This document shows, one piece after another, positions 1 to 64,000 of a DNA stretch of 64,000 nt. Under the pieces are notes generated by a model. The model had not been told where the DNA came from. It was given only the letters and a program-made list of their open reading frames with translations, and ran no database searches. The stretch is from Martelella sp. NC20 (GTDB taxonomy: Bacteria; Pseudomonadota; Alphaproteobacteria; Rhizobiales; Rhizobiaceae). The stretch covers positions 1,910,001 through 1,974,000 of the forward strand of contig NZ_CP054861.1 in NCBI RefSeq assembly GCF_013459645.1, in the 5' to 3' direction. Position numbers and translations under genes: made by a program. The first letter of the stretch is position 1, and every line of letters begins with the position of its first letter.

Positions 1-190
1 TGGGTTTCGGATTTCACCTATGGTGCGCCTCGCCCCAATCGGGGAGGCATATGACTGGAATGCAAAGAGAAAGGAGGTTGCTAAGAATTGCCTGCCCTCT
101 GCTGTAATACGGTTTCCGCCTGATTGACTCGATGGATTCCGGCGCATTTGATGATCTGCTATTCTGCGGTTGAACAAGTCGTGGGAGGAG

Positions 191-806
191 ATGATGGTTG
201 CGATTGCAGATCACCTGAGCGTGGATGAGTTGGATCGCGGATACCGATCTGCCAAGGATGGGACGACGGCGCGGCATTACGAGGTGATCCGGTTTCTGGC
301 CAAGGGCCATTCGACGACGCAGGTCGCGGCACTGAGCGGTTTCGGCCTGCGCTGGATTGAAGAACTGGTGGTTCGTTACAATGCGTTCGGCCCCGACAGC
401 CTTGGTGATCTTCGCCGCAAAAACGGCAAGCCCGCCAGCATTCTGACCGACGGTTTGCTGGAGGCGTTGAGACGTCGGCTCGACAGCCCGCCTGACGACG
501 GCGGCGTGTGGACATCGAAGAAGGCTGCCGGCTTCATCGCCACTTTTCATGGCCTTTCCTCCTGCTCTACCCAGCGTACCGGAAGGCGTTCAGCTCATCT
601 ACATGCCGCCTTATACGCCCGAACTGCAGCCGGCAGAAACGCTGTGGGTCCATGTCGACGAACCCATCGTCAACAGCCACCTCAAGACCATCGAAGAACT
701 TGATGACATCATCGCCGCACAGTGCCGAAAGCTCACCGCCGACCCGGACCGCATCAGGACACAGACATGCTTCAAGTGGTGGCCACAAAAACCAACATCG
801 AATTGA
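191..806 (+). pseudogene. IS630-family transposase remnant (internal deletion, frameshifted)
   Basis: The first part, to about position 545, encodes the N-terminal helix-turn-helix half of an IS630-type transposase (motifs TTQVAALSGF, RWIEELVVRYN, PPDDGGVWTSKK). The reading frame then changes. From about 575 the +3 frame carries the C-terminal end (motifs MPPYTPELQPAE and TIEELDDII, ending at 806). The middle, which should hold the first two acidic residues of the DDE catalytic core, is missing, so no active enzyme can be made. An intact IS630 transposase is about 340 residues; the pieces here total roughly 200. ATG codons at 191 and 194 follow a GGGAGGAG stretch, so 191 is taken as the likely original start. 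I could not define terminal inverted repeats or a TA target duplication. Confidence 0.8.
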
Positions 807-1000
807 TCAGCCGGATTTGGTATGACGCCTCGGATTCTCCAAACAAGTGGAGGGAAGACAGGCCCCAAGTAACCTCTCCTCCGGCTGCACTCCTCGACGT
901 ATGCCACCTGCTCGGTGAATCCGATGCTTCACATCGGAACCAAAACCCGTCTTTTTTGTGACTTTTATGGGTGCATTTACAGCATGAGATGTGAGGCCGG

Positions 1001-1558
1001 TTACGGTTCCAGTTCGCTGTCCCAATAGAGATAATCGAGCCAGCTTTCGTGCAGATAGTTCGGGGGAAACTGGCGGCCGTTGTTGTGCAGGTCCTGGACC
1101 GTCGGCTGGAAGGGCTTCTGGTGCGGGATCATGCCCGCCTGTTTCGGCAGCCGCGATCCCTTTTTCAGATTGCACGGCGAGCAGGCCGCGACGACATTTT
1201 CCCAGGTGGTTTCGCCTCCGCGACAGCGCGGGATCACGTGGTCGAAAGTCAGTTCCTCGCGCGTGCTGCAATACTGGCACTGGAAGCGGTCTCTGAGGAA
1301 CAGGTTGAAGCGGGTGAAGGCCGGGTGGCGGGATGGCTTGATGTAGGTTTTCAGGCAAACGACGCTCGGCAGCCGCATCGAGAAGCTGGGAGAGGACACG
1401 GCCTGATCATACTCGGCGATGATGTTGACACGGTCGAGGAATACGGCCTTGATCGCATCCTGCCAGGACCAGAGCGACAAGGGATAATAGCTCAGGGGCC
1501 TGTAGTCGGCGTTCAGAACGAGCGCCGGCAAGGCTTGAGGCGAGACTGCAATCGTCAA
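1001..1558 (-). CDS. HNH endonuclease family protein
   Basis: A 185-residue protein with a zinc-ribbon HNH nuclease domain in its second half: CxxC at C94/C97, the DH pair at D106-H107, N121, and a second CxxC at C126/C129 followed by N130. The N-terminal 70 residues match the usual lead-in of the small stand-alone HNH proteins common in alphaproteobacteria (ALVLNADYRPLS). The family is predicted to cut DNA; the substrate and role of this branch are unknown. The start is a TTG codon, supported by an AGGAGAG ribosome site six bases upstream. It lies downstream of the alkA-like gene on the same strand with a 115-base gap. No phage or restriction genes are next to it. Confidence 0.8.
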   Translation of the reverse strand: MTIAVSPQALPALVLNADYRPLSYYPLSLWSWQDAIKAVFLDRVNIIAEYDQAVSSPSFSMRLPSVVCLKTYIKPSRHPAFTRFNLFLRDRFQCQYCSTREELTFDHVIPRCRGGETTWENVVAACSPCNLKKGSRLPKQAGMIPHQKPFQPTVQDLHNNGRQFPPNYLHESWLDYLYWDSELEP

Positions 1559-1673
1559 GTTGCTCTCCTGATCGATTCGGCATCTGTCTTCTGTATATTA
1601 GGCGCGTTGTTACAGTATTGTGAAGCCTGATTGATCACTTGGTCCGCTTGTGCCCGAAAACCCCGCAAAAGCC

Positions 1674-2318
1674 TTATCCCACCGGCAGGACGTCCCGTTT
1701 CGTGATCCGGGCGTAATGCGCCCAGAGAATGCGGGCCGCCACCGAACGGTAGGGTTGCCACTCGCGCGCGACCGCCCGCAGCGCCTCGGCTTCGATTCGG
1801 TCGCTTTTGCCCAGCGCCTGGGAAGCGGCTATCCTCAGCGCCAGATCGCCCGCCGGGAAGATGTCGGCATGGCCGGCGCAGAACATCAGATAGACCTCCG
1901 CCGTCCATGCGCCGATCCCGCGATAGGTCGTCAGAAGCTTCATCCCCTCGTCCGCCTGCAGCGTCTCCAGCGCGGCAAGATCGAGCCTGCCGTCGTCGAT
2001 CGCTCGGGCGACGATATCGAGCGTTGCCTGCTTTGCGCGCGTCAGGCCGATGTTCGCGAGGATCTCCGGGGCAAGCGCCAGATAACTCTCCGCCGTCAGC
2101 GGATCGCAGGCTGCCTCAAGCCGCGCGAAAATGGCGGCCGCTGCCCGTTTGGAAATCATCTGCCCGGTGATCACTTCCGCAAGGCCGGCAAAACCCGGCG
2201 GCAGCAGGCGAAGCGGGATCTCGGGGCAATCGGCGGCAAGCCGGGCGAGGAGAGGGGCGTTTTCGCAAAGGGCCGCGAGCGCCTTTTGTAGATCGTCGCC
2301 ATTGCGCAGCCGCTGCAT
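1674..2318 (-). CDS. alkA: DNA-3-methyladenine glycosylase II (AlkA-type, HhH-GPD)
   Basis: Predicted monofunctional DNA glycosylase that removes alkylated purines to start base-excision repair. The protein has the HhH-GPD fold: helix-hairpin-helix TYRGIGAWTAE followed by the catalytic aspartate in FPAGDLAL (D158, counting from this start). There is no C-terminal iron-sulfur cysteine cluster, which fits AlkA rather than the Nth/MutY branch. I chose the ATG at 2318 (AAGGGG-type site upstream, 214 residues) over an ATG at 2351, which would leave only 8 bases to the divergent gluQ start. It is about the length of short alphaproteobacterial AlkA proteins and lacks the large N-terminal domain of E. 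coli AlkA. Confidence 0.85.
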   Translation of the reverse strand: MQRLRNGDDLQKALAALCENAPLLARLAADCPEIPLRLLPPGFAGLAEVITGQMISKRAAAAIFARLEAACDPLTAESYLALAPEILANIGLTRAKQATLDIVARAIDDGRLDLAALETLQADEGMKLLTTYRGIGAWTAEVYLMFCAGHADIFPAGDLALRIAASQALGKSDRIEAEALRAVAREWQPYRSVAARILWAHYARITKRDVLPVG

Positions 2319-2359
2319 CGGCCTTACCCCTTGTCTCGAAGAACCGGACATCTCATCGC

Positions 2360-3238
2360 ATGAAACCGACCCAGGATCGACCCGTTTTCCGCTTCGCGCC
2401 GAGCCCGAACGGCTACCTGCATCTCGGCCACGCGCTGTCGGCCTTCGAAAACCAGATGCGGGCGCGGGTGGCGGGCGGCAGGCTGCTGCTCAGGATCGAG
2501 GATATCGACCAGGCCCGCGCCACGGCGGCGCTGGAGGCCGCGCTGATCGAGGACCTCGATTGGCTCGGCATTCTATTCGAAACCCCGGTGTTTCGCCAAT
2601 CGGAGCATTTCGCCGACTATCAGGCGATGCTCGACCGGCTGATTGCCATGGGACTTGCCTATCCGGCCTTTCTGACCCGGGGCGAGGTCCGCCGGCTGGT
2701 CGCGGCGCATGAGGCGGAAGGGCGATCCTGGCCCCGCGATCCCGACGGTGCGCCGCTTTATCCGGCAACCGACCGGTTGCGGGGGGAAGGCGAGCGGCGG
2801 GCGCTGCTCGCCTCCGGCAAACGCCACGCCTGGCGGTTCGATATGGCGGCGGCCGTCGCCCGCGTCGGCAGGCCGCTGTCCTGGCGCGAGGAGCGCGATG
2901 GCCGGGTCGTGGATATCCCCGCGGACCCCGAAGCCTGGGGCGACGTGGTGCTGTCGCGTTCGGATGCGCCGTCGAGCTATCATCTGTCGGTGGTCACCGA
3001 TGATGCGGCCCAGGCGGTCACGCATGTGGTGCGCGGCCTCGATCTCTATCACGCGACCGCGATCCACCGGCTGCTGCAGGAGCTTCTGGGGCTCGATGCG
3101 CCGGTCTATCATCACCACCGGCTGATCCTCGGGCCGGACGGGCGCAAATTATCGAAGTCCAATGGCGATACCGCGCTCAGGCAGTTGCGCGCCGAAGGCC
3201 GGTCACGGGCTGATATTCGTGTCCTTTGCGGGATCTGA
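2360..3238 (+). CDS. gluQ: Glutamyl-Q tRNA(Asp) synthetase
   Basis: A paralogue of glutamyl-tRNA synthetase lacking the anticodon-binding domain. It attaches glutamate to the queuosine base at position 34 of tRNA(Asp). The HIGH signature appears as HLGH in the first 25 residues (FAPSPNGYLHLGH) and the KMSKS signature as RKLSKSN near residue 260. Length (292) is normal for the family. The zinc-binding cysteines present in E. coli YadB are absent: the corresponding stretch reads YPAFLTRGEV. The gene starts head to head with alkA, and no clear ribosome site precedes the ATG. Its last 36 bases overlap the 3' end of the convergent yihY-like gene. Confidence 0.9.
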   Translation: MKPTQDRPVFRFAPSPNGYLHLGHALSAFENQMRARVAGGRLLLRIEDIDQARATAALEAALIEDLDWLGILFETPVFRQSEHFADYQAMLDRLIAMGLAYPAFLTRGEVRRLVAAHEAEGRSWPRDPDGAPLYPATDRLRGEGERRALLASGKRHAWRFDMAAAVARVGRPLSWREERDGRVVDIPADPEAWGDVVLSRSDAPSSYHLSVVTDDAAQAVTHVVRGLDLYHATAIHRLLQELLGLDAPVYHHHRLILGPDGRKLSKSNGDTALRQLRAEGRSRADIRVLCGI

Positions 3239-4117
3239 ATGCTTGGCCCTGCGCGAGCGGTGGCGGCTCCATGGGGCGTGCTTGATCACCTTGTATTTCA
3301 GCAGCGCCGCATTCACCTCCGCGCCCAGAAGCAGGATCACGCCGATCGAGTAGAGAAACACCAGCAGGATCATCGGCGTCGCAAGCCCGGCATAGGTGGC
3401 GCTGTATTGCGCGAAAGTGCCGAGATAATAGGCGAAGCCGGAGGCGAAGACCGCCCAGAAGATCAGCGTCAGGATAATGCCGGGCAGCACGTCGACCAGC
3501 CGGCGGCGACCGGCCGCCAGAAACAGATGGGCGATCACCAGACCGAACATCAACAGCAGGAAAGTGCCGACAAGCCGGGCGTTGGCGAGCGTCGTCAACC
3601 CGTTTTCAAGCCAGGGAAACCAGCGCTCGGCGAAGTGAAGCGCCAGCGGCACGACCACGAACATGATGCTCAAAAACGCGAAGATGACCGATGCCAGCAA
3701 CACGAAACCGAGGCTCCTGATCCTGAGCCACCACCAGGTTCGGGTTTCCTCCACCCTGTAGGCGCGGTTCAGCGAAAGCCGTACGGCCTCGACGCCGTTC
3801 GAGGCAAAATAGGCGGCGGCCAGCACCGAGACCGTCAGAAGGCCGCCGCGCGGCACCGTCAGCACCTGGCGGATCTGGTTGGAAACAGGCTCGGCGATCT
3901 CCTTCGGCCATGCACCGACGATGGTGTTGATCGCGATATCGGCAAACTGGTCGGCGCCCAGAAACCCCGCCAGCGTGGTGCCGAAGATCAGGAAGGGAAA
4001 CAGCGCAAGCAGCGTCGACAGCGCCACATGGCTCGCCATCGCCCAGCCGTCGTCCTCGCTGAAATGAAAGAGCGCGTCATAGGCCACCTTGAACGTCGTG
4101 TGGATCGGCTTTCTCAT
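3203..4117 (-). CDS. YihY/BrkB family inner-membrane protein
   Basis: A 304-residue polytopic membrane protein with about six hydrophobic segments. It has the family's conserved features: FHFSEDDGWAMASHVALS near the N-terminus, the SNGVEAVRLSLNRAYRVEETR block after the third segment, and FLYSIGVILLLGAEVNAAL near the C-terminus. The family was once annotated as ribonuclease BN in error; its function remains unproven, with serum resistance or transport suggested for BrkB homologues. The cytoplasmic tail is basic (SRHRSRRAKH). The 3' end overlaps gluQ by 36 bases in convergent orientation. Confidence 0.85.
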   Translation of the reverse strand: MRKPIHTTFKVAYDALFHFSEDDGWAMASHVALSTLLALFPFLIFGTTLAGFLGADQFADIAINTIVGAWPKEIAEPVSNQIRQVLTVPRGGLLTVSVLAAAYFASNGVEAVRLSLNRAYRVEETRTWWWLRIRSLGFVLLASVIFAFLSIMFVVVPLALHFAERWFPWLENGLTTLANARLVGTFLLLMFGLVIAHLFLAAGRRRLVDVLPGIILTLIFWAVFASGFAYYLGTFAQYSATYAGLATPMILLVFLYSIGVILLLGAEVNAALLKYKVIKHAPWSRHRSRRAKHSDPAKDTNISP

Positions 4118-4204
4118 TCTGGCTCCAAAAGGCGTTGCCGCTTTCGCGGCCGGCTGCGATCCTTATATAGGAAGATCAATGAATTCGTGTACCGGAGTAT
4201 CATC

Positions 4205-5038
4205 TTGGCCGAGCAATCCACGATTATCGTCACCGGCTGTTCCAGCGGGATCGGCGCCTATTGCGCCCGCGCGCTTGCGAGGGATGGCTGGCGGGTGTTC
4301 GCCACGGCGCGCAAGCCGGCCGATATCGCGGCCGTTGAGGCCGACGGGCTGGAGGCGTTCTACCTCGATTATACCGACGAGGCTTCGATCACCGCGCTGG
4401 TCGAGGCCGTCGCCGGCCGCACCGGCGGCCGTATCGACGCGCTTTTCAACAATGGCGCCTATGGCCAGCCGGGGGCCGTGGAAGATGTCGCGACCGATGT
4501 GCTGCGCGCCCAGTTCGAGGCCAATTTCTTCGGCTGGCACGAGCTGACGCGGCAGGTCCTGCCCTATATGCGCGCTCAGGGCCATGGCCGTATCGTGCAA
4601 TGCTCCTCGATCCTCGGCCTGTTGCCCTATCGCTATCGCGGCCCCTATTCGGCATCGAAATATGCGCTGGAGGCGATGTCGCTGACGCTGCGCATGGAAC
4701 TGGAGGGCACCGGCATTTTCGTGAGCCTGATCGAGCCGGGGCCGATCGCATCGCGCTTTACCGCCAATGCGCTGAAGCACATCCGCGAGAATATTGATAT
4801 CGAGGGCTCCCACCACGCGGGCGAGTACAAAAAGCAGCTTGCCCGCCTGGACGGCTCGGGACCGCCCAACAAGAGCAGGCTGGAACCGGATGCCGTCCAT
4901 GCCGTTCTGCTGAAAGCACTAACCGCGAGACGACCGCGCCCGCATTATCCGGTCACGACGCCGGCGAAGCAGGGCATGGTGTTGAAGCGCATCATGCCCG
5001 CCGACTGGTTCTACCGGCTGATGGGGCGTTTGAGCTGA
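4205..5038 (+). CDS. SDR family oxidoreductase (classical short-chain dehydrogenase)
   Basis: A 277-residue classical SDR with the NAD(P) motif TGCSSGIG (residues 10-17), the NNG stabilising motif at 82-84, and the catalytic Ser135, Tyr148 and Lys152 (YSASK). Substrate is unknown. The proximal start is a TTG at 4205 with GGAG seven bases upstream; a GTG at 4187 is the alternative. The open frame continues far upstream as an uninterrupted artefact antisense to yihY, so the conserved beginning of the Rossmann fold decides the start. It is divergent from the yihY-like gene, with about 90 bases between the starts. Confidence 0.85.
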   Translation: MAEQSTIIVTGCSSGIGAYCARALARDGWRVFATARKPADIAAVEADGLEAFYLDYTDEASITALVEAVAGRTGGRIDALFNNGAYGQPGAVEDVATDVLRAQFEANFFGWHELTRQVLPYMRAQGHGRIVQCSSILGLLPYRYRGPYSASKYALEAMSLTLRMELEGTGIFVSLIEPGPIASRFTANALKHIRENIDIEGSHHAGEYKKQLARLDGSGPPNKSRLEPDAVHAVLLKALTARRPRPHYPVTTPAKQGMVLKRIMPADWFYRLMGRLS

Positions 5039-5175
5039 GGCAAAACCGGTTCGTCTGGTTCGCTTTCAGTTCCGACGCCGCACAGCCGTTGCGGGACACG
5101 CTCGGGTCAAGCCGAGCGGATGCTTGCATGCGCGGCGGATTTGTCGTCTGATGCCGCCGATTTCGAGGAGAAAAA

Positions 5176-5373
5176 ATGTCCACGGTATTCGTTTTCGCCA
5201 CTGTCATCGTGATGCTGCTGGTGGTGTTCTTTCTGGCCCGGGGCCTCATCAACATGATGCTTGGCGGCGACCCGCACCATTCCAACAAGATGATGCAGGC
5301 CCGCGTCGCGTTTCAGGCGCTCGCCATCATCCTCATCATGATCACCCTCTGGCTGATGCAATCCGGCCATTGA
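5176..5373 (+). CDS. Small twin-transmembrane protein
   Basis: A 65-residue protein with two hydrophobic helices (about residues 3-25 and 44-61) joined by a polar loop containing GGDPHHSNKMMQARV. Small proteins of this layout, distantly like HIG1-domain proteins, occur next to the PduO-type adenosyltransferase in rhizobia. Function unknown. A GAGGAG site lies directly upstream of the ATG. It is 109 bases before the adenosyltransferase gene in the same direction, so co-transcription is plausible. Confidence 0.75.
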   Translation: MSTVFVFATVIVMLLVVFFLARGLINMMLGGDPHHSNKMMQARVAFQALAIILIMITLWLMQSGH

Positions 5374-5482
5374 TCCGGCTTGGAAAATCGCGATATCCGT
5401 TGTCGAAACATTGTCGAAACCTGGCGTTTGACAACCGGCCTCGCTCAATTGCGTTGGACTGAAAAGGACTGCGACGGAAAAC

Positions 5483-6049
5483 ATGGTCAAACTGAACAAG
5501 ATCTACACCCGCACCGGCGATGACGGCACCACCGGGCTTGCAACCGGCCCGCGCCGCAGAAAAGCCGATGTCCGGATGGCGGCGATCGGCGATGTCGACG
5601 AGACCAATGCCGCGATCGGCCTCGCGCGGCTGCAGCAAGCCGGCGAATATGACGCAGCACTCGCCCGTATCCAGAACGATCTGTTCGATCTCGGCGCGGA
5701 TCTGGCGACGCCGGATACCGGGGAGGCGCTTGCCTACGAGCCGCTCAGGATCGTTTCCGGGCAGGTGGCTTGGCTGGAAGCCGAAATCGACCGGCTGAAC
5801 GGCGCGCTTTCGCCCCTGACCTCGTTCATCCTGCCGGGCGGCAGCGCGCTTGCGGCACATCTGCACATGGCGCGCACGGTCTGCCGGCGCGCGGAGCGGG
5901 CGATGACGCGGCTTGCCGAGACGGAAGTCGTGTCGAAGCCGGCGCTGCATTATATCAACCGCCTCTCCGACCTGCTGTTCGTCGCTGCCCGCCACGCCAA
6001 CGGCAAGGGAGAACGCGATGTCCTGTGGGTGCCCGGAAAAAACCGCTGA
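5483..6049 (+). CDS. Cob(I)yrinic acid a,c-diamide adenosyltransferase, PduO type
   Basis: Transfers the 5'-deoxyadenosyl group of ATP to cob(I)alamin to make adenosylcobalamin. The 188-residue protein begins with the PduO ATP-binding motif TRTGDDGTTGL (residues 9-19), followed by GDVDETNA (36-43). The C-terminal helix carries the conserved CRRAERAM and YINRLSDLLFVAAR blocks. Length matches the family. It precedes etfB by 190 bases on the same strand, an arrangement known in rhizobia. Confidence 0.92.
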   Translation: MVKLNKIYTRTGDDGTTGLATGPRRRKADVRMAAIGDVDETNAAIGLARLQQAGEYDAALARIQNDLFDLGADLATPDTGEALAYEPLRIVSGQVAWLEAEIDRLNGALSPLTSFILPGGSALAAHLHMARTVCRRAERAMTRLAETEVVSKPALHYINRLSDLLFVAARHANGKGERDVLWVPGKNR

Positions 6050-6239
6050 TTTCTGCGAAATCGTGCCAACAAGGCCGATGTTTTTTTTGCGCAAGGCGGG
6101 AAAACAAACTATCCATGTCGCCCATTGGCAAGCGACCGCACCGCAAAGGCAGCATGGTCCTTGGCATGATGCCGGACGCGGTTCCGGCGAAAACATTTGC
6201 GCGTTTGGCCGGAAACGGCCGTGAGCCTGGAGGATAAAC

Positions 6240-6989
6240 ATGAAAATTCTGGTCCCGGTGAAGCGGGTTGTCGATTACAACGTCAAGATCCGCGTCAAGC
6301 CGGATGGCAGCGGCGTCGAGCTTGCCAATGTCAAGATGTCGATGAACCCGTTCGACGAGATTGCGGTGGAAGAGGCGCTGCGGCTGAAGGAAGCCGGCAA
6401 GGCCAGCGAAGTGATCGCTGTCTCGATCGGCCCGGCGAAGGCGGAAGAGACGCTGCGCACGGCGCTCGCCATGGGCGCCGATCGCGCCATTCTGATCGCG
6501 ACCAACGAGACCGTGGAACCGCTCGCGGTCGCCAAGCTCCTGAAGGCGGTGGCCGAAGAGGAAGCGCCGCAGCTGGTTATCCTCGGCAAGCAGGCGATCG
6601 ATGACGACAGCAACCAGACCGGCCAGATGCTGGCAGCGCTTCTCGGCTGGAGCCAGGCGACGTTCGCCTCAAAGCTTGAGCCCGGCGATGGCGAGGCGAA
6701 GGTCACCCGCGAAATCGACGGCGGCTTGCAGACGATCTCGGTCAAGCTCCCGGCGATCGTGACCACGGATCTGCGGCTCAACGAACCGCGCTATGCCTCG
6801 CTGCCGAACATCATGAAGGCCAAGAAGAAGCCGCTCGACAGGAAAACGCCCGCCGATTACGGCGTCGATTGCACCCGCCGGCTTGAAGTGCTGAAGACCG
6901 AGGAACCGGGCACGCGCAAGGCCGGGATCAAGGTCGCGAGCGCCGCCGAACTGGTGGACAGACTGAAAAACGAAGCCGGCGTATTGTAA
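6240..6989 (+). CDS. etfB: Electron transfer flavoprotein subunit beta
   Basis: Small subunit of the heterodimeric ETF, which takes electrons from acyl-CoA and other flavin dehydrogenases and passes them to ETF:ubiquinone oxidoreductase. The 249-residue sequence has the N-terminal [13 protein letters not shown], the AMP-binding motif [13 protein letters not shown] (116-128) and the ETF-beta signature [24 protein letters not shown] precedes the ATG. etfA follows 14 bases later, so the pair forms an operon. Confidence 0.96.
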
Positions 6990-7003
6990 GGGGAGCCCGC
7001 GAC

Positions 7004-7933
7004 ATGACCATACTTCTTCTCGCCGAACATGACGGCAGCGCCGTTTCCGAACAGACCGCGAAGGCCGCGTCGGCGGCAACCAGGATCGGCGGCGATATCC
7101 ACGTTCTGGTGGCTGGAAAGGGCTGCGCGGCCGCGGCCGAGAACGCGGCGAAGATCGCTGGCGTCTCCAAGGTCCTCATCGCCGACAGCGATGCGCTGGC
7201 CGAAAGCCTAGCCGAGCCGCTTGCGGCCACGATCCTCGACCTTGCCGGCGGCTATGACGTGATCATCGCGGCGGCGACCTCGATCGGCAAGAATGTGATG
7301 CCGCGCGTGGCAGCCCTTCTCGATGTGATGCAGGTTTCCGAGATCATCGAGGTCATTGCCCCCGACACGTTCAAGCGCCCGACCTATGCCGGCAATGCCA
7401 TCGAGACGGTGAAGTCGCACGACGCCAAAAAAGTGATCACGGTGCGCACGGCAAGCTTCCCGGCTTCCGAAATGACCGGTTCCGCGCCGGTCGAGACGGT
7501 GTCCGCCGCCGCCGATCCGGGCCTGTCGCGCTTCGTCGAGAACGCGATTTCGGCCTCGGAACGGCCGGAGCTGACCTCCGCGAAGATCATCATTTCCGGC
7601 GGTCGCGCCCTCGGTTCCTCGGAAAAGTTCCAGGAGGTCATCCTGCCGGTGGCGGACAAGCTCGGGGCCGCCGTCGGCGCCTCGCGCGCGGCCGTCGACG
7701 CCGGCTTTGCGCCGAACGACTGGCAGGTCGGCCAGACCGGCAAGGTGGTCGCCCCCGATCTCTACATCGCCTGCGGCATATCCGGCGCGATCCAGCATCT
7801 GGCCGGCATGAAGGACAGCAAGGTGATCGTCGCGATCAACAAGGACGAGGAAGCCCCGATCTTCCAGGTCGCCGATTACGGCATTGTCGGCGACCTGTTC
7901 GTGGTTCTGCCGGAGCTTGAAAAGGCGCTTTGA
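7004..7933 (+). CDS. etfA: Electron transfer flavoprotein subunit alpha
   Basis: Large subunit of ETF, carrying the FAD. The 309-residue protein has an N-terminal adenine-nucleotide-hydrolase-like domain and a C-terminal FAD-binding domain from about residue 190. The latter contains [45 protein letters not shown] and the final [11 protein letters not shown]. It forms an operon with etfB. A strong GC hairpin follows the stop codon. Confidence 0.96.
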
Positions 7934-7942
7934 GGCGCGCTT

Positions 7943-7967
7943 TGCCCCGGCCTTGCGGGCCGGGGCA
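7943..7967. terminator. GC-rich hairpin after etfA
   Basis: A 10-base-pair stem, TGCCCCGGCC with GGCCGGGGCA, closing a five-base loop, begins ten bases after the etfA stop codon and precedes yjbQ. No T-run follows, so it may be an RNA-stabilising 3' hairpin rather than an intrinsic terminator. Confidence 0.4.
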
Positions 7968-7997
7968 GGGCACGTTGCCTGACGCGAGGAGAACGCG

Positions 7998-8420
7998 ATG
8001 CCCCAGACCCTCCTGACCATCGATACAAGCGGCCAGGGCCTCTACGAATTCACCGGCGAGGCCGAGCGGTTCGTCCGCAACGAGGCGATGAACGAGGGGC
8101 TTCTGACGGTGTTCGTGCGCCACACCTCCTGTTCGCTGCTGATACAGGAAAACGCCGATCCCGATGTCAAGCGCGATCTCGCGGCCTATTTCGCCCGGAT
8201 CGCGCCGCCGGCCGACGATCCCTCCATGTCCTATCTCGTCCATCGCCTTGAAGGCCCGGACGATATGCCGGCTCACATCAAATCCGCGCTGACGCAGGTC
8301 TCGGTCTCGATCCCGGTCTTCGACGGGCGTCTCGCGCTCGGCACATGGCAGGGGCTCTATCTGTTCGAACATCGCGACCGTCCCCACCGCCGCGAACTGG
8401 TGCTGCACCTTTCACCGTGA
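7998..8420 (+). CDS. YjbQ family protein (UPF0047)
   Basis: A 140-residue member of the YjbQ/UPF0047 family. It contains the conserved HTSCSLLIQENADPD (from H42), the AHIKSAL segment and the C-terminal GTWQGLYLFEHRD. Family members form small trimers; weak thiamine-phosphate synthase activity has been reported for some, but the physiological role is unsettled. An AGGAG site lies upstream of the ATG. It follows etfA in the same direction with a hairpin between them. Confidence 0.88.
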   Translation: MPQTLLTIDTSGQGLYEFTGEAERFVRNEAMNEGLLTVFVRHTSCSLLIQENADPDVKRDLAAYFARIAPPADDPSMSYLVHRLEGPDDMPAHIKSALTQVSVSIPVFDGRLALGTWQGLYLFEHRDRPHRRELVLHLSP

Positions 8421-8429
8421 CGACATGCT

Positions 8430-8588
8430 CTATCCGCCGACCAACTCGCCGCCATTGGGATGGAGCACCTGGCCGCTGATATAGGAGGAATCCTCGCAGG
8501 CCAGGAATAGCAGGCTGGGGGCCACCTCGTTGGGCTGGCCCGGCCGCTTCAGCGGCGTGTTCTTGCCGAAGGTCTCGACCTTTTCCTG
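8430..8588 (-). pseudogene. C-terminal fragment of a short-chain dehydrogenase gene
   Basis: Read on the minus strand, this stretch encodes only the last 50 or so residues of a classical SDR: FGKNTPLKRPGQPNEVAP, then FLACEDSSYISGQ, ending HPNGGELVGG and a TAG stop. Upstream of about 8588 the similarity ends and the frame soon meets a stop at 8625-8627. No nucleotide-binding or catalytic half is present. The best matching subfamily is the YhdF/YgcW-like SDRs, by the LHxNGGE ending. This is a gene remnant left by a deletion or rearrangement. Confidence 0.8.
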
Positions 8589-8624
8589 AGCAAATCCCGC
8601 GCGGCATTCGCGCTTTTCTGTTTG

Positions 8625-8843
8625 CTAAAGAGGCAAGGCCGGCATGTTGTTCCAGCCTTCAGGACACGAGAGCTTGTTGAAGGCTGCCAGATGGGCAACG
8701 GGCAGCCTGATTGCGCCGCGCAGTTTTCAGCCATTTCTCTCCGAAATGTGTTAGCTTGGGCTTATAGGCCTGATGGGGGAGGGGGCTCCGGGACGAATCC
8801 TCTGCGACAGCGCGACTTTTGAAAACAGAAGATTGGAACTCAG
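8625..8843. other. Intergenic region upstream of the serine hydrolase
   Basis: Lies between the SDR fragment and the hydrolase start. I see no supported gene here. It should hold the hydrolase promoter. The ATG at 8844 has only a weak purine stretch upstream (AAGATTGGAACTCAG). Confidence 0.4.
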
Positions 8844-9947
8844 ATGAGATACGCCTTTGCAGCAATCGCAATTCTGGCAGCAACGCCTGCAGCAGCGAGC
8901 GACCCGCTACTCGACGAAGCCGTCGAATTCACCGGGCAGATTTTCCATCTCGACACGGGCGTTCCGGGGCTTGTGATCGCCGCCGTCAGCGGGGATGAAA
9001 GCACAGTCTTCGGCTTCGGGGAGATTGCCAAGGGCGGCGGACAGGAGCCGGATGGCGATACGCTGATCGGCGTCGGATCGGTGACGAAGACCTTCACCGG
9101 GCTTTCCCTCGCATCCATGGCCGCGGATGGCACCGTTTCGCTCACTGATCCCGTCGGCCCGCATGCCGGCGTCGTCGATGCTCTCCCTGAAAAGGACGGC
9201 CGGGCAATCCGGCTGATCGATCTCGTTACCCATTCAAGCGGATTGCCGCGCGAACTCGTCGAGGTCGAAGGCGTCGAAAGATACAGCGATGCCTCCTTCG
9301 CCGCCAATCTTTCCGAAAATCCGCTGCTGTTTGCGCCGGGTAGCGGCATTGCCTATTCGAATGTGGGCTTCGACGTTCTCGCGATGGCTCTTTCCCGCAT
9401 TGGTGGGGAAAGCTACCCGGATCTGCTCAAATCACGGGTCCTGGACCGGATCGATCTGATGTCGACAAGTTATGAACGGCCCGCGGGCGGAAACGCCATG
9501 GTCGGCTACGACTGGAACGGCAACGAAATGGACCCCGGCGATCCGATCGCAAACCGCCAGGGCGCATCGGGCCTGTACACCACGGCCAACGACATGGTGC
9601 GATATCTGCGCTGGAACCTCGATCGCTTCGGTATAGACGATGCGGAAACCCGCGCGATCAGCCACGCGGCTTGGCTGATGCGCGATGGCCTCAACCCGGT
9701 TTTGGGCATGGATGAATCCGGCCATATGGACGCGATGGGGCTCGGATGGGTGGTCATGATGCCTGAAGGCGACAGTCCGCTGATCATCCAGAAGGCCGGC
9801 GGAACCAATGGCGTGTTCAGCTACGTCGCCTTTGCGCCTTCGCGCGGCGTCGGCGTGTTCATCGCCATCAATCAGTTCAATTTCTCGGCAGCGACGGAAA
9901 TGGCCCAGATCGTCAACAATCTGATCGCAAGGCTCGCGCCGCGCTGA
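8844..9947 (+). CDS. Secreted serine hydrolase, class C beta-lactamase/D-peptidase fold
   Basis: A 367-residue protein with a signal peptide (about residues 1-19, ending AAAS) and a beta-lactamase-family hydrolase domain. It has the catalytic SxxK motif as S79-V-T-K82 and the YxN motif as Y171-S-N173. A glycine-rich AGGTNG near residue 320 sits where the third (KTG/HxG) box is expected. The family includes AmpC, D-aminopeptidases and esterases, so beta-lactam resistance should not be assumed. It converges on the sugar ABC operon. Confidence 0.82.
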   Translation: MRYAFAAIAILAATPAAASDPLLDEAVEFTGQIFHLDTGVPGLVIAAVSGDESTVFGFGEIAKGGGQEPDGDTLIGVGSVTKTFTGLSLASMAADGTVSLTDPVGPHAGVVDALPEKDGRAIRLIDLVTHSSGLPRELVEVEGVERYSDASFAANLSENPLLFAPGSGIAYSNVGFDVLAMALSRIGGESYPDLLKSRVLDRIDLMSTSYERPAGGNAMVGYDWNGNEMDPGDPIANRQGASGLYTTANDMVRYLRWNLDRFGIDDAETRAISHAAWLMRDGLNPVLGMDESGHMDAMGLGWVVMMPEGDSPLIIQKAGGTNGVFSYVAFAPSRGVGVFIAINQFNFSAATEMAQIVNNLIARLAPR

Positions 9948-9971
9948 TCGGCGGCAAGGTGGCGGCGCCCG

Positions 9972-11066
9972 TCAGGATGAAGCCTTACGGGCGGCTTTTT
10001 CCACCGGAAACAGATGCGCCTTTTCCGGCTCGAAGACCAGGGTGATCTCGCTGCCGGTCGCAAGCGGGCGATCTTCTGCGAGCGCTGCGACGATGCGCCC
10101 GCCGCGGGTCAGTTCGACATTGATCACGGTTTCGGTGCCGAGCCGTTCCACCAGCGTGACCTTGCCGTGCAACCCGCCGGCCGTGCCGCTTTCCACGACA
10201 TCGAGATATTGCGGGCGAAGGCCGAGCCGGGCGGTCTTGTGGCCGGTAAAATCGAAGCGGCTCGTGTGAAGCGTGACCGGATCGAGCGCCTCCGATTTGA
10301 CGGTGATGCCCCGGCCGGTGTTTTCAACGATATCGACATCCATGAAATTCATCGAGGGTGAACCGATGAAGCCCGCCACGAACAGGTTGGCGGGTTCGTG
10401 GTAAAGCTCCATCGGCGTGCCGACCTGCTGGACCACGCCATCCTTCAGCACCACGATCCGGTCGGCAAGCGTCATCGCCTCGACCTGGTCGTGGGTGACA
10501 TAGATCATCGTGGCGTCGAGCTGGTTGTGGAGCTTGCCGATCTCCATGCGCATGTCCATCCTGAGCGCCGCATCGAGATTGGAGAGCGGCTCGTCGAACA
10601 GGAAGACCGCCGGATTGCGCACGATCGCGCGGCCGATCGCCACCCGCTGGCGCTGGCCGCCGGAAAGCTGCGACGGGCGGCGGTCGAGCAGATGCTCCAT
10701 CTGCAGGATCTGGGCCGCGCGGCTCACGGCCTCCTCCTTTTCCTTCCTGGAAACGCCGGCGATCGTCAGCCCGAAGGCGACGTTTTCGCGCACCGACATA
10801 TGCGGGAAGATCGCATAGGTCTGGAACACCATGGCGATGCCGCGCTCCTTCGGCTGCAGGTCGTTGACCCGCCTGCCGCCGATTTCGAGCGTGCCGTCGG
10901 TGATATCCTCAAGCCCCGCAATCATTCTGAGAAGCGTGGACTTGCCGCAGCCGGATGGGCCGACGAAGACGACGAACTCGCCGTCGCCGATATCGAGATC
11001 GACGCCCTTGATGACCTCGACCTTGCCATAGGATTTGCGGACCGATTTGAGTGACAGATCTGCCAT
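9972..11066 (-). CDS. Sugar ABC transporter ATP-binding protein (UgpC/MalK type)
   Basis: The 364-residue ATPase of a carbohydrate importer. It has Walker A GPSGCGKS (36-43), the Q-loop at Q82, the LSGGQ signature (134-138) and Walker B FLFDEP (155-160). A C-terminal TOBE/regulatory domain typical of MalK/UgpC follows. The start at 11066 has GGAG upstream and begins MADLSLKSVRKSYG; a longer open frame upstream overlaps the permease gene and is not needed. It is last in the operon, 11 bases after the inner permease gene. Confidence 0.93.
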   Translation of the reverse strand: MADLSLKSVRKSYGKVEVIKGVDLDIGDGEFVVFVGPSGCGKSTLLRMIAGLEDITDGTLEIGGRRVNDLQPKERGIAMVFQTYAIFPHMSVRENVAFGLTIAGVSRKEKEEAVSRAAQILQMEHLLDRRPSQLSGGQRQRVAIGRAIVRNPAVFLFDEPLSNLDAALRMDMRMEIGKLHNQLDATMIYVTHDQVEAMTLADRIVVLKDGVVQQVGTPMELYHEPANLFVAGFIGSPSMNFMDVDIVENTGRGITVKSEALDPVTLHTSRFDFTGHKTARLGLRPQYLDVVESGTAGGLHGKVTLVERLGTETVINVELTRGGRIVAALAEDRPLATGSEITLVFEPEKAHLFPVEKAARKASS

Positions 11067-11077
11067 GTTGTTCTCCC

Positions 11078-11959
11078 TCAGCCCTTCACGCCGGTTGACG
11101 CGATCGATGCGATAAAGGCGCGCTGCAGCACCAGATAGAACACCAGCACCGGCACGGTGATCATCGAAAGATAGGCCATGACCTCGCCCCACGGCACGTT
11201 GAGCTGGAAGAAATAGCCGAGCCCGACCATGATCGGCCGATGGGCCTCGTCCTGCACCACGATCAGCGGCCAGAGATATTGTTCATTGTACATTTTCAGC
11301 GCTTTCAGGATGGCGGCGGTGGCGATCACCGGGCCCGAGAGCGGCATCACCACCCGACGGTAGATCTGCCACCAGCTTGCGCCCTCGGCGCGCGCGGCCT
11401 CGATCAGCTCGCGCGGCAGGTCCTTGAAATACTGCACGAACAGGAAGATCGTCAGCGCATCGGCGATCCAGGGGATGATCTGGACGCGGTAGGTATTGAG
11501 CCAGCCCGATGAAAAGCCGTCGAGGCCGAGCCAGGGCAGGCGCGAGACGAACAGCAGCAGCGGGATGGCGATCGTCTCGAACGGAATGATCAGCGTGGCG
11601 AGCACGATCGAGAGCACCACCGCATTGCCGCGCCACCGGACGAAGGTGAACGAGAACGCGCCGAGCGAGCATAAGAACAGCGAGGCCAGAACCGTGATCG
11701 TCGTCACCATCACCGAGTTGAACACGAACAGGCCGATCGGGGCGCGGCGGAAGGCATCGGCGTAGTTGTCGAGGCTGATATCACCGACCGGCAGGAAGGC
11801 GCGCAGCGATGATGTATCGTTCAAGAGCTGGTGGTCGGGCTTCAGCGATGACATCACCATGAACAGCAGCGGCAGCAGGAACACCAGCGCCACCAGCACC
11901 AGAACGAGATAGCGCACGGCGAGTCTCAGGCCATGATTGTCGTTTGAGATGGCGGCCAT
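11078..11959 (-). CDS. Sugar ABC transporter permease, MalG type
   Basis: A 293-residue inner-membrane permease with six predicted helices. It has the cytoplasmic EAA loop EAARAEGASWWQIYRRV, which docks on the ATPase, and the N-terminal extension characteristic of MalG-like subunits. It pairs with the MalF-type permease, whose stop codon ends three bases upstream of this start. Confidence 0.92.
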   Translation of the reverse strand: MAAISNDNHGLRLAVRYLVLVLVALVFLLPLLFMVMSSLKPDHQLLNDTSSLRAFLPVGDISLDNYADAFRRAPIGLFVFNSVMVTTITVLASLFLCSLGAFSFTFVRWRGNAVVLSIVLATLIIPFETIAIPLLLFVSRLPWLGLDGFSSGWLNTYRVQIIPWIADALTIFLFVQYFKDLPRELIEAARAEGASWWQIYRRVVMPLSGPVIATAAILKALKMYNEQYLWPLIVVQDEAHRPIMVGLGYFFQLNVPWGEVMAYLSMITVPVLVFYLVLQRAFIASIASTGVKG

Positions 11960-11962
11960 GGC

Positions 11963-13033
11963 TCAGTTCCTTTCCCGCGTGAAATAGCGCTGCGCCAGCG
12001 AGATCGCGAGCACCAGCACGAACAGCACCACGGAGATGGTCGAGCCGCCGGAAATATCCTGCCGGCCATAGCCGCGCTCGACGGCCTGGAATACCAGCGT
12101 CTGGGTGGCATCGAGCGGCCCGCCCTTGGTCATCACATCGATCTGCGCGAATACGGCGAAGGCCTGCATGGTGATCACCACCAGCACCAGCACGGCGGTG
12201 TTTCTGAGCCCCGGCCACGTGACGTAGCGGAAGGTCTGCCATTTCGAGGAACCCTCGATCGCCGCCGCCTCGTAGAGCGTCGGAGAAATTGTCTGAAGGC
12301 CCGAGAGCCAGATCACCATGTGGAAACCGACCGCCTGCCAGATCGACATGGCGATGATCGAGCCGAGGGCGGTATGGGTGTTGCCGAGCCAGTCCACCGG
12401 CTGGAACAGGCCGAAGGTGATGCCGGACAAGAGCGCATTCAAAAGCCCGTCATTGCCGTCATAGATGAACCGCCAGAGCAGCGACACGACCACGATCGAG
12501 ACCACGACCGGCATGAAGAACACCGCGCGAAACACATTGACGCCGCGTAATCGCTGGTTGATCAGCAATGCCAGCCCGAGCGCCAGACCCGCCTGCACGG
12601 GGGCCGTGACCGCGACGAAGATCAGCGTGTTGACCAGCGCCCGCATGAACACCACGTCGCGCGCGACCACCACATAGGCCGCGTCGCCCGCATGGACGCG
12701 GAACCATTCGCGCATGCCGCGATATTGCGGATAGTCGTCGGAGCGGGTGAGGGTGCGCACCCGGGGATATTCGAGATTGCCGTCCTCGTCGCGCGCCAGG
12801 GTGCCGTCGTCGGCGGTTTCGGGCTCGAGTTTTATGACATTGAGGCCAAGGAGATCACGATAGTTCTCGGCGCCGACATAGCGGGTCGGATTGGGCGATA
12901 TCAGCCGTTGGTCGGTGAGCGAAAACGCGATCGCCAGGAAGAACGGAAGGATGATGAACAGGCCGATGAGCAGAATGGAAGGCGCGGCAAACGCCCATCC
13001 CGCGCCATTGTTCTCCGTCAGTTTCCGGCTCAT
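11963..13033 (-). CDS. Sugar ABC transporter permease, MalF type
   Basis: A 356-residue permease with six predicted helices and the EAA loop YEAAAIEGSSKWQTFRYV. Between the first and second helices is a periplasmic insertion of about 85 residues (roughly 45-130) that is polar and acidic, containing ETADDGTLARDEDGN. That is smaller than the P2 loop of E. coli MalF. The substrate is not identifiable; organisation and size suggest an oligo- or monosaccharide importer of the CUT1 class. Confidence 0.9.
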   Translation of the reverse strand: MSRKLTENNGAGWAFAAPSILLIGLFIILPFFLAIAFSLTDQRLISPNPTRYVGAENYRDLLGLNVIKLEPETADDGTLARDEDGNLEYPRVRTLTRSDDYPQYRGMREWFRVHAGDAAYVVVARDVVFMRALVNTLIFVAVTAPVQAGLALGLALLINQRLRGVNVFRAVFFMPVVVSIVVVSLLWRFIYDGNDGLLNALLSGITFGLFQPVDWLGNTHTALGSIIAMSIWQAVGFHMVIWLSGLQTISPTLYEAAAIEGSSKWQTFRYVTWPGLRNTAVLVLVVITMQAFAVFAQIDVMTKGGPLDATQTLVFQAVERGYGRQDISGGSTISVVLFVLVLAISLAQRYFTRERN

Positions 13034-13120
13034 GTGTCGTGTTTCCTGTCTACGCTTGCTTTCGTTCCCCGGGTCACCCGCTCGATGCTGTAGAATGCAA
13101 TCGCCAGCACTTCACTCCGT

Positions 13121-13202
13121 GTCACCCTCGGGCTTGACCCGAGGGTCCAGGCGGCAAGGCCCGTCGGTAAATGGATCCTCGGGTCAAGCCCGAGGATGAC
13201 CC
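13121..13202. repeat. Pair of inverted palindromic elements (family A)
   Basis: Two copies of a roughly 30-base unit (GTCAyCCTCGGG, CTTGA, then CCCGAGG), each itself a hairpin, lie in opposite orientation about 22 bases apart. A related pair with a different stem sequence is at 37006-37121. The layout is like rhizobial intergenic mosaic or REP-type elements. Confidence 0.75.
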
Positions 13203-13248
13203 GGAGAGGGGAGGGCCACCACACGGCGGCTTCTCCGCATAGCCCCCA

Positions 13249-13391
13249 GCTCTTCTCGCCCCGGAGGGGAGAGATGTCGCGACAGCGACAGTGAGGGGAG
13301 GGTCCATCCCCGCGAACGCCCTCACGAGACTGACATGCTGCTTCACCCTCACTCCCCCTTTCGGGGGTATCTCTCCCGCAGGCGGGAGAGA
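13249..13391. repeat. Palindromic intergenic element (family B, copy 1)
   Basis: Contains the core GAGATGTCGCGACAGCGACAG (13271-13291), flanked by GGGGAGA and GAGGGGAGGG. A complementary C-rich arm (ACTCCCCCTTTCGGGGG then TCTCTCCCGC) begins at about 13349. The same core, with one base changed, occurs at 33771-33790. With family A it fills the 427-base gap between the sugar-binding protein and permease genes, where I see no gene. Confidence 0.7.
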
Positions 13392-13460
13392 ATATTGGGA
13401 GCAAGCCGCCGCTCCCCTCCACATTAGGCGGGGCCGGCCGAAGCCAGCCGCCGTTCCCCC

Positions 13461-14720
13461 TCAACCGCCGTGGCCATAGCCCTGGTTGCGGTCGATGTCG
13501 GTGTCGATTTCATCGACCGCGCCATCGAGCGTGTCGGCGACATCCGCGCCGTTGGCGATGTCGGCGATCGCCTTCTGGAACACGCTGGTCTCGACCACAT
13601 AGCCGGGCGTGACCGGACGCAGCGAGCCTTGCGCATCCGACAGGCCGTAGAACACGGCAAGCGGCGCGCCTTCCTTGTAGAAGTCCGACATGTCGGCAGC
13701 GGCCTGGGTGGCCGGCACCAGGCCGATACCGTTGGAGAAATCCGCGAGATATTCGTCATGCAGCGCGAATTCGATGAAGGCTGCTGCACCCTCGGGATGC
13801 TCGGAAGAAGACGAGATGCCGAGCTGCCAGCTTGCCGCGCCGATCTGCGGGCCCTCGCCGAAATCAGGCGCGGGCAGGAACACGACATCGTCGAAGGCGT
13901 CGAGCTTGGCGCGGGCCGTCCAGTTGCCGTTCCAGTCGATGGCGTAATCGCCGTTGATGAAGCCGTTCTGGTGGTCGGCGGGGTCCTGGCTCGGTCCGGG
14001 CGCCAGATCGCGCTCGAACAGCGACTGCCACCATTCGCCGAAGGCGATCGCCGCCTCGCCGTTCAGCACGCCCTCGGCGGACTGATAATCGGCGCGGTCG
14101 ACAAGGTCGCCGCCGAAGGATTGCAGGAAGGGCAGGAAGGCATAGGTGTACCATTCGCCGGCATCCGCCATGCCGAGGTTCAGCGGATATTCGAAATCGC
14201 CGCTATCCTTGAGCTTGACGAGGATGTCGTCGAATTCCTCCGCTGTCCACGGTTCTTCCAGCGTCGGTCTGCGGATATCGTATTTGTCGAGATAGGACTG
14301 GCGGGTCATCATGGCGAGTGCCGCATCCCAGAGCCCGACGGAGTAGATCTGGCCGTCCCATTCGCCGATCGCGCCGGGGAGGAAACCGTCGAGCTTGGCC
14401 TTGTCGATCGGCAGCGGCTGCATATAGCCGGACCACGCCCAGTTCGGCATGATCGGGCCGTCGACATCGATAATGTCCGGCAGGTTGCCGGCGAGCGCGG
14501 CCGCCGTTACCGAGCCGTTATAGGAATCCTCGGGGAAGCTTTCGAGCACCACTTCCCAGTCATCCTGACTGTCATTGAAGTCGGAAACGATGTTTTTGAG
14601 AATGCTGGATTCCGTCTCGTTGCCGGCGCCGTGATACCACATCGTCAGTTCCGTGGCGGCATAGCCGGTCGCCGGCGTGGTCGCCATCAGCGAGGCCAGG
14701 ATGAAAGCTGTCTTCTGCAT
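13461..14720 (-). CDS. Sugar ABC transporter substrate-binding protein
   Basis: A 419-residue periplasmic solute-binding protein of the MalE/UgpB cluster. It has a signal peptide (about residues 1-22, ending GYAA) with no lipobox. The mature protein begins TELTMWYHGAGNETES, typical of family 1 solute-binding proteins. GGAGGAG precedes the ATG. It is the first gene of the importer operon; the permease gene follows after a repeat-filled gap, a common way to give the binding protein a higher transcript level. Ligand unknown. Confidence 0.9.
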   Translation of the reverse strand: MQKTAFILASLMATTPATGYAATELTMWYHGAGNETESSILKNIVSDFNDSQDDWEVVLESFPEDSYNGSVTAAALAGNLPDIIDVDGPIMPNWAWSGYMQPLPIDKAKLDGFLPGAIGEWDGQIYSVGLWDAALAMMTRQSYLDKYDIRRPTLEEPWTAEEFDDILVKLKDSGDFEYPLNLGMADAGEWYTYAFLPFLQSFGGDLVDRADYQSAEGVLNGEAAIAFGEWWQSLFERDLAPGPSQDPADHQNGFINGDYAIDWNGNWTARAKLDAFDDVVFLPAPDFGEGPQIGAASWQLGISSSSEHPEGAAAFIEFALHDEYLADFSNGIGLVPATQAAADMSDFYKEGAPLAVFYGLSDAQGSLRPVTPGYVVETSVFQKAIADIANGADVADTLDGAVDEIDTDIDRNQGYGHGG

Positions 14721-15104
14721 GTTATCTCCTCCGATAAATTGCGCTCAGGCGGAATTGCCTAAAAAATGCGGTGACCTGGCCACCGCAATGAACGTTTTTC
14801 GGGAGGGTGTGCCGCGTGAGCCGCGGGCAGGTCGAAGACCCAAGAGAAAAGAGGTGGCGGGGGCTTCCGGCGCACAGACGAACGGCAAACCGTTCCGCGC
14901 GCCCGGACTGCCATGACACCCTCCCCGTGCCAGGACAAAGCCACCCCGCCAGTGTCCCTGCCGGAGGCGGGACACATCTGCTGGTTAACGGCTTATTAAC
15001 ACGAAAGTTCCCCCGGCCTCAACCGGTGGACGCAATCAATTCGGCATCTGGCTTTGGCATTGCTTCCGCCACTGCCGTGAACAGGTCTGCAAGGACGCTG
15101 CCCG
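14721..15104. other. Gap between the aldo/keto reductase and the sugar importer operon
   Basis: No convincing gene in either strand. It contains the hairpin at 14761-14787 and should contain the importer promoter on the minus strand. I could not pick out a specific promoter or operator. Confidence 0.5.
14761..14787 (-). terminator. Intrinsic terminator or attenuator upstream of the binding-protein gene
   Basis: Read on the minus strand: TGCGGTG, a seven-base loop, CACCGCA, then six Ts. This is a canonical hairpin plus U-tract. It ends about 40 bases before the ATG of the sugar-binding protein. It could end transcripts arriving from the aldo/keto reductases upstream, or act as an attenuator if the importer promoter lies upstream of it. 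Confidence 0.65.
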
Positions 15105-16085
15105 CTACTTGAAGCCCATCACCCGGTGGGGGATGTAGGGGGCCTGAAGCCGGGCAATCTCATCCTTCGAGAGATCAAGTTCAAGCGCGCCTGCGGCATC
15201 ATCCAGGTGATGCGGCTTCGAGGCGCCGATGATCGGGGCGGAGACGACCTTTTTCGACAGCACCCAGGCGAGCGCCACCTCGGCCATCGGCACACCGCGT
15301 TCCTCGGCGATGGCTGCGACCGTCTCGACCACCTTGCGGTCGGCATCGGCGGTTTCGACAAACAACGTCTTGCCGAACTCGTCGGTTTCGGTGCGGTTGG
15401 TCTCGGTGTCGAAAGGCCGGGTCAGGCGGCCGCGCGCCATCGGGCTCCAGGGAATGACGCCGATGCCCTCGGCTTCGCACAGCGGCAGCATTTCGCGCTC
15501 TTCCTCGCGGTAGAGCAGGTTGACATAGTTCTGCATGGTCACGAAGCGCGCCCAGCCATTGGCCTTCTGGGTGGCGAGCATGGTGGCGAACTGCCAGGCA
15601 TGCATGGACGATGCGCCGATATAGCGCGCCTTGCCGGCCTTGACCACATCGTGCAGCGCCTCCAGCGTTTCCTCGATCGGCACGTCGTAATCGAAGCGGT
15701 GGATCTGGTAGAGGTCGACATAATCGGTGCCGAGGCGACGCAGCGAATTGTCGATTTCCTGCATGATCGCCTTGCGCGACAGACCGGCGCCGTTCGGGCC
15801 TTCATGCATCCGGCCGTGAACCTTAGTGGCCAGCACGATCTCCTCGCGCCGGGCAAACTCCTTCAGCGCGCGGCCGACGATTTCCTCCGACGTGCCGGCC
15901 GAATAGACATTGGCGGTATCGAAGAAATTGATCCCGTCCTCGACAGCCTTGCGGATGAAGGGCCGGCTGTCCTCTTCGCTCAGCGACCACGGGTGGCTGC
16001 CCCGGTCGGGCACGCCATAGGTCATGCAGCCAAGGCAAAGGCGGGAAACATCGAGGCCGGTGCGGCCGAGCTTGACATATTTCAT
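15105..16085 (-). CDS. Aldo/keto reductase (YajO-like)
   Basis: A 326-residue NADPH-dependent aldo/keto reductase with the full catalytic tetrad: Asp56, Tyr61, Lys88 and His129. The N-terminal KLGRTGLDVSRLCLGCMTYG and the length place it with the YajO-like AKRs. The start at 16085 is preceded by AGGAA; the open frame continues about 60 codons further upstream without family similarity. Substrate unknown. It is followed after 318 bases by the sugar importer and preceded by another AKR gene 97 bases upstream. Confidence 0.88.
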   Translation of the reverse strand: MKYVKLGRTGLDVSRLCLGCMTYGVPDRGSHPWSLSEEDSRPFIRKAVEDGINFFDTANVYSAGTSEEIVGRALKEFARREEIVLATKVHGRMHEGPNGAGLSRKAIMQEIDNSLRRLGTDYVDLYQIHRFDYDVPIEETLEALHDVVKAGKARYIGASSMHAWQFATMLATQKANGWARFVTMQNYVNLLYREEEREMLPLCEAEGIGVIPWSPMARGRLTRPFDTETNRTETDEFGKTLFVETADADRKVVETVAAIAEERGVPMAEVALAWVLSKKVVSAPIIGASKPHHLDDAAGALELDLSKDEIARLQAPYIPHRVMGFK

Positions 16086-16182
16086 GGCTGGAAATTCCTG
16101 TTTTCGGCAGGTTTCACGATATTCGCGCCGCCGGCAAGGCAAAAATGCAGCCGGCGGCGTCGTGGCTTTCGAAGCCGATGGC

Positions 16183-17064
16183 TCAGGCCGCCCTGGCGAA
16201 AACCTTCCTGCCCTCGGCATCAAGTGCGGAAAAATCGTCGTCGGACAGCGCGATGTTGGCCGCCGCGACATTTTCCTCCAGATGCTTGACCTTGGAGGTG
16301 CCGGGGATCGGCAGCATCACCGGGCTGCGTTTCAAGACCCAGGCAAGTGCTACCTGGCTTGGCGCCGCGCCATGCTTGCCGGCGATATCGTCGAGCAGCG
16401 AGCCCTTGCCCGCGAGTTCGCCTGCGGCCAGCGGGAACCACGGAATGAAGCCGATATTGTTGTCGGCGCAGTAATCCAGAACGTCCTCGCTGGTGCGGTC
16501 GACCAGATTGTAGCGGTTCTGGACGGTGGCGACGGGGAAGACCTTGCGGGCGGCTTCGATTTCGGCGACCGAAACCTCGCTCAGCCCCGCATGGGCGATC
16601 AGGCCCTCATCGAGGAATTCGCGGATTGCGCCGAACTGTTCGTCGGCCGGCACTTTGCTGTCGATGCGGTGGAGTTGCCACAGATCGATCTGTTCGACGC
16701 CCAGATTGCGCAGGCTTTTATGCACCTGCTGGCGCAGATATTCCGGCCGGCCGACCGGGATCCAGACATTCGGCCCGGTGCGGGTCAGTCCGCCCTTGGT
16801 CGCGACCTTCACATTGCCGTAGGGATGGAGCGCCTCCTTGATCAGCCATTCGGAAATATCGGGACCGTAGCTGTCGGCGGTATCGATGAAATCGACGCCG
16901 AGTTCCGGCAGGCGTTTGAGGGTTGCAAGCGCGCCCTCGCGATCGTCGGGCTCGCCCCAGATACCCTTGCCGGTAATCCTCATGGCGCCGTAGCCAAGGC
17001 GATTGACGGTCAGCTTGCCGCCGATGGAAAATGTGCCGGCCTTGTCGGCGATTTTGTCAGCCAT
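16183..17064 (-). CDS. Aldo/keto reductase (YdbC-like)
   Basis: A 293-residue aldo/keto reductase with the tetrad Asp61, Tyr66, Lys90 and His132. The N-terminal [16 protein letters not shown] is typical of the YdbC/pyridoxal-reductase-like branch. It is a distant paralogue of the next AKR in the same direction, not a recent duplicate. Probably clears reactive carbonyls or reduces a sugar or vitamin aldehyde; the substrate cannot be deduced. Confidence 0.87.
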
Positions 17065-17195
17065 TGTCGTCTCCAGTGATGGAATGCGCAGGCCTGGGAA
17101 GCCCTCAGCGCAGGGAAAATGTCGATTGCCGGACTGAGGTGGGACGGAACGGGCGGAGTTTCAAGGCAACGGCCCGCCGCCGTGTCGGGATGCGG

Positions 17196-18311
17196 CTACC
17201 GCTCATTGCCGAAATATTGCTGTGCCAGTTCGCGCACGACGCCGTCCTCCTGCAGCGACAGAAGACGCAAGGTGATCGGCTGTATCAGCGTGTCCTGGCC
17301 ATAGGGCAGGGCGAAGCCGAACTTGTCGGGGGCGAAGATGCGGCCAACGACATCGAGGCCCAACGCGGGGTTTTGTGCCTTGTAGTATTCCAGCACCGGC
17401 GCATCGCCGACGATCGCGTCGATCTCTGCGCCGCGCAGCGCGGCGACGGCGTCGTCCATGCCGGTATAGGTGATGAAATCGACGCCGTTGCGGCGCATCC
17501 GGTTTTCAGCCGTCGAGCCCTTGAAGACGCCAACGGTGCGGCCCGGCAGGTCATCCGGTCCGGTGATGCTGCCGGTGATCGCGATACTGGTCATGACGCT
17601 GGTGACCGATGAGGTGATATAGGCAACGACGGCGATGCCGATGATCAGCCAGAAGGCCGAGAAAATCCTGCCATACCAGCCGAAGAGCTTGGCGCGGCTC
17701 GGCAGCGAACCCTTGGTCACCACCAGCATGACGGCATAGAAGCTTTCGGATACGCCTTCGCGCCAGCGCTTCGGAAAGTTCTTGTCGAAATGCCGGTCGA
17801 ACAGCGTCAGTCCGATGGTGCCGAGCATGATCAGCACCAGCAGCCAGGCGTAGTAGCGCAGATAACCGGCCTCGGCGAGACCGTTCCAGACATTGACAAG
17901 GGAGGAGCCGGTCCGGTCGTCGACCATGACGCGAAGCCCGGAATCGAACCAGGGCTGGGTGAAATCGACCAGTTCGGCGCGCTCTTCGGTGATCGAGATC
18001 GCGCCGACCGCCACATCGACGTCTCTGGCCGCCGTCGCCGTCAGCAGGTCCGCGACGGTTTGATATTCGACATAGGTCGGCTCGATGTTGAAGCCGTCCT
18101 CGATCTCCCGCCAGAGCTCACTCGCCATGCCGGTGATTGTGCCATCGCTCTGCTTCGTGATGAACGGCGGCAGTACGCGATAGCCAACCTTGATCTTGAG
18201 CGGTTCGCCCAGGTCCTGGCCGAAAGAAGGCCCGGCCAATCCGCACAATGCGAGAAACAACAATGAAACAAGAAGACCGGGAAGGCGCAGGTTCAGGCTT
18301 GCTTTTGACAT
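17196..18311 (-). CDS. Prokaryotic ionotropic glutamate receptor-like ligand-gated channel
   Basis: A 371-residue protein with the GluR0 layout. Signal peptide 1-31; ligand-binding lobe 1 about 35-145; transmembrane helix M1 about 151-171; a re-entrant pore segment about 188-206; transmembrane helix M2 about 216-241; lobe 2 about 243-371. Lobe 1 holds ITEERAELVDFTQPW, where R111 matches the arginine that binds the ligand carboxylate. Lobe 2 holds VGDAPVLEYY, where D303 matches the acidic residue that binds the amino group. M2 ends AYITSSVTSVMT, resembling the iGluR gate motif. The K+ filter TVGYG of GluR0 is absent; the pore reads VVTKGSLPS. It lies 20 bases downstream of the Ca2+/H+ antiporter gene, hence co-transcribed. 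An ordinary amino-acid binding protein is excluded by the two helices splitting the domain. Confidence 0.85.
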   Translation of the reverse strand: MSKASLNLRLPGLLVSLLFLALCGLAGPSFGQDLGEPLKIKVGYRVLPPFITKQSDGTITGMASELWREIEDGFNIEPTYVEYQTVADLLTATAARDVDVAVGAISITEERAELVDFTQPWFDSGLRVMVDDRTGSSLVNVWNGLAEAGYLRYYAWLLVLIMLGTIGLTLFDRHFDKNFPKRWREGVSESFYAVMLVVTKGSLPSRAKLFGWYGRIFSAFWLIIGIAVVAYITSSVTSVMTSIAITGSITGPDDLPGRTVGVFKGSTAENRMRRNGVDFITYTGMDDAVAALRGAEIDAIVGDAPVLEYYKAQNPALGLDVVGRIFAPDKFGFALPYGQDTLIQPITLRLLSLQEDGVVRELAQQYFGNER

Positions 18312-18331
18312 CAGTCGGACGGTCCTTTCGG

Positions 18332-19477
18332 TTATCCTCTGTAGATCAGCAGAAGGAAGGCGACAAACAGCAGGAAATGCACCGCGCCCTGCAACAGATT
18401 GGTGCGTCCGCTGGCGAATGTGACGATGCTGACGGCCAGAATCAGGATCAGCAGCAAGGCATCCGTCGGCGCAAGGCCGAGTTCGAGGTCGAGGCCGAGC
18501 ACGCTCGAGACCACAAGCATGATCGGCACGGTCAGGCCGATCGTGGCGAGCACCGAACCGAGGAATATATTCACGGACGACTGCAGCCGTTTGTTAAGTG
18601 CCGCCTTGACCCCGCCGATGCCTTCCGGCGTGGTGACCAGGATTGCCATCAGCACTCCGCCGATTATGCCGGGCGCGCCGTGGGTTTCGATGATATGATC
18701 GACGGGTTTGGCGAGCTGCTCGACGAGATAGACCACCGGCACGATGTAGCAGAACAGCAGGATGACGCTCAGCCAGAGCGGCCCGGAAGGCTTTTCGTGC
18801 TCTTCGGTTTGCGCGACATCCTCGTCCGGCTGGGAAAAATAGCCGCGATGCCGCCCCGTCTGCATCATCAGGAAAATGAAATAGAGGCCCGCCGCCATCG
18901 AGCCGAGCATGACTTTCTGGACGGCGCTCAGGGTCGGACCTTCGGTCGAGCTGGTGAAATCGGGCAGGATCAGGCTGAACACGGCCAGCGGTATGATCAC
19001 GCCCAGATAGGCGTTGGCGCCCTGCAGGTTGAAGGTGAGTTCGCGATGGCGCAGCGCGCCGAGCAGCAGCGAAATCCCCAGCATGCCGCCCATGATGATC
19101 ATCACCACGGAAAACAGCGTGTCGCGCACCAGCGCCGGATTGTTCTCGCCGTTGAGCATCACCGCGGTAATGCTCAGCACCTCGATGCCGGTGATCGAAA
19201 GCGTCAGCACCAGCGTGCCGAAGGGCTCCCCCAGCCGCCCGGAGATCGCCTCCGCATGACGCACGACGCCGACAGCGGCTGCCAGGATCACCAAAAAGAA
19301 CCACGCGGTCAGCAGGGCCAGCTTTAGCGGGTGGCTCATGTCGTGAAACAGCGCGTCTTCGAAAAGGAAGGCGATGATGCTGGTGATGATGGCAATCCCG
19401 AGCACGCGCTCGCGCCTGGCAAAGGCGATAAACGAGAAGCGCCCTGCGGCCTCGGCCGCGCTGTGCTCGCTGATCAA
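18332..19477 (-). CDS. Calcium/proton (sodium/calcium) antiporter, ChaA-like
   Basis: A 381-residue polytopic membrane protein of the CaCA superfamily, with two inverted hydrophobic halves of about five helices. The acidic alpha-repeat motifs are GTLVLTLSITGIEVLS in the first half and VTTPEGIGGVKAAL followed by NIFLGSVLATIGLTVP in the second. The middle linker is charged (RHRGYFSQPDEDVAQTEEHEK). ChaA-like proteins extrude Ca2+ (and Na+ or K+) in exchange for protons. It is the first gene of a two-gene unit with the iGluR-like channel, suggesting coupled ion entry and export. Confidence 0.9.
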   Translation of the reverse strand: MISEHSAAEAAGRFSFIAFARRERVLGIAIITSIIAFLFEDALFHDMSHPLKLALLTAWFFLVILAAAVGVVRHAEAISGRLGEPFGTLVLTLSITGIEVLSITAVMLNGENNPALVRDTLFSVVMIIMGGMLGISLLLGALRHRELTFNLQGANAYLGVIIPLAVFSLILPDFTSSTEGPTLSAVQKVMLGSMAAGLYFIFLMMQTGRHRGYFSQPDEDVAQTEEHEKPSGPLWLSVILLFCYIVPVVYLVEQLAKPVDHIIETHGAPGIIGGVLMAILVTTPEGIGGVKAALNKRLQSSVNIFLGSVLATIGLTVPIMLVVSSVLGLDLELGLAPTDALLLILILAVSIVTFASGRTNLLQGAVHFLLFVAFLLLIYRG

Positions 19478-19579
19478 GGGTGTGTCTCCTCGTGTCGGAT
19501 GATCCCGTCGCCTTGGGACTACCTATTCGATTGCCACGATATCGCCATCATTTCAACTGCTGGCCGTGGCGGAGACCGA

Positions 19580-22500
19580 TTAGTATTCTCTCTCGTAGAA
19601 CACGCCGCCCGATGCCTCGCCTCTCGATCCCGCCGAGCCCTTGAGGATGAAGTTGCGGCCGATATCGATATTGACGCTCGCCTTCGTGCCGGTGTCGCGG
19701 CTCTGCTCGATCTCGAGATAGGTGTTGCTGTTCAGGTATTTGCCGACGCTGACCGCGGTATTGCCGGTCGAATCCGTCGTCAGGTCGAGATTGTCGACGC
19801 CCAGCACGTCACGGATCGAGCCGAACAGGGATTGGTCCGTGCCGCCCGTCAACTGGATGACCGCGTCTGCGAGCTGGGCGATCTGAAGCGCCGAAAGCTG
19901 GGACGATGACTGGTTGAACAGAAGCTGCGCTAGGATCTCGTCGTCCGGCAGCGCCGGGGTCGAGCTCAGCTTCACCTGCGGGTCGTTGGCCACGCCTTCA
20001 AGCGCGATGGTAATCGCGGTGGAGCCGGCATTAGTGTTGGCCCTCAGATCGATCATCGGGATCAGGGCGCCGCCGAAGGTGATCCGACCCTGGGTGAAAT
20101 CGAGCCTGCGGTTGAGGATCGACAGCCGGCCGCGGATCAGGTCGAAACCGCCGCTGACAACCGGGTTCTGGGTCGTGCCGGTGATCCGCACGTTTCCGCC
20201 AAGCTCGGCGTCGATCCCGCGCCCGCGCACGAAAATCGCGTTGGGAGCCGAAATGGTGAGGTCGAGCGCCATGGAGGAGCGCGCCTCGTTGGTCTGCTGC
20301 GGCGAAAGCAACTCCGCCTGCCGGAGCACCGCCTTCGACGCATCCTGGTGGACGATATCGATCTGCGAGATCGACGCGGGCAGCCGGTCGGGGATCACGA
20401 TTGCCGTGCGGGCAAGCGTCAGCCGGCCTGAAAGTTTCGGCTGCGCCAGAAGCGGCCCCTCCAGCGTCAACGTGCCGTTGGCCGTTGTCGTCAGCAATTG
20501 TCCGTCATTGATGACCGCATTGTCGGCAACGAGCTGCAGTGAGGCGGGGAAGCTGCCGGTGATGCCGACACTTCCGTTGATCGCGAGCGTGCCGCCGCCG
20601 GCGAGCTTACCGGTGATGCCGTTGATCTCGACCCGGTCTCCGGAAAGGGCGACGCGGCCGTTTATATCATTGAGCGAAATGCCGCGCCTGATGTCGGTCA
20701 GCGCGCTGATGGCAATATCGACGCCGCCGGAATAGGAGGGGCTTGTCAGGCTGCCGCCCACCGTCATGTCGACATCGGCATTGCCGGCGATGGCAAAGCC
20801 GGAACTGGCCGCGAGCGCGGAGGCGATCTGCATCGGCAGGCGGCCGTTGATCGAGAGGTTCAGCGGCTTGTTGCCGGTGAGCCCGATCGAACCGGTGGCG
20901 CGCGCATTCATGCCCTGGGCATTGGTGATCGTGGTATCGGTGGTCACCTGGCTGCCGTCGTAGCGGCCGGTCGTGGTGACGGAAAACGACTGTCCGCCGA
21001 TCCTGCTCGCCTGCGCCAGATTGCCGTTGTCGAGGCGCAGATTGTAGTCGACCGAAGGGGTTGCCGCGGTGCCGGTCGCCGTTACCGTGCCGGATAGCGT
21101 GCCGCTGGCCCCGAGCGAGGGGACGAACTGATTGGCGATCGCGGCCGAAACGCCGCTGATATTGGCCGTCAGGTTCAGTCTCTCGCCGACGCTGCCGCTC
21201 GCGGCAACAGTGCCGCCGCCGATCCCGAGCCTGAGGCTTTCGATCGTCGTCGTGCCATTGGCGATGGTGATCCGGCCGGGTTCGAGCAGCCGCAGTCCAA
21301 CGCCCATCGGCGAACCGTCGAGGCGCTTCAGATCGATCTCCATCGTCTCGCCCCGGTTCACGGCCGCTTCCAGCGATACCGGCTGCCCGTCATAGCGGGC
21401 CGCGAGGTCGAAATTCGTGGTCGTGTCCTGGTTGCTGGCCGAAAGCGTGATGTCGGTGACGGTCTGTCCCGCAACGGCGACGGAACCGAGCGTGATCTTG
21501 CCGCTCGCCTTCAACGCAGCGATATCGGCAACCGTCATGTCGGCGTCGAGGTTTCGCGCCGTGATGCCGCTGAAGGTGACGCTTTGACTTCTGGCATCGA
21601 TCGACAGGCCGAGCCTGTCATTGGCGTTGTCGAGTTCGACGCGGCCCGCTATCGCGCCATCCGCCTTCTGGCCGGCAAGACCGGCGAGCAGTTTCAGGTC
21701 CGGGAAATCGAAGCTGATGCCGCCCGCAGGCTGGAACTTGCCGTTGAGACTGATGTCGCCGGAAAGCGTGTTGCCGCCAACCGCGCCGTCAATGCCCGCG
21801 ATCTCGATCATGCCGTCGTTCGAGGTGACATTGGCGGCAAGCGAAAGCGGCGCGCCGGCATAGCTGCCCTTGGCGGTGAGCGTTCCTGATGGCGCCGACA
21901 TATCCGCCTTGCCCTTGATCGTCGCCACGAAGTCTTCAAGCGTCTCGCCGGTGATGTCGAGACTGTCCGCCTTGACCGTGGCATCGATTTCGGGCGCGGC
22001 AAGGTCGCCCCCGATCGTGGCGTCAATGGTGGCCGAGCCCTTGACCTGCGGTGCAAGCCGGGAAAGTTCGGAAACCGTCGCCTTCAGCGTCGCGTCGATC
22101 GTTTTGCCGGTGATGCGGACATCGCCGCCGGCCTTGAGCAGTCCGTTTTCCACCTCGAGATTGGAAAGCGCCGCGGCGCCGGAAGCGGTCGAGAGGAAGA
22201 AGTCGCTCTCGATTCGGGTCATGTCGTCGATCAGGCCGGCGACCGCATCGGGAAAGGCGTCGGCGAGCACGAACAGTCTGGCGTGGCCGGTGGCGTCCTG
22301 GGTTTCGAGATCGTAATTGACGGTGGCCGTTGCGCCGATACTGCCGCTTTCAAGGGCGATGTCCTCGAGTTTTACGGTGCCTTCAGCAAGCGTGACCCGG
22401 GACTTGAACGACAGCGGCGCCTCGACCATCCGGTCGAGGCTTTCATCGCGGAAGGCAAGGCTTTCAACCGAAAGACCGGTGTTGAAGGCGCCGGTGCGGG

Positions 22501-23746
22501 CGGCAAGGTCGAAGCCCTTGCCATTGGCGGCGAACGACACGCCGCTTGCCGAAAGCTGCGGCAGCGAGAGCTGCGACAGCGTGACTGATGCCGACAGGTC
22601 GGCATTCTTCGCTGCCCCATGCAGGCTGAAGCTGGCATTTTCCAGAGACAGCGACAGCGCATCGTCGCCGATCGGCGTGGAAAACGGCACGGAACCGTCA
22701 TTGACGCCGTCAAGCGTGACCTCGAGGTCGTTGTCGCCATTCGGATCGTAGGCGCCCGAGGCGTTCAGCGCGAAGCTGCCGGTTTCGATCCGGCTCTTGC
22801 CGATCGCGATCCGCCCGCCGGGATAGAGCGTCGCGGCGACATCGATATCGGTCTTGCCTTCGACGAGCGACTGGAATTGCGGCGGCGTCAGCGCGGCAAA
22901 TTCCCCTTGGCCGGTCACCGTGATGGTGCGCTCGGCCTTGTCGTTCAACTGGTGGCGGATATCGATCTCGCCGAGCGTCTCGCCGGAAAGCGCTGCCGTC
23001 AGGCGCCCCTTCCAGTCCGAAAGCGGGCCGTCGCCATCGATCGCGATATTGAGCGCGGGCGTTCCGGGAAGCTTCAGCAGCGTTGCAACCATGCCGCCTT
23101 CCGGCTCGTTCACCTCGGCGGTGAGATCGAGCAGGTTCTGGTCCGGCGCGTATTCGATATCGGCCTTGAGATAGGTGCCGGCGCGGGCGCGGTGCGCGAT
23201 GTCGAGCGCGGTCGAAATCCGGTCGGTAACGGCGCTTACATGGCCGCTGGCGGCGAGCGGATAGGCCTCGCCCGCCACCGCCTCGGCGATATCGATCTGC
23301 GGAAAGTCGAATTTCTCGATGTCGACGCCGATCGGCAGCGAGAAGCCATTCGATTGCGTCTTTGCCGTCTCCGGCGCCGGTTTGCCCGGAACGGGAAGGC
23401 GGGAAAGCGAGATCGTGCGCGCCGACAGGCTATCGGCGGCAAACCGCCCGCGCAACAGCGCCATCGGCGACCAGTCGAGCGCAATGCCTTCGATCTCGGC
23501 ATAGGGGCCCTTGATATCGGAGACGGTGACGCTGTCGACGGTGAAATTGCCGGTCAGCGGCGCGCTGACCCGGCCCACATGGACGGCGAAATCCGGGGAG
23601 GCGATCCGTTTGGTAACCTGGCGGACGGCGAAATTCGCGCCGGGTTCGGTATAGCCGATCAGGATGACGGCCGCGGCAATGATCACGATGACGAGCGCCA
23701 AAAGGCTCGCAACTATCTGCAGCAGTCGTTTGAAAAATATCGCCAT
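19580..23746 (-). CDS. tamB: TamB-like translocation and assembly module protein
   Basis: A 1388-residue AsmA/TamB-type protein: an N-terminal membrane anchor (about residues 8-31), a very long beta-rich periplasmic stretch, and the conserved TamB C-terminal domain (about 1030-1388), ending GGVFYEREY. In the family it spans the periplasm between the inner membrane and the outer-membrane protein TamA, serving outer-membrane protein insertion or phospholipid transport. GGAG precedes the ATG. tamA lies immediately upstream on the same strand with a 104-base gap. Confidence 0.94.
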   Translation of the reverse strand: MAIFFKRLLQIVASLLALVIVIIAAAVILIGYTEPGANFAVRQVTKRIASPDFAVHVGRVSAPLTGNFTVDSVTVSDIKGPYAEIEGIALDWSPMALLRGRFAADSLSARTISLSRLPVPGKPAPETAKTQSNGFSLPIGVDIEKFDFPQIDIAEAVAGEAYPLAASGHVSAVTDRISTALDIAHRARAGTYLKADIEYAPDQNLLDLTAEVNEPEGGMVATLLKLPGTPALNIAIDGDGPLSDWKGRLTAALSGETLGEIDIRHQLNDKAERTITVTGQGEFAALTPPQFQSLVEGKTDIDVAATLYPGGRIAIGKSRIETGSFALNASGAYDPNGDNDLEVTLDGVNDGSVPFSTPIGDDALSLSLENASFSLHGAAKNADLSASVTLSQLSLPQLSASGVSFAANGKGFDLAARTGAFNTGLSVESLAFRDESLDRMVEAPLSFKSRVTLAEGTVKLEDIALESGSIGATATVNYDLETQDATGHARLFVLADAFPDAVAGLIDDMTRIESDFFLSTASGAAALSNLEVENGLLKAGGDVRITGKTIDATLKATVSELSRLAPQVKGSATIDATIGGDLAAPEIDATVKADSLDITGETLEDFVATIKGKADMSAPSGTLTAKGSYAGAPLSLAANVTSNDGMIEIAGIDGAVGGNTLSGDISLNGKFQPAGGISFDFPDLKLLAGLAGQKADGAIAGRVELDNANDRLGLSIDARSQSVTFSGITARNLDADMTVADIAALKASGKITLGSVAVAGQTVTDITLSASNQDTTTNFDLAARYDGQPVSLEAAVNRGETMEIDLKRLDGSPMGVGLRLLEPGRITIANGTTTIESLRLGIGGGTVAASGSVGERLNLTANISGVSAAIANQFVPSLGASGTLSGTVTATGTAATPSVDYNLRLDNGNLAQASRIGGQSFSVTTTGRYDGSQVTTDTTITNAQGMNARATGSIGLTGNKPLNLSINGRLPMQIASALAASSGFAIAGNADVDMTVGGSLTSPSYSGGVDIAISALTDIRRGISLNDINGRVALSGDRVEINGITGKLAGGGTLAINGSVGITGSFPASLQLVADNAVINDGQLLTTTANGTLTLEGPLLAQPKLSGRLTLARTAIVIPDRLPASISQIDIVHQDASKAVLRQAELLSPQQTNEARSSMALDLTISAPNAIFVRGRGIDAELGGNVRITGTTQNPVVSGGFDLIRGRLSILNRRLDFTQGRITFGGALIPMIDLRANTNAGSTAITIALEGVANDPQVKLSSTPALPDDEILAQLLFNQSSSQLSALQIAQLADAVIQLTGGTDQSLFGSIRDVLGVDNLDLTTDSTGNTAVSVGKYLNSNTYLEIEQSRDTGTKASVNIDIGRNFILKGSAGSRGEASGGVFYEREY

Positions 23747-23850
23747 GAAACTCCTCGGACGCGATTTCCCTTTGGCAAATATCGCGATTTGCGCGTTTTT
23801 CCAATCATGTCATGAAAGGCATGAATGCATCGTCAATTGCAAGGAGCTCA

Positions 23851-25773
23851 CTAAAAACTCTGTCCGATGCCGGCATAGATGCCGAAGCGGTCACCGCCGG
23901 GATAGCGATCGAGCGGGACGGCGACGTCGAGGCGGATCGGGCCGAAGCCTGTCATATAGCGCACCCCGATGCCGGCGCCGGCGCGGATATCGGAGAAATC
24001 GGGGAAGTAGTCGGCGGACACGTCGGCGGCATCGATGAAGGGCACCACCTGGATGTTTTCGGTCACGCCGATCCGCGCCTCAAGCGTCGCCTCGACATAG
24101 GAACGACCGCCGGTTTCGTCGCCATTGGCGAGTCGCGGCGAAATCGACTTGTAGGCATAGCCGCGCACGCTGCCGCCGCCGCCGGCATAGAACCGGTCGG
24201 TCGCGGGAATGTCCTTGAGGTCGCCGCCGCCGACGATCGTGCCCGCGCCGAGGCGGGCGGCGAGGGTGAAGCGGTCATCCTCGCCCGCCGAGAAATAGGT
24301 CGAGCCGACGGCATCGAAGGACGAGAAGAAATTGCCGTTGAGGAAATCATAGGCAGGCTCGGCCGTGGTGATCAGGTAAATGCCCTCGGTCGGGTTCAGC
24401 GTGTCGTTGCGGGTGTCACGGTCGAAGCCTATGGGAGCGGAGAAGGTCAGGTAGTCCTCGGTGCCGAAGGCGTCCTTGATGTGGGAGTAGTCGAGCGTCA
24501 GGCCGGCGCTGATCGTGTTGTACTCGTTCTGCTCATAGCTGTAGCTGACGCTGCCTGCGACCGATTTCGCATTGTAGGCGTCCGGGTTCTCCGTGGCGGT
24601 AAGAATGCTGGCGGTGAACATGCCGGACGGATGGAACAGGCCCGGCTTGGTGAAGGTGATGCCGCCGGCGAGATCGAGCGAGTTGACGCCGTAGTCGTCC
24701 GAAGCGCCGATCCGCGAAACGCCGGCTTCAAGGCGCAGGCCCTCGGCCTCGCCGAACAGGTTGCGGTGGCCCCAATAGCCTTCCAGCCCGAGACCGTCGA
24801 TCGACGACACGGTGGCGCCGAAGCCGTAATAGCGGAACTTGCCGTCGCGCACCGTGATCGTCGTCGGCAACTGACCGTTGTCATCGAGCGCGCTCGCGGT
24901 CGTGATCGTCACCGAATCGAAGGCGTTCAGCGTGCGCAAACGATTGGCCGCCGCTGTAAGCTGTTCGGGAGAGTACTGCTCGCCCGGCTTCAGCCGCGAA
25001 TAGCGCCGGATGAAATCGGGCTCGACGGCCTCGGATCCCTTCACCGCGATCGACCCCAGATCTGCGACCGGACCGTCCTCGGCGAAAATATCGACATCGA
25101 CCGTGGAGGTGGCGTGATCGGCAATCACCTCGCGGCGGGTGATGGTCGCAAACGGATGGCCCTGATCCTTCAGTTCGGTGGTGATCTCGCGGGCGGCCGA
25201 AAGGATGGTGGTCGAGTAGGCCGGTTTTCCCGTCTCGAGATTGAGTTTTTTCGGATTGAAGCTTGCCGGTGCGCCCTCAAGGTTGATCCGGGAAAAGGTG
25301 AACATCGGACCCGCTTCGATCGCGACCGTGACGGGGACCGGATCCTCGCGCCCGAAATCGGGCAGGCCGACGATATCCTCGATCGACTGTCCGTCGACGC
25401 TGATATTGACCAGCCCGCCATAATAGGCCTTCTCGAACAGCGAGCCGACGAGGATCTGAAGATCGTCGCGCGCCTTCACTAACACGCCGAGATCGCCGTC
25501 GACGGGTTGGCGCTCATCGCCTACCAGCGCCGAGCGCTTGCGCAGGAAGCCTTCCAGCTCGCTGTCGCCGCCGGTCACGCTGAAGGTCACGGTATAGCGC
25601 ACGGGGTCCTGGATGGAGGAGATGTCGACCTCCTTCTCGCCCCAGAGATGGATGCCGAACAGACTGAAAGCGTTGGCCTCGCCGCTGACGGCGAGGATCG
25701 CGGCAGAAATCGCCAGCGGCAGCTTCAGCGCGCCGGATATTCCTAATCTCTTCCGTTTTGAACGGGTCACCAT
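23851..25773 (-). CDS. tamA: TamA-like outer-membrane protein (BamA/TamA superfamily)
   Basis: About 640 residues: signal peptide ending SGEANA, periplasmic POTRA domains (about 60-280, with ITTELKDQGHPFATI and VEPDFIRRYSRLKPGEQYS), and a C-terminal 16-strand barrel of the Omp85 type. The barrel contains GGGGSVRGYAYKSI, the family's RGY motif, and ends GIYAGIGQSF with the terminal phenylalanine. The ATG at 25773 was chosen because the signal peptide then starts MVTRSKRKR; a GTG at 25791 is also possible. Pairs with tamB downstream. Confidence 0.93.
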   Translation of the reverse strand: MVTRSKRKRLGISGALKLPLAISAAILAVSGEANAFSLFGIHLWGEKEVDISSIQDPVRYTVTFSVTGGDSELEGFLRKRSALVGDERQPVDGDLGVLVKARDDLQILVGSLFEKAYYGGLVNISVDGQSIEDIVGLPDFGREDPVPVTVAIEAGPMFTFSRINLEGAPASFNPKKLNLETGKPAYSTTILSAAREITTELKDQGHPFATITRREVIADHATSTVDVDIFAEDGPVADLGSIAVKGSEAVEPDFIRRYSRLKPGEQYSPEQLTAAANRLRTLNAFDSVTITTASALDDNGQLPTTITVRDGKFRYYGFGATVSSIDGLGLEGYWGHRNLFGEAEGLRLEAGVSRIGASDDYGVNSLDLAGGITFTKPGLFHPSGMFTASILTATENPDAYNAKSVAGSVSYSYEQNEYNTISAGLTLDYSHIKDAFGTEDYLTFSAPIGFDRDTRNDTLNPTEGIYLITTAEPAYDFLNGNFFSSFDAVGSTYFSAGEDDRFTLAARLGAGTIVGGGDLKDIPATDRFYAGGGGSVRGYAYKSISPRLANGDETGGRSYVEATLEARIGVTENIQVVPFIDAADVSADYFPDFSDIRAGAGIGVRYMTGFGPIRLDVAVPLDRYPGGDRFGIYAGIGQSF

Positions 25774-25982
25774 CTTCAACTCGAACCACACCGCGAAAAA
25801 TACATACGCGACAAAATATTAGCAGGTTTCCAAATGCATAGCCCAAGAAAACCGAAAACCCGGCAACAGCATTAACCGTTGGTTACGGAAGCTGTATGTC
25901 GGGTCTGGTTTTGCCACGGACGATCGCCGGAATTGACAAGCCCTGGCGGGGCCGCCCCCTTTTGCGGCGGCGGCCCTGTTTC

Positions 25983-26264
25983 CTACCGGTAGCCGGGCGG
26001 GCAGTTATCGGTGTATTCGCGGCCGTAGCGGTCGCGGTAGTAGCACTTGCCCGGCTGGTTTTCGACGGCCCGGCCGACGAGAGCGCCGGCGCCTGCGCCG
26101 ATTGCGCCGCCCAGAAGCGCGCCGCCGAGGCCGCCGCCGTCAATTGCGGTGCCGACCAGCGCGCCGGTGCCGGCGCCGATGGCAGCGCCTTCCTGCGTGG
26201 GCGTGCAGGCCGTGGCTGCAAGCGAAGAAACGCCGATCAGAATTCCTGCGAATAATTTTTTCAT
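25983..26264 (-). CDS. Glycine-zipper outer-envelope protein
   Basis: A 93-residue protein with an N-terminal export signal (MKKLFAGILIGVSSLAATAC) that may be a lipoprotein signal, with C20 as the acylated residue; the -3 position is Ala rather than Leu. A glycine-zipper segment follows (GAAIGAGTGALVG, GGALLGGAIGAGAGALVG, residues about 25-63), then a short polar tail CYYRDRYGREYTDNCPPGYR. Such proteins insert in or brace membranes; specific role unknown. GAGGG precedes the ATG. The open frame upstream of this start has no supporting features. Confidence 0.75.
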   Translation of the reverse strand: MKKLFAGILIGVSSLAATACTPTQEGAAIGAGTGALVGTAIDGGGLGGALLGGAIGAGAGALVGRAVENQPGKCYYRDRYGREYTDNCPPGYR

Positions 26265-26677
26265 GATACCCTCATCATCTTTGCGCTTTGGTTCCGCGCC
26301 GACTGACCGCTCCATTGTCCCGGACCTGTCATTGCCGTCCCTCACATGCAGCACGTGGCCGCTCTTCCGATACATACCCGAATAGCGATCCGGCGAAAAG
26401 CGAAAAGCTCCTTGGCCAGGTTATTACGCCTCGGGTGAATGGTTAATGTCCGGCGGGACGATAGGTTCCATATTGCCCAAAATTCCGAAGCCGTGCGGCA
26501 AATTGACCCTGATCAAGTTTTGGTCAGGCGGTTGCGCGTAGATAAAGTTTGGAATAGTTCAAATTAAGGGCTGATTGTCGCAGGGGCAGGAAATGGGCCC
26601 CGTTGCGGGTTGACGCGGAGCGATCTTCGTCAAATCCTGTCGAGAAACAACAAGGCCGGTGGTGGAGCATCTGGGTA
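26265..26677. other. Divergent control region between the glycine-zipper gene and hemA
   Basis: A 413-base region without a supported gene. It holds the FNR/FixK-type box at 26503-26516. An unusually AT-rich stretch (AAAGTTTGGAATAGTTCAAATTAAGG) begins near 26543. Transcription start sites cannot be placed from sequence alone. Confidence 0.5.
26503..26516 (+). promoter_or_regulatory. FNR/FixK-type binding site upstream of hemA
   Basis: TTGACCCTGATCAA fits the TTGAy-N4-rTCAA dyad bound by FNR, FnrL and FixK. It lies 162 bases before the hemA ATG. hemA is a known FixK or FnrL target in several alphaproteobacteria, so oxygen-responsive haem synthesis is a reasonable inference. Confidence 0.65.
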
Positions 26678-27892
26678 ATGGATTTCGAAGCATTCTTCAA
26701 AAACGAGCTGGCCGAATTGCATGATGAAGGCCGCTATCGCGTTTTCGCGGAACTGAAGCGCCATCGCGGCGAGTTCCCGCGCGCCTCCCGTTTCAAGGAT
26801 GGCGCTGCATCCGACGTCACGGTCTGGTGTTCGAACGATTATCTCGGCATGGGCCAGTGTCCCACCGTGATCGCCGCCATGCAGGAGGCGATCGAGGTTT
26901 GCGGGGCAGGGGCCGGCGGCACCCGCAATATTTCCGGCACCAATTATTACCACGTCCAGCTCGAACACGAGCTTGCCGACCTGCACGGCAAGGAAGCCGC
27001 GCTGATCTTCACCTCCGGCTACGTCTCCAACTGGGCGACGCTCGGTACGCTCGGCGAGAAAATTCCGGGCCTGATTATCTTTTCCGACGCGCTCAACCAC
27101 GCCTCGATGATCGAGGGCATCCGCCACGGCAAGTCGGCGCGGGCGATCTTCCGCCACAACGACCTGAACGATCTCGAGGCCAAGCTGAAGGCCGCCGATC
27201 CGGCAGCGCCGAAGCTGATCGCGTTCGAATCGGTCTATTCGATGGATGGCGACATCGCGCCCATCAGGGAAATCTGCGACCTCGCCGACAAATATGGCGC
27301 GATGACCTATCTCGATGAGGTGCACGCGGTCGGCATGTATGGTCCGCGCGGCGGCGGCGTTGCCGAGCGCGAGGGGCTGATGGATCGGATCACGATCATC
27401 GAGGGCACGCTCGGCAAGGCCTTCGGCGTCATGGGCGGTTATATCACCGGCTCGAAGGCGCTGGTCGATTTCATCCGCTCGTTCGCTTCGGGCTTCATCT
27501 TCACCACCGCGCTGCCGCCGGCGCTTGCCGCCGGCGCGGTCGCCTCGATCCGTCACCTCAAGGTCAGCCAGATCGAGCGCACCCGCCATCGCGAACGGGT
27601 CGAGACGCTGCGCGCCAGGCTCGATCGCCAGGGCATTCCGCACATGCCCAATCCGAGCCATATCGTGCCGGTGATCGTGGGCGACGCGTCCAAGTGCAAG
27701 TGGATCTCGGACATCCTGCTGGATAGTTTCGGCATCTACGTGCAGCCGATCAACTACCCGACCGTGCCGCGCAAGACCGAGCGTCTGCGCTTCACGCCGA
27801 CCCCGCTTCACACCGACGCCGATATCGATCATCTGGTTTCGGCGCTGCATTCGCTGTGGTCGCAATGCGCGCTGGCGCGCGCCGTGGCCTGA
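26678..27892 (+). CDS. hemA: 5-aminolevulinate synthase (C4 pathway)
   Basis: Condenses glycine and succinyl-CoA to 5-aminolevulinate, the first step of haem and corrinoid synthesis in alphaproteobacteria. The 404-residue protein begins [11 protein letters not shown], has the glycine-binding region [13 protein letters not shown] (77-89), the [10 protein letters not shown] block, the PLP-aspartate segment [12 protein letters not shown] and the Schiff-base lysine K247 in EGTLGKAFG. Length matches the family. The ATG at 26678 is preceded by GGAG and gives the standard N-terminus; an upstream in-frame extension does not match the family. Confidence 0.97.
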
Positions 27893-27935
27893 TGGCGGCA
27901 AGACTGCTCTCAGGCGGTAATCATCCGGACTTGTG

Positions 27936-27990
27936 CTAGAGCGTCGGGCGAAAAAGTGGAATCCGGTTTTTCGTTAACCCGATGCTCTAG
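27936..27990. repeat. Palindromic intergenic element (family C, copy 1)
   Basis: A 55-base near-perfect inverted repeat: outer arms CTAGAGCGTCGGG and CCCGATGCTCTAG (12 of 13 paired), inner arms CGAAAAA and TTTTTCG around GTGGAATCCGG. It lies between the convergent hemA and dxr genes, and the dxr stop codon is inside its right arm. A second relative is at 63196-63239. It may serve as a two-way terminator. Confidence 0.8.
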
Positions 27991-29150
27991 TCGCCAACCC
28001 GCTTTGCGGCCCGTCTGCGGGCCTCGCCGTCGGCGACGAATACGTCTTCGATGGCCGCTGCGGCTGGAAGGTCGCGCATTTCCTCCATCACCGCCCCGGT
28101 GATTTCCGCCATTTCCAGAAAGCCGCAGCGGCCGTCGATGAAGGCTTCGAGCGCGATCTCCTTGGCGCCGTTCAGCACCGCGCCCTGCAGTCCGCCGCGC
28201 TCCATGGCCAGTCGCGCAAGCCGGAGTGCGGGAAAGCGGGCCTCATCCGGCGCTTCGAAATCGAGCCTTGCGAGCCTTGCGAAATCCAGCTTTTCCACCG
28301 AAAGCGGGCGGCGTTCGGGATAGGACAGCGCATAGCCGATGGCGGTGCGCATATCGGGTGAGCCGAGCTGGGCAAGGATAGAGCCGTCGGCATAGCCGAC
28401 CATGGAATGAATGATCGACTGCGGGTGGACAACCACCTCGACCTGTTCGGGCGCGAGGTCGAAAAGATGCTGCGCCTCGATCATTTCCAGCGCCTTGTTG
28501 AACATCGAAGCGCTGTCGATCGAGATTTTCAGCCCCATCGACCAGTTGGGATGGGCGCGCGCGGTGGCCGCGTCGACATGGCGCATCTCATCCAGCGTCA
28601 TCGCGCGGAACGGGCCGCCGGAGGCGGTGATGATGACCCGGTCGAGCGCGCGTCTCTGGTTTTCCGCAAACACCTGGAAGATCGCGGAATGCTCGCTGTC
28701 GACCGGGATCAGCATGCCGCCGCCCCGTTTCACGGCCTCCATGAACAGCGGACCGGCGGAAACCAGGCATTCCTTGTTGGCAAGCGCGATGTCGGCGCCG
28801 GCCGCTGCCGCCTTCAGCGTCGGGGCGAGCCCGGCCGTGCCGACGATCGCCGCCATCACGACGTCATTGCCTTGGTCGGCCGCCTCGTCGAGGCCGCTGG
28901 TTCCCGCCGCCGCGCGGATGCCGGTGCCGGAAAGCGCTTGCTTCAGTTCACTATAACGGCTTTCATCGGCGGTGACGGCCATGGCGGCGCCGTGCTCGAT
29001 CGCCAGACGGGCAAGTGCTGCGACATTGGCATTGCCGGTCACCGCCGTGATCTCGAAGGCCTCGCGGCCGCCGAGCTGGCCAATGACGTCGAGCGTGTTG
29101 ATACCGATGGAGCCGGTCGCGCCGAATATGGCGATGCGTCGCGTCTGCAT
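27987..29150 (-). CDS. dxr: 1-deoxy-D-xylulose 5-phosphate reductoisomerase
   Basis: Converts 1-deoxy-D-xylulose 5-phosphate to 2-C-methyl-D-erythritol 4-phosphate with NADPH, the committed step of the MEP isoprenoid pathway. The 387-residue protein has the NADPH motif GATGSIGINT at the N-terminus, ALANKECLVSAG, the metal and substrate block PVDSEHSAIFQ, and SASGGPFR-like ITASGGPFRAM. The ATG at 29150 gives the normal N-terminus MQTRRIAIFG. The TAG stop lies inside a palindromic repeat. Confidence 0.95.
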   Translation of the reverse strand: MQTRRIAIFGATGSIGINTLDVIGQLGGREAFEITAVTGNANVAALARLAIEHGAAMAVTADESRYSELKQALSGTGIRAAAGTSGLDEAADQGNDVVMAAIVGTAGLAPTLKAAAAGADIALANKECLVSAGPLFMEAVKRGGGMLIPVDSEHSAIFQVFAENQRRALDRVIITASGGPFRAMTLDEMRHVDAATARAHPNWSMGLKISIDSASMFNKALEMIEAQHLFDLAPEQVEVVVHPQSIIHSMVGYADGSILAQLGSPDMRTAIGYALSYPERRPLSVEKLDFARLARLDFEAPDEARFPALRLARLAMERGGLQGAVLNGAKEIALEAFIDGRCGFLEMAEITGAVMEEMRDLPAAAAIEDVFVADGEARRRAAKRVGD

Positions 29151-29346
29151 GTTCCTGCCTGTCATTCCTGTCTGACAGGCTCTAGCGGGTTTTTCCGGCG
29201 GGCAACAGGGGGCGGGCGGATATTCCCTTGCTTTGTGCCGGTCCGCGCGGGCTTGCCGCAAGGCACTGGAAAAACCGTACCCGAGGGATTATCACAGTTC
29301 GGGGCCGCGCGCGGCGACCGCGAGATGAGGAATGAGGGAGTGCGAG

Positions 29347-30228
29347 ATGGCCGAAACTATCAAGCGCGTCGGCGTGATCGGCGCCGGAGCGATGGGCTGC
29401 GGCGTTGCCCATGTCTGCGCGATCGCCGGCTACGACGTCCACCTGATCGACACCGGACAGCAGCAGATCGAGGGCGGGCTTGCCACCATCAACGGCAATC
29501 TGGCGCGACAGGTCAGCTCCGGCAAGCTCTCCGATGACGACCGCAAGAAGGCGCTGAGGCTGATTACCGCCTCGACCGATCTTCAGGATCTTGCCGCCGC
29601 CGATATCGTGATCGAGGCGATCACCGAGGATGAGGCGGAAAAGCGTGCGCTCTATGCCAGGGTCTGCCCGATCCTGAAGCCGGAAACGCTGCTGGCCAGC
29701 AATACCTCGTCGTTCTCGATCACCCGGCTTGCCGCCTCCACCGATCGGCCGGAGCGGTTCATGGGCGTGCATTTCATGAACCCGGTGCCGGTGATGGAAC
29801 TGGTGGAACTGGTGCGCGGGATCGCCACCGATGAGGTGACCTTCGAGACCGCCAGACAATTCGTGCTCTCGCTTGGCAAGACGCCGACCGTTTCCGAGGA
29901 TTTCCCGGCCTTCATCGTCAACCGCATCCTGCTGCCGATGATCAACGAGGCGATCTATGTGCTTTACGAAGGCGTTGGTAACGTCGAGCACATCGACACC
30001 GCGATGCGCCTCGGCGCCCGCCACCCGATGGGGCCGCTGGAACTTGCCGATTTCATCGGGCTCGATACCTGCCTTTCGGTGATGCAGATGCTGCATGAGG
30101 GCCTCGCCGACAACAAATACCGCCCGTGCCCGCTCTTGGTGAAATATGTCGACGCCGGCTGGCTCGGCCGCAAATCCGGTCGCGGGTTCTACGACTATCG
30201 CGGCGACGAGCCGGTTCCGACGCGGTAA
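29347..30228 (+). CDS. 3-hydroxybutyryl-CoA dehydrogenase
   Basis: NAD(P)-dependent oxidation of 3-hydroxyacyl-CoA, or the reverse. The 293-residue protein has the Rossmann motif GAGAMG (12-17), EAITEDEAEKRALY, the active-site region FMGVHFMNPVPVMELVE and the C-terminal domain motifs GARHPMGPLELADFIGLD and GRKSGRGFYDY. GGGAG precedes the ATG at 29347. In related rhizobia I recall this gene directly after etfA; here it is 21 kb away. It converges on cueR with a four-base gap. Confidence 0.93.
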   Translation: MAETIKRVGVIGAGAMGCGVAHVCAIAGYDVHLIDTGQQQIEGGLATINGNLARQVSSGKLSDDDRKKALRLITASTDLQDLAAADIVIEAITEDEAEKRALYARVCPILKPETLLASNTSSFSITRLAASTDRPERFMGVHFMNPVPVMELVELVRGIATDEVTFETARQFVLSLGKTPTVSEDFPAFIVNRILLPMINEAIYVLYEGVGNVEHIDTAMRLGARHPMGPLELADFIGLDTCLSVMQMLHEGLADNKYRPCPLLVKYVDAGWLGRKSGRGFYDYRGDEPVPTR

Positions 30229-30232
30229 TCCG

Positions 30233-30637
30233 TCAATGGCAGCCGGCGTCTGAACCGCCTGAAAGTTCCTCCAGGATCGGGCAGTCCGGCCGGTGGTCGC
30301 CATGGCAGTGGTCGGCGAGGTGCTGAAGCGTGGCCTTGAGGCCGGCGAGGCGCGCGAGCTTCTCGTTGATCTCGGCGATCTTGGCCGTCGCCAGAGCCTT
30401 GACCTCGGCGCTTTCGCGGGCGTCGTCGTCATAGAGCGACAGCAGCAGCCGGCATTCCTCGACCGAAAAACCGAGATCGCGGGAGCGATGAACGAAATTC
30501 AGCCGGTGGACGAGATTGTCGGAATAATCGCGATAGCCGTTGGGGGCGCGGTCGGCCACGACGAGACCGATTTCCTCGTAATAGCGGATCGTCTTTGGCG
30601 GCAGGCCCGATTGCCGTGCGGCTTGGCCGATGTTCAT
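30233..30637 (-). CDS. cueR: Cu(I)-responsive MerR-family regulator CueR/HmrR
   Basis: A 134-residue MerR-type activator that senses cytoplasmic Cu(I) and twists the spacer of target promoters. It has the N-terminal winged helix (NIGQAARQSGLPPKTIRYYEE), the dimerisation helix, and the metal loop C111-x7-C119 (CHGDHRPDC) diagnostic for Cu(I) sensors. AGGAGAG precedes the ATG. No copper ATPase or chaperone gene is adjacent, so its target is elsewhere. Confidence 0.92.
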   Translation of the reverse strand: MNIGQAARQSGLPPKTIRYYEEIGLVVADRAPNGYRDYSDNLVHRLNFVHRSRDLGFSVEECRLLLSLYDDDARESAEVKALATAKIAEINEKLARLAGLKATLQHLADHCHGDHRPDCPILEELSGGSDAGCH

Positions 30638-30765
30638 CAATACTCTCCTGACATACGATTGCATTAATTTGATGCCGGCTTCAGGATTCTTCAAGCCTTG
30701 TGATGTTGCCTCGCGCCGACGTGCCGTGTCAGGAATGGGGTCCCACGGGAAGCGGAGAATGCACC

Positions 30766-31170
30766 ATGAAGATCACCGGAGGCTGCTTTTGCGGCAATGT
30801 GCGCTTTACGGCAGAGGTTGACCCTGAAGCAGTTGTCGTCTGCCATTGCAATCAGTGCCAGCGGTTGAGCGGCTCGCCCTATCGCGTTTCGGTTCTGGTG
30901 TCGCGTGATGATGTTCGCATTTTGAGCGATGGCCTGCGCGAATACTGGAAGACGGCCGAAAACGGCAACAGACGTGCCCAGGCTTTCTGCGAAACCTGCG
31001 GTGGACCGGTGCTTTCCAGGGGAGACGCAGAGGCGGCGGATGAATGGGTGTTGCGCTGGGGCATGATCGACCAGCGCGCCGACCTGCCGCCGAGGCGGCA
31101 GATCTGGTGCGAAGAGGCCGCAGCTTTCGCCAATGAACTTGCCGCCCTTCCGGGTGAGGCGAGGGAATAG
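30766..31170 (+). CDS. GFA family (CENP-V/GFA) zinc protein
   Basis: A 134-residue member of the GFA family, named after glutathione-dependent formaldehyde-activating enzyme. The zinc ligands are visible: C7 and C9 in GGCFCG, C26, C28 and C31 in CHCNQC, and C75 and C78 in CETCGG. GGAG lies eight bases before the ATG. Biochemical activity of the family as a formaldehyde/glutathione condensing enzyme is disputed, and no formaldehyde genes are adjacent. Confidence 0.85.
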   Translation: MKITGGCFCGNVRFTAEVDPEAVVVCHCNQCQRLSGSPYRVSVLVSRDDVRILSDGLREYWKTAENGNRRAQAFCETCGGPVLSRGDAEAADEWVLRWGMIDQRADLPPRRQIWCEEAAAFANELAALPGEARE

Positions 31171-31173
31171 CGC

Positions 31174-32046
31174 TCAGCCCTTTTCCAGCGCCGTGCGCAG
31201 CATCGCCGCTAAATCCTCGTCGCCTTTGCCGTTTTCAAGGCAGGCCTTGTAGTTCGCCAGCGCCGCATCGATCGCCGGCGTGTCGACATCGTAGCTGTCC
31301 GCGACGCTTGCAAAGAGCGTGGCATCCTTCACCGCGCCGCGCACGGGAAAGCCGACGCTCCTGTCTTCGCCGCGAATGCGCGGCGCGCGGGTCTTCAGCG
31401 CGGGCGCGCCGCCGGGGCTGGTCATCAGGATATCGAGCATCTTGTCGAGGCTGAGGCCGGCGCGTTTGCCTGTCATCAGCGCCTCGCGCAGCACTTCCCA
31501 ATAGCCGCACAGCACCATGTTGTTGACGATCTTGGCCGCAGCCCCGGTGCCCAGCGGCCCGGTGTGGTGGATGCGGTCCGACAGCGTTTCGGCGACCGGC
31601 AGGAAACGGGCGAAATCGGCATCCGCCCCGCCGATATAGAGCCCGGCCTTGCCGGAAATCACCAGTTCCGGGCCGCCGGAGACCGGCGCGTCGATGGCGC
31701 TGCCGCCCTTGGCCTTGATGCCTGCGGAATAGTGCTTCAGCAAGGCGGGGCTGACGGTCGATGTTTCAACCACAAGCTTGCCCGGGAGCGAGGTCGTCAG
31801 CAGCGCCTCGAGGACAGCCTCCACCGCCGCGTCATCGATCAGCGAGGTGATGATGACGTCCGCCTTGCGGGCAAGGGTCGCAGGGTTAAGCGCGACTTCG
31901 GCATGGGTCTCGGCGGCAAGCTCCATCGAAACGCCGCCGCGCGACCAGACAACCAGCGGAAAGCCATAGGCCGAAAGCCGGCGCGCCATAGCGGTGCCCA
32001 TGCGGCCCATGCCGCAAATGCCGATCGTCTCCTTATCGCCCGCCAT
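31174..32046 (-). CDS. NAD(P)-dependent beta-hydroxyacid dehydrogenase (3-hydroxyisobutyrate dehydrogenase family)
   Basis: A 290-residue protein with the Rossmann motif GMGRMG (12-17), the family signature DAPVSGGPELVISGKAGLYIGG, and the catalytic lysine region GTGAAAKIVNNM in the helical domain. Substrate within the family (3-hydroxyisobutyrate, tartronate semialdehyde, others) cannot be assigned. It lies directly after prfC on the same strand with a one-base gap, so the two are probably co-transcribed, though they are functionally unrelated. Confidence 0.88.
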   Translation of the reverse strand: MAGDKETIGICGMGRMGTAMARRLSAYGFPLVVWSRGGVSMELAAETHAEVALNPATLARKADVIITSLIDDAAVEAVLEALLTTSLPGKLVVETSTVSPALLKHYSAGIKAKGGSAIDAPVSGGPELVISGKAGLYIGGADADFARFLPVAETLSDRIHHTGPLGTGAAAKIVNNMVLCGYWEVLREALMTGKRAGLSLDKMLDILMTSPGGAPALKTRAPRIRGEDRSVGFPVRGAVKDATLFASVADSYDVDTPAIDAALANYKACLENGKGDEDLAAMLRTALEKG

Positions 32047-32047
32047 A

Positions 32048-33631
32048 TCAGGCCGCCTTCGCCTGATGGTATTCCTTGATAGCGATCATCTTGATTGCCG
32101 GCGCCCGCTCGCTTTCGTAATTCAGCGAGAAGCCGTCCTGGGCGAGGAACACCGGATCGCCGTCGAGATCGCGGGCGATATCGCCGCGGCGGCCTGTGAT
32201 GAATTTTTCAAGGTCGGCGGGCTTTTCGGCCGAAATCCAGCGGCAGACCGAAAACCGCGCCATCTCGAAAGACACCGGCAGGCCGTATTCCGCCTTCAGC
32301 CGCTCCTTCAGCACGTCGAGCTGCAGCGCGCCGACGACGCCGACGATCGCCGGCGAGCCGTCCTCGGGGGTGAACAACTGGACGACACCTTCCTCGGCCA
32401 TCTGCTGCAGCGCCTCCTTCAGCTTCTTGGCCTTCATCGCATCCTCGAGCCGCACGCGGCGGAGAATTTCCGGCGCGAAGTTCGGCACGCCCTGGAACAC
32501 CAGCGCCTCGCCATCGGTCAGCGTGTCGCCGATCCGGAGCGCGCCGTGGTTCGGAATGCCGACGACATCGCCGGCATAGGCGGTGTCGGCAAGCTGGCGC
32601 TGCGAGGCGAAGAAGAATTGCGGCGCGGTCAGGCCCATCTGCTTGCCGGTGCGGGCGAGCCGCGCCTTCATGCCGCGCGTCAGCGTGCCGGAGCACACCC
32701 GCACGAAGGCGATGCGGTCGCGGTGGTTCGGGTCCATATTGGCCTGGATCTTGAACACGAAGGCGCTCATCTTCGGGTCGGTCGCCTCGACGGTGCGGAT
32801 ATCGGCCACCTGCGCGCGCGGCGCCGGGGCGAAATCGGAGAGCGCGTGGATCAGGTCGCGCACGCCGTTGTTCCTGAGCGCCGAGCCGAAATAGACCGGC
32901 GTCATGTGGCCTTCAAGGAAGGCCTGCCGGTTGAAGGCGGGGTAGCCGTCAATGGCGAGTTCGGCCATTTCCGCCCAGTCCTGGCGCTCGTGCTCGGGCA
33001 GTTTCTCGGACACCGCTTCCGGGCCGTTCACCTTTGTCAGTTCCTTTTGGCTATCGCCATAGCGCACGGCGCTGTCCTTCAGGTGATAGGTGCCGGCAAA
33101 ACTCTTGCCCTGGCCGATCGGCCAGGTCATCGGCACCGTGTCGAGCGCCAGTTTCTCCGCCACCTCCTCGAGAATTTCGAACGTGTCACGGGCCTCGCGG
33201 TCCATCTTGTTGACGAAGGTGATGATCGGGATGTCGCGCAGCCGGCAGACCTCGAACAGTTTCAGCGTTCTGGGCTCGATGCCCTTGGCGGCGTCGATCA
33301 CCATGATCGCGGCATCGACGGCCGTCAGCGTGCGGTAGGTGTCGTCGGCGAAATCCTCGTGGCCGGGGGTATCGAGCAGGTTGAACACGGTGTTTTCATA
33401 TTCGAAGGTCATCACCGAGGTGACCACCGAAATGCCGCGCTCGCGCTCGATCTTCATCCAGTCGGACCGGGTCTGGATCCGGTCCTTCTTCGCCTTCACC
33501 TCGCCGGCAAGCTGGATCGCGCCGCCGAACAGCAGCAGCTTCTCGGTAAGCGTGGTCTTCCCGGCGTCGGGATGCGAGATGATCGCGAAGGTGCGGCGGC
33601 GGGCAACCGCCTCGGCAAGCGTTTCGGGCAT
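32048..33631 (-). CDS. prfC: Peptide chain release factor 3
   Basis: GTPase that recycles RF1 and RF2 from terminated ribosomes. The 527-residue protein carries the G-domain motifs HPDAGKTT (20-27), RGISV (65-69), DTPGHEDF (87-94) and NKMD (141-144), then the RF3-specific C-terminal domain (VVQLFTPEDGSPAIVGVVG). Length is standard. The ATG at 33631 was chosen over a longer open frame that runs through a repeat element. Confidence 0.95.
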   Translation of the reverse strand: MPETLAEAVARRRTFAIISHPDAGKTTLTEKLLLFGGAIQLAGEVKAKKDRIQTRSDWMKIERERGISVVTSVMTFEYENTVFNLLDTPGHEDFADDTYRTLTAVDAAIMVIDAAKGIEPRTLKLFEVCRLRDIPIITFVNKMDREARDTFEILEEVAEKLALDTVPMTWPIGQGKSFAGTYHLKDSAVRYGDSQKELTKVNGPEAVSEKLPEHERQDWAEMAELAIDGYPAFNRQAFLEGHMTPVYFGSALRNNGVRDLIHALSDFAPAPRAQVADIRTVEATDPKMSAFVFKIQANMDPNHRDRIAFVRVCSGTLTRGMKARLARTGKQMGLTAPQFFFASQRQLADTAYAGDVVGIPNHGALRIGDTLTDGEALVFQGVPNFAPEILRRVRLEDAMKAKKLKEALQQMAEEGVVQLFTPEDGSPAIVGVVGALQLDVLKERLKAEYGLPVSFEMARFSVCRWISAEKPADLEKFITGRRGDIARDLDGDPVFLAQDGFSLNYESERAPAIKMIAIKEYHQAKAA

Positions 33632-33750
33632 CGGTCGAATATCCTGTTGATGGCGGCCTATGTAGCGATTTGGGCCACAAGATGCAATTGACCTGTCGTG
33701 ACCGGATGGCGAAGGATGCGGGCGAAACAAGCAAATGCCCCACGACCAAC

Positions 33751-33883
33751 AATCTCCCCCCTTGAGGGGGAGATGTCGCGAAAGCGACAGAGGGGGGTGA
33801 ACCCTCGCCGCTGGCTCAGGGAATGCGGTTCCCGCCGCACCCCTCTCTGCCCTGCCGGGCATCTCCCCCTCAAGGGGGGAGAT
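33751..33883. repeat. Palindromic intergenic element (family B, copy 2)
   Basis: Left part: CCCCCCTTGAGGGGG then AGATGTCGCGAAAGCGACAG (33771-33790) and AGGGGGGT. Right part: ACCCCTCTCTGCC, GGGCATCTCCCCCTCAAGGGGGGAGAT, complementary to the left. It fills the gap between the divergent prfC and dut genes (33632-33939), where no gene is seen. The same core is at 13271-13291. Confidence 0.75.
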
Positions 33884-33939
33884 CGGCCGGAGGTGAGGCG
33901 GTCGTTCAAACTGATAGGTCCGGGGTGAACGCAACGAAC

Positions 33940-34392
33940 ATGGAAACGAAAATGACGCTGAAGCTGAAACGCCTTGAACATGCAGAGGGCATCGAGCCGC
34001 CCGCCTATGAAACCTCGGGCGCCGCCGGCATGGATATCCGCGCCGCCGTCGACGCGCCGTTGACCCTTGCTCCGGGCAAACGCGCCCTGGTGCCGACCGG
34101 TTTCATCTTCGAGATTCCGGAAGGCTTTGAGGCGCAGATCCGCCCGCGCTCCGGCCTCGCCTTCAAGCACGGCATCACCTGCCTCAACACGCCCGGCACC
34201 ATCGACAGCGATTATCGCGGCGAGGTGAAGGTTCTGCTCGTCAATCTCGGTGAGGAGCCTTTCACCATCGAACGCGGCATGCGCATCGCCCAGGTGGTCA
34301 TCGCCCCCGTGACGCAGATGCCGGTCACCGTGGTCGACGACCTGACCGAGACCCATCGCGGCACCGGCGGGTTCGGCTCGACGGGCGTTTGA
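33940..34392 (+). CDS. dut: dUTP diphosphatase
   Basis: Hydrolyses dUTP to dUMP and pyrophosphate, keeping uracil out of DNA and feeding thymidylate synthesis. The 150-residue trimeric dUTPase shows all five motifs: AGMDIRA (29-35), [11 protein letters not shown] (68-78), [11 protein letters not shown] (86-96), RIAQVV and the C-terminal arm [10 protein letters not shown]. The ATG at 33952 is an equally possible start. Neither start has a strong ribosome site. Confidence 0.95.
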
Positions 34393-34497
34393 GGCTTCGT
34401 TTCCTGAGTTAAAAAAGTCGACCTATTTCCGCGCTCTTGCCGGTGTTGTAGTGTTCCTGGGAGACCGCGCGATCCGGCGCGATGCGGAGACTTGCTC

Positions 34498-35766
34498 ATG
34501 GACATGATCGAAGCGTTTCAGCGGGTTGGTCTGGCGCTGGCGATCGGGCTGCTTGCCGGTATCGAGCGCGGCTGGCAGGAGCGCGATCTCGCCGACGGGC
34601 AGCGGGTGGCGGGCATCCGCACCTTCGCGCTTGTCGGGCTTCTGGGCGGGCTCGCGGGCTATCTCGGCATTGTGACCGGGACGGCGGTTCCGGCGATGCT
34701 GGCGGCCGGGCTGACGGTCGCCTTTGTGGTGTTCGAATACCTGGCCGCGACCCCGCGGCATGATTTCAGCGTTACCGGCGTGGTTGCGGCGCTTGTCGTG
34801 TTTGCGCTCGGCATCGTTTCGGCCACCGGCGATATGCGGCTGGCGGCCGCCGGCGGGGTGGTCACGACCGTGCTTCTGGCCGCCCGACACGCGCTGCACG
34901 GTTTCCTGAAATCGATGACATGGGTGGAACTGCGTTCGGCTCTGGTGCTCTTGACGATGAGTTTCGTGGCGCTGCCGCTTCTGCCCAACCGCGCGATCGA
35001 CCCCTGGGGCGGATTCAATCCGTTTTCCGTCTGGCTGATGACGGTGATGATCGCGGCGCTTTCCTATGCCGGCTATGTGGCCATGCGCATCGGCGGGCCG
35101 GAACGCGGCATTCTGTTTGCCGGCGCCACCGGCGGCATCGTGTCTTCGACGGCGACGACGCTCTCCTTCGCGCGCATTTCGGTCAGCCAGCCGGCGCTGG
35201 CCAGAAGGCTCGCGGGCGCCGCCTCCATCGCCGGCGGGCTGTCGCTGGTGCGCTGCTTCGTGATTGCCTCGGTCGTGGCGCCGGCTCTGATGATTCCGCT
35301 GGCTGTCGCCCTTGCGCCGGGGCTTTGCGCCTTCATCCTTGCGAGCCTCATTCTCAATCGCAGCGGGAAAGCCGATGCTGCGAAGACCGAGCTTCAGCTT
35401 TCCAATCCGTTCGAGCTGCAATCGGTGTTGCGGTTCGGCGCATTGCTGGGCGTCATCGGTTTTGCCGCGAAGGTTCTGGTCAAATTCCTGGGGCCGGCAA
35501 GCATCGTGTTCATCGCGCTGGTTTCCGGCATTCCCGATCTCGATGCCATCACGCTTTCGACCGCGCATCTGGCCGGCGGCGCCGTTCCCGTCCATACCGC
35601 CGCGATCGCGGTGCTGACGGCGACGGTGTCCAATCTTGTCACCAAAGTGGTGCTGGCCTATGGCAGCGGCACCCGGGAATATGGCGGGCTTCTTGGGCTG
35701 GTGACGCTGGTCGTGATTGCCGTCGGTGGAGCCTGTTTCTGGTGGTACAGCGCGGTTTTTCAGTGA
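34498..35766 (+). CDS. MgtC/SapB-like membrane protein with DUF4010
   Basis: A 422-residue protein with about 12 hydrophobic segments. The N-terminal segment (ALAIGLLAGIERGWQERD) resembles the MgtC/SapB family, and the remainder matches the DUF4010 type with the conserved GATGGIVSSTATTLSF. Function unknown; ion transport or regulation has been proposed. GGAG lies eight bases before the ATG at 34498. Confidence 0.82.
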   Translation: MDMIEAFQRVGLALAIGLLAGIERGWQERDLADGQRVAGIRTFALVGLLGGLAGYLGIVTGTAVPAMLAAGLTVAFVVFEYLAATPRHDFSVTGVVAALVVFALGIVSATGDMRLAAAGGVVTTVLLAARHALHGFLKSMTWVELRSALVLLTMSFVALPLLPNRAIDPWGGFNPFSVWLMTVMIAALSYAGYVAMRIGGPERGILFAGATGGIVSSTATTLSFARISVSQPALARRLAGAASIAGGLSLVRCFVIASVVAPALMIPLAVALAPGLCAFILASLILNRSGKADAAKTELQLSNPFELQSVLRFGALLGVIGFAAKVLVKFLGPASIVFIALVSGIPDLDAITLSTAHLAGGAVPVHTAAIAVLTATVSNLVTKVVLAYGSGTREYGGLLGLVTLVVIAVGGACFWWYSAVFQ

Positions 35767-35935
35767 CTGCGGACGCTCCATGAGGGCTCACGGGTCGGGA
35801 CTGAAATAAAGTTTCGGAAATTGCGCTATAATTGGAACTGCATTCCCCGAGGCCGGAATGCATCGCCTGTTCGTGCCTCGAATTCGGTCGCCTGCGACCC
35901 TACCTAGAATGCAACGAACTCAAGGGAGCACAGTC

Positions 35936-36904
35936 ATGGAACAGAACGGCAAGCCCGGGCGCGGGAAGGTATATGGATCCATCCTCGAGACGATCGGCGA
36001 TACGCCGCTCGTGCGTCTCGACAAGCTGGCGAAGGAACATGGCGTCAAGGCCAACCTTCTCGCCAAGCTCGAATTCTTCAACCCGATCGCCTCGGTGAAG
36101 GACCGCATCGGCTTCGCCATGATCGAGGCGCTGGAAAAGGCCGGCAAGATCACCCCCGGCATATCCGTGCTGGTCGAGCCGACCTCGGGCAATACCGGCA
36201 TCGCGCTCGCCTTCGCGGCGGCCGCCAAGGGCTACCGCCTGATCCTCACCATGCCGGAATCGATGTCGATCGAACGCCGCAAGATGCTGGCGCTGCTCGG
36301 CGCGGAACTGGTGCTGACCGAGCCGCCGAAAGGCATGAAGGGCGCCATCGCCAAGGCTGAGGAAATCGCCGCCGAGAACGAGAATGCGGTGATCCCGCAG
36401 CAGTTCGAAAACCCCGCCAACCCGGAAATCCATCGCCGGACCACGGCTGAGGAAATCTGGAACGACACCAATGGCGAGGTCGACATCTTCGTCTCCGGCA
36501 TCGGCACGGGCGGCACCATCACCGGCGTCGGCCAGGTGCTGAAGGCGCGGAAGAAGGACATTCAGATCATTGCCGTCGAGCCGGCGGCCTCGCCGGTGCT
36601 GTCCGGCGGCTCGCCCGCCCCACACAAGATCCAGGGCATCGGTGCCGGCTTCGTGCCCGGTGTGCTCGATACCTCTGTCTATGACGAAATCGTCAAGGTC
36701 GAGAACGACGACGCCTTCGCGCTCGCCCGCGAAGTGGCCCGGCTCGAGGGCGTGCCGGTCGGCATTTCCTCCGGCGCGGCGTTGAAGGCCGCGATCGAGG
36801 TCGGCTCGCGCCCGGAAAACGAGGGCAAGAATATCGTCATCATCATCCCGTCCTTCGCCGAGCGCTATCTGTCGACAGCGCTGTTCGAGGGGCTTGGGCA
36901 GTAA
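35936..36904 (+). CDS. cysK: Cysteine synthase A (O-acetylserine sulfhydrylase)
   Basis: Makes cysteine from O-acetylserine and sulfide. The 322-residue PLP enzyme has the Schiff-base lysine K55 in NPIASVKDR, the substrate loop [12 protein letters not shown], the PLP phosphate-binding [12 protein letters not shown] and the serine-binding ISSGAAL. The start at 35936 has AAGGGAG upstream. An intrinsic terminator follows the stop codon. Confidence 0.95.
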
Positions 36905-36925
36905 CGTAGCTTCGGTTTGCATGGA

Positions 36926-36959
36926 AGGCGCGCGCGGCATGGCTGCGCGCGCCTTTTTT
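36926..36959 (+). terminator. Intrinsic terminator of cysK
   Basis: A perfect ten-base-pair stem, AGGCGCGCGC with GCGCGCGCCT, closes a nine-base loop and runs into six Ts, 21 bases after the cysK stop codon. Confidence 0.93.
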
Positions 36960-37005
36960 ATGGCCGACATAGCCGTTTTCCTGCCGGCAGGCGCCCCACA
37001 TTCTG

Positions 37006-37121
37006 CCGTCATCCCGGCCTTGAGCCGGGATCCAGGGCGATGTGACGGGCGCATCAAACAATATCTGTCGCAAGGGCATTGCCGTGCGGCCCTGGATGCC
37101 GGCTCAAGGCCGGCATGACGG
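37006..37121. repeat. Inverted pair of palindromic elements (family A-like)
   Basis: Two 33-base units in opposite orientation, 37006-37038 and 37089-37121, separated by 50 bases. Each is a hairpin with the core CCGGCCTTGAGCCGG, flanked by CCGTCAT and ATCCAGGGC. The arms differ at only two positions, and these preserve the internal stem. Together with the cysK terminator it occupies 36905-37187, where no gene is seen. Confidence 0.8.
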
Positions 37122-37187
37122 TGCTGAGGAGGTTTTGGCAACAAACAGCTGGCGCAGCTTGGTTGTTAGAACCGATGGCAACTCTGC

Positions 37188-38096
37188 TCACATCCCGTGC
37201 AGCACATAGGCCGCCTTGACGGCCGCGGAGGCGCGGTTTTCCACGCCGAGCTTGATGTAGATGGTTTCCAGATGCTTGTTCACCGTGCGGGTGGAAAGGC
37301 CGAGGATCTCGCCGATATCGCGGTTGGTCTTGCCCTTGGCGATCCAGGCCAGCACTTCGGATTCGCGCGCGGTCAGCGGAAATTCCTTGCGCAGCGCCTC
37401 GTCGTCGCTGACGGGATTGGCCGGGGTGACGCGGAACAGGAACTCGCTGGCGCCGGTCTTCTCCAGAAAGGCAAGCTGAAACAGCTTGCGGTCGCTTTCG
37501 GTGATCGGAAGCACGGCGTCGGCGGCCGGTTCGCCGCCGGCGAGCCAGACGGAAAGCTGGCGGGTGATGAAGCCGAGATCCGCTCCCGCGCCGACCGCGT
37601 CGTGAATCAGCCGGCCTGCCTGCGGCGTCATCCAGCGCAGCCCTCCCTCGGCATCGGAGGCCAGCAGGTGACGCCCCGTCGCGTCGAGCGCCACCCGCGC
37701 GCTCTGGGTCGAGCGGGCATTGGCGAGATGGACGCGGATGCGGGCGCGCAGCTCGTCGATATTGATCGGCTTGGTGAGGTAATCGACCCCGCCTGATTCC
37801 AGCGCGTGGACGATATGCTCGGTTTCCGAAAGCCCGGTCATGAAGATCACCGGCGCGGCGGCCGACGGCCCGGCCTTCAGCCGCCGGCAGGCCTCGAACC
37901 CGTCCATCGCCGGCATCACCGCATCCATCAGCACGATATCCGGGGTGATCCGCTCGACGATCGAGAGCGCGCTCGCGCCCGAGGTCGCGATCAGCACCGA
38001 ATAGCCGGAAGCCTCCAGCGCCTCGGTCAGGAAGCTGAGCGCATCCGGGCTGTCATCGACCAGAAGAACGATTTCCCGTGCATCAGCCATTCCCAT
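37188..38096 (-). CDS. Response regulator with C-terminal LuxR-type DNA-binding domain
   Basis: A 302-residue regulator. It has an N-terminal receiver domain (about 8-125, with LLVDDSPDA and the phosphoacceptor Asp in VLMDAVMPAMDG), a middle region of about 110 residues that looks PAS-like but is not a clear match, and a C-terminal LuxR helix-turn-helix (FPLTARESEVLAWIAKGKTN, STRTVNKHLETIY). Its start overlaps the end of the hybrid kinase gene by 14 bases, so the two are translationally coupled and likely cognate. Two ATGs (38096, 38090) are possible. Confidence 0.88.
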   Translation of the reverse strand: MGMADAREIVLLVDDSPDALSFLTEALEASGYSVLIATSGASALSIVERITPDIVLMDAVMPAMDGFEACRRLKAGPSAAAPVIFMTGLSETEHIVHALESGGVDYLTKPINIDELRARIRVHLANARSTQSARVALDATGRHLLASDAEGGLRWMTPQAGRLIHDAVGAGADLGFITRQLSVWLAGGEPAADAVLPITESDRKLFQLAFLEKTGASEFLFRVTPANPVSDDEALRKEFPLTARESEVLAWIAKGKTNRDIGEILGLSTRTVNKHLETIYIKLGVENRASAAVKAAYVLHGM

Positions 38097-41000
38097 CCCC
38101 TTCGGCCGGAAGCGATCTCATGAAGCGCAGGAAGCCGTCGAGATCGAAACGATCGACAAAGTGTGCCGCTTCGTCGACAAACGGCTTGTGCGTGGCGGCA
38201 AGCGCCGCGAGCCTGTCCCTGATGCCCCGGTGATAGCCGATCTCGGCCAGACGGATCAATTCCTCCCGCTCGGTTTTCGCCGGCGGAACGAGCCGTTCCG
38301 GCATTTTCGCCGCCGCAGCGCGCGCGGCACCCGCCGATTGCCGCCATGTCAGCCCCAGATGAATGCCGAGCACGTCCTTCAGACGCTTCAGGTTGACGGG
38401 CTTGGAGAGCGTGTCGTTGTGGCTGTCGTCGCCGCGACCGATCACGGCGTCATCGCCGATATTGGCCGATAGCATGATGATCGGCCTGGTATTGCTGCGT
38501 TCGCGCAACGCGGTCGCCAGTTGCCAGCCGTTCATGCCGGGCATGCGGATATCGAGAAGGAAAAGATCCGGCGTTTCGTCCGCGATCTGCGCAAGGCAGG
38601 CTACGCCGTCCTCGGCCAGCATCACGTCGAAGCCGAGCGGGCTCAGGATCTCCGCCATCATCGCGCGGTGATCGGCATTGTCGTCGACGACCATGATCGT
38701 GCGGCGCGGACCGTCATAGAAGCCGGCATCGAAATCGGCATGCGGGGGCGGGGGAACCGGGCGGTCGACGGAGGCGAGCATCAGCCGCACCGAGAAGGTC
38801 GTGCCCGCGCCGGGGCGGCTCTCGACCTCGATATCGCCGCCAAGCGTGTTGACCAGAAGCTTGGTGATCGTGAGGCCGAGGCCGAGGCCCGGCTTGTCGA
38901 GCGTCTTCGCCCCGCCGCGCTCGAACGGCTCATAGATATGGCCGATATCCTTTTCATCGATGCCGCTGCCGGTGTCGGAAACGATGAAGGTGGCGACCTG
39001 GCTGCGATAGCGCGCATTGAAGGTCACGGTTCCGGCATCGGTGAATTTCACCGCGTTCGACAGCAGGTTGACCAGGATCTGGCGCAGGCGCTTCTCGTCG
39101 GTGCGGACATAGGCGGGCAGGTTCTGGTCGCGGCCGTGCCGGAAGGCGAGGCCCTTGACGCGGGCCTGGGTCTCGAAAATATCGACGATCTGATCGAGGA
39201 ACTCACCCAGATTGATCTCGTTGGAAAACACCTGGAGCCTGCCCGCTTCGATCCGGGAAATATCGAGCAGCCCGTCGATCAGGCCGGAGAGATAATCCGC
39301 GGAACGGCGGATCGACTGGATCGCCGGCTGACGCGCCTTGGGAATCGTCGGATCGCGCTCCAGCAGTTGCGCATAGCCGGAAACGGCGTTGAGCGGCGTC
39401 CTGAGTTCGTGGGAGAGGCCCACGACATAGCGGCTCTTGGCGCGGTTGGCGGATTCGGCGGCCTCCTTGGCGGCCTGCAACGCGGCATCCGTCTTCTCGT
39501 GGGCGGCGATTTCCTTGAGCAGCAGCGTGGTCTGGCGCGAGGATTCTTCCTCAGCAACCTTGCGGCTGTCATGGGCCAGCACGAAGAACCAGGCGACCAC
39601 GCCGGTAATCAGCGCGAACACGAAGAACACGATCAGCGCGGTGTTGTAGACCACCACCTGGGTTTCCGGGGCCGCCCGCGCTGTCTGATAGGCGATCATG
39701 CCCAGAATGGCGCCGATCGCGGTGATCGACAGCGCGAAGGTGATGCCATAGCGGCCGAGCCGTGTCGCGAGTTGGGCGACGACCCGTGCCGGCAGCAGCC
39801 TGTGGGCGACCGCCGTCAGTTGCGCGTCGAGATTGGCGTTGGGCTTGCAAAGGTCGTGACAGCGGCTGTCGAGCGAGCAGCACAGCGAGCAGATCGGTCC
39901 GGCATAGGCCGGACACCACGCCATATCCTCCGGCTCGAACGGGTGTTCGCAGATCGAGCAGGTGATCGCGGTTTTCGTCTGCCAGCCCTTGCGCTGGCGC
40001 CGGGCGAGGTAATAGCGGCCGCCGGTGGCATAGGCGAGCGCCGGCGAGGCGATGAGCGCCACGGCAAGCGAAATGAACGGCGCGAATGACACCGCGAGCG
40101 CGCCGAACAGGCCGAAATGGGCGGCGAGCGCAACCGCGCAGGAGAGCGTCATCGCGCCAAGGCCGACCGGGTTGATATCGTAGAGATGGGCGCGCTTGAA
40201 CTCGATGCCGGGCGGCGACAGGCCGAGCGGCTTGTTGATGATGAGGTCCGCCGATATCGTCGAGAGCCAGGCCATGGCGACGATCGAGAACACGCTGAGC
40301 GAGGCCTCCAGCAGCCGGTAGATGCCGAGCTGCATCAGCAAAAGGGCGATCGCGACATTGAACACCAGCCACACCACCCGGCCCGGATGGCTGTGGGTCA
40401 GGCGCGAGAAGAAGTTCGACCAGGCCAGCGATCCCGCATAGGCGTTCATCACGTTGATTTTGAGTTGCGAGACCACCACGAAGGCGGCCATCAGCAGCAG
40501 CGCGGCCGTCTGGTTGGGGATCATGTAGCCGAAGGCGGTCAGATACATATGGGCGGGATCGGCGGCCGCGGACGCCGGCATGCCGGTGGAAAGCACGAGC
40601 ACCGCCAGAAACGATCCCGCCATCAGCTTCGGCACCCCGACCACGACCCAGCCGGGACCGGCGAGGAAGATGGCGATGCGGTGATGGAGCTTGCGTTTGC
40701 CGGTCGCGGGCAGAAAGCGCAGGAAGTCAACCTGCTCGCCGATCTGCGGCATCAGCGCGAAAATCACGCCCGCAGCCGCCGCAAAGCCGGCCAGCGTGAA
40801 CGGCGCGGCCGTGCCCGGTTGCGCTTCGGCGGCATTCAGCCCGCCAAAGGCCCGCCATAGTTCGAATTTCTCGTAGTCCATGAAGGCGATGAAGATGAAC
40901 GGGGCGATGTTGAGCACGATCCAGAACGGCTGGGTGATCAACTGGAACCGCGAGATCATCTGCACGCCATAGGTCACCAGCGGGATCACCACCACGGCGG

Positions 41001-41466
41001 AAATGACGTAGCTGATCCAGAGCGGTATGCCGAAGGCAAGCTCCAGCGCGCCGGACATGATCGAGGCTTCGATCGCGAACAGGATGAAGGTGAAGCTGGC
41101 ATAGATCAGCGAGGTTACCGTGGAGCCGATATAGCCGAACGAGGCGCCGCGCGTCAGAAGATCGATATCGACGCCGTGGCGGATCGCATAGCGCGCGATC
41201 GGCAGGCCGGCGAGCAGCATCACGGCGGAGGCGACGATCGCCGCGTAGAAGGCGTTGGTGGTGCCGTAGGACAGCGTTATCGTGCCGCCGATCGCCTCCA
41301 GCGCCAGAAACGAGATCGCGCCGATCGCGGTCTGCGATATCCGGCTTGAGGAAAACCGCCGCGCGCTCTTGGCGGTGAACCGCAGCGCATAGTCCTCCAG
41401 CGTCTGGTTGGCGACCCAGCGGTTATATTCGCGTCGGACCGGAATGATGCGTTGGCGTGGTGTCAT
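38083..41466 (-). CDS. Hybrid histidine kinase with NCS1-transporter-like sensor domain
   Basis: A 1127-residue protein. Residues about 30-490 form a twelve-helix domain resembling purine-cytosine permeases of the NCS1 family. Residues 503-540 hold a cysteine cluster (C503, C506, C518, C526, C529, C530, C536, C540) like a zinc ribbon. Two further helices (about 574-592 and 607-630) and a coiled coil lead to the HisKA domain with the phosphoacceptor H686 in SHELRTPL. HATPase_c follows (about 785-900; N-box NLLSNAVKF, DTGSGID, GLGLGLT), then a receiver domain (924-1040) with D972, and an 80-residue tail. No solute or signal is identified. The pair resembles CrbS/CrbR-type systems, where a transporter domain is fused to a kinase. 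Confidence 0.88.
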   Translation of the reverse strand: MTPRQRIIPVRREYNRWVANQTLEDYALRFTAKSARRFSSSRISQTAIGAISFLALEAIGGTITLSYGTTNAFYAAIVASAVMLLAGLPIARYAIRHGVDIDLLTRGASFGYIGSTVTSLIYASFTFILFAIEASIMSGALELAFGIPLWISYVISAVVVIPLVTYGVQMISRFQLITQPFWIVLNIAPFIFIAFMDYEKFELWRAFGGLNAAEAQPGTAAPFTLAGFAAAAGVIFALMPQIGEQVDFLRFLPATGKRKLHHRIAIFLAGPGWVVVGVPKLMAGSFLAVLVLSTGMPASAAADPAHMYLTAFGYMIPNQTAALLLMAAFVVVSQLKINVMNAYAGSLAWSNFFSRLTHSHPGRVVWLVFNVAIALLLMQLGIYRLLEASLSVFSIVAMAWLSTISADLIINKPLGLSPPGIEFKRAHLYDINPVGLGAMTLSCAVALAAHFGLFGALAVSFAPFISLAVALIASPALAYATGGRYYLARRQRKGWQTKTAITCSICEHPFEPEDMAWCPAYAGPICSLCCSLDSRCHDLCKPNANLDAQLTAVAHRLLPARVVAQLATRLGRYGITFALSITAIGAILGMIAYQTARAAPETQVVVYNTALIVFFVFALITGVVAWFFVLAHDSRKVAEEESSRQTTLLLKEIAAHEKTDAALQAAKEAAESANRAKSRYVVGLSHELRTPLNAVSGYAQLLERDPTIPKARQPAIQSIRRSADYLSGLIDGLLDISRIEAGRLQVFSNEINLGEFLDQIVDIFETQARVKGLAFRHGRDQNLPAYVRTDEKRLRQILVNLLSNAVKFTDAGTVTFNARYRSQVATFIVSDTGSGIDEKDIGHIYEPFERGGAKTLDKPGLGLGLTITKLLVNTLGGDIEVESRPGAGTTFSVRLMLASVDRPVPPPPHADFDAGFYDGPRRTIMVVDDNADHRAMMAEILSPLGFDVMLAEDGVACLAQIADETPDLFLLDIRMPGMNGWQLATALRERSNTRPIIMLSANIGDDAVIGRGDDSHNDTLSKPVNLKRLKDVLGIHLGLTWRQSAGAARAAAAKMPERLVPPAKTEREELIRLAEIGYHRGIRDRLAALAATHKPFVDEAAHFVDRFDLDGFLRFMRSLPAEGDGNG

Positions 41467-41634
41467 GCAATCGCTCGCAAAGGGAGGTCAGCCGAATGTT
41501 TCGGCATCCCGGTCTGTTGGCAAGCAAAAACGCGTGGATATCCGTTCCGCGCGCCGCACTTTTTCCTTTTTTGTTACAATGTTATGCTGTTCGCGTGCAG
41601 GAAGGTCCGATGCATAGCATGAGAGAGGGGCATC

Positions 41635-42453
41635 ATGGCAAAAGTAGAGAGCGAAACCGCCGGTCACGACCAGACCTTCGGCACTGACGGGATCACCCCG
41701 ATGGAACGGCCGAGCGCCGTGACCCGCTTCTTCATGGGCATCGTCAACTGGGCGGAAAAGCTCAATCTGAAACACGCCATCCACGGCAATCCGCCGGTCT
41801 ATGACAATGCCACTTTTCCCTGGTCGAAAGAGATCGAGGCGGCAGCGCCCGCGATCCGCGCCGAGCTTGACAAGGTGCTCGAGCGCCAGTCGGAGCTTCC
41901 GAGCTTCCAGGACATCTCGACCGACGTGAAGACGATCTCCGACGACAATCACTGGAAGACCTTTTTCCTGCTAGGCTACGGGCTGAAATCGGAGCAGAAC
42001 ATCAAGGCCTGCCCGAAGACCTGGGAGGCGATGCAGAAGATACCCGGCCTCACCACGGTGATGTTCTCGATCTTCGAGCCCGGCAAGCATCTGCCGGCGC
42101 ATCGCGGGCCATACAATGGCGTGCTGCGCCTCCATCTCGGCATGATCGTGCCGGAAGCAGCCCCCGGCGAACTCGCGATCCGTGTCCGGGACCAGATCTG
42201 CCACTGGGAGGAAGGCAAAGTGCTGATCTTCGACGACGCCTATGAGCATGAGGCCTGGAACCACACCGACAAGACCCGCGTGGTGCTGTTCGTCGACTTC
42301 GTCAAACCGACCCGTTTCCCGGCCAATTTCGTCAACTGGATGCTGATGAATCTGGCCGTGTTCACGCCGTTCATCCGCGAGGGGCTCGACAACCACAAGG
42401 ACTGGGAAAAGAAGTTCTACGCCGAGGCGGAGGCGCTCAGGAACCGGCCCTGA
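41635..42453 (+). CDS. Aspartyl/asparaginyl beta-hydroxylase family dioxygenase
   Basis: A 272-residue Fe(II)/2-oxoglutarate dioxygenase of the aspartyl/asparaginyl beta-hydroxylase fold. The conserved residues are H156 in HRGPYNG, R165 and H167 in LRLHLG, H205 in DDAYEHEAWN and R215 in TRVVLFVD. LpxO, which 2-hydroxylates lipid A acyl chains, belongs to this family, so a lipid or protein substrate is possible. GAGAGAGG lies upstream. Divergent from the hybrid kinase, with 168 bases between. Confidence 0.83.
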   Translation: MAKVESETAGHDQTFGTDGITPMERPSAVTRFFMGIVNWAEKLNLKHAIHGNPPVYDNATFPWSKEIEAAAPAIRAELDKVLERQSELPSFQDISTDVKTISDDNHWKTFFLLGYGLKSEQNIKACPKTWEAMQKIPGLTTVMFSIFEPGKHLPAHRGPYNGVLRLHLGMIVPEAAPGELAIRVRDQICHWEEGKVLIFDDAYEHEAWNHTDKTRVVLFVDFVKPTRFPANFVNWMLMNLAVFTPFIREGLDNHKDWEKKFYAEAEALRNRP

Positions 42454-42667
42454 GCGATCTTCCATGGCCTCCGCTTGACTTGCAACGGTCGTGCAGGCTA
42501 GTTGCGCGCGGCTGCTGACGCCCGCCGCCCGCGCGCCGGAAACGGCGATGGTGAAGTCAGTTCCGACTTCGCTTTTTCGTTTTTCAAACGACACTCGAAG
42601 CATTCGGCAATGTGGGTCCCGTGCATGGCCGCTTCGGCGGCATGAGTGTCCTTGAAGGGCAACGAGA

Positions 42668-44050
42668 ATGTCTGACGTCGTTTCGCCGCGGGCGAACCCC
42701 TATCTTTCCGGCCCGGTCTGGCCGCTGTTTCTCAAGACCGCCGCACCCATCGTTCTGCTGATGCTTGTCAGCGGGCTCTACACCATCGTCGACGCGATTT
42801 TTCTGGGCCTGCTGGTCGGTCCCCGCGCGCTTGCCGCCGTCACGCTGGTATTTCCGATCTTCATGGCGGTGGCGGCGTTGTCGACGCTGGTTTCCTCCGG
42901 CATGGCCTCCATTCTGGCGCGCCGGCTCGGCGCCGGCGATGATGACGGCGCGCAGGCGGTGCTGCAATCGGCAATGATGCTGTCGCTGCTCGTTGCCGTG
43001 CTGCTGATGGCGTTTTATCTCACGCTCGGGATCAGGCTTGTCGAGTGGTTTTCCGAAGGCGATGCCGGGCTTGCGGCGATGGCCAGAACCTATCTGGCGC
43101 TGCTGATTTTCGGCAGCCCGCTGCAGTTCCTGGTCTCGATCCAGGGCGATGCGCTTCGCTCGGAGGGCAAGCCCGGCGTGATGGCCGGCATCGGCGTTCT
43201 GGTCACGCTCGCCAATATCGGCTTCAACTATGTGTTCATCGCCGGCCTTGGCTGGGGTGTTGCCGGATCGGCGGTCGGAACGCTCTCAGCGCAGGCGGTG
43301 GCCATGGGCGTGGCGGTGTGGCTCAGGCTTTCCGGGCGGACGCCGCTTGCGCTTTTCCGCCGCACCGGCTACCGGCTGACGGAGGCGTGGCCGCGCATTC
43401 TGGCGCTCGGCCTGCCGCCGTCGTTGGGTCTGGCCGGCACCAGCCTTTCAGCGGGTTGCTATATTATCGGCATCGGCATCTGGAGCGGCGACAACCACGA
43501 TGTCGCGATCGCCGCCTATGGCATCGCCTCGCGGCTTCTGACCTTCGCCTTTCTGCCGCTGTTGGGGCTGAACTTCGCCTGCCAGTCGATCGTCGGCAAC
43601 AATTTCGGCGCGCATCTGTTCGACCGGTCGGACCGGACGCTCATGGCTGGCCTCGCCACGGGGCTTTGCTACGGGATTGTCGTCGAGCTTGCGTTCGTCT
43701 TTGGAGCAAAGCCGCTCGCGGCACTGTTCGTGACCGATCCGGCGGTGATCACCGAGGCCGTCCACATCGTGCGGATCGTGACCGCGGCCTATGTCCTCGT
43801 CGCGCCCCTTATGGTGCTTGCCGGCTATTTCCAGGCGCTCGGCATGGCAAGCCGGGCGGCGGCGATCACGCTCGGCCGGACCTATGTCTTCACCCTGCCG
43901 CTGATCTTCATACTGCCGTTCATCTTCGGCGAAACGGGTTTATGGATGGCGGCGCCGGCAAGTGATCTCGGCATGCTCGTGGTCGCGATCACGGTGCTCT
44001 GGCTCAACCGGAAACGCGCTCGCTTGGGCATGTTTTGGAGCGGCGGCTGA
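42668..44050 (+). CDS. MATE family multidrug/metabolite exporter
   Basis: A 460-residue inner-membrane protein with 12 predicted helices in two halves, each starting with the MATE pattern (LFLKTAAPIVLLML; ILALGLPPSLGLAGTSLS). Members export cationic drugs or metabolites using H+ or Na+ gradients. Substrate unknown. No regulator gene is adjacent. The 214 bases upstream contain no supported gene. Confidence 0.88.
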   Translation: MSDVVSPRANPYLSGPVWPLFLKTAAPIVLLMLVSGLYTIVDAIFLGLLVGPRALAAVTLVFPIFMAVAALSTLVSSGMASILARRLGAGDDDGAQAVLQSAMMLSLLVAVLLMAFYLTLGIRLVEWFSEGDAGLAAMARTYLALLIFGSPLQFLVSIQGDALRSEGKPGVMAGIGVLVTLANIGFNYVFIAGLGWGVAGSAVGTLSAQAVAMGVAVWLRLSGRTPLALFRRTGYRLTEAWPRILALGLPPSLGLAGTSLSAGCYIIGIGIWSGDNHDVAIAAYGIASRLLTFAFLPLLGLNFACQSIVGNNFGAHLFDRSDRTLMAGLATGLCYGIVVELAFVFGAKPLAALFVTDPAVITEAVHIVRIVTAAYVLVAPLMVLAGYFQALGMASRAAAITLGRTYVFTLPLIFILPFIFGETGLWMAAPASDLGMLVVAITVLWLNRKRARLGMFWSGG

Positions 44051-44067
44051 ACCGGCAGTCGCCGGTT
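44050..44067. terminator. Short hairpin between convergent genes
   Basis: Stem AACCGGC with GCCGGTT around a four-base loop begins at the stop codon of the MATE gene and faces the convergent dehydrogenase. No real T-run follows, so terminator function is uncertain. Confidence 0.4.
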
Positions 44068-44089
44068 TCATCCAGGATTTCGGGGACGT

Positions 44090-45514
44090 TCAGGCCTTCA
44101 AAATCTTGTCCGGGTTCATGATGCCCGCCGGATCGAAGGCGTTCTTGATCCGCTGCATCAACTCGATCTCGATCGGTTCGCGGATGCGGGCAAGCTCGTC
44201 GCGCTTCAGCCGTCCGATGCCGTGTTCGGCGGAAATCGAGCCGCCATGGGCAAGCACGATTGCGTGGACGATCTCGTTGACCTCGCCCCAGCGCGCCAGG
44301 AAGGCGGCCTTGTCGGCGCCTTCCGGCTGGGAGATGTTGTAATGGATATTGCCGTCGCCAAGATGGCCGAAGGCGCAGATGCGCGCGCCCGGCACGGCCG
44401 CCATCACCGCCGCATCCGCCTGGTGCAGGAAGGCGGGCACGGAGGAAACCGGGACCGAGACATCGTGCTTGATCGAACCGCCCTCCGGCTTCTGCGCCTC
44501 CGACATGGTGTCGCGCATGTGCCAGAGTTCCGCGATTTCTGCCTCTGACTTGGCGATCACGGCGTCTTCCACAATGCCCTGTTCAAAGGCTTCCTCCAGC
44601 ACCGCCGTCATCATGTCGTCGGCCGATTGCTGGCTGTCTGAGGTCGAAACGTCGATCAGCGTGTACCAGGGAAAGGGCTTCGACAGCGGATCACGCGCGC
44701 CCTCGGTATGCTTGACCGTAAAGGCGAATGCCATGCGCGCCATGATCTCGAAACCCGTCAGCGCGGAGGCGCAGCGGTCTGCGGCAAGGTTGAACAGGTC
44801 CAGCGCCTGTTCCGGCGTGGCAACGGCTGCAAACGCCACCTGATGGCCTTTCGGGCGGGGATAAAGCTTCAGCACCGCGCCGGTGATGATGCCGAGCGTG
44901 CCTTCCGCGCCGATGAACAGGTCGCGCAGGTCGTAGCCGGTATTGTCCTTCTTCAGCGAGCGCAGCCCGTTCCAGATCTCGCCGGTCGGCAGCACCACTT
45001 CGAGGCCGAGGCACAAATTACGCATATTGCCATAGGCAAGCACCGCCGTGCCGCCGGCATTGGTCGACAGGTTGCCGCCAATGCGTGCCGATCCTTCGGA
45101 GCCGAGCGACAGCGGAAACAGCCGGTCATTGTCGGCCGCTGCCTTCTGGACCTCGGCGAGGATCGCGCCGCCATCGACCACCATGAAATTACCGGCGGTG
45201 TCGATCTTGCGGATCTTGGTCATCCGCTCGAGCGAGAGCACGATATCGGTTCCTGCCTCGCGCGGAACCGCGCCGCCGACATGGCCGGTGCGCCCGCCCG
45301 CGGGCACGACCGGCGTTTTCGTCTCGCTAGCAAGCGTCATGATCGCGGCGACCTCGGCCGTGGAGCCGGGTTTCAGCACAAGCGAAGTCGCGCCGTGGTA
45401 CAGCCCGCGGGTTTCGGTGAGGTAGGGCGCGATATCGCCGGCCGCAGTCAGCGCGTGGCCGGCGCCGACGATTTCGGCAAAGCGGGCGATCAGGTCTGCA
45501 TTCGGGCCGGTCAT
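44090..45514 (-). CDS. FAD-linked D-2-hydroxyacid dehydrogenase (GlcD/D2HGDH type)
   Basis: A 474-residue flavoprotein of the FAD-binding PCMH type. The FAD loop is TPVVPAGGRTGHVGG, followed by RIGGNLSTNAGGTAVLAYG. The C-terminal FAD-oxidase domain has GHLGDGNIHYNI and the closing HGIGRLKRDEL and PAGIMNPDKIL. Candidate substrates are glycolate, D-lactate or D-2-hydroxyglutarate; none is decided by sequence here. The start is adjacent to the stop of the tsaC-like gene, so the two are co-transcribed. Confidence 0.9.
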   Translation of the reverse strand: MTGPNADLIARFAEIVGAGHALTAAGDIAPYLTETRGLYHGATSLVLKPGSTAEVAAIMTLASETKTPVVPAGGRTGHVGGAVPREAGTDIVLSLERMTKIRKIDTAGNFMVVDGGAILAEVQKAAADNDRLFPLSLGSEGSARIGGNLSTNAGGTAVLAYGNMRNLCLGLEVVLPTGEIWNGLRSLKKDNTGYDLRDLFIGAEGTLGIITGAVLKLYPRPKGHQVAFAAVATPEQALDLFNLAADRCASALTGFEIMARMAFAFTVKHTEGARDPLSKPFPWYTLIDVSTSDSQQSADDMMTAVLEEAFEQGIVEDAVIAKSEAEIAELWHMRDTMSEAQKPEGGSIKHDVSVPVSSVPAFLHQADAAVMAAVPGARICAFGHLGDGNIHYNISQPEGADKAAFLARWGEVNEIVHAIVLAHGGSISAEHGIGRLKRDELARIREPIEIELMQRIKNAFDPAGIMNPDKILKA

Positions 45515-46498
45515 TCAGTTGTGGTCCTTAGGGCGGGGGGCGGCGGCGCGGGCAAGCCGGTCGTTGATCGCCTCGCCAATGCCTTCATGGGGGATCGGGG
45601 TCACCGCGATCGCGGTTGCGCCGCTCTGGTCGGCCTGTTTCATCAGGTCGTAGAGCCTGCTCGCGGCTTCCTCCGGATCGGCGGTCTCGCTCAGATGGAG
45701 CACGATATGGGCGGCATCGGCGTTGTCCACGACCGGCGCGCCGAACACGATCAGCGCCTCGCCGGGCTCGACATGACTGGCGTTCAGACGGACGGCGGCG
45801 TTGGGTGCGTAATGCGATGCCATCATGCCGGGCGCCTCGATGGCGTGGGACGCGAGTGGTCGCGTGACCGAAAGCCCCGTCAGCCGCTCGACCGCCTCGG
45901 CGGGTATGCCGCCCGGGCGAAGAAGGGTGATGGTCTCGTCCTCGACCTTGAGGATCGTCGATTCGACCCCGACGATCGCGGGCCCGGCGTCGATGATCAG
46001 TTGCAGCCGGTCGCCGAGATCGGCCTCCACATGACCGGCGGTGGTCGGGCTAAGCCGGCCGGACCTGTTGGCGCTGGGGGCTGCGAGCGGCAGGCCGGTC
46101 TCCGCGATCAGCCGTCCGGCGAACCCGCGCGGCACCCGGACGGCCACGGTGGCAAGCCCGGCGGTGGCCGCAGCCGCGATCCCCGAGCCGGGCTTCAGCG
46201 GCAGCACCAGCGTCAACGGTCCGGGCCAGAAGGCATCGGCGAGTTCGCGCGCAAGCGGCGAGAAATCGGCATAGCGCTCCGCCATGGCAAGATCGGCCAT
46301 ATGGCAGATCAGCGGGTTGAAGGCGGGCCGGTTCTTGGCCGCGTAGATCCTGGCGATCGCGTCCGCGTCGGTGGCGTCGCCGGCAAGGCCGTAGACGGTT
46401 TCGGTCGGGATCGCGACCAGTTCGCCCGCGATCAGCAGCCGCCGACCTTCCGCAAGCGCAAGCTCTTCCTCCCGGCTGATGTCTATGATCCGCGCCAT
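45515..46498 (-). CDS. Threonylcarbamoyl-AMP synthase (Sua5/TsaC)
   Basis: Makes threonylcarbamoyl-AMP from threonine, bicarbonate and ATP for the t6A modification of tRNAs reading ANN codons. The 327-residue protein has the YrdC domain (about 1-205; IPTETVYGLAGDA, KNRPAFNPL, APSANRSGRLSPT) and the C-terminal Sua5 domain, so it is the long form. The ATG at 46498 gives the normal start; a longer open frame has no support. Confidence 0.93.
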   Translation of the reverse strand: MARIIDISREEELALAEGRRLLIAGELVAIPTETVYGLAGDATDADAIARIYAAKNRPAFNPLICHMADLAMAERYADFSPLARELADAFWPGPLTLVLPLKPGSGIAAAATAGLATVAVRVPRGFAGRLIAETGLPLAAPSANRSGRLSPTTAGHVEADLGDRLQLIIDAGPAIVGVESTILKVEDETITLLRPGGIPAEAVERLTGLSVTRPLASHAIEAPGMMASHYAPNAAVRLNASHVEPGEALIVFGAPVVDNADAAHIVLHLSETADPEEAASRLYDLMKQADQSGATAIAVTPIPHEGIGEAINDRLARAAAPRPKDHN

Positions 46499-46565
46499 GG
46501 TCTTCCTGCTCTCCGTGTTCCACAATCGTTTAGAACAACGCAAACGCTGAACAAAGGATTTTCTG

Positions 46566-46934
46566 ATGCGACGGATTTTCTCGGGCGGAATTTATGAAAA
46601 CAAGATCGGCTATTGCCGCGCCGTGGTCGCGGGCGGCTTCGTCCATGTGGCCGGCACCACGGCACAGGGCGCCGATATTCCCGGCGATGTCGCAGGCCAG
46701 TGCCGCTCGGCGCTCGCGGCCATCGAAAAGGCGCTGGCGGAAGCCGGTTCGGGTTTCGCCGATGTGGTCCGCGTGAATTACTACCTGCCCCACGCGCCGG
46801 ATTTCGAGGCCTGCTGGCCGATCCTTGCCGCTACCTTCGGCGACAATCCGCCGGCGGCGACCATGATCGAATGCGGCCTGATCGATCCCAAATACCGGAT
46901 CGAGATCGAGGTGACGGCGCTGGCGCGCGGGTGA
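46566..46934 (+). CDS. Rid family protein lacking the RidA active-site arginine
   Basis: A 122-residue YjgF/YER057c/UK114 fold protein (ALAAIEKALAEAGSGFADVVRVNYYL, IEIEVTALARG). True RidA enzymes have an arginine in a PAR motif that binds the imine carboxylate; here the site reads P96-A-A-T. Deaminase activity is therefore doubtful, and it belongs to one of the Rid subfamilies of unknown function. It is divergent from the tsaC-like gene, with 67 bases between starts. Confidence 0.85.
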   Translation: MRRIFSGGIYENKIGYCRAVVAGGFVHVAGTTAQGADIPGDVAGQCRSALAAIEKALAEAGSGFADVVRVNYYLPHAPDFEACWPILAATFGDNPPAATMIECGLIDPKYRIEIEVTALARG

Positions 46935-47048
46935 GAGCCAAAAGGCGCGTGTCGTCATTTCCGAAAGTCATGTCGTGATTGGAATGCATGCCGGACGCCG
47001 CGGGTGATTAAATAAAAAATATTGCCCGTCTTCGCCCCGGAGGCCGCC

Positions 47049-48293
47049 ATGACGATACGCCAGAAGATGCTGGATGAGCTGACAAACCGCCGCGACGGTT
47101 TCACGCTCGCCCAGCCGTTTTATACCGACCCGGATTATTTCCGCGTCGACATGGAAAATTTCTATTACCGCGACTGGCTGTTCGTCGCCCATGATTGCGA
47201 ACTGCCGCGTCCGGGCAATTACCTGACGCTCCAGATCGGCGACTATTCGGTGATCCTGACGCGCGGGCGCGACAAGGTCATCCGGGCGATGCACAATTCC
47301 TGTCGCCATCGCGGCTCCAGGGTCTGCGCCGCTGAAAAAGGCACGACCGCCAAGCTCGTCTGTCCCTACCATCAGTGGACCTATGATCTCGACGGCTCGC
47401 TGCAATATGTCCGCCATATGGGCGAGGATTTCGACAAGTCGCAATATGGGCTGAAGCCGGTGCATTGCGAGAGCATCGAAGGCTATATCTTCGTCTGCCT
47501 TGCCGATCATGCTCCCGATATCGCGCCGCTGAGGGCGAGGATCGCGCCCTATCTGGTGCCGCACAACATTCCCGAGACCAAGGTCGCCTTCAAATCCTCT
47601 ATTGTGGAAAAGGGCAACTGGAAGCTCGTCTGGGAAAACAATCGCGAGTGCTATCACTGCGCCGCCAATCACCCGGAACTCTGCCGCACCTATCCCGAAG
47701 CCGCCTCGGTCACCGGGGTGCAGGGGATGATGGACGATCCGGAAATTCAGGCGCACTGGGCACATTGCGAGGCGGCGGGGCTGGAGGCGAAGTTCTTCCT
47801 CAATCCCGACGGCCAGTACCGCATCACCCGCATGCCGCTGATCCCGGGTGCGGAAAGCTACACCATGTCGGGCCAGCGCGCGGTCAGGAAGCCGATGGGA
47901 CCGAACACGGCCGCCGCCGGCATCGGCGCGCTGCTGCTGTTCCACTATCCCACCACCTGGAACCATTTCCTGGGCGACCACGCGATTTCCTTCCGGGTGC
48001 TGCCGCTCGGGCCGGAGGAAACCGAGGTCACCACCACCTGGATGGTGCCGAAGGACGCGGTCGAGGGCATCGATTACGATATCGAGGAACTCACCCATGT
48101 GTGGACCTTCACCAACGACCAGGACCGCCAGATCGTGGAGGAAAACGCGCGCGGCATCCGCTCGCCCGCCTATGAGCCCGGCCCGTACTGCGAAGAGGAT
48201 GAGGGCGGCGTGATGCAGTTTGTCGAATGGTACGCGAACACCTCGATTTCGCGGCTGTCCGACACCGCGCCGCCGCTGTCGATCGTTGCCTGA
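47049..48293 (+). CDS. Rieske oxygenase, glycine betaine/stachydrine demethylase large subunit
   Basis: A 414-residue Rieske non-haem iron oxygenase. The Rieske ligands are C85-x-H87 and C105-x2-H108, and the mononuclear iron site has H203 and H208 in ECYHCAANHPEL. It closely matches the GbcA/Stc2 group that removes an N-methyl group from glycine betaine or proline betaine (stachydrine), releasing formaldehyde. GGAGG lies five bases before the ATG. The reductase gene follows after one base. The choice between the two substrates cannot be made from sequence alone. Confidence 0.88.
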   Translation: MTIRQKMLDELTNRRDGFTLAQPFYTDPDYFRVDMENFYYRDWLFVAHDCELPRPGNYLTLQIGDYSVILTRGRDKVIRAMHNSCRHRGSRVCAAEKGTTAKLVCPYHQWTYDLDGSLQYVRHMGEDFDKSQYGLKPVHCESIEGYIFVCLADHAPDIAPLRARIAPYLVPHNIPETKVAFKSSIVEKGNWKLVWENNRECYHCAANHPELCRTYPEAASVTGVQGMMDDPEIQAHWAHCEAAGLEAKFFLNPDGQYRITRMPLIPGAESYTMSGQRAVRKPMGPNTAAAGIGALLLFHYPTTWNHFLGDHAISFRVLPLGPEETEVTTTWMVPKDAVEGIDYDIEELTHVWTFTNDQDRQIVEENARGIRSPAYEPGPYCEEDEGGVMQFVEWYANTSISRLSDTAPPLSIVA

Positions 48294-48294
48294 C

Positions 48295-49380
48295 ATGGTC
48301 AAGCCGAAGACCTTCAGGCATATCGACGAGATGGTGCCGTGGAATGGCCGCGAGCATATGCTCGAATGCGTCGCCTGGACGCCGGAAGCGCCCGATGTGA
48401 TGACCTTCACCTTCCGCGCGGAACAGGAAAACATCTGGTTCCGCTACCTGCCGGGCCAGTATATCACGCTGGAACTGCCGATCGGCCCGGAGCCGGTGCT
48501 CAGAACCTACACCATCTCCTCGAGCCCGACCCGGCCGTTTACCATCGCCGTCACGGTGAAGGCGCAGAAGGACAGCATCGGCACGCGCTGGATGTTCGAA
48601 AACCTGCATCCCGGCATGAAGATCAAGGCAATCGGCCCGCTCGGCGATTTTTCCTATGCCACCAAGCCGGCCCAGAAATACCTGTTCATCTCGGCGGGGT
48701 CCGGGATCACGCCGATGATGTCGATGACGCGCGATCTCGGCGACCGCGATCCCGATACCGATATCGCCTTCATCCACTGCGCCCGTTCGCCGAACGACAT
48801 CATTTTCCGCTGGGAGCTGGAGTACAAGGCGCGCTACATGCCGTTCTTCAATCTCGGCTTCATCGTCACCGAGCTGGAGCGCACCCAGCTCTGGTCGGGG
48901 CTGAAGGGCTTCATCGACCGCGCCAAGATCGCGCTGCTGGTGCCGGATTTCCTGGAGCGACGGGTGTTCTGCTGCGGGCCGGATCCGTTCATGGCGACCG
49001 TCAGGGATTCGCTTGAAAGCTCCAGCTTCGACATGGAAAACAACTATTTCCAGGAGACTTTCAAGCCGGAGGCGCCGTCGCCGACCATGTTCGTCGGCGA
49101 GAGCGCGGACGAGGACAAGCGACTGGTGATCGAATTCGCCGATTCCGGCATCCGGGCCGAGGTGCCGCCCGGCTTCACCGTGCTTCAGACCGCCCGCAAT
49201 GCCGGCGTCCGCATTCCCGCCGCCTGCGAGAGCGGCATCTGCGGCACCTGCCGGACCATGTGCAGATCCGGCAAGGTCGACATGCAGCATAATGGCGGCA
49301 TTCTCGATGACGAGATCGAGGAGGGCTATATCCTCGCCTGCTGCTCCCGCCCGCTCACCGATGTCGAGGTGGAAGCTTAA
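48295..49380 (+). CDS. Ferredoxin-type reductase partner of the Rieske oxygenase (GbcB-like)
   Basis: A 361-residue reductase. It has an FAD domain (RTYTISSSPTRPF), an NAD(P)H domain (ISAGSGITPMMSM and CCGPDPFMATV), and a C-terminal plant-type 2Fe-2S ferredoxin domain (about 275-361) with the ligands in CESGICGTCRTMC and the final cysteine in LACCSRPL. It passes electrons from NAD(P)H to the oxygenase encoded directly upstream. The ATG lies one base after the oxygenase stop, so translation is coupled. Confidence 0.9.
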   Translation: MVKPKTFRHIDEMVPWNGREHMLECVAWTPEAPDVMTFTFRAEQENIWFRYLPGQYITLELPIGPEPVLRTYTISSSPTRPFTIAVTVKAQKDSIGTRWMFENLHPGMKIKAIGPLGDFSYATKPAQKYLFISAGSGITPMMSMTRDLGDRDPDTDIAFIHCARSPNDIIFRWELEYKARYMPFFNLGFIVTELERTQLWSGLKGFIDRAKIALLVPDFLERRVFCCGPDPFMATVRDSLESSSFDMENNYFQETFKPEAPSPTMFVGESADEDKRLVIEFADSGIRAEVPPGFTVLQTARNAGVRIPAACESGICGTCRTMCRSGKVDMQHNGGILDDEIEEGYILACCSRPLTDVEVEA

Positions 49381-49384
49381 AAAT

Positions 49385-49966
49385 TCAGCGCCCGTTTTCC
49401 GACAGGCTGTCCCGGATCAGCGCCACAAGCTGATTGCCGGCTATATCGAGCGCGTCGGAATTGTCGATCGTGACGACGTCGAAATCGCCACGGACCGCCA
49501 TGGTCGAGCGGGCGAGGCGGGCGGTGATCTGGTCGCCGCTCTCGCGCCCGCGCGCCGCAAGCCTTGCGGCAAGGATTTCGGGCCGGGCGGTGACGTTGAC
49601 GACGGTGAGGCGGGTAAAGGCTGCGCGGAAATCGCCGAGCGCCTTGCGTGAGCCGTTGCAGAGCGCAACGCCGCCCTTGGCGACGAAGGCGCGGTGCGCG
49701 GCCGGAATGCCGTAATCGAGCCCGTGCGCCGACCAGGAAACGGCAAATCCGCCTTCGGCCTTCATCGCCGCGAACGCTTCCGGCGACATGGTGTCATGAA
49801 TTTCGCTGGCGCTGTCGCTGGGCCGGGTGATCACCCGGCGGATCACGGCAAAGCGCTTGTGGTCGCAAAGGAGGGCCGCTGCGTGGTTGATCAGGCTGTC
49901 CTTGCCGGCCCCGCTCGGACCGACCACGACGATAATCCTGCCCGCCATCCTGTCGGCCCTTGCCAT
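49385..49966 (-). CDS. phnN: Ribose 1,5-bisphosphate phosphokinase PhnN
   Basis: Phosphorylates ribose 1,5-bisphosphate to PRPP, a late step of phosphonate breakdown by the C-P lyase route. The 193-residue kinase has Walker A GPSGAGKD (16-23) and the guanylate-kinase-like LID region. It ends four bases after the convergent reductase gene, and its start is four bases from the end of phnM. An alternative ATG is at 49948. Confidence 0.9.
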   Translation of the reverse strand: MARADRMAGRIIVVVGPSGAGKDSLINHAAALLCDHKRFAVIRRVITRPSDSASEIHDTMSPEAFAAMKAEGGFAVSWSAHGLDYGIPAAHRAFVAKGGVALCNGSRKALGDFRAAFTRLTVVNVTARPEILAARLAARGRESGDQITARLARSTMAVRGDFDVVTIDNSDALDIAGNQLVALIRDSLSENGR

Positions 49967-49970
49967 CGGC

Positions 49971-51110
49971 TCAGGCCACCCGCTTGCCCGCCCGCCAGAC
50001 CGCGCGGGTCACCGGCGCGCCGGAGGGGCGATGAACGCGCACCAGATCGGCTCTGAGCCCCGGCGCGATCCGCCCGCGATCCTCGAGCCCGACGGCTTTG
50101 GCCGGCGTCGCCGTCACCATCCGCAGCGCGCGCGGCAGGCTGATCGCCTCAAGCGTATCGGCGAGGATGAAGGGGGCATAAAGCAGGCTGAACGGCACGT
50201 AATCCGACGACAGCACATCGAGCACGCCGCGTTCGGCGAGATCGCGCGCGGCGATATTGCCGGAATGCGATTTGCCGCGCACCACATTGGGCGCGCCCAT
50301 CAGCACCGAAAGCCCGGCCTTGTGCGAGGCGTTCGCGGCCTCGAAACTCGTCGGAAACTCGGCAAGCGCCACGCCGTGGCCGATCGCCTCTTCCACATGG
50401 GCGACGGTCGCGTCGTCATGGCTGGCAATGGCGATGCCGCGGGCGGCGCAGTGATCGGAAATCATCTGCCTGTGCCGGTCGGAATATTTCTCGGATTGCC
50501 CCTGACGCTCCGCGACGAAGGCGGCGAAGGCCTCATCGGAAAGCCCGCGCTTCGGCTTGTAAAAGAGCTCGTACTGGGAAAGATCGGTAAACTGCCGCTG
50601 GCCCGGCGCGTGGTCCATCAGCGATGTCAGCCGGACATGCGGGTCGTTCTCGAAGCCGGCGAAGTGTTCCATCACGTTGGCGGCGGAAACCTCGCAGCGC
50701 AGATGCAGGAAGTGCTGGGCCTTCAGCCGGTCCTCGCGCTCGGCCTGCTGGATCGCGTCGGCCATGTCGCGCATCTCGCCGAGATCGAAGCCGTCGTCGC
50801 CGTCGGAACCCATGCGCAGGCAGTCGAAAACGGTGGTGATGCCCGACGCGATGATCTGGCCGTCATGGGCCTGGACGGCGGCGATCTTGTCCCAGCGCAC
50901 GCCGGGCCGCGGCGAATAATGGCCTTCGAGGTGATCGGTATGGAGCTCGATCAGGCCGGGGATCAGGTAATCGCCCTCCATGTCCTCGCCGACCGTGCTT
51001 GCCCCCTCCGCGATCTCGGCGATCGCGCCGTCGCGCACCACCAGCGTGCCCTCCACGATCTCGTCCTCAAGGACGATCCGCGCATTGGCGAAGACGGTTT
51101 CCGCGCTCAT
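49971..51110 (-). CDS. phnM: Alpha-D-ribose 1-methylphosphonate 5-triphosphate diphosphatase PhnM
   Basis: Removes pyrophosphate from ribose 1-phosphonate 5-triphosphate in the C-P lyase pathway. The 379-residue amidohydrolase has the metal ligands in ELHTDHLEGHYSPRPG, the conserved AVQAHDGQIIASGITTVFDCLRMGSD block and SHDDATVAHVEEA. Its ATG overlaps the TGA of the DUF1045 gene (ATGA), showing translational coupling. The lyase core genes phnGHIJKL are not in this window. Confidence 0.92.
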   Translation of the reverse strand: MSAETVFANARIVLEDEIVEGTLVVRDGAIAEIAEGASTVGEDMEGDYLIPGLIELHTDHLEGHYSPRPGVRWDKIAAVQAHDGQIIASGITTVFDCLRMGSDGDDGFDLGEMRDMADAIQQAEREDRLKAQHFLHLRCEVSAANVMEHFAGFENDPHVRLTSLMDHAPGQRQFTDLSQYELFYKPKRGLSDEAFAAFVAERQGQSEKYSDRHRQMISDHCAARGIAIASHDDATVAHVEEAIGHGVALAEFPTSFEAANASHKAGLSVLMGAPNVVRGKSHSGNIAARDLAERGVLDVLSSDYVPFSLLYAPFILADTLEAISLPRALRMVTATPAKAVGLEDRGRIAPGLRADLVRVHRPSGAPVTRAVWRAGKRVA

Positions 51111-51847
51111 TCCTGGGTATCTCCCGTCCCGATATCTCCCGCCCCGATATCTCTTGATTGACCGCCGGTCAGCGGCTGCCAGCGGCGGATGGTGAAGGGC
51201 GCCCCGCGCCGCTCCTCCATGAACAGGCCGATGCCGGAAATTTCAAGCGGCTCGCCGACAAAGGGCGCGAAATAATCCTCGATCGCGGTCTCGATCACGT
51301 GCGCGTCGGTTCCCGACACCGGTCCCGTCAGCGTCATGTGGAAGCGGAAGGCGTCGAAGACGTAAGGATAGCCCCAGCGCTCCAGATTGTCCCGTTCCTC
51401 GTCGCTCAGGTCGTCCGGCTTGCGGCGCGCGATCTCCTCGTTTGCAAGCGGCGCGCGCATCGGCTCGAAATAGCGCACCACATCGGCGGCGAAATCCCGC
51501 AGCGTCTCGTTCTCCCGTGCGGGAACAAGGGCGTGGAACCTGCCGAGTTTGCCGAGTTTCAGTTCGGGAATGTCGAATGGACCATGCTTGCGGCAGAATA
51601 CATCGAAGGCGGCCTCAAGCGCTGCCGGCGTGGTGTTGTCGGCCAGCCGGAACGGCGCCTTCAGCGTGGCGTGGAAGCCGTAGCGGGCCGCCGCCGCCGT
51701 CACCGCGCTCATGCGTCCGGAAGGTAGCGCGATGCTGTCGGGAAACGGTCGCTCCTCGCCGGCAAAGGCGTCGTAGCCGAGCCAGCGGCCGGCGGCAATC
51801 GTCAGCGGGTGGTCGATGGCGGGAGTGAAATAGATGGCGTAGCGCAA
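51107..51847 (-). CDS. DUF1045 phosphonate-metabolism protein (2H phosphoesterase fold)
   Basis: A 246-residue member of the DUF1045 family, found with phn genes. It contains two HxT motifs at H59-A-T61 (YGFHATLKAPF) and H170-M-T172 (FRFHMTLTGPV), the signature of 2H phosphoesterases. A plausible role is opening the cyclic ribose phosphate made by C-P lyase, which PhnP does in E. coli; this is inference. The start is a TTG at 51847 with AGGA seven bases upstream. Coupled to phnM by a four-base overlap. Confidence 0.82.
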   Translation of the reverse strand: MRYAIYFTPAIDHPLTIAAGRWLGYDAFAGEERPFPDSIALPSGRMSAVTAAAARYGFHATLKAPFRLADNTTPAALEAAFDVFCRKHGPFDIPELKLGKLGRFHALVPARENETLRDFAADVVRYFEPMRAPLANEEIARRKPDDLSDEERDNLERWGYPYVFDAFRFHMTLTGPVSGTDAHVIETAIEDYFAPFVGEPLEISGIGLFMEERRGAPFTIRRWQPLTGGQSRDIGAGDIGTGDTQE

Positions 51848-51973
51848 ATCGTTTTCCTTGCCCGTAATGAAGGGAGGATGGGGAAAGTGCAGGGATTCGC
51901 CGCTCTTGGCAAGGCGTCCCCATGTTCAATGCGCTGCCGGTGCGAATGGTTCCGTCGGCGCGGTCCCGGCCGG

Positions 51974-52507
51974 TCAAAGCGACAAGGGCAGCGGGTCGCT
52001 CCGGTTGCCCTCGCCAAGCGGGCGCTGCATGAACACGGTATCGAGCCAGTTACCGTGCTTGAAGCCGGTTCCCGTCAGCCGGCCGGCCTCGGTGAAGCCG
52101 AGCGCGAGATGGAGCGCGATCGAAGCCGGACTGGCGCCGCCGATGACGGCGACCATCTGGCGAAAGCCGCGCTGTTCGCATTCATCGACCAGTCGCGCCA
52201 GCAGGCTTTTGCCGACGCCCTTGCCGCGCGCCTCGGGCGAGAGATAGACCGAATTTTCGACCAGCCAGCGATAGGCCGGGCGGGTGCGGAAGGCGCTGGC
52301 ATAGGCATAGCCGATCACGCGGTCGTCCTCGATGGCGGCGAGATAGGGGTAGCCGGCGGCGGTGATCGCGGTCATCCGCGTTTCCATTTCGTCCCGGCCG
52401 GGCGGTTCCAGCTCATAACTCGCAACCCCGTTCAACACGCATTCGGCGTAGATTTCGGTGATTGCGGAAAGGTCGGCGGGGGAGGCGGGGCGGAGGGTCA
52501 CGGTCAT
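51974..52507 (-). CDS. GNAT N-acetyltransferase (phosphinothricin/methionine sulfoximine type)
   Basis: A 177-residue GNAT enzyme with the acetyl-CoA loop SPEARGKGVGKSLL and the Pat/YncA-like features ITEIYAECVLNGVASYELEPP, YRWLVENSVYL and GFKHGNWLDTVFMQRPL. Homologues acetylate phosphinothricin or methionine sulfoximine. It is transcribed toward the phn genes with a 126-base gap, so a role with phosphonate-type compounds is possible but unproven. Confidence 0.85.
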   Translation of the reverse strand: MTVTLRPASPADLSAITEIYAECVLNGVASYELEPPGRDEMETRMTAITAAGYPYLAAIEDDRVIGYAYASAFRTRPAYRWLVENSVYLSPEARGKGVGKSLLARLVDECEQRGFRQMVAVIGGASPASIALHLALGFTEAGRLTGTGFKHGNWLDTVFMQRPLGEGNRSDPLPLSL

Positions 52508-52543
52508 GGTTCGGGTCGCGGCGGTTGAAAGGTTGCGGGCATG

Positions 52544-52568
52544 AAAAAGGCGGCCCGCGGGCCGCCTT
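52544..52568 (-). terminator. Intrinsic terminator of the BI-1 gene
   Basis: A perfect 22-base palindrome, two 11-base arms AAGGCGGCCCG and CGGGCCGCCTT, with a run of Ts on the minus strand. It lies 28 bases after the BI-1 stop codon. Confidence 0.88.
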
Positions 52569-52595
52569 GATCACTGTTTATATCCTCGATCGGGA

Positions 52596-53351
52596 TCAGT
52601 TCCGGTTGCCGAGCAGGCGCAGCATGAACAGGAACATGTTGATGAAGTCGAGGTAGAGCGTCAGCGCGCCCATGACCGCCTTGCGGCCGGCCACTTCATG
52701 GCCGTCGCCTTCATAGTACATTTCCTTGATCTTCTGCGTGTCCCACGCGGTCAAGCCGGCGAAGATCAGAACGCCGAGAACCGAGACCGCGAAGCCGAGC
52801 GCGCTCGACTGCAGGAAGATGTTGACGATCATGGCGATGATCACGCCGAACAGGCCGATCACCATGAAAGAACCCATCGCCGAAAGGTCGCGCTTGGTGG
52901 TGTAGCCGTAAAGCGACAGCGCGCCGAAGGACGCGGCGGTGATGAAGAAGGTCTGGACGACGCTCTGTCCGGTATAAACCAGGAAGATCGTCGACAGCGA
53001 AATGCCAGTCAGCGCGGCGTAGACCCAGAACGCGGTCTGGGCGGCGGCGACGCTCATCTTGTTGATCCGGAACGCCAGCACGAAGAAGGCGATCAGCGGC
53101 GCGAACATGACGAGCCATTTCAGCGGCGAGGCGTACATGACCTGACCGAACTGGGTGAGCTGCATCTGGCCACCGGCATCGCCGGCAACCGCAGCAGTGA
53201 AAACTCCGTAGGCCGCGATGCCGGTGATCACAAGACCAAGCGCCATGAGATTGTAGACGCGCAGCATGTAGGTGCGCAGTCCCTGATCGATTTCAGCACT
53301 CGCATGCGCTCCCGCCTGCGCGCGGTTCTGATAGTTGCGAAGATCAGCCAT
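52596..53351 (-). CDS. Bax inhibitor-1/YccA family membrane protein
   Basis: A 251-residue protein with seven predicted helices and the family pattern: a cytoplasmic N-terminus (YQNRAQAGAHASAEIDQGL), first helix YNLMALGLVITGIAAYG, and the C-terminal GVLIFAGLTAWDTQKIKE followed by ALTLYLDFINMFLFMLRLLGNRN. The family forms pH-sensitive Ca2+ leak channels in some bacteria; the role here is unknown. AGAGGAA precedes the ATG. Confidence 0.93.
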   Translation of the reverse strand: MADLRNYQNRAQAGAHASAEIDQGLRTYMLRVYNLMALGLVITGIAAYGVFTAAVAGDAGGQMQLTQFGQVMYASPLKWLVMFAPLIAFFVLAFRINKMSVAAAQTAFWVYAALTGISLSTIFLVYTGQSVVQTFFITAASFGALSLYGYTTKRDLSAMGSFMVIGLFGVIIAMIVNIFLQSSALGFAVSVLGVLIFAGLTAWDTQKIKEMYYEGDGHEVAGRKAVMGALTLYLDFINMFLFMLRLLGNRN

Positions 53352-53629
53352 TGATTTCCTCTAAAAAAGCCCCTCGTTGTTCACGGTGTCGGGCACCGCC
53401 GCAAGGCAGAAGCCCAGGCGCCGCTGGGGGGCTCCAGCAAGCCTGATGACAATATGAGGGGAACGGGGACGCGATACAAGGCATATCCGTTTGAATTCCG
53501 TCTGCAATTCCTCAAATTTTCGTAAGAAATACGTCCCGCGCCTTGCAAAACCCGAACAGGAAGCACCATTTCAGCTGGAAAAGGGCCGCACATCCGCTCT
53601 CGGGGCCGGCCGCAGGGTAAGAGGTATTC

Positions 53630-53833
53630 ATGCGCTATTTCATCGCCGTCATTCTGCCATGGCTTTCGTTTTTCACGATCGGAAAGCCGTTTTCCGGGAT
53701 CATCTGCCTGATCCTGCAGATCACCCTGATCGGCTGGCCGATTGCTGCATTGTGGGCCCTGTTCGCGGTCCAGAACTACTGGGCCGACCGCCGCAACGCC
53801 GAACTGCTGGACGCGCTGCGCCGCGACAAATAG
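53630..53833 (+). CDS. YqaE/Pmp3-like small membrane protein
   Basis: A 67-residue protein with two hydrophobic helices (about 4-27 and 30-48), YFIAVILPWLSFFTIGKPF and LIGWPIAALWALFAVQNY, and a charged tail. It matches the YqaE/Pmp3 type of small stress-related membrane proteins. AGAGG lies six bases before the ATG. The 278 bases upstream, back to the BI-1 gene, contain no supported gene. Confidence 0.75.
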   Translation: MRYFIAVILPWLSFFTIGKPFSGIICLILQITLIGWPIAALWALFAVQNYWADRRNAELLDALRRDK

Positions 53834-53841
53834 CCTCGCCC

Positions 53842-56391
53842 TCAAAGCTCGCGCAGGTATAGCGCGGGCTTCTGGCCGAGGAGATGCCAGGTGCCGACAA
53901 GGCCGATGGCGACGGTGACGATCACCGCGCCAAGGACGGTCGCAAGCGCCACCATCGGCAACAGGGCGAAGGGCAGCATCATGATCTTCGTCAGCGCATA
54001 CCAGGCTGCGGCCGAACCGGCGGCAAACGCGAAAACGCCGGTCGCAAATCCCAGCAGCAGATATTCGTAGACAAACGCCCGGATCAGCGCCGGGCGGGTC
54101 GCGCCCAGCGTCTTCATCACCACCGCATCATGCCCGCGCCGGCGATTGCCTGCGGCAAGCGCGCCGGACAGCACCAGCACGGAAGCGATCAGCGCGATCG
54201 CGGCCGCCGCCCGGATCGCGGTCGCAAGCTGGCTGACGAGATCGCCGGCGACTTCCAGCGCCGCGCGCACCTCGATCGTGGTGACGGTCGGGAAGGCGCG
54301 GGTCACGGCCCCCAGAATTTCGGCGTTCTTCGCGGTGTCGGCGCCGGGATCGGTGAGGGTAGCAAGCCAGGCATGCGGCGCGCCGGCGAAGGTGTTGGGC
54401 GAGAACACCATCACGAAGTTGATCGACAGCGAATCCCATTCGACATTGCGGAAATTGGCAATCGTCGCGGTGATATCGCGGCCCAGCACGCTGATCGTCA
54501 CGGTATCGCCGAGCTTGAGGCCAAGCTCCTTGCCTTCCTCGGCGGAAAACGAGACCAGCGGTTCTCCGCCGTAATCCTCCGACCACCATTCGCCCTCGGC
54601 AAGGGTCGCGTTTTCAGGCAGGTCGGCGTCATAGGTGATGCCGCGATCGCCCCTCAGCACCCATTTGGCCTCCTCTGAAGGGGCCTCCCATTCGCTCGCT
54701 CTCGTGTTGTTGAGGCTCAGGATGCGGCCGCGCAGCATCGGCACCAGCGCCAGTTCGCCCGCAGGCGCCTGCTCGTTGATCAGTGTCTTGAAGTCATCGA
54801 CCTCGCTGCCCTGGATGTCGACGAAGAAGAAATCCGGCGCCCGTTCCGGCAGCGAGCGCGACAGCTCGCGATTGAGATTGCCGTCGATCAGCGCAAGGCC
54901 GACCAGAAGCGTGAGGCCGAGGCCGAGCGACATGACGACCGAGCCGGTCAGCGCGCCGGGGCGATAGATATTGCCGATCGCGAGCCGGAGCGAGGGCGCG
55001 CGCGGACGCGGCGCCTTCGCTGCCGACCATTTGATCGCCGCCGCCACCAGCCGCAGCACCACGAAGGCGGCGGCGACGGAGGCGAGAAATACGCTCGCGA
55101 CGAAACGCTCCTCGGCGGTGAAGATCGCAAGCGCCGCAAGGGCTGCGAGCGTCACGCCGGTGGCCGCCAGGAACGACCAGGCCGGACGGCGACCCTCATC
55201 GAAACTGTGCTCGCGCAACAGCGCTGTTGCTGGCACGTTGCGGGCAGCGGCAAGCGGCAGCAGCGCGAAGGCAAGCGCGGTCAGGAGGCCGAACAGCGCC
55301 GCGAGCCCCAAAGCCATCGGAAAGATGCCGGCGGGGATCGCGATTTCGAGCAGCGAGGACAGCAGCGGCAGCGCGATCAGCGGAATGACCGCCCCGAGAA
55401 CGAGGCCGATCGCGATCCCGATCAGCGCCACCAGCATGATCTGCAGGAAATAGATCGCGACCACCATGTCGGCGGGCGCGCCCATGCATTTGAAGGCGGC
55501 GATGGCGCGCCGGCGGCTTTCGAGATAGGCGCTCACCGCATTGGCGATCCCGACGCCGCCGGTGATCAGCGTGGCAAGACCCACCAGCGTCAGGAATTCC
55601 GACAGCCGGTCGACATTCTCGCTGAGCGAGGGGGCCGCGCGGTCGCTGGTGCGGATCTGCCAGCCGGTGTCGGGAAATTTCTCTTCCGCATCGGTCTTGA
55701 CCGCCTCCGGCGTCACCACAGGATCGGTAAGCCTCACGCGGTAGCCGTACTCGGCAAGGCTGCCGATCTGGATCAGGCCTGACGCATCGAGCGCCTGCCG
55801 GCTGATCAGGATGCGCGGTGCAAAGGCAAAGCCTTCCGAAAGCGCGTCGGGTTCCTGTACCAGCGTGCCCGATACCCTCAGTTCCACATTGCCGAGCAGC
55901 AGGCCGTCGCCGGGGGCAAGCCCCAGTCGTTCGGCCAGAAGCGGAGCAACCAGAACGCCGTATTTTCCATCGGTTTCGGCAAGCGCATCGCCGACCGGCA
56001 TGGCGGGATCGGAAATCACCGCGCCATAGAGCGGATAGGCGCCGTCGACGGCCTTGATTTCCGCCAGCGACTGGTCGGCGCCATCGGGAAGCCTTGTCAT
56101 CGAGCGCATCGTCACCGATTGCGACATCGCCCCGAGCGTCTCGATAAAGGCGAGCGCATCGCCGGCGAGCGGCTCGTTGTCGCGTTCGAACCGGATATCG
56201 GCGGCCAGTATCTCGCGGCCGCGCTCGGCGATCCCGTCATTGACGGCCGAAGACACCGAATTGACAGCGGCGATCGCGGCCACGCCGAGCGCGATGCAGG
56301 CGAGGAAGATATAGAAACCCGAAAGTCCGCCGCGCATTTCGCGCAGCGCGAATTTCAGCGAGAGGAGAAGATTCAACCGGTTCTGCCTCAT
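53842..56391 (-). CDS. FtsX-like ABC transporter permease (YbbP type)
   Basis: An 849-residue permease of the MacB/FtsX class: one N-terminal helix, a large periplasmic domain, a first FtsX domain with three helices (about 250-390), a middle pair of helices, a second periplasmic region, and a final FtsX domain ending in LVGTWHLLGQKPALYLREL. This is the YbbP layout. Such systems lack a classical import role and are thought to act on envelope substrates or lipids. The start overlaps the end of the ATPase gene by four bases. Confidence 0.9.
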   Translation of the reverse strand: MRQNRLNLLLSLKFALREMRGGLSGFYIFLACIALGVAAIAAVNSVSSAVNDGIAERGREILAADIRFERDNEPLAGDALAFIETLGAMSQSVTMRSMTRLPDGADQSLAEIKAVDGAYPLYGAVISDPAMPVGDALAETDGKYGVLVAPLLAERLGLAPGDGLLLGNVELRVSGTLVQEPDALSEGFAFAPRILISRQALDASGLIQIGSLAEYGYRVRLTDPVVTPEAVKTDAEEKFPDTGWQIRTSDRAAPSLSENVDRLSEFLTLVGLATLITGGVGIANAVSAYLESRRRAIAAFKCMGAPADMVVAIYFLQIMLVALIGIAIGLVLGAVIPLIALPLLSSLLEIAIPAGIFPMALGLAALFGLLTALAFALLPLAAARNVPATALLREHSFDEGRRPAWSFLAATGVTLAALAALAIFTAEERFVASVFLASVAAAFVVLRLVAAAIKWSAAKAPRPRAPSLRLAIGNIYRPGALTGSVVMSLGLGLTLLVGLALIDGNLNRELSRSLPERAPDFFFVDIQGSEVDDFKTLINEQAPAGELALVPMLRGRILSLNNTRASEWEAPSEEAKWVLRGDRGITYDADLPENATLAEGEWWSEDYGGEPLVSFSAEEGKELGLKLGDTVTISVLGRDITATIANFRNVEWDSLSINFVMVFSPNTFAGAPHAWLATLTDPGADTAKNAEILGAVTRAFPTVTTIEVRAALEVAGDLVSQLATAIRAAAAIALIASVLVLSGALAAGNRRRGHDAVVMKTLGATRPALIRAFVYEYLLLGFATGVFAFAAGSAAAWYALTKIMMLPFALLPMVALATVLGAVIVTVAIGLVGTWHLLGQKPALYLREL

Positions 56392-57080
56392 TGCGCGGCA
56401 AGTCCGGCAGGGGCGACGATTTCGCCGGAACGGACCTGGACCTGCCGGTCGCAGCGCGCGGCAAGCGCCGCATCATGGGTAACCAGCACAAGCGTGGTGC
56501 CCATTTCGCGCTGGCGGGCAAACAGAAGATCGGCGATCTGGGCACCGGTATCGGCGTCGAGATTGCCGGTCGGCTCGTCGGCGATCAGCACCGCCGGTTC
56601 GGGGGCAAGCGCGCGGGCAATCGCCACGCGCTGCTGCTCGCCGCCGGAAAGCTGGCCCGGATAATGGCTGAGGCGATGGCCGAGGCCGACGCTTGTGAGA
56701 GCCGCGCGGGCGCGCTCGAAGGCGTCCCGCCTGCCGGCAAGCTCCAGCGGGATCGCGGCGTTTTCAAGCGCTGTCATGTTGGCGATCAGGTGGAAGGACT
56801 GGAACACGATGCCGATATTCTCGCCCCTGAAGGCGGCAAGCGCATCTTCCGAAAGGCCCGTAAGAGGCGTGTCGATGATGGTGATCTCGCCGCTGTCGAG
56901 CCGTTCGAGGCCGGCGATCACCATCAGCAGCGTCGATTTGCCGGAACCGGACGGGCCGAGAATGCCCACAGATTCGCCTCTGCCGATTTCCAGCGACATG
57001 CCCTTCAGCACATGAACGGCGGCGGTTCCCCTGCCAAGGGTCAGGTGGGCGTCTTCAAGTGCAATCAGCTTTTCGGACAA
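56388..57080 (-). CDS. ABC transporter ATP-binding protein (YbbA/LolD type)
   Basis: A 230-residue ATPase with Walker A GPSGSGKS, Q-loop region FQSFHL, signature LSGGEQQRVAIARAL and Walker B VLIADEPTGNLD. It pairs with the YbbP-like permease downstream. The start is a TTG at 57080 with GGGA about eight bases upstream; no in-frame ATG occurs before the conserved HVLKGMSLEIG. The tesA-like gene starts divergently 110 bases away, the same grouping as E. coli tesA-ybbAP. Confidence 0.92.
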   Translation of the reverse strand: MSEKLIALEDAHLTLGRGTAAVHVLKGMSLEIGRGESVGILGPSGSGKSTLLMVIAGLERLDSGEITIIDTPLTGLSEDALAAFRGENIGIVFQSFHLIANMTALENAAIPLELAGRRDAFERARAALTSVGLGHRLSHYPGQLSGGEQQRVAIARALAPEPAVLIADEPTGNLDADTGAQIADLLFARQREMGTTLVLVTHDAALAARCDRQVQVRSGEIVAPAGLAAQ

Positions 57081-57190
57081 ATTCGTTTCCCGCTTTGAAA
57101 TTCGTTGCTCGGCTCAACACATAGGGATTACGCAGCGACGGTCCGCATGGACCGGAATTGCGGTGGAAAACTGGATTTAGGAGTTCGAAC

Positions 57191-57844
57191 ATGCGATTAA
57201 AAGCGACAGCGCCGATTGTTTTTGCCGGTTTCGCGATTCTCGCCGCCCCGGCACGGGCTGAAACGCCGCTGGAGATCGTCGTGCTCGGCGACAGTCTTGT
57301 TGCCGGTTACGAACTCGCGCCCGGCGAGGATTACCCGACCAAGCTTGAGGCTGCGCTGAAAAAGGCAGGCTACGATGTCGCGGTCACCAATGCCGGCGTC
57401 TCCGGCGATACCACCAGCGGCGGGCTTGCCCGGCTCGACTGGTCGGTGCCCGACAGCGCCAATGGCGTGATTCTGGAACTCGGGGCCAATGATGCCCTCA
57501 GAGGTCTCGCACCGCAGCAGGCAGCGGAAAACCTGTCAACGATCGTCGAACGGCTCCAGGATCGCGAAATCCCGGTGATGCTGATGGGCATGATGGCGCC
57601 GCCCAATATGGGGTCCGACTACGCCGCCGACTTCAACCCGATCTATGGCGAACTCGCCAGCGAATACGGGCTGCAGCTCTATCCGTTCTTCCTCGACGGG
57701 GTCGCCACGCATGCCGAATACCAGCTTGCCGACGGCATGCATCCCAATGCGGCGGGGGTGGATCTGATGGTCGAAAACTCACTGCAAAGCGTCGAGGCCT
57801 TCATTCGGTCGATCCGGCAATCGAGCGGGGAACAACCAAAATAA
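57191..57844 (+). CDS. Periplasmic SGNH esterase/lysophospholipase (TesA-like arylesterase)
   Basis: A 217-residue secreted hydrolase: signal peptide 1-23 (ending ARA), GDSL motif with nucleophile S35 (VVLGDSLVAGY), block III ELGANDALRG, and the Asp/His pair in DGMHPNAAG. It is the TesA type, acting as thioesterase, arylesterase or lysophospholipase L1. AGGAG lies seven bases before the ATG. Divergent from ybbAP homologues, as in other proteobacteria. Confidence 0.92.
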   Translation: MRLKATAPIVFAGFAILAAPARAETPLEIVVLGDSLVAGYELAPGEDYPTKLEAALKKAGYDVAVTNAGVSGDTTSGGLARLDWSVPDSANGVILELGANDALRGLAPQQAAENLSTIVERLQDREIPVMLMGMMAPPNMGSDYAADFNPIYGELASEYGLQLYPFFLDGVATHAEYQLADGMHPNAAGVDLMVENSLQSVEAFIRSIRQSSGEQPK

Positions 57845-57909
57845 CGCTTGCCTCAAGGCGGGTTAAATGATTCGCTGAGGCTGTGACTAGCAGATTCGGG
57901 GAGCTCGCC

Positions 57910-58503
57910 ATGCCGAGAATTTTCACCGCCCTCGAAATCCCGCGCGAAAAGGCATTAAGTCTTTCGCTGTTGCGCGGCGGCCTGCCCGGGGCCCGCTGGA
58001 TCGATGTGGAGAACTACCACATCACCTTGCGGTTCATCGGCGATGTCGACTTTCGCACCGCCGACGAGGTTGTTCACTGGCTCGACCGGATCGAGCGCCC
58101 GTCCTTCAGGCTGACGCTCGCCGGAACCGGCAATTTCGGCTCCAGGAAGCCCCATGCGATCTGGGCCGGAGTGTCGCCATCGCCCGATCTTTTTGCGCTG
58201 CAGGGCGATATCGACCGTATCTGTCAAAGGCTGGGGCTCAGGGCCGATCCGCGCAAATTCATGCCTCATGTCACGCTGGCGCGCCTGCGCGGCACCAAGG
58301 TGCCCGACGTGGTCGATTACCTTTCCGCCCGCGGCAATTTCCAGACGCTGCCGTTCACGGTCGGGCGGTTCGTGCTGATGTCCTCGCGCGATTCGGTCGG
58401 CGGCGGACCCTACAAGGTCGAGGAGGCGTTCGACCTCTACGATCCGATGGATGCCTACAGCTTCGACAACAGCGACTGGCAGCCCGCCAACAGCATGTGG
58501 TAG
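57910..58503 (+). CDS. thpR: RNA 2',3'-cyclic phosphodiesterase ThpR
   Basis: A 197-residue 2H phosphoesterase with the two HxTL motifs H37-I-T-L40 (NYHITLRFIG) and PHVTLARL in the second half. ThpR opens 2',3'-cyclic phosphates of RNA and can ligate tRNA halves. The start at 57910 (MPRIFTALEIP) gives the family N-terminus. The 3' end overlaps the convergent phosphatase gene by 49 bases. Confidence 0.9.
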   Translation: MPRIFTALEIPREKALSLSLLRGGLPGARWIDVENYHITLRFIGDVDFRTADEVVHWLDRIERPSFRLTLAGTGNFGSRKPHAIWAGVSPSPDLFALQGDIDRICQRLGLRADPRKFMPHVTLARLRGTKVPDVVDYLSARGNFQTLPFTVGRFVLMSSRDSVGGGPYKVEEAFDLYDPMDAYSFDNSDWQPANSMW

Positions 58504-58925
58504 ACGGTCTCGAACCCGTCTTCCTCGTCGTAATAGGGATCGGGTATCTCTTCGCGGCGGCCGAGCGTGTATTCGCTGAAGAGCGCGACGGTCGCATCCG
58601 GATTGGGGCCTGCGAGGCGGCCCAGCGCCGTGACATTGTTGAAATCCATGCCGAGGATCAGCGAGAACCGGCTGAAATCCTGCCGGGTGATCTGACGGGC
58701 GCGCTGTCCGGCTATGTCGAAGCCGTGGCGGATTGCCGTTGCCCTTGAGCGGATATCCGGCAGTTCGCCCTGATGCCAGTTGCCGATACCGGCGGAATCC
58801 AGCCTGAAGGCGTCACCACGCCCGGCCTTGTCGACCAGATCGGCGAAAAGGCCTTCTGCTAGCGGCGAGCGGCAGATATTGCCGCTGCAGACGAACAGGA
58901 CGGCGTGTTTTTCAGGTTGTGCCAT
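58455..58925 (-). CDS. Low-molecular-weight protein tyrosine phosphatase
   Basis: A 156-residue phosphatase with the active-site loop C13-SGNIC-R19-S20 and the general-acid loop D129-P130 (IPDPYYDEEDGFE). Such enzymes dephosphorylate bacterial tyrosine kinases or act on arsenate in some lineages; no kinase or ars gene is adjacent. It overlaps thpR in convergent orientation. The divergent pterin dehydratase gene starts 47 bases upstream. Confidence 0.92.
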   Translation of the reverse strand: MAQPEKHAVLFVCSGNICRSPLAEGLFADLVDKAGRGDAFRLDSAGIGNWHQGELPDIRSRATAIRHGFDIAGQRARQITRQDFSRFSLILGMDFNNVTALGRLAGPNPDATVALFSEYTLGRREEIPDPYYDEEDGFETVYHMLLAGCQSLLSKL

Positions 58926-58972
58926 GATGTTTGCGCAATTTCGTGATCGCTATTGTGTTGATGGAGGATGCC

Positions 58973-59278
58973 ATGGATGACACCCGACTGGAACCGGAGA
59001 CATTGAGAGCCGCACTCGGCGAGTGCGCCGGCTGGGCGCTTGCCGAAGACGAGACCGCGATCACCCGCGATTTCAAGTTCGCCGATTTTCGCGAGGCCTT
59101 CGCCTTCATGAGCGAATGCGCCCTTGCCGCCGAGCGGCTCGATCATCACCCTTCCTGGAACAATGTCTATAACAGGGTCGGCGTGTCGCTGACCACCCAT
59201 TCCTCCGGCGGCGTTTCCGCCCGCGATATCGCGATGTCGAAGATCATGGATGCGGCGGCCCGGCGCTATGGTATTTGA
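58973..59278 (+). CDS. phhB: 4a-hydroxytetrahydrobiopterin dehydratase
   Basis: Regenerates the pterin cofactor of aromatic amino acid hydroxylases. The 101-residue protein has the PCD signature [13 protein letters not shown] and the preceding [17 protein letters not shown]. The ATG at 58973 has GGAGG five bases upstream; an ATG at 58961 is in frame but overlaps that site. No phenylalanine hydroxylase gene is adjacent, so a molybdopterin-related or stand-alone role is possible. Confidence 0.9.
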
Positions 59279-59317
59279 TGTCGCCCGACCTATATTCGCG
59301 ATAGCAGGGAGTTTGTC

Positions 59318-59695
59318 ATGAGCGATATCAAATATGGCGACATTCTTGAGCCGGGCGACGAGGAAACGCAGGCCGAAAACGAGCGGATCGTGCGCCAAGG
59401 CTTCTGGCGCAAGCTGAGCCGTACGGCGGCGCGCATCCCCTTTGCCCGCGATGCCGTCGCCGCCTATTATTGCGCGACCGACCGCAACACGCCGCTCGGA
59501 GCGCGGGTGGTGCTTTATGCGGCGCTCGCCTATTTCGTGATGCCCGCCGATCTCATCCCGGATATTTTCATGTTCGTCGGCTTCAGCGATGATCTTGCGG
59601 TGTTGACCGCGGCCTTGACCATGATCCGCAGGAATATTGACGACGCACATTATGACCGCGCGGATTCGGCGTTGACGGCGATCCGCAAGGACTGA
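59318..59695 (+). CDS. YkvA family protein (DUF1232)
   Basis: A 125-residue protein with the DUF1232 core LGARVVLYAALAYFVMPADLIPD and the following FVGFSDDLAVLTAAL, probably membrane-associated. Function unknown. GGGAG precedes the ATG. Same direction as the pterin dehydratase gene, 39 bases downstream. Confidence 0.85.
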   Translation: MSDIKYGDILEPGDEETQAENERIVRQGFWRKLSRTAARIPFARDAVAAYYCATDRNTPLGARVVLYAALAYFVMPADLIPDIFMFVGFSDDLAVLTAALTMIRRNIDDAHYDRADSALTAIRKD

Positions 59696-59918
59696 CGGTA
59701 TTTCGATCCGCCTCCGCCGCAATCTTGCCGTGATTGGCGGCATTTGTCGTGTCATAATCATCGGGCAGCCCATACGCAGAGCCAGGCCGGAAACCGCTTC
59801 GGCGTTGAGATTTTGGTAACCTCGCATGGGTATGTAATTGGCTAGGTCTCAAAGTCGCGGGACGCGCGCCTTTATGGTGCCGCGGCCAGCCTAAAGCAGA
59901 GAAAATCGGCAGGATCAC

Positions 59919-60422
59919 ATGTTTGCAAAAAGAATCGTCCTCGTACTGGTACTTCTATTCACCGGCGCCTCGATCGCTTCAGCGCAGACGCCGACTCCCA
60001 TCCAGAAATTCGATGCATGGGTCGCCTATTCCTACCAGTCGGATGCCGGCAAGGTGTGTTACGCCCTTTCGGTGCCGGCCAAGAAAGAGCCGGCCAATGT
60101 CGATCACGGCGACAATTTCTTCGTGGTGACGAAATATCCCGGCCAGAACGTTTCGCTCGAGCCGCAGGCAATGATGGGCTTCACGCTCAAGGAAGGCTCG
60201 ACCATCGATGTCGTGGTCGATGGCAAGAGCTTCCCGATGTACCACAAGGGCAAGGGCGGCTGGCTCGAAAACGCCGCCCAGGAGCCGACGCTGGTGGCAG
60301 CCATGAAGGCCGGCCGCACCATGGAGGTGGATGCCACGTCCGCGCGCGGAACCAAGACGGTCCACACCTATTCCCTGATCGGCATCACGGCGGCGCTCAA
60401 CAAGATCAGCGCCTGCAACTGA
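59919..60422 (+). CDS. Invasion-associated locus B (IalB)-like periplasmic protein
   Basis: A 167-residue secreted protein with a signal peptide (about 1-22, ending ASA) and an IalB-like domain (FDAWVAYSYQSDAGKVCYALSVP and a pair of cysteines, C47 and C166). IalB of Bartonella aids erythrocyte invasion, but homologues are widespread in free-living rhizobia with unknown role. The 223 bases upstream hold no supported gene. A strong terminator follows. Confidence 0.85.
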   Translation: MFAKRIVLVLVLLFTGASIASAQTPTPIQKFDAWVAYSYQSDAGKVCYALSVPAKKEPANVDHGDNFFVVTKYPGQNVSLEPQAMMGFTLKEGSTIDVVVDGKSFPMYHKGKGGWLENAAQEPTLVAAMKAGRTMEVDATSARGTKTVHTYSLIGITAALNKISACN

Positions 60423-60445
60423 CGTCCTGCGGACGTGACGCCAGC

Positions 60446-60468
60446 AACCCGGCTCCGGCCGGGTTTTT
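60446..60468 (+). terminator. Intrinsic terminator of the IalB-like gene
   Basis: Stem AACCCGGC with GCCGGGTT closed by a TCCG tetraloop (UNCG class, unusually stable), followed by a run of five Ts. It begins 23 bases after the stop codon. Confidence 0.92.
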
Positions 60469-60561
60469 GCATTTGAGCGGCAGCTTTCGAACAAATCATC
60501 GGTGGCCTTGCCAGCGGCTTCCGGTTTATAAAACCGCATTATCCATTGAAAGGGCGATCCC

Positions 60562-61326
60562 GTGATTCCTGTCGACGATCTCGTTGGACTGAAGGTTCTG
60601 GTGACCGGCGCAAGCTCCGGCATCGGGGCCGCCGCCGCCGCCGCCTTGTCGCGTTCGGGGGCCGAGGTCTGCCTCCATTATTACAGCGGCAAGGAGGCCG
60701 CCGAAAAACTGGCTGCCGAGATGAAGGCTACGGGCGGTAAGGCCCATGTCGTCGGCGGCGATGTTTCGCGCGCCGAAGACGCCGAGCGCATCGTCACGGA
60801 AGCGGTCGCGCTGATGGGCGGTCTCGATTGCCTGGTCAACAATGCCGGCGCGATCGGCCGGACCGCGGTCGCCGAATTCGACGAGGCGATCTACGAGCAG
60901 GTCTTCGATCTCAACACGCGCTCGATCCTCAGAACGGTGCGTCATGCGGCGCCCGCGCTGAGGGAGAGCGACCGCGCCTCGATCATCAATGTCGGGTCGA
61001 TTGCCGCGCGGCATGGCGGCAACACGGGATCGGGCGTCTATGCCGCCGCCAAGGCGGCCGTGCATTCTCTGACGCGCAGCCTTGCCAAGGAACTTGCCGG
61101 CGACGGCATCCGCGTCAACGCGCTCGCCCCCGGCGTCATCGAAACGCCGTTTCACGACGATACGCCGCATGCGGCCATGAATGCGGCGCTGAACGCGATC
61201 CCGCTCGGCCGTCTCGGCACGGCCGAGGATTGCGCCTGGAGTTTCGTGTTCCTGGCCTCGCCGACCATGTCCGGCTTTATCACCGGACAGATCATCGACA
61301 TCAATGGCGGCCAGTATATGCCGTAA
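60562..61326 (+). CDS. SDR family oxidoreductase (FabG-like)
   Basis: A 254-residue classical SDR with TGASSGIG (15-22), the NNAG motif, and the catalytic Ser-Tyr-Lys set in NVGSIAARHG and GVYAAAKAAV. The C-terminus has FITGQIIDINGGQYMP. The start is a GTG at 60562 with AAGGG upstream. It resembles 3-oxoacyl-ACP reductases, but the context gives no pathway, so another substrate is equally possible. Confidence 0.86.
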   Translation: MIPVDDLVGLKVLVTGASSGIGAAAAAALSRSGAEVCLHYYSGKEAAEKLAAEMKATGGKAHVVGGDVSRAEDAERIVTEAVALMGGLDCLVNNAGAIGRTAVAEFDEAIYEQVFDLNTRSILRTVRHAAPALRESDRASIINVGSIAARHGGNTGSGVYAAAKAAVHSLTRSLAKELAGDGIRVNALAPGVIETPFHDDTPHAAMNAALNAIPLGRLGTAEDCAWSFVFLASPTMSGFITGQIIDINGGQYMP

Positions 61327-61359
61327 CCGGCGGCTTCCTCGCCTGAACGCGCCGGGCCT

Positions 61360-62112
61360 TCACGCGCTTTTGAGGAAGCGCTGGTTGCGTTCCATCAACA
61401 ATCCCCAGTTCTGGGCCGAGGCGAGGTGCAGCGCGATCGCGTCCGTCCAGCCCTTTTCGGTCCAGAGCTTCAGGGTCTTGGCCGGAAGAGCGCGGTAGCG
61501 CTCGATATCGATGATGCTGAAGCCGTCGAGGCGGTAGCGCGACTTGTCGGGGAAATCCATGTCGACATGGCGGGCGACGAGGATATCCGCCTCGGCGATC
61601 GCCTTCAGGAAGGCGGCGTCCTGCGCGCGGTGCTGATGATAGGCCTCACACAGATGCAGCATCGGTTCGACCGCCTTGCTGGCGGTGCCGTCATCGTTGA
61701 AGATCGGCGCTGCGTCCGGGGCATCCGAAAGCGGCTTTACCCGGTCGCTCTCGCCATCATAGGCGAGATAGCGGGTATCCTGATCCGGCGACTGTACCAG
61801 GATGAAGGGATAGCGGCGGATATAGGCCGGAATGTAAGTTTGCGCTGCCCAGCCGCCGTTTTCCTCGAGCATCAGATTGCGGCCCTGCTTCAGGCCGACG
61901 ATCGCGACGGGCGAGGGCTCCTTTTCTCCAACGAACACGATCGGATAATGCCGGATGGACGGCATGAATTCGCTGACCGAAAGCGGGATCGCGGTGGCCT
62001 CGGCGGTGAATGAAAAATCCTGGCCGCCAACAAGCCCCATCGCCTTGTGGTCTTCGAAGCGCAGCACCTGCGGCTTTTTGTAGAAAAGCGGCAACCGGGT
62101 CTGGGTGGTCAT
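61360..62112 (-). CDS. SapC family protein
   Basis: A 250-residue SapC-type protein (FMPSIRHYPIVFVGEKEPSPVAIVGLKQGRNLMLEENGGW, split here as conserved SIRHYPIVF and GRNLM). The name comes from a Campylobacter S-layer protein. In alphaproteobacteria and other groups the family is cytosolic or uncharacterised, and often lies near TonB receptors. GAGGAG lies about ten bases before the ATG at 62112; an ATG at 62136 is an alternative start. Confidence 0.8.
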   Translation of the reverse strand: MTTQTRLPLFYKKPQVLRFEDHKAMGLVGGQDFSFTAEATAIPLSVSEFMPSIRHYPIVFVGEKEPSPVAIVGLKQGRNLMLEENGGWAAQTYIPAYIRRYPFILVQSPDQDTRYLAYDGESDRVKPLSDAPDAAPIFNDDGTASKAVEPMLHLCEAYHQHRAQDAAFLKAIAEADILVARHVDMDFPDKSRYRLDGFSIIDIERYRALPAKTLKLWTEKGWTDAIALHLASAQNWGLLMERNQRFLKSA

Positions 62113-62281
62113 GAATTCTGGTCTCCTCTCGGCCATGTCCGATATGACTTACCGCTCTCTTACATCGGTTGCGGGGCCGTAACAATCGCGGAGGTCATCG
62201 TAATTCATCCGCTCTAAGTTGTGTTCACTATTTTCCTTCTTGTCGAGGTTGACAGGCCGGGACGAGATTGAGAATGTTAAC

Positions 62282-62303
62282 TACTTGTTAATTTTAGCAA
62301 GTA
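62282..62303. promoter_or_regulatory. Inverted repeat just upstream of the surface lipoprotein gene
   Basis: TACTTGTTAA, two Ts, TTAGCAAGTA: ten-base arms with one mismatch (a G:U pair in RNA). It ends 15 bases before the ATG at 62319, directly before the GGAGAGGG ribosome site. It may be an operator or a leader stem-loop. It does not match the RirA or Irr iron boxes known to me. Confidence 0.5.
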
Positions 62304-62318
62304 ACTGGAGAGGGAAAA

Positions 62319-63113
62319 ATGAAACATTTGACATTTGTCGTGCTCGGCGTGGCCGCGCTTGCGGCTGGCTGCGGCAACAATGGCAATGACGGAATCGGCA
62401 CTAACGCACTTGGCTATTACGGGGACGTCAACTGGGACAATGCCGTCATGACGGGATCGGGCACGACCGAAGCCAATATCCGTGTCAATGACGATGACAG
62501 CGTAACGGTGCAGATCACGGAAGGACCGGATGCCGGGGAAACGGCAACCTTCTACGCCGATGGTTCGGGCGGCTATTTCAACGACGATGTCGATGCCTAT
62601 CTCCAGCTTGGATATTTCGACGATCCTTCCATCAAGGATGGCCCGGTGGTGGCGCTGATCGATGTCGCTTCCGACGACGAAAATCTCACTTTGATGGCAT
62701 TTCGGTCGAGCAACGGCATGACCGCGGCATCCGACATGCCGGTCACGGGCTTTGCGACCTATAGGGGCAGTCATGTGGGCGGCGCGGCGATACCGGGCGA
62801 CTATCTCGGCTATATCGAGGGCGGGTTCCAGGCCAATGTCGATTTTGGCGCCGGTCAGCTCGCCGGAGCGATGCAAAGCGGTCTCGGCGACATCACATTC
62901 GATGCCACCATCTCCGGGGCCGAGTTCGACTCGAACGCCAATTCGATCGCGATCGACAATGATTACGGCGTCATCAACCAGGGCGCCTCCGGTGTCGAAG
63001 GCGGGTTCTACGGGGAAGGGGCTGCCGGCATGGCGGGCACCTATCTGCTGAACGGCCAGGGCCCGCTGAACGGTGCAGGCGCTGTCGGGGCTTTCGTCGC
63101 TGATCGGGACTGA
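62319..63113 (+). CDS. Slam-dependent surface lipoprotein, TbpB-like barrel
   Basis: A 264-residue lipoprotein: signal peptide with lipobox LAAGC and acylated C18, a glycine/asparagine-rich tether (GNNGNDGIG), then a beta-rich body. The C-terminal part (about 150-264; TYRGSHVGGAAIPGDYLGY, GAGQLAGAMQSG, FDATISGAEFDSN, VEGGFYGEGAAGMAG) has the pattern of the TbpB/factor-H-binding-protein eight-stranded barrel, including the GxFYGxxAxxxxG block. Such proteins are flipped to the cell surface by Slam, whose gene follows. Ligand unknown (iron or haem proteins in pathogens). GGAGAGGG precedes the ATG. Confidence 0.82.
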   Translation: MKHLTFVVLGVAALAAGCGNNGNDGIGTNALGYYGDVNWDNAVMTGSGTTEANIRVNDDDSVTVQITEGPDAGETATFYADGSGGYFNDDVDAYLQLGYFDDPSIKDGPVVALIDVASDDENLTLMAFRSSNGMTAASDMPVTGFATYRGSHVGGAAIPGDYLGYIEGGFQANVDFGAGQLAGAMQSGLGDITFDATISGAEFDSNANSIAIDNDYGVINQGASGVEGGFYGEGAAGMAGTYLLNGQGPLNGAGAVGAFVADRD

Positions 63114-63195
63114 GCATCAAAAGAGCGATCACGGGCCGCTCTGCCCGCGATCATCCAATGGGGCATGCCCCGGTCCTTTATCTCTTTGTTTTAAC

Positions 63196-63239
63196 GCGCG
63201 GCCAGACGGAAAACCGGTATCCACTTTTCCTGGCCGCGC
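63196..63239. repeat. Palindromic intergenic element (family C, copy 2)
   Basis: Perfect ten-base arms GCGCGGCCAG and CTGGCCGCGC enclose GGAAAACCGGTATCCACTTTTC, whose centre is the reverse complement of the centre of the element at 27936-27990. It lies in the 152-base gap between the surface lipoprotein and Slam genes. Confidence 0.75.
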
Positions 63240-63265
63240 TCCAGTTCAGAGTTCCTGGTAGTCGA

Positions 63266-64000
63266 ATGCAGTTCGCCCGCCTCATTCTCCGTCTGAAACG
63301 TATGGCGGTTCCCGCCATGCTGGCGCTTGTCATCGGCCTTTCAGGCGGCGCGGCGGTGGCTGACAATCCATTTCCCAAGATCAAGGGGCTGATCGAATCG
63401 GGCCAGTATGATCAGGCGATGGCGTTGTCTGCGCATCTGACCAGGGACCCGGAACTTTCCGCCTTGTCGCAGAAATTCACCTATGCGCTCATTTTGAAGC
63501 GCCAGGGACAGTTGAAGCAGGCGGCAGGGATCATGCGCAAGATCCTGGCGGAGAAGCCGGATCTGTCACGGGTGCGCCAGGAGCTCGCCCATACCCTTTC
63601 GCTGATGGGCGAGAAGAAGGCAGCAATCTACCATTTCTCGATACTGGCCGATAATGCGCCGAGCGAATCGCTGCGCTCCTTCTACGAGGATTTCATCGAC
63701 CGCGTGAACCTCGACCGGCCCTGGACGCTTGGCGGTTATGTCGCCATCGCCCCCAGCACCAATATCTCGAACGCGACCGATCAGGCTCTCGTTCATGTCG
63801 GCGGCATACCGCTCACGCCGGGCGACAAGGCCGAAAGCGGCGTCGGGCTGAATTACGGGGCGAACGGAACCTACACGTTCCAGCTTGTCGATGATCTTTC
63901 GCTGACATTCGGCGGTTCGATCACCGGTCTCGCCTACAAGGAAACCGTCTACAACCAGACCCAGTTCGGCGGCTTTTCACAGCTTTCCTGGCGCATGGAC
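63266..64000 (+). CDS. Surface lipoprotein assembly modifier (Slam), 3' end beyond the window
   Basis: An open frame of 245 codons that continues past the last base. It starts MQFARLILRLKRM at 63266 and has a signal peptide (to about residue 33, ending AAVA). A helical TPR-type region follows (about 35-150; QYDQAMALSAHL, KRQGQLKQAAGIMRKIL, RQELAHTLSLMGEKKAAIYHF). The start of a beta-barrel comes next, with the Slam-characteristic WTLGGYVAIAPSTNISNATD and GVGLNYGANG. Slam is an outer-membrane translocator that displays specific lipoproteins on the cell surface; the neighbouring lipoprotein is its likely client. Confidence 0.87.
   Translation, partial: MQFARLILRLKRMAVPAMLALVIGLSGGAAVADNPFPKIKGLIESGQYDQAMALSAHLTRDPELSALSQKFTYALILKRQGQLKQAAGIMRKILAEKPDLSRVRQELAHTLSLMGEKKAAIYHFSILADNAPSESLRSFYEDFIDRVNLDRPWTLGGYVAIAPSTNISNATDQALVHVGGIPLTPGDKAESGVGLNYGANGTYTFQLVDDLSLTFGGSITGLAYKETVYNQTQFGGFSQLSWRMD

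Follow-up and report, generated by a model that had tools for sequence, protein, structure and literature searches.

Why would a bacterium carry a simple relative of the glutamate receptors of the brain back to back with the gene for an ion exchanger? In the 64,000-nucleotide stretch of Martelella sp. NC20 DNA analysed here (the window; host genome G000, 6.1 Mb), a chaA-like antiporter gene and an iGluR-like channel gene lie on the reverse strand, co-directional and 20 bases apart, as an earlier note on this DNA had described (Table 1). A 1388-residue gene on the same strand, which we take to be tamB, ends 102 bases upstream of chaA, and the two genes downstream of the channel gene are presumably aldo/keto reductase look-alikes. 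Both starts are preceded by ribosome-site-like sequences (GAGGAG and AAAGGA). Scanning positions 16900-19800 gave two promoter-like sites (0.7 expected) and three terminator-like sites (1.8 expected). None of the promoter-like sites in this region lies upstream of chaA, so the operon reading rests on spacing and conservation, from which we infer a co-transcribed two-gene operon. At Rfam gathering scores the window has no match ahead of chaA; its sole match is a ybhL leader RNA (RF00520) at 53365-53445 on the reverse strand (57.6 bits, gathering score 50). Both genes of the pair are under purifying selection. Compared with M. mediterranea IOP_24, the channel gene has dN 0.067 and dS 0.34 (dN/dS about 0.20), and chaA has dN 0.054 and dS 0.42 (dN/dS about 0.13).

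Table 1. Features of the antiporter-channel locus, in window positions.
Feature	Position	Strand	Basis
chaA-like gene, CaCA-superfamily cation/H+ antiporter, 381 aa, TTG start	18332..19477	-	ORF, Pfam
GAGGAG ahead of chaA TTG	19486..19491	-	read from sequence
Intergenic stretch, 20 bases, AAAGGA ahead of channel ATG	18312..18331	-	sequence
iGluR-like channel gene, GluR0 layout, Group 2 type, 371 aa, ATG start	17196..18311	-	ORF, Pfam, AlphaFold2, PDB comparison
Lobe S1 of binding domain, residues 38-132	17916..18200	-	AlphaFold2 model
R111 codon, ligand alpha-carboxylate arginine	17979..17981	-	alignment; role as described in PMC2950845
M1, residues 150-175	17787..17864	-	AlphaFold2 model
Pore helix and tip, residues 183-204	17700..17765	-	alignment, AlphaFold2 model
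Clade-specific pore tip T199-K200-G201-S202-L203-P204, K+ filter replaced	17700..17717	-	alignment
M2, residues 205-246	17574..17699	-	AlphaFold2 model
Lobe S2 of binding domain, residues 247-368	17208..17573	-	AlphaFold2 model
D303 codon, ligand alpha-amino acidic residue	17403..17405	-	alignment; role as described in PMC2950845

The channel protein has the order signal-like helix, S1, M1, pore loop, M2, S2. Pfam assigns SBP_bac_3 to residues 40-368 (2.3e-22) and Lig_chan to residues 156-257 (2.5e-5), the latter at 24.6 bits and thus below the gathering score of 30.8; Lig_chan is present in the precomputed domains of many channel homologues. In an AlphaFold2 model built from 118 sequences (mean pLDDT 88.5), the two lobes flank M1 (150-175), the pore helix (183-200), and M2 (205-246). 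A helix near the N-terminus (residues 11-24) and the basic loop between M1 and P would fit lobes that lie outside the membrane, with an inverted pore loop. The earlier note had read a GluR0 layout from the letters and proposed structure prediction as a check: in the model M1 and M2 do split the binding domain, and Pfam, AlphaFold2, and PDB comparison all describe an SBP3-type binding domain interrupted by M1, pore loop, and M2. The ligand arginine R111 and the acidic D303 are retained where that note had placed them, and among the 120 homologues listed of 451 matches (window protein included) they are found in 120/120 and in 119/119 with a residue at the position, respectively. GluA and GluN chains among the Foldseek top 50 align over 369-417 columns, including the transmembrane part. 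Searching the PDB with the transmembrane part alone returned one unrelated match for the single sequence (E 1.4) and four matches for a profile (E 0.49-1.5, among them plant GLR3.4 at 1.5 and the chain Lmo2059 at 0.49). Because these matches are weak, the kinship of the pore rests on Lig_chan and on the whole-protein fold match.

GluR0 topology without a recognised filter defines Group 2 of the prokaryotic iGluRs in Ger et al. 2010 (PMC2950845, in its passages on grouping), and by this definition the channel falls into this group; its TKGSLP tip is not TVGYG-like, which sets it apart from Group 1, the K+-filter type. In those passages Group 2 proteins share with it two lobes flanking two transmembrane helices and a pore loop, the ligand Arg and Asp, and a P region that resembles no filter of known selectivity. 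The channel differs from them in the T[K/R]G[S/T/A]LP tip of its own clade, which contains 17 of the 19 gene pairs described below (the pair clade). The words "operon" and "neighbor" are absent from the main text of Ger et al., and those passages name no partner gene; our open-access literature search found no description of a channel-antiporter pairing among the matches listed. The channel is a published Group 2 type in kind, and what is new is its pore tip and the retention of an antiporter partner. GluR0 of Synechocystis is a K+-selective Group 1 channel as described in PMC13099474, whereas the window channel has no TVGYG filter. For NpGluR0 of Nostoc punctiforme (PDB: 2pyy), the matched chain is the binding domain only. 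Of the eukaryotic iGluRs (AMPA, NMDA, and plant GLR), AMPA and NMDA receptor chains align including their transmembrane part, and plant GLR3.4 is the weak profile match given above; the window channel lacks the amino-terminal domain and M4 of eukaryotic iGluRs and has a different pore tip.

That the TVGYG K+ filter is missing and the pore reads V197-VTKGSLP-S205 was already stated in the earlier note and is borne out here. The T[K/R]G[S/T/A]LP tip occurs in 31/31 pair-clade members among the 120 homologues listed; P0068, a protein of 309 residues with 55% identity, has a TSG-type tip. Of the 30 pair-clade rows in the alignment, 27 have K and 3 have R at residue 200, where most of the 88 others have S (76) or T (8); at residue 202 the pair clade has T, S, or A, and 87/88 of the others have R or K. 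A positive tip charge is thus found in both classes, supplied by K/R200 in 30/30 pair-clade rows and by R/K202 in 87/88 others, and may point to a pore that passes anions or conducts poorly. Positions 106, 196, 217, 242, and 311 also separate the clade, as chosen by our own cut-offs. Tip and pairing do not correspond strictly: an unpaired Bradyrhizobium channel (L062) has TKG, and a paired channel (L023) has TSGK. The pore region and M2 are the best-conserved parts of the protein (75-84% mean column identity over all rows, 63-64% in the lobes), and the membrane part has a low dN/dS against M. mediterranea IOP_24 (0.047/0.37).

The product of the upstream gene has two Na_Ca_ex stretches (Pfam, 3.9e-30) and aligns with YfkE, a vacuolar calcium ion transporter, and vacuolar cation/proton exchanger 1; E99 and E285, one per repeat, are matched by Glu in both alignments shown (YfkE among them). 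Two Na_Ca_ex repeats with conserved acidic residues place it in the CaCA superfamily, and it shares both stretches and both aligned acidic residues with E. coli ChaA and with CAX/YfkE. Its scores lie below all three NCBIfam cut-offs (ChaA equivalog NF007895, 238 of 505 bits; caca2, 229.5 of 317 bits; cax, 72.7 of 211 bits), and as the ChaA equivalog cut-off is missed, we name the protein ChaA-like only. Its earlier designation as a Ca2+/H+ antiporter therefore reaches no further than the superfamily.

The earlier note had gone further and proposed a circuit of Ca2+ (or another cation); in its Ca2+ version the channel would admit Ca2+ on amino-acid binding and the antiporter would export it, producing a Ca2+ pulse. 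Membership of the CaCA superfamily, with solved relatives that are cation and calcium exchangers, fits such a circuit, as do the demonstrated Ca2+ signalling roles of plant GLRs (PMC11479355). The pore tip does not: K or R is present in 31/31 listed clade members, and no acidic residue occurs from T199 to K208. Unedited GluA2 renders AMPA receptors Ca2+-permeable (as stated in PMC7045468), and by analogy with Q/R-edited AMPA receptors a K or R at the tip would speak against high Ca2+ permeability, the comparison spanning a distant alignment. E. coli ChaA, a Na+, K+, Ca2+/H+ exchanger, protects against K+ salinity in the account of PMC7349511, and the passages there on ChaA deny it a role in Ca2+ extrusion in vivo. 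For these reasons the tip and the antiporter both count against Ca2+ entry followed by reset, which we regard as rather unlikely.

We found the pair at 19 distinct places, 17 of them in one clade (window included) and two elsewhere (G040 and G975), where a distantly related ChaA is used. With duplicates counted, 34/108 channel loci have a ChaA match, and these correspond to the 19 places. A collection of named genomes contributed 25 channel loci, one of which (L066, a 30% fragment from Bifidobacterium) was left out. The closest of these loci to the window channel are from Martelella; all 11 with at least 54% channel identity are immediately preceded by a co-directional chaA, and the flanks (up to 10 kb) of the 13 others (42-49% identity) contain no ChaA. 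In the family sample the channel (E<=1e-40) occurs in 29/199 genomes at 31 places, and ChaA adjoins three of the 30 channel loci examined, the window being one of the three. The order sample has the channel in 52/397 genomes at 53 places, with ChaA again adjoining three of 30 loci examined, window included, and ChaA itself (E<=1e-40) in 145/397 genomes; six further channel places in this sample have no ChaA neighbour. Scoring in both samples covered the top 4 to 10 candidates per genome from a first look, and order-sample places judged from coordinates alone do not enter the adjacency counts. Across the class sample the channel (E<=1e-30) was found in 4/385 genomes, the window's own included. 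The genus of G040 has the channel in 10/10 genomes and the pair in two of them. Of 13 Martelella genomes, ten have the channel, and these ten are also the ones with a ChaA at 70% identity or more; G081, where no channel turned up, has a best ChaA match of 40% identity. Pairing thus characterises one clade and two further genomes rather than the channel family as a whole; its conservation in relatives, which the earlier note had made a test, holds within these and not for most sampled channels of the wider family.

Within the main clade the pair stands in six contexts, with different immediate neighbours on both sides (surroundings read with our own simple gene caller on fetched flanks). These are the tamB side (window, L042-L046, and L049), a Hoeflea MAG (L047 = L133), L048, the Rhodobium type (L050 = L131, and L132), L051, and Breoghania (L052); even on the tamB side the downstream neighbour varies. 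By the starts listed, the spacing of the two genes varies from an overlap of 4 bases up to a gap of some 150 bases. Farther out, gene clusters c2, c5, c6, and c7 recur in several contexts, c12 is found in L051 and in L044-L046, c19 in L047 and also in the window, there well away from the pair, and c61 adjoins ChaA in L051 and lies 7 kb away in L052; these clusters are possibly a remnant of shared surroundings. In L049, labelled "Marinicella sp. W31", the frames of chaA, tamA, and tamB are all broken, which suggests sequencing errors, and its channel groups with the Martelella rows of the tree, which may mean that the genome is misnamed.

These surroundings bear on whether the pair is inherited synteny and nothing else, two genes without a joint function. 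That 17/19 places fall into one clade, and that, for either gene, most of the relatives sampled occur without the other, would be expected in that case. Against it stand the differing immediate neighbours in six contexts, the second pairing with another ChaA clade, and the joint presence of both genes in 10/13 Martelella genomes, and we hold synteny without function to be highly improbable. Synteny at the level of the genus was likewise rejected as the whole explanation because the immediate neighbours change.

For the phylogenies, identical rows were collapsed and only sequences longer than 300 residues kept, which reduced 100 ChaA sequences to 67 rows and 127 channel sequences to 96. In the ChaA tree, 17 paired rows fall into a group of 19 together with two channel-less Martelella rows, and the paired L023 and L150 (100/100) stand apart, with the unpaired ChaA paralogues of Martelella. 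The pairing requires three changes on this tree, also three by well-supported branches alone, and 16.7 in shuffles. The channel tree, made with a quick method, unites the 17 paired rows with support 98 and places L023 and L150 among unpaired rows, on forks with supports of 80-94; it requires two changes, or one by its well-supported branches alone, which are compatible with a single origin of pairing. The placement of L023 and L150 in both trees leaves two options, a second origin of the pairing or an exchange of the ChaA partner.

ChaA of the pair clade has no adjoining channel in 15 genomes. Its neighbour there is of the DedA/VTT type in six, bestrophin-like in two (one of them in two frames), and of the MscS type in one (L124, L126, L127, L129, and L195-L199); in G571 the contig ends at ChaA, and in five genomes none of these neighbour types was seen. 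Three of the six DedA/VTT neighbours have the Pfam VTT domain (PF09335, which we take to be DedA), and the others were recognised by tblastn at 70-92% identity. Such neighbours are consistent with ChaA helping to balance ions, pH, or the proton-motive force (in the case of DedA, going by published abstracts). Together with the positive tip charge in both classes, the bestrophin-like gene beside ChaA in two genomes could also hint at an anion-permeable pore that would provide charge balance for the antiporter. "Bestrophin-like" is a fold name only, however, and to our knowledge the iGluR-fold pores of known function are cation pores; we hold an anion pore to be very unlikely. In G161 and G972, a ChaA of 55% identity lies behind tamB and the channel is absent; tblastn (E 1e-3) of the stretches around ChaA found no channel relics in either genome. 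This ChaA has a branch of 1.33 changes per column next to the paired Martelella rows, and other unpaired ChaA branches are long too (e.g., L097, 0.89).

In one genome, G966 (L142), the two genes are a single open frame of 796 codons, with CAG at the position of the chaA stop, which is TAG in the near relative G971. The two loci are 97.6% identical, the channel's own ATG and the AAAGGA remain in G966, and dN/dS between the two genomes is low in both parts (0.0089/0.107 and 0.0024/0.054). As a single genome is concerned, a sequencing error is possible. No further ChaA-iGluR fusion was found: none of 24 fused-length proteins (E<=1e-30, best 7998 candidates by shared words scored) lists both domains. 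The same search returned three TerC (PF03741) and Na_Ca_ex fusions of 695-1006 residues (P0123, P0126, and P0140).

A rival reading takes the iGluR-like protein not for a freely conducting channel but for a ligand-sensing partner or regulatory subunit of the antiporter, with amino-acid binding switching cation/H+ exchange on or off. The altered, charged pore tip would suit a regulatory subunit, as would the one-frame locus, the persistence of the pair while its neighbours change, and the long branch of ChaA in the two Martelella genomes that lack the channel, although the unpaired L097 is long too. A working pore is what the conservation pattern points to, since pore and M2 are better conserved than the lobes and the dN/dS of the membrane part is low, and the fusion is a single case among the proteins searched; we consider a regulatory role unlikely. 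In a stricter form, the two proteins would be one physical machine, with the iGluR-like amino-acid sensor controlling or directly feeding the cation/H+ antiporter, and an extracellular amino acid would then set cytoplasmic cation and pH. We know of no iGluR relative that acts with a transporter as partner, and such a machine seems decidedly doubtful.

A coupled function of channel and antiporter is likely, given the 17 places in the clade, the varied neighbours, the two further pairs, the one-frame locus, and the clade tip; that most sampled channels of the wider family are unpaired, and that ChaA is channel-less in 15 genomes, weighs against tight coupling. The reading we prefer, to which we give about an even chance, is an operon for an amino-acid-triggered, antiporter-reset ion and pH (proton-motive-force) response. 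The channel would be a periplasm-facing, amino-acid-binding, inverted pore-loop channel of the Group 2 type. An amino acid in the periplasm would close the lobes and open the pore, ions, most likely monovalent cations, would flow down their gradient, and the co-made ChaA-like antiporter would move the cation back in exchange for H+, completing one putative cycle. The kept partner, a natural one-frame locus, and the clade-specific tip offer a testable handle on Group 2 channels.

The host encodes further members of both families. A GluR0-like gene with TVGYG and a ChaA paralogue (L009:5477-6616, forward strand, and 8631-9725, reverse strand) lie about 2 kb apart, separated by a LysR gene and one encoding an NAD(P)-binding protein, and a TVGYG-type gene and ChaA are 2-4 kb apart in 13/13 Martelella genomes. 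We rejected this arrangement as a pair because of the two intervening genes, and the proximity may be plain synteny. About 42 kb from the window pair, a second iGluR-like paralogue (L008:4782-6607, reverse strand), with 47% identity and a TSGK tip, shares a 4-base overlap with a PF03458 "Gly_transporter" gene, presumably UPF0126/TRIC-like, and has the same neighbour in L148 (G977).
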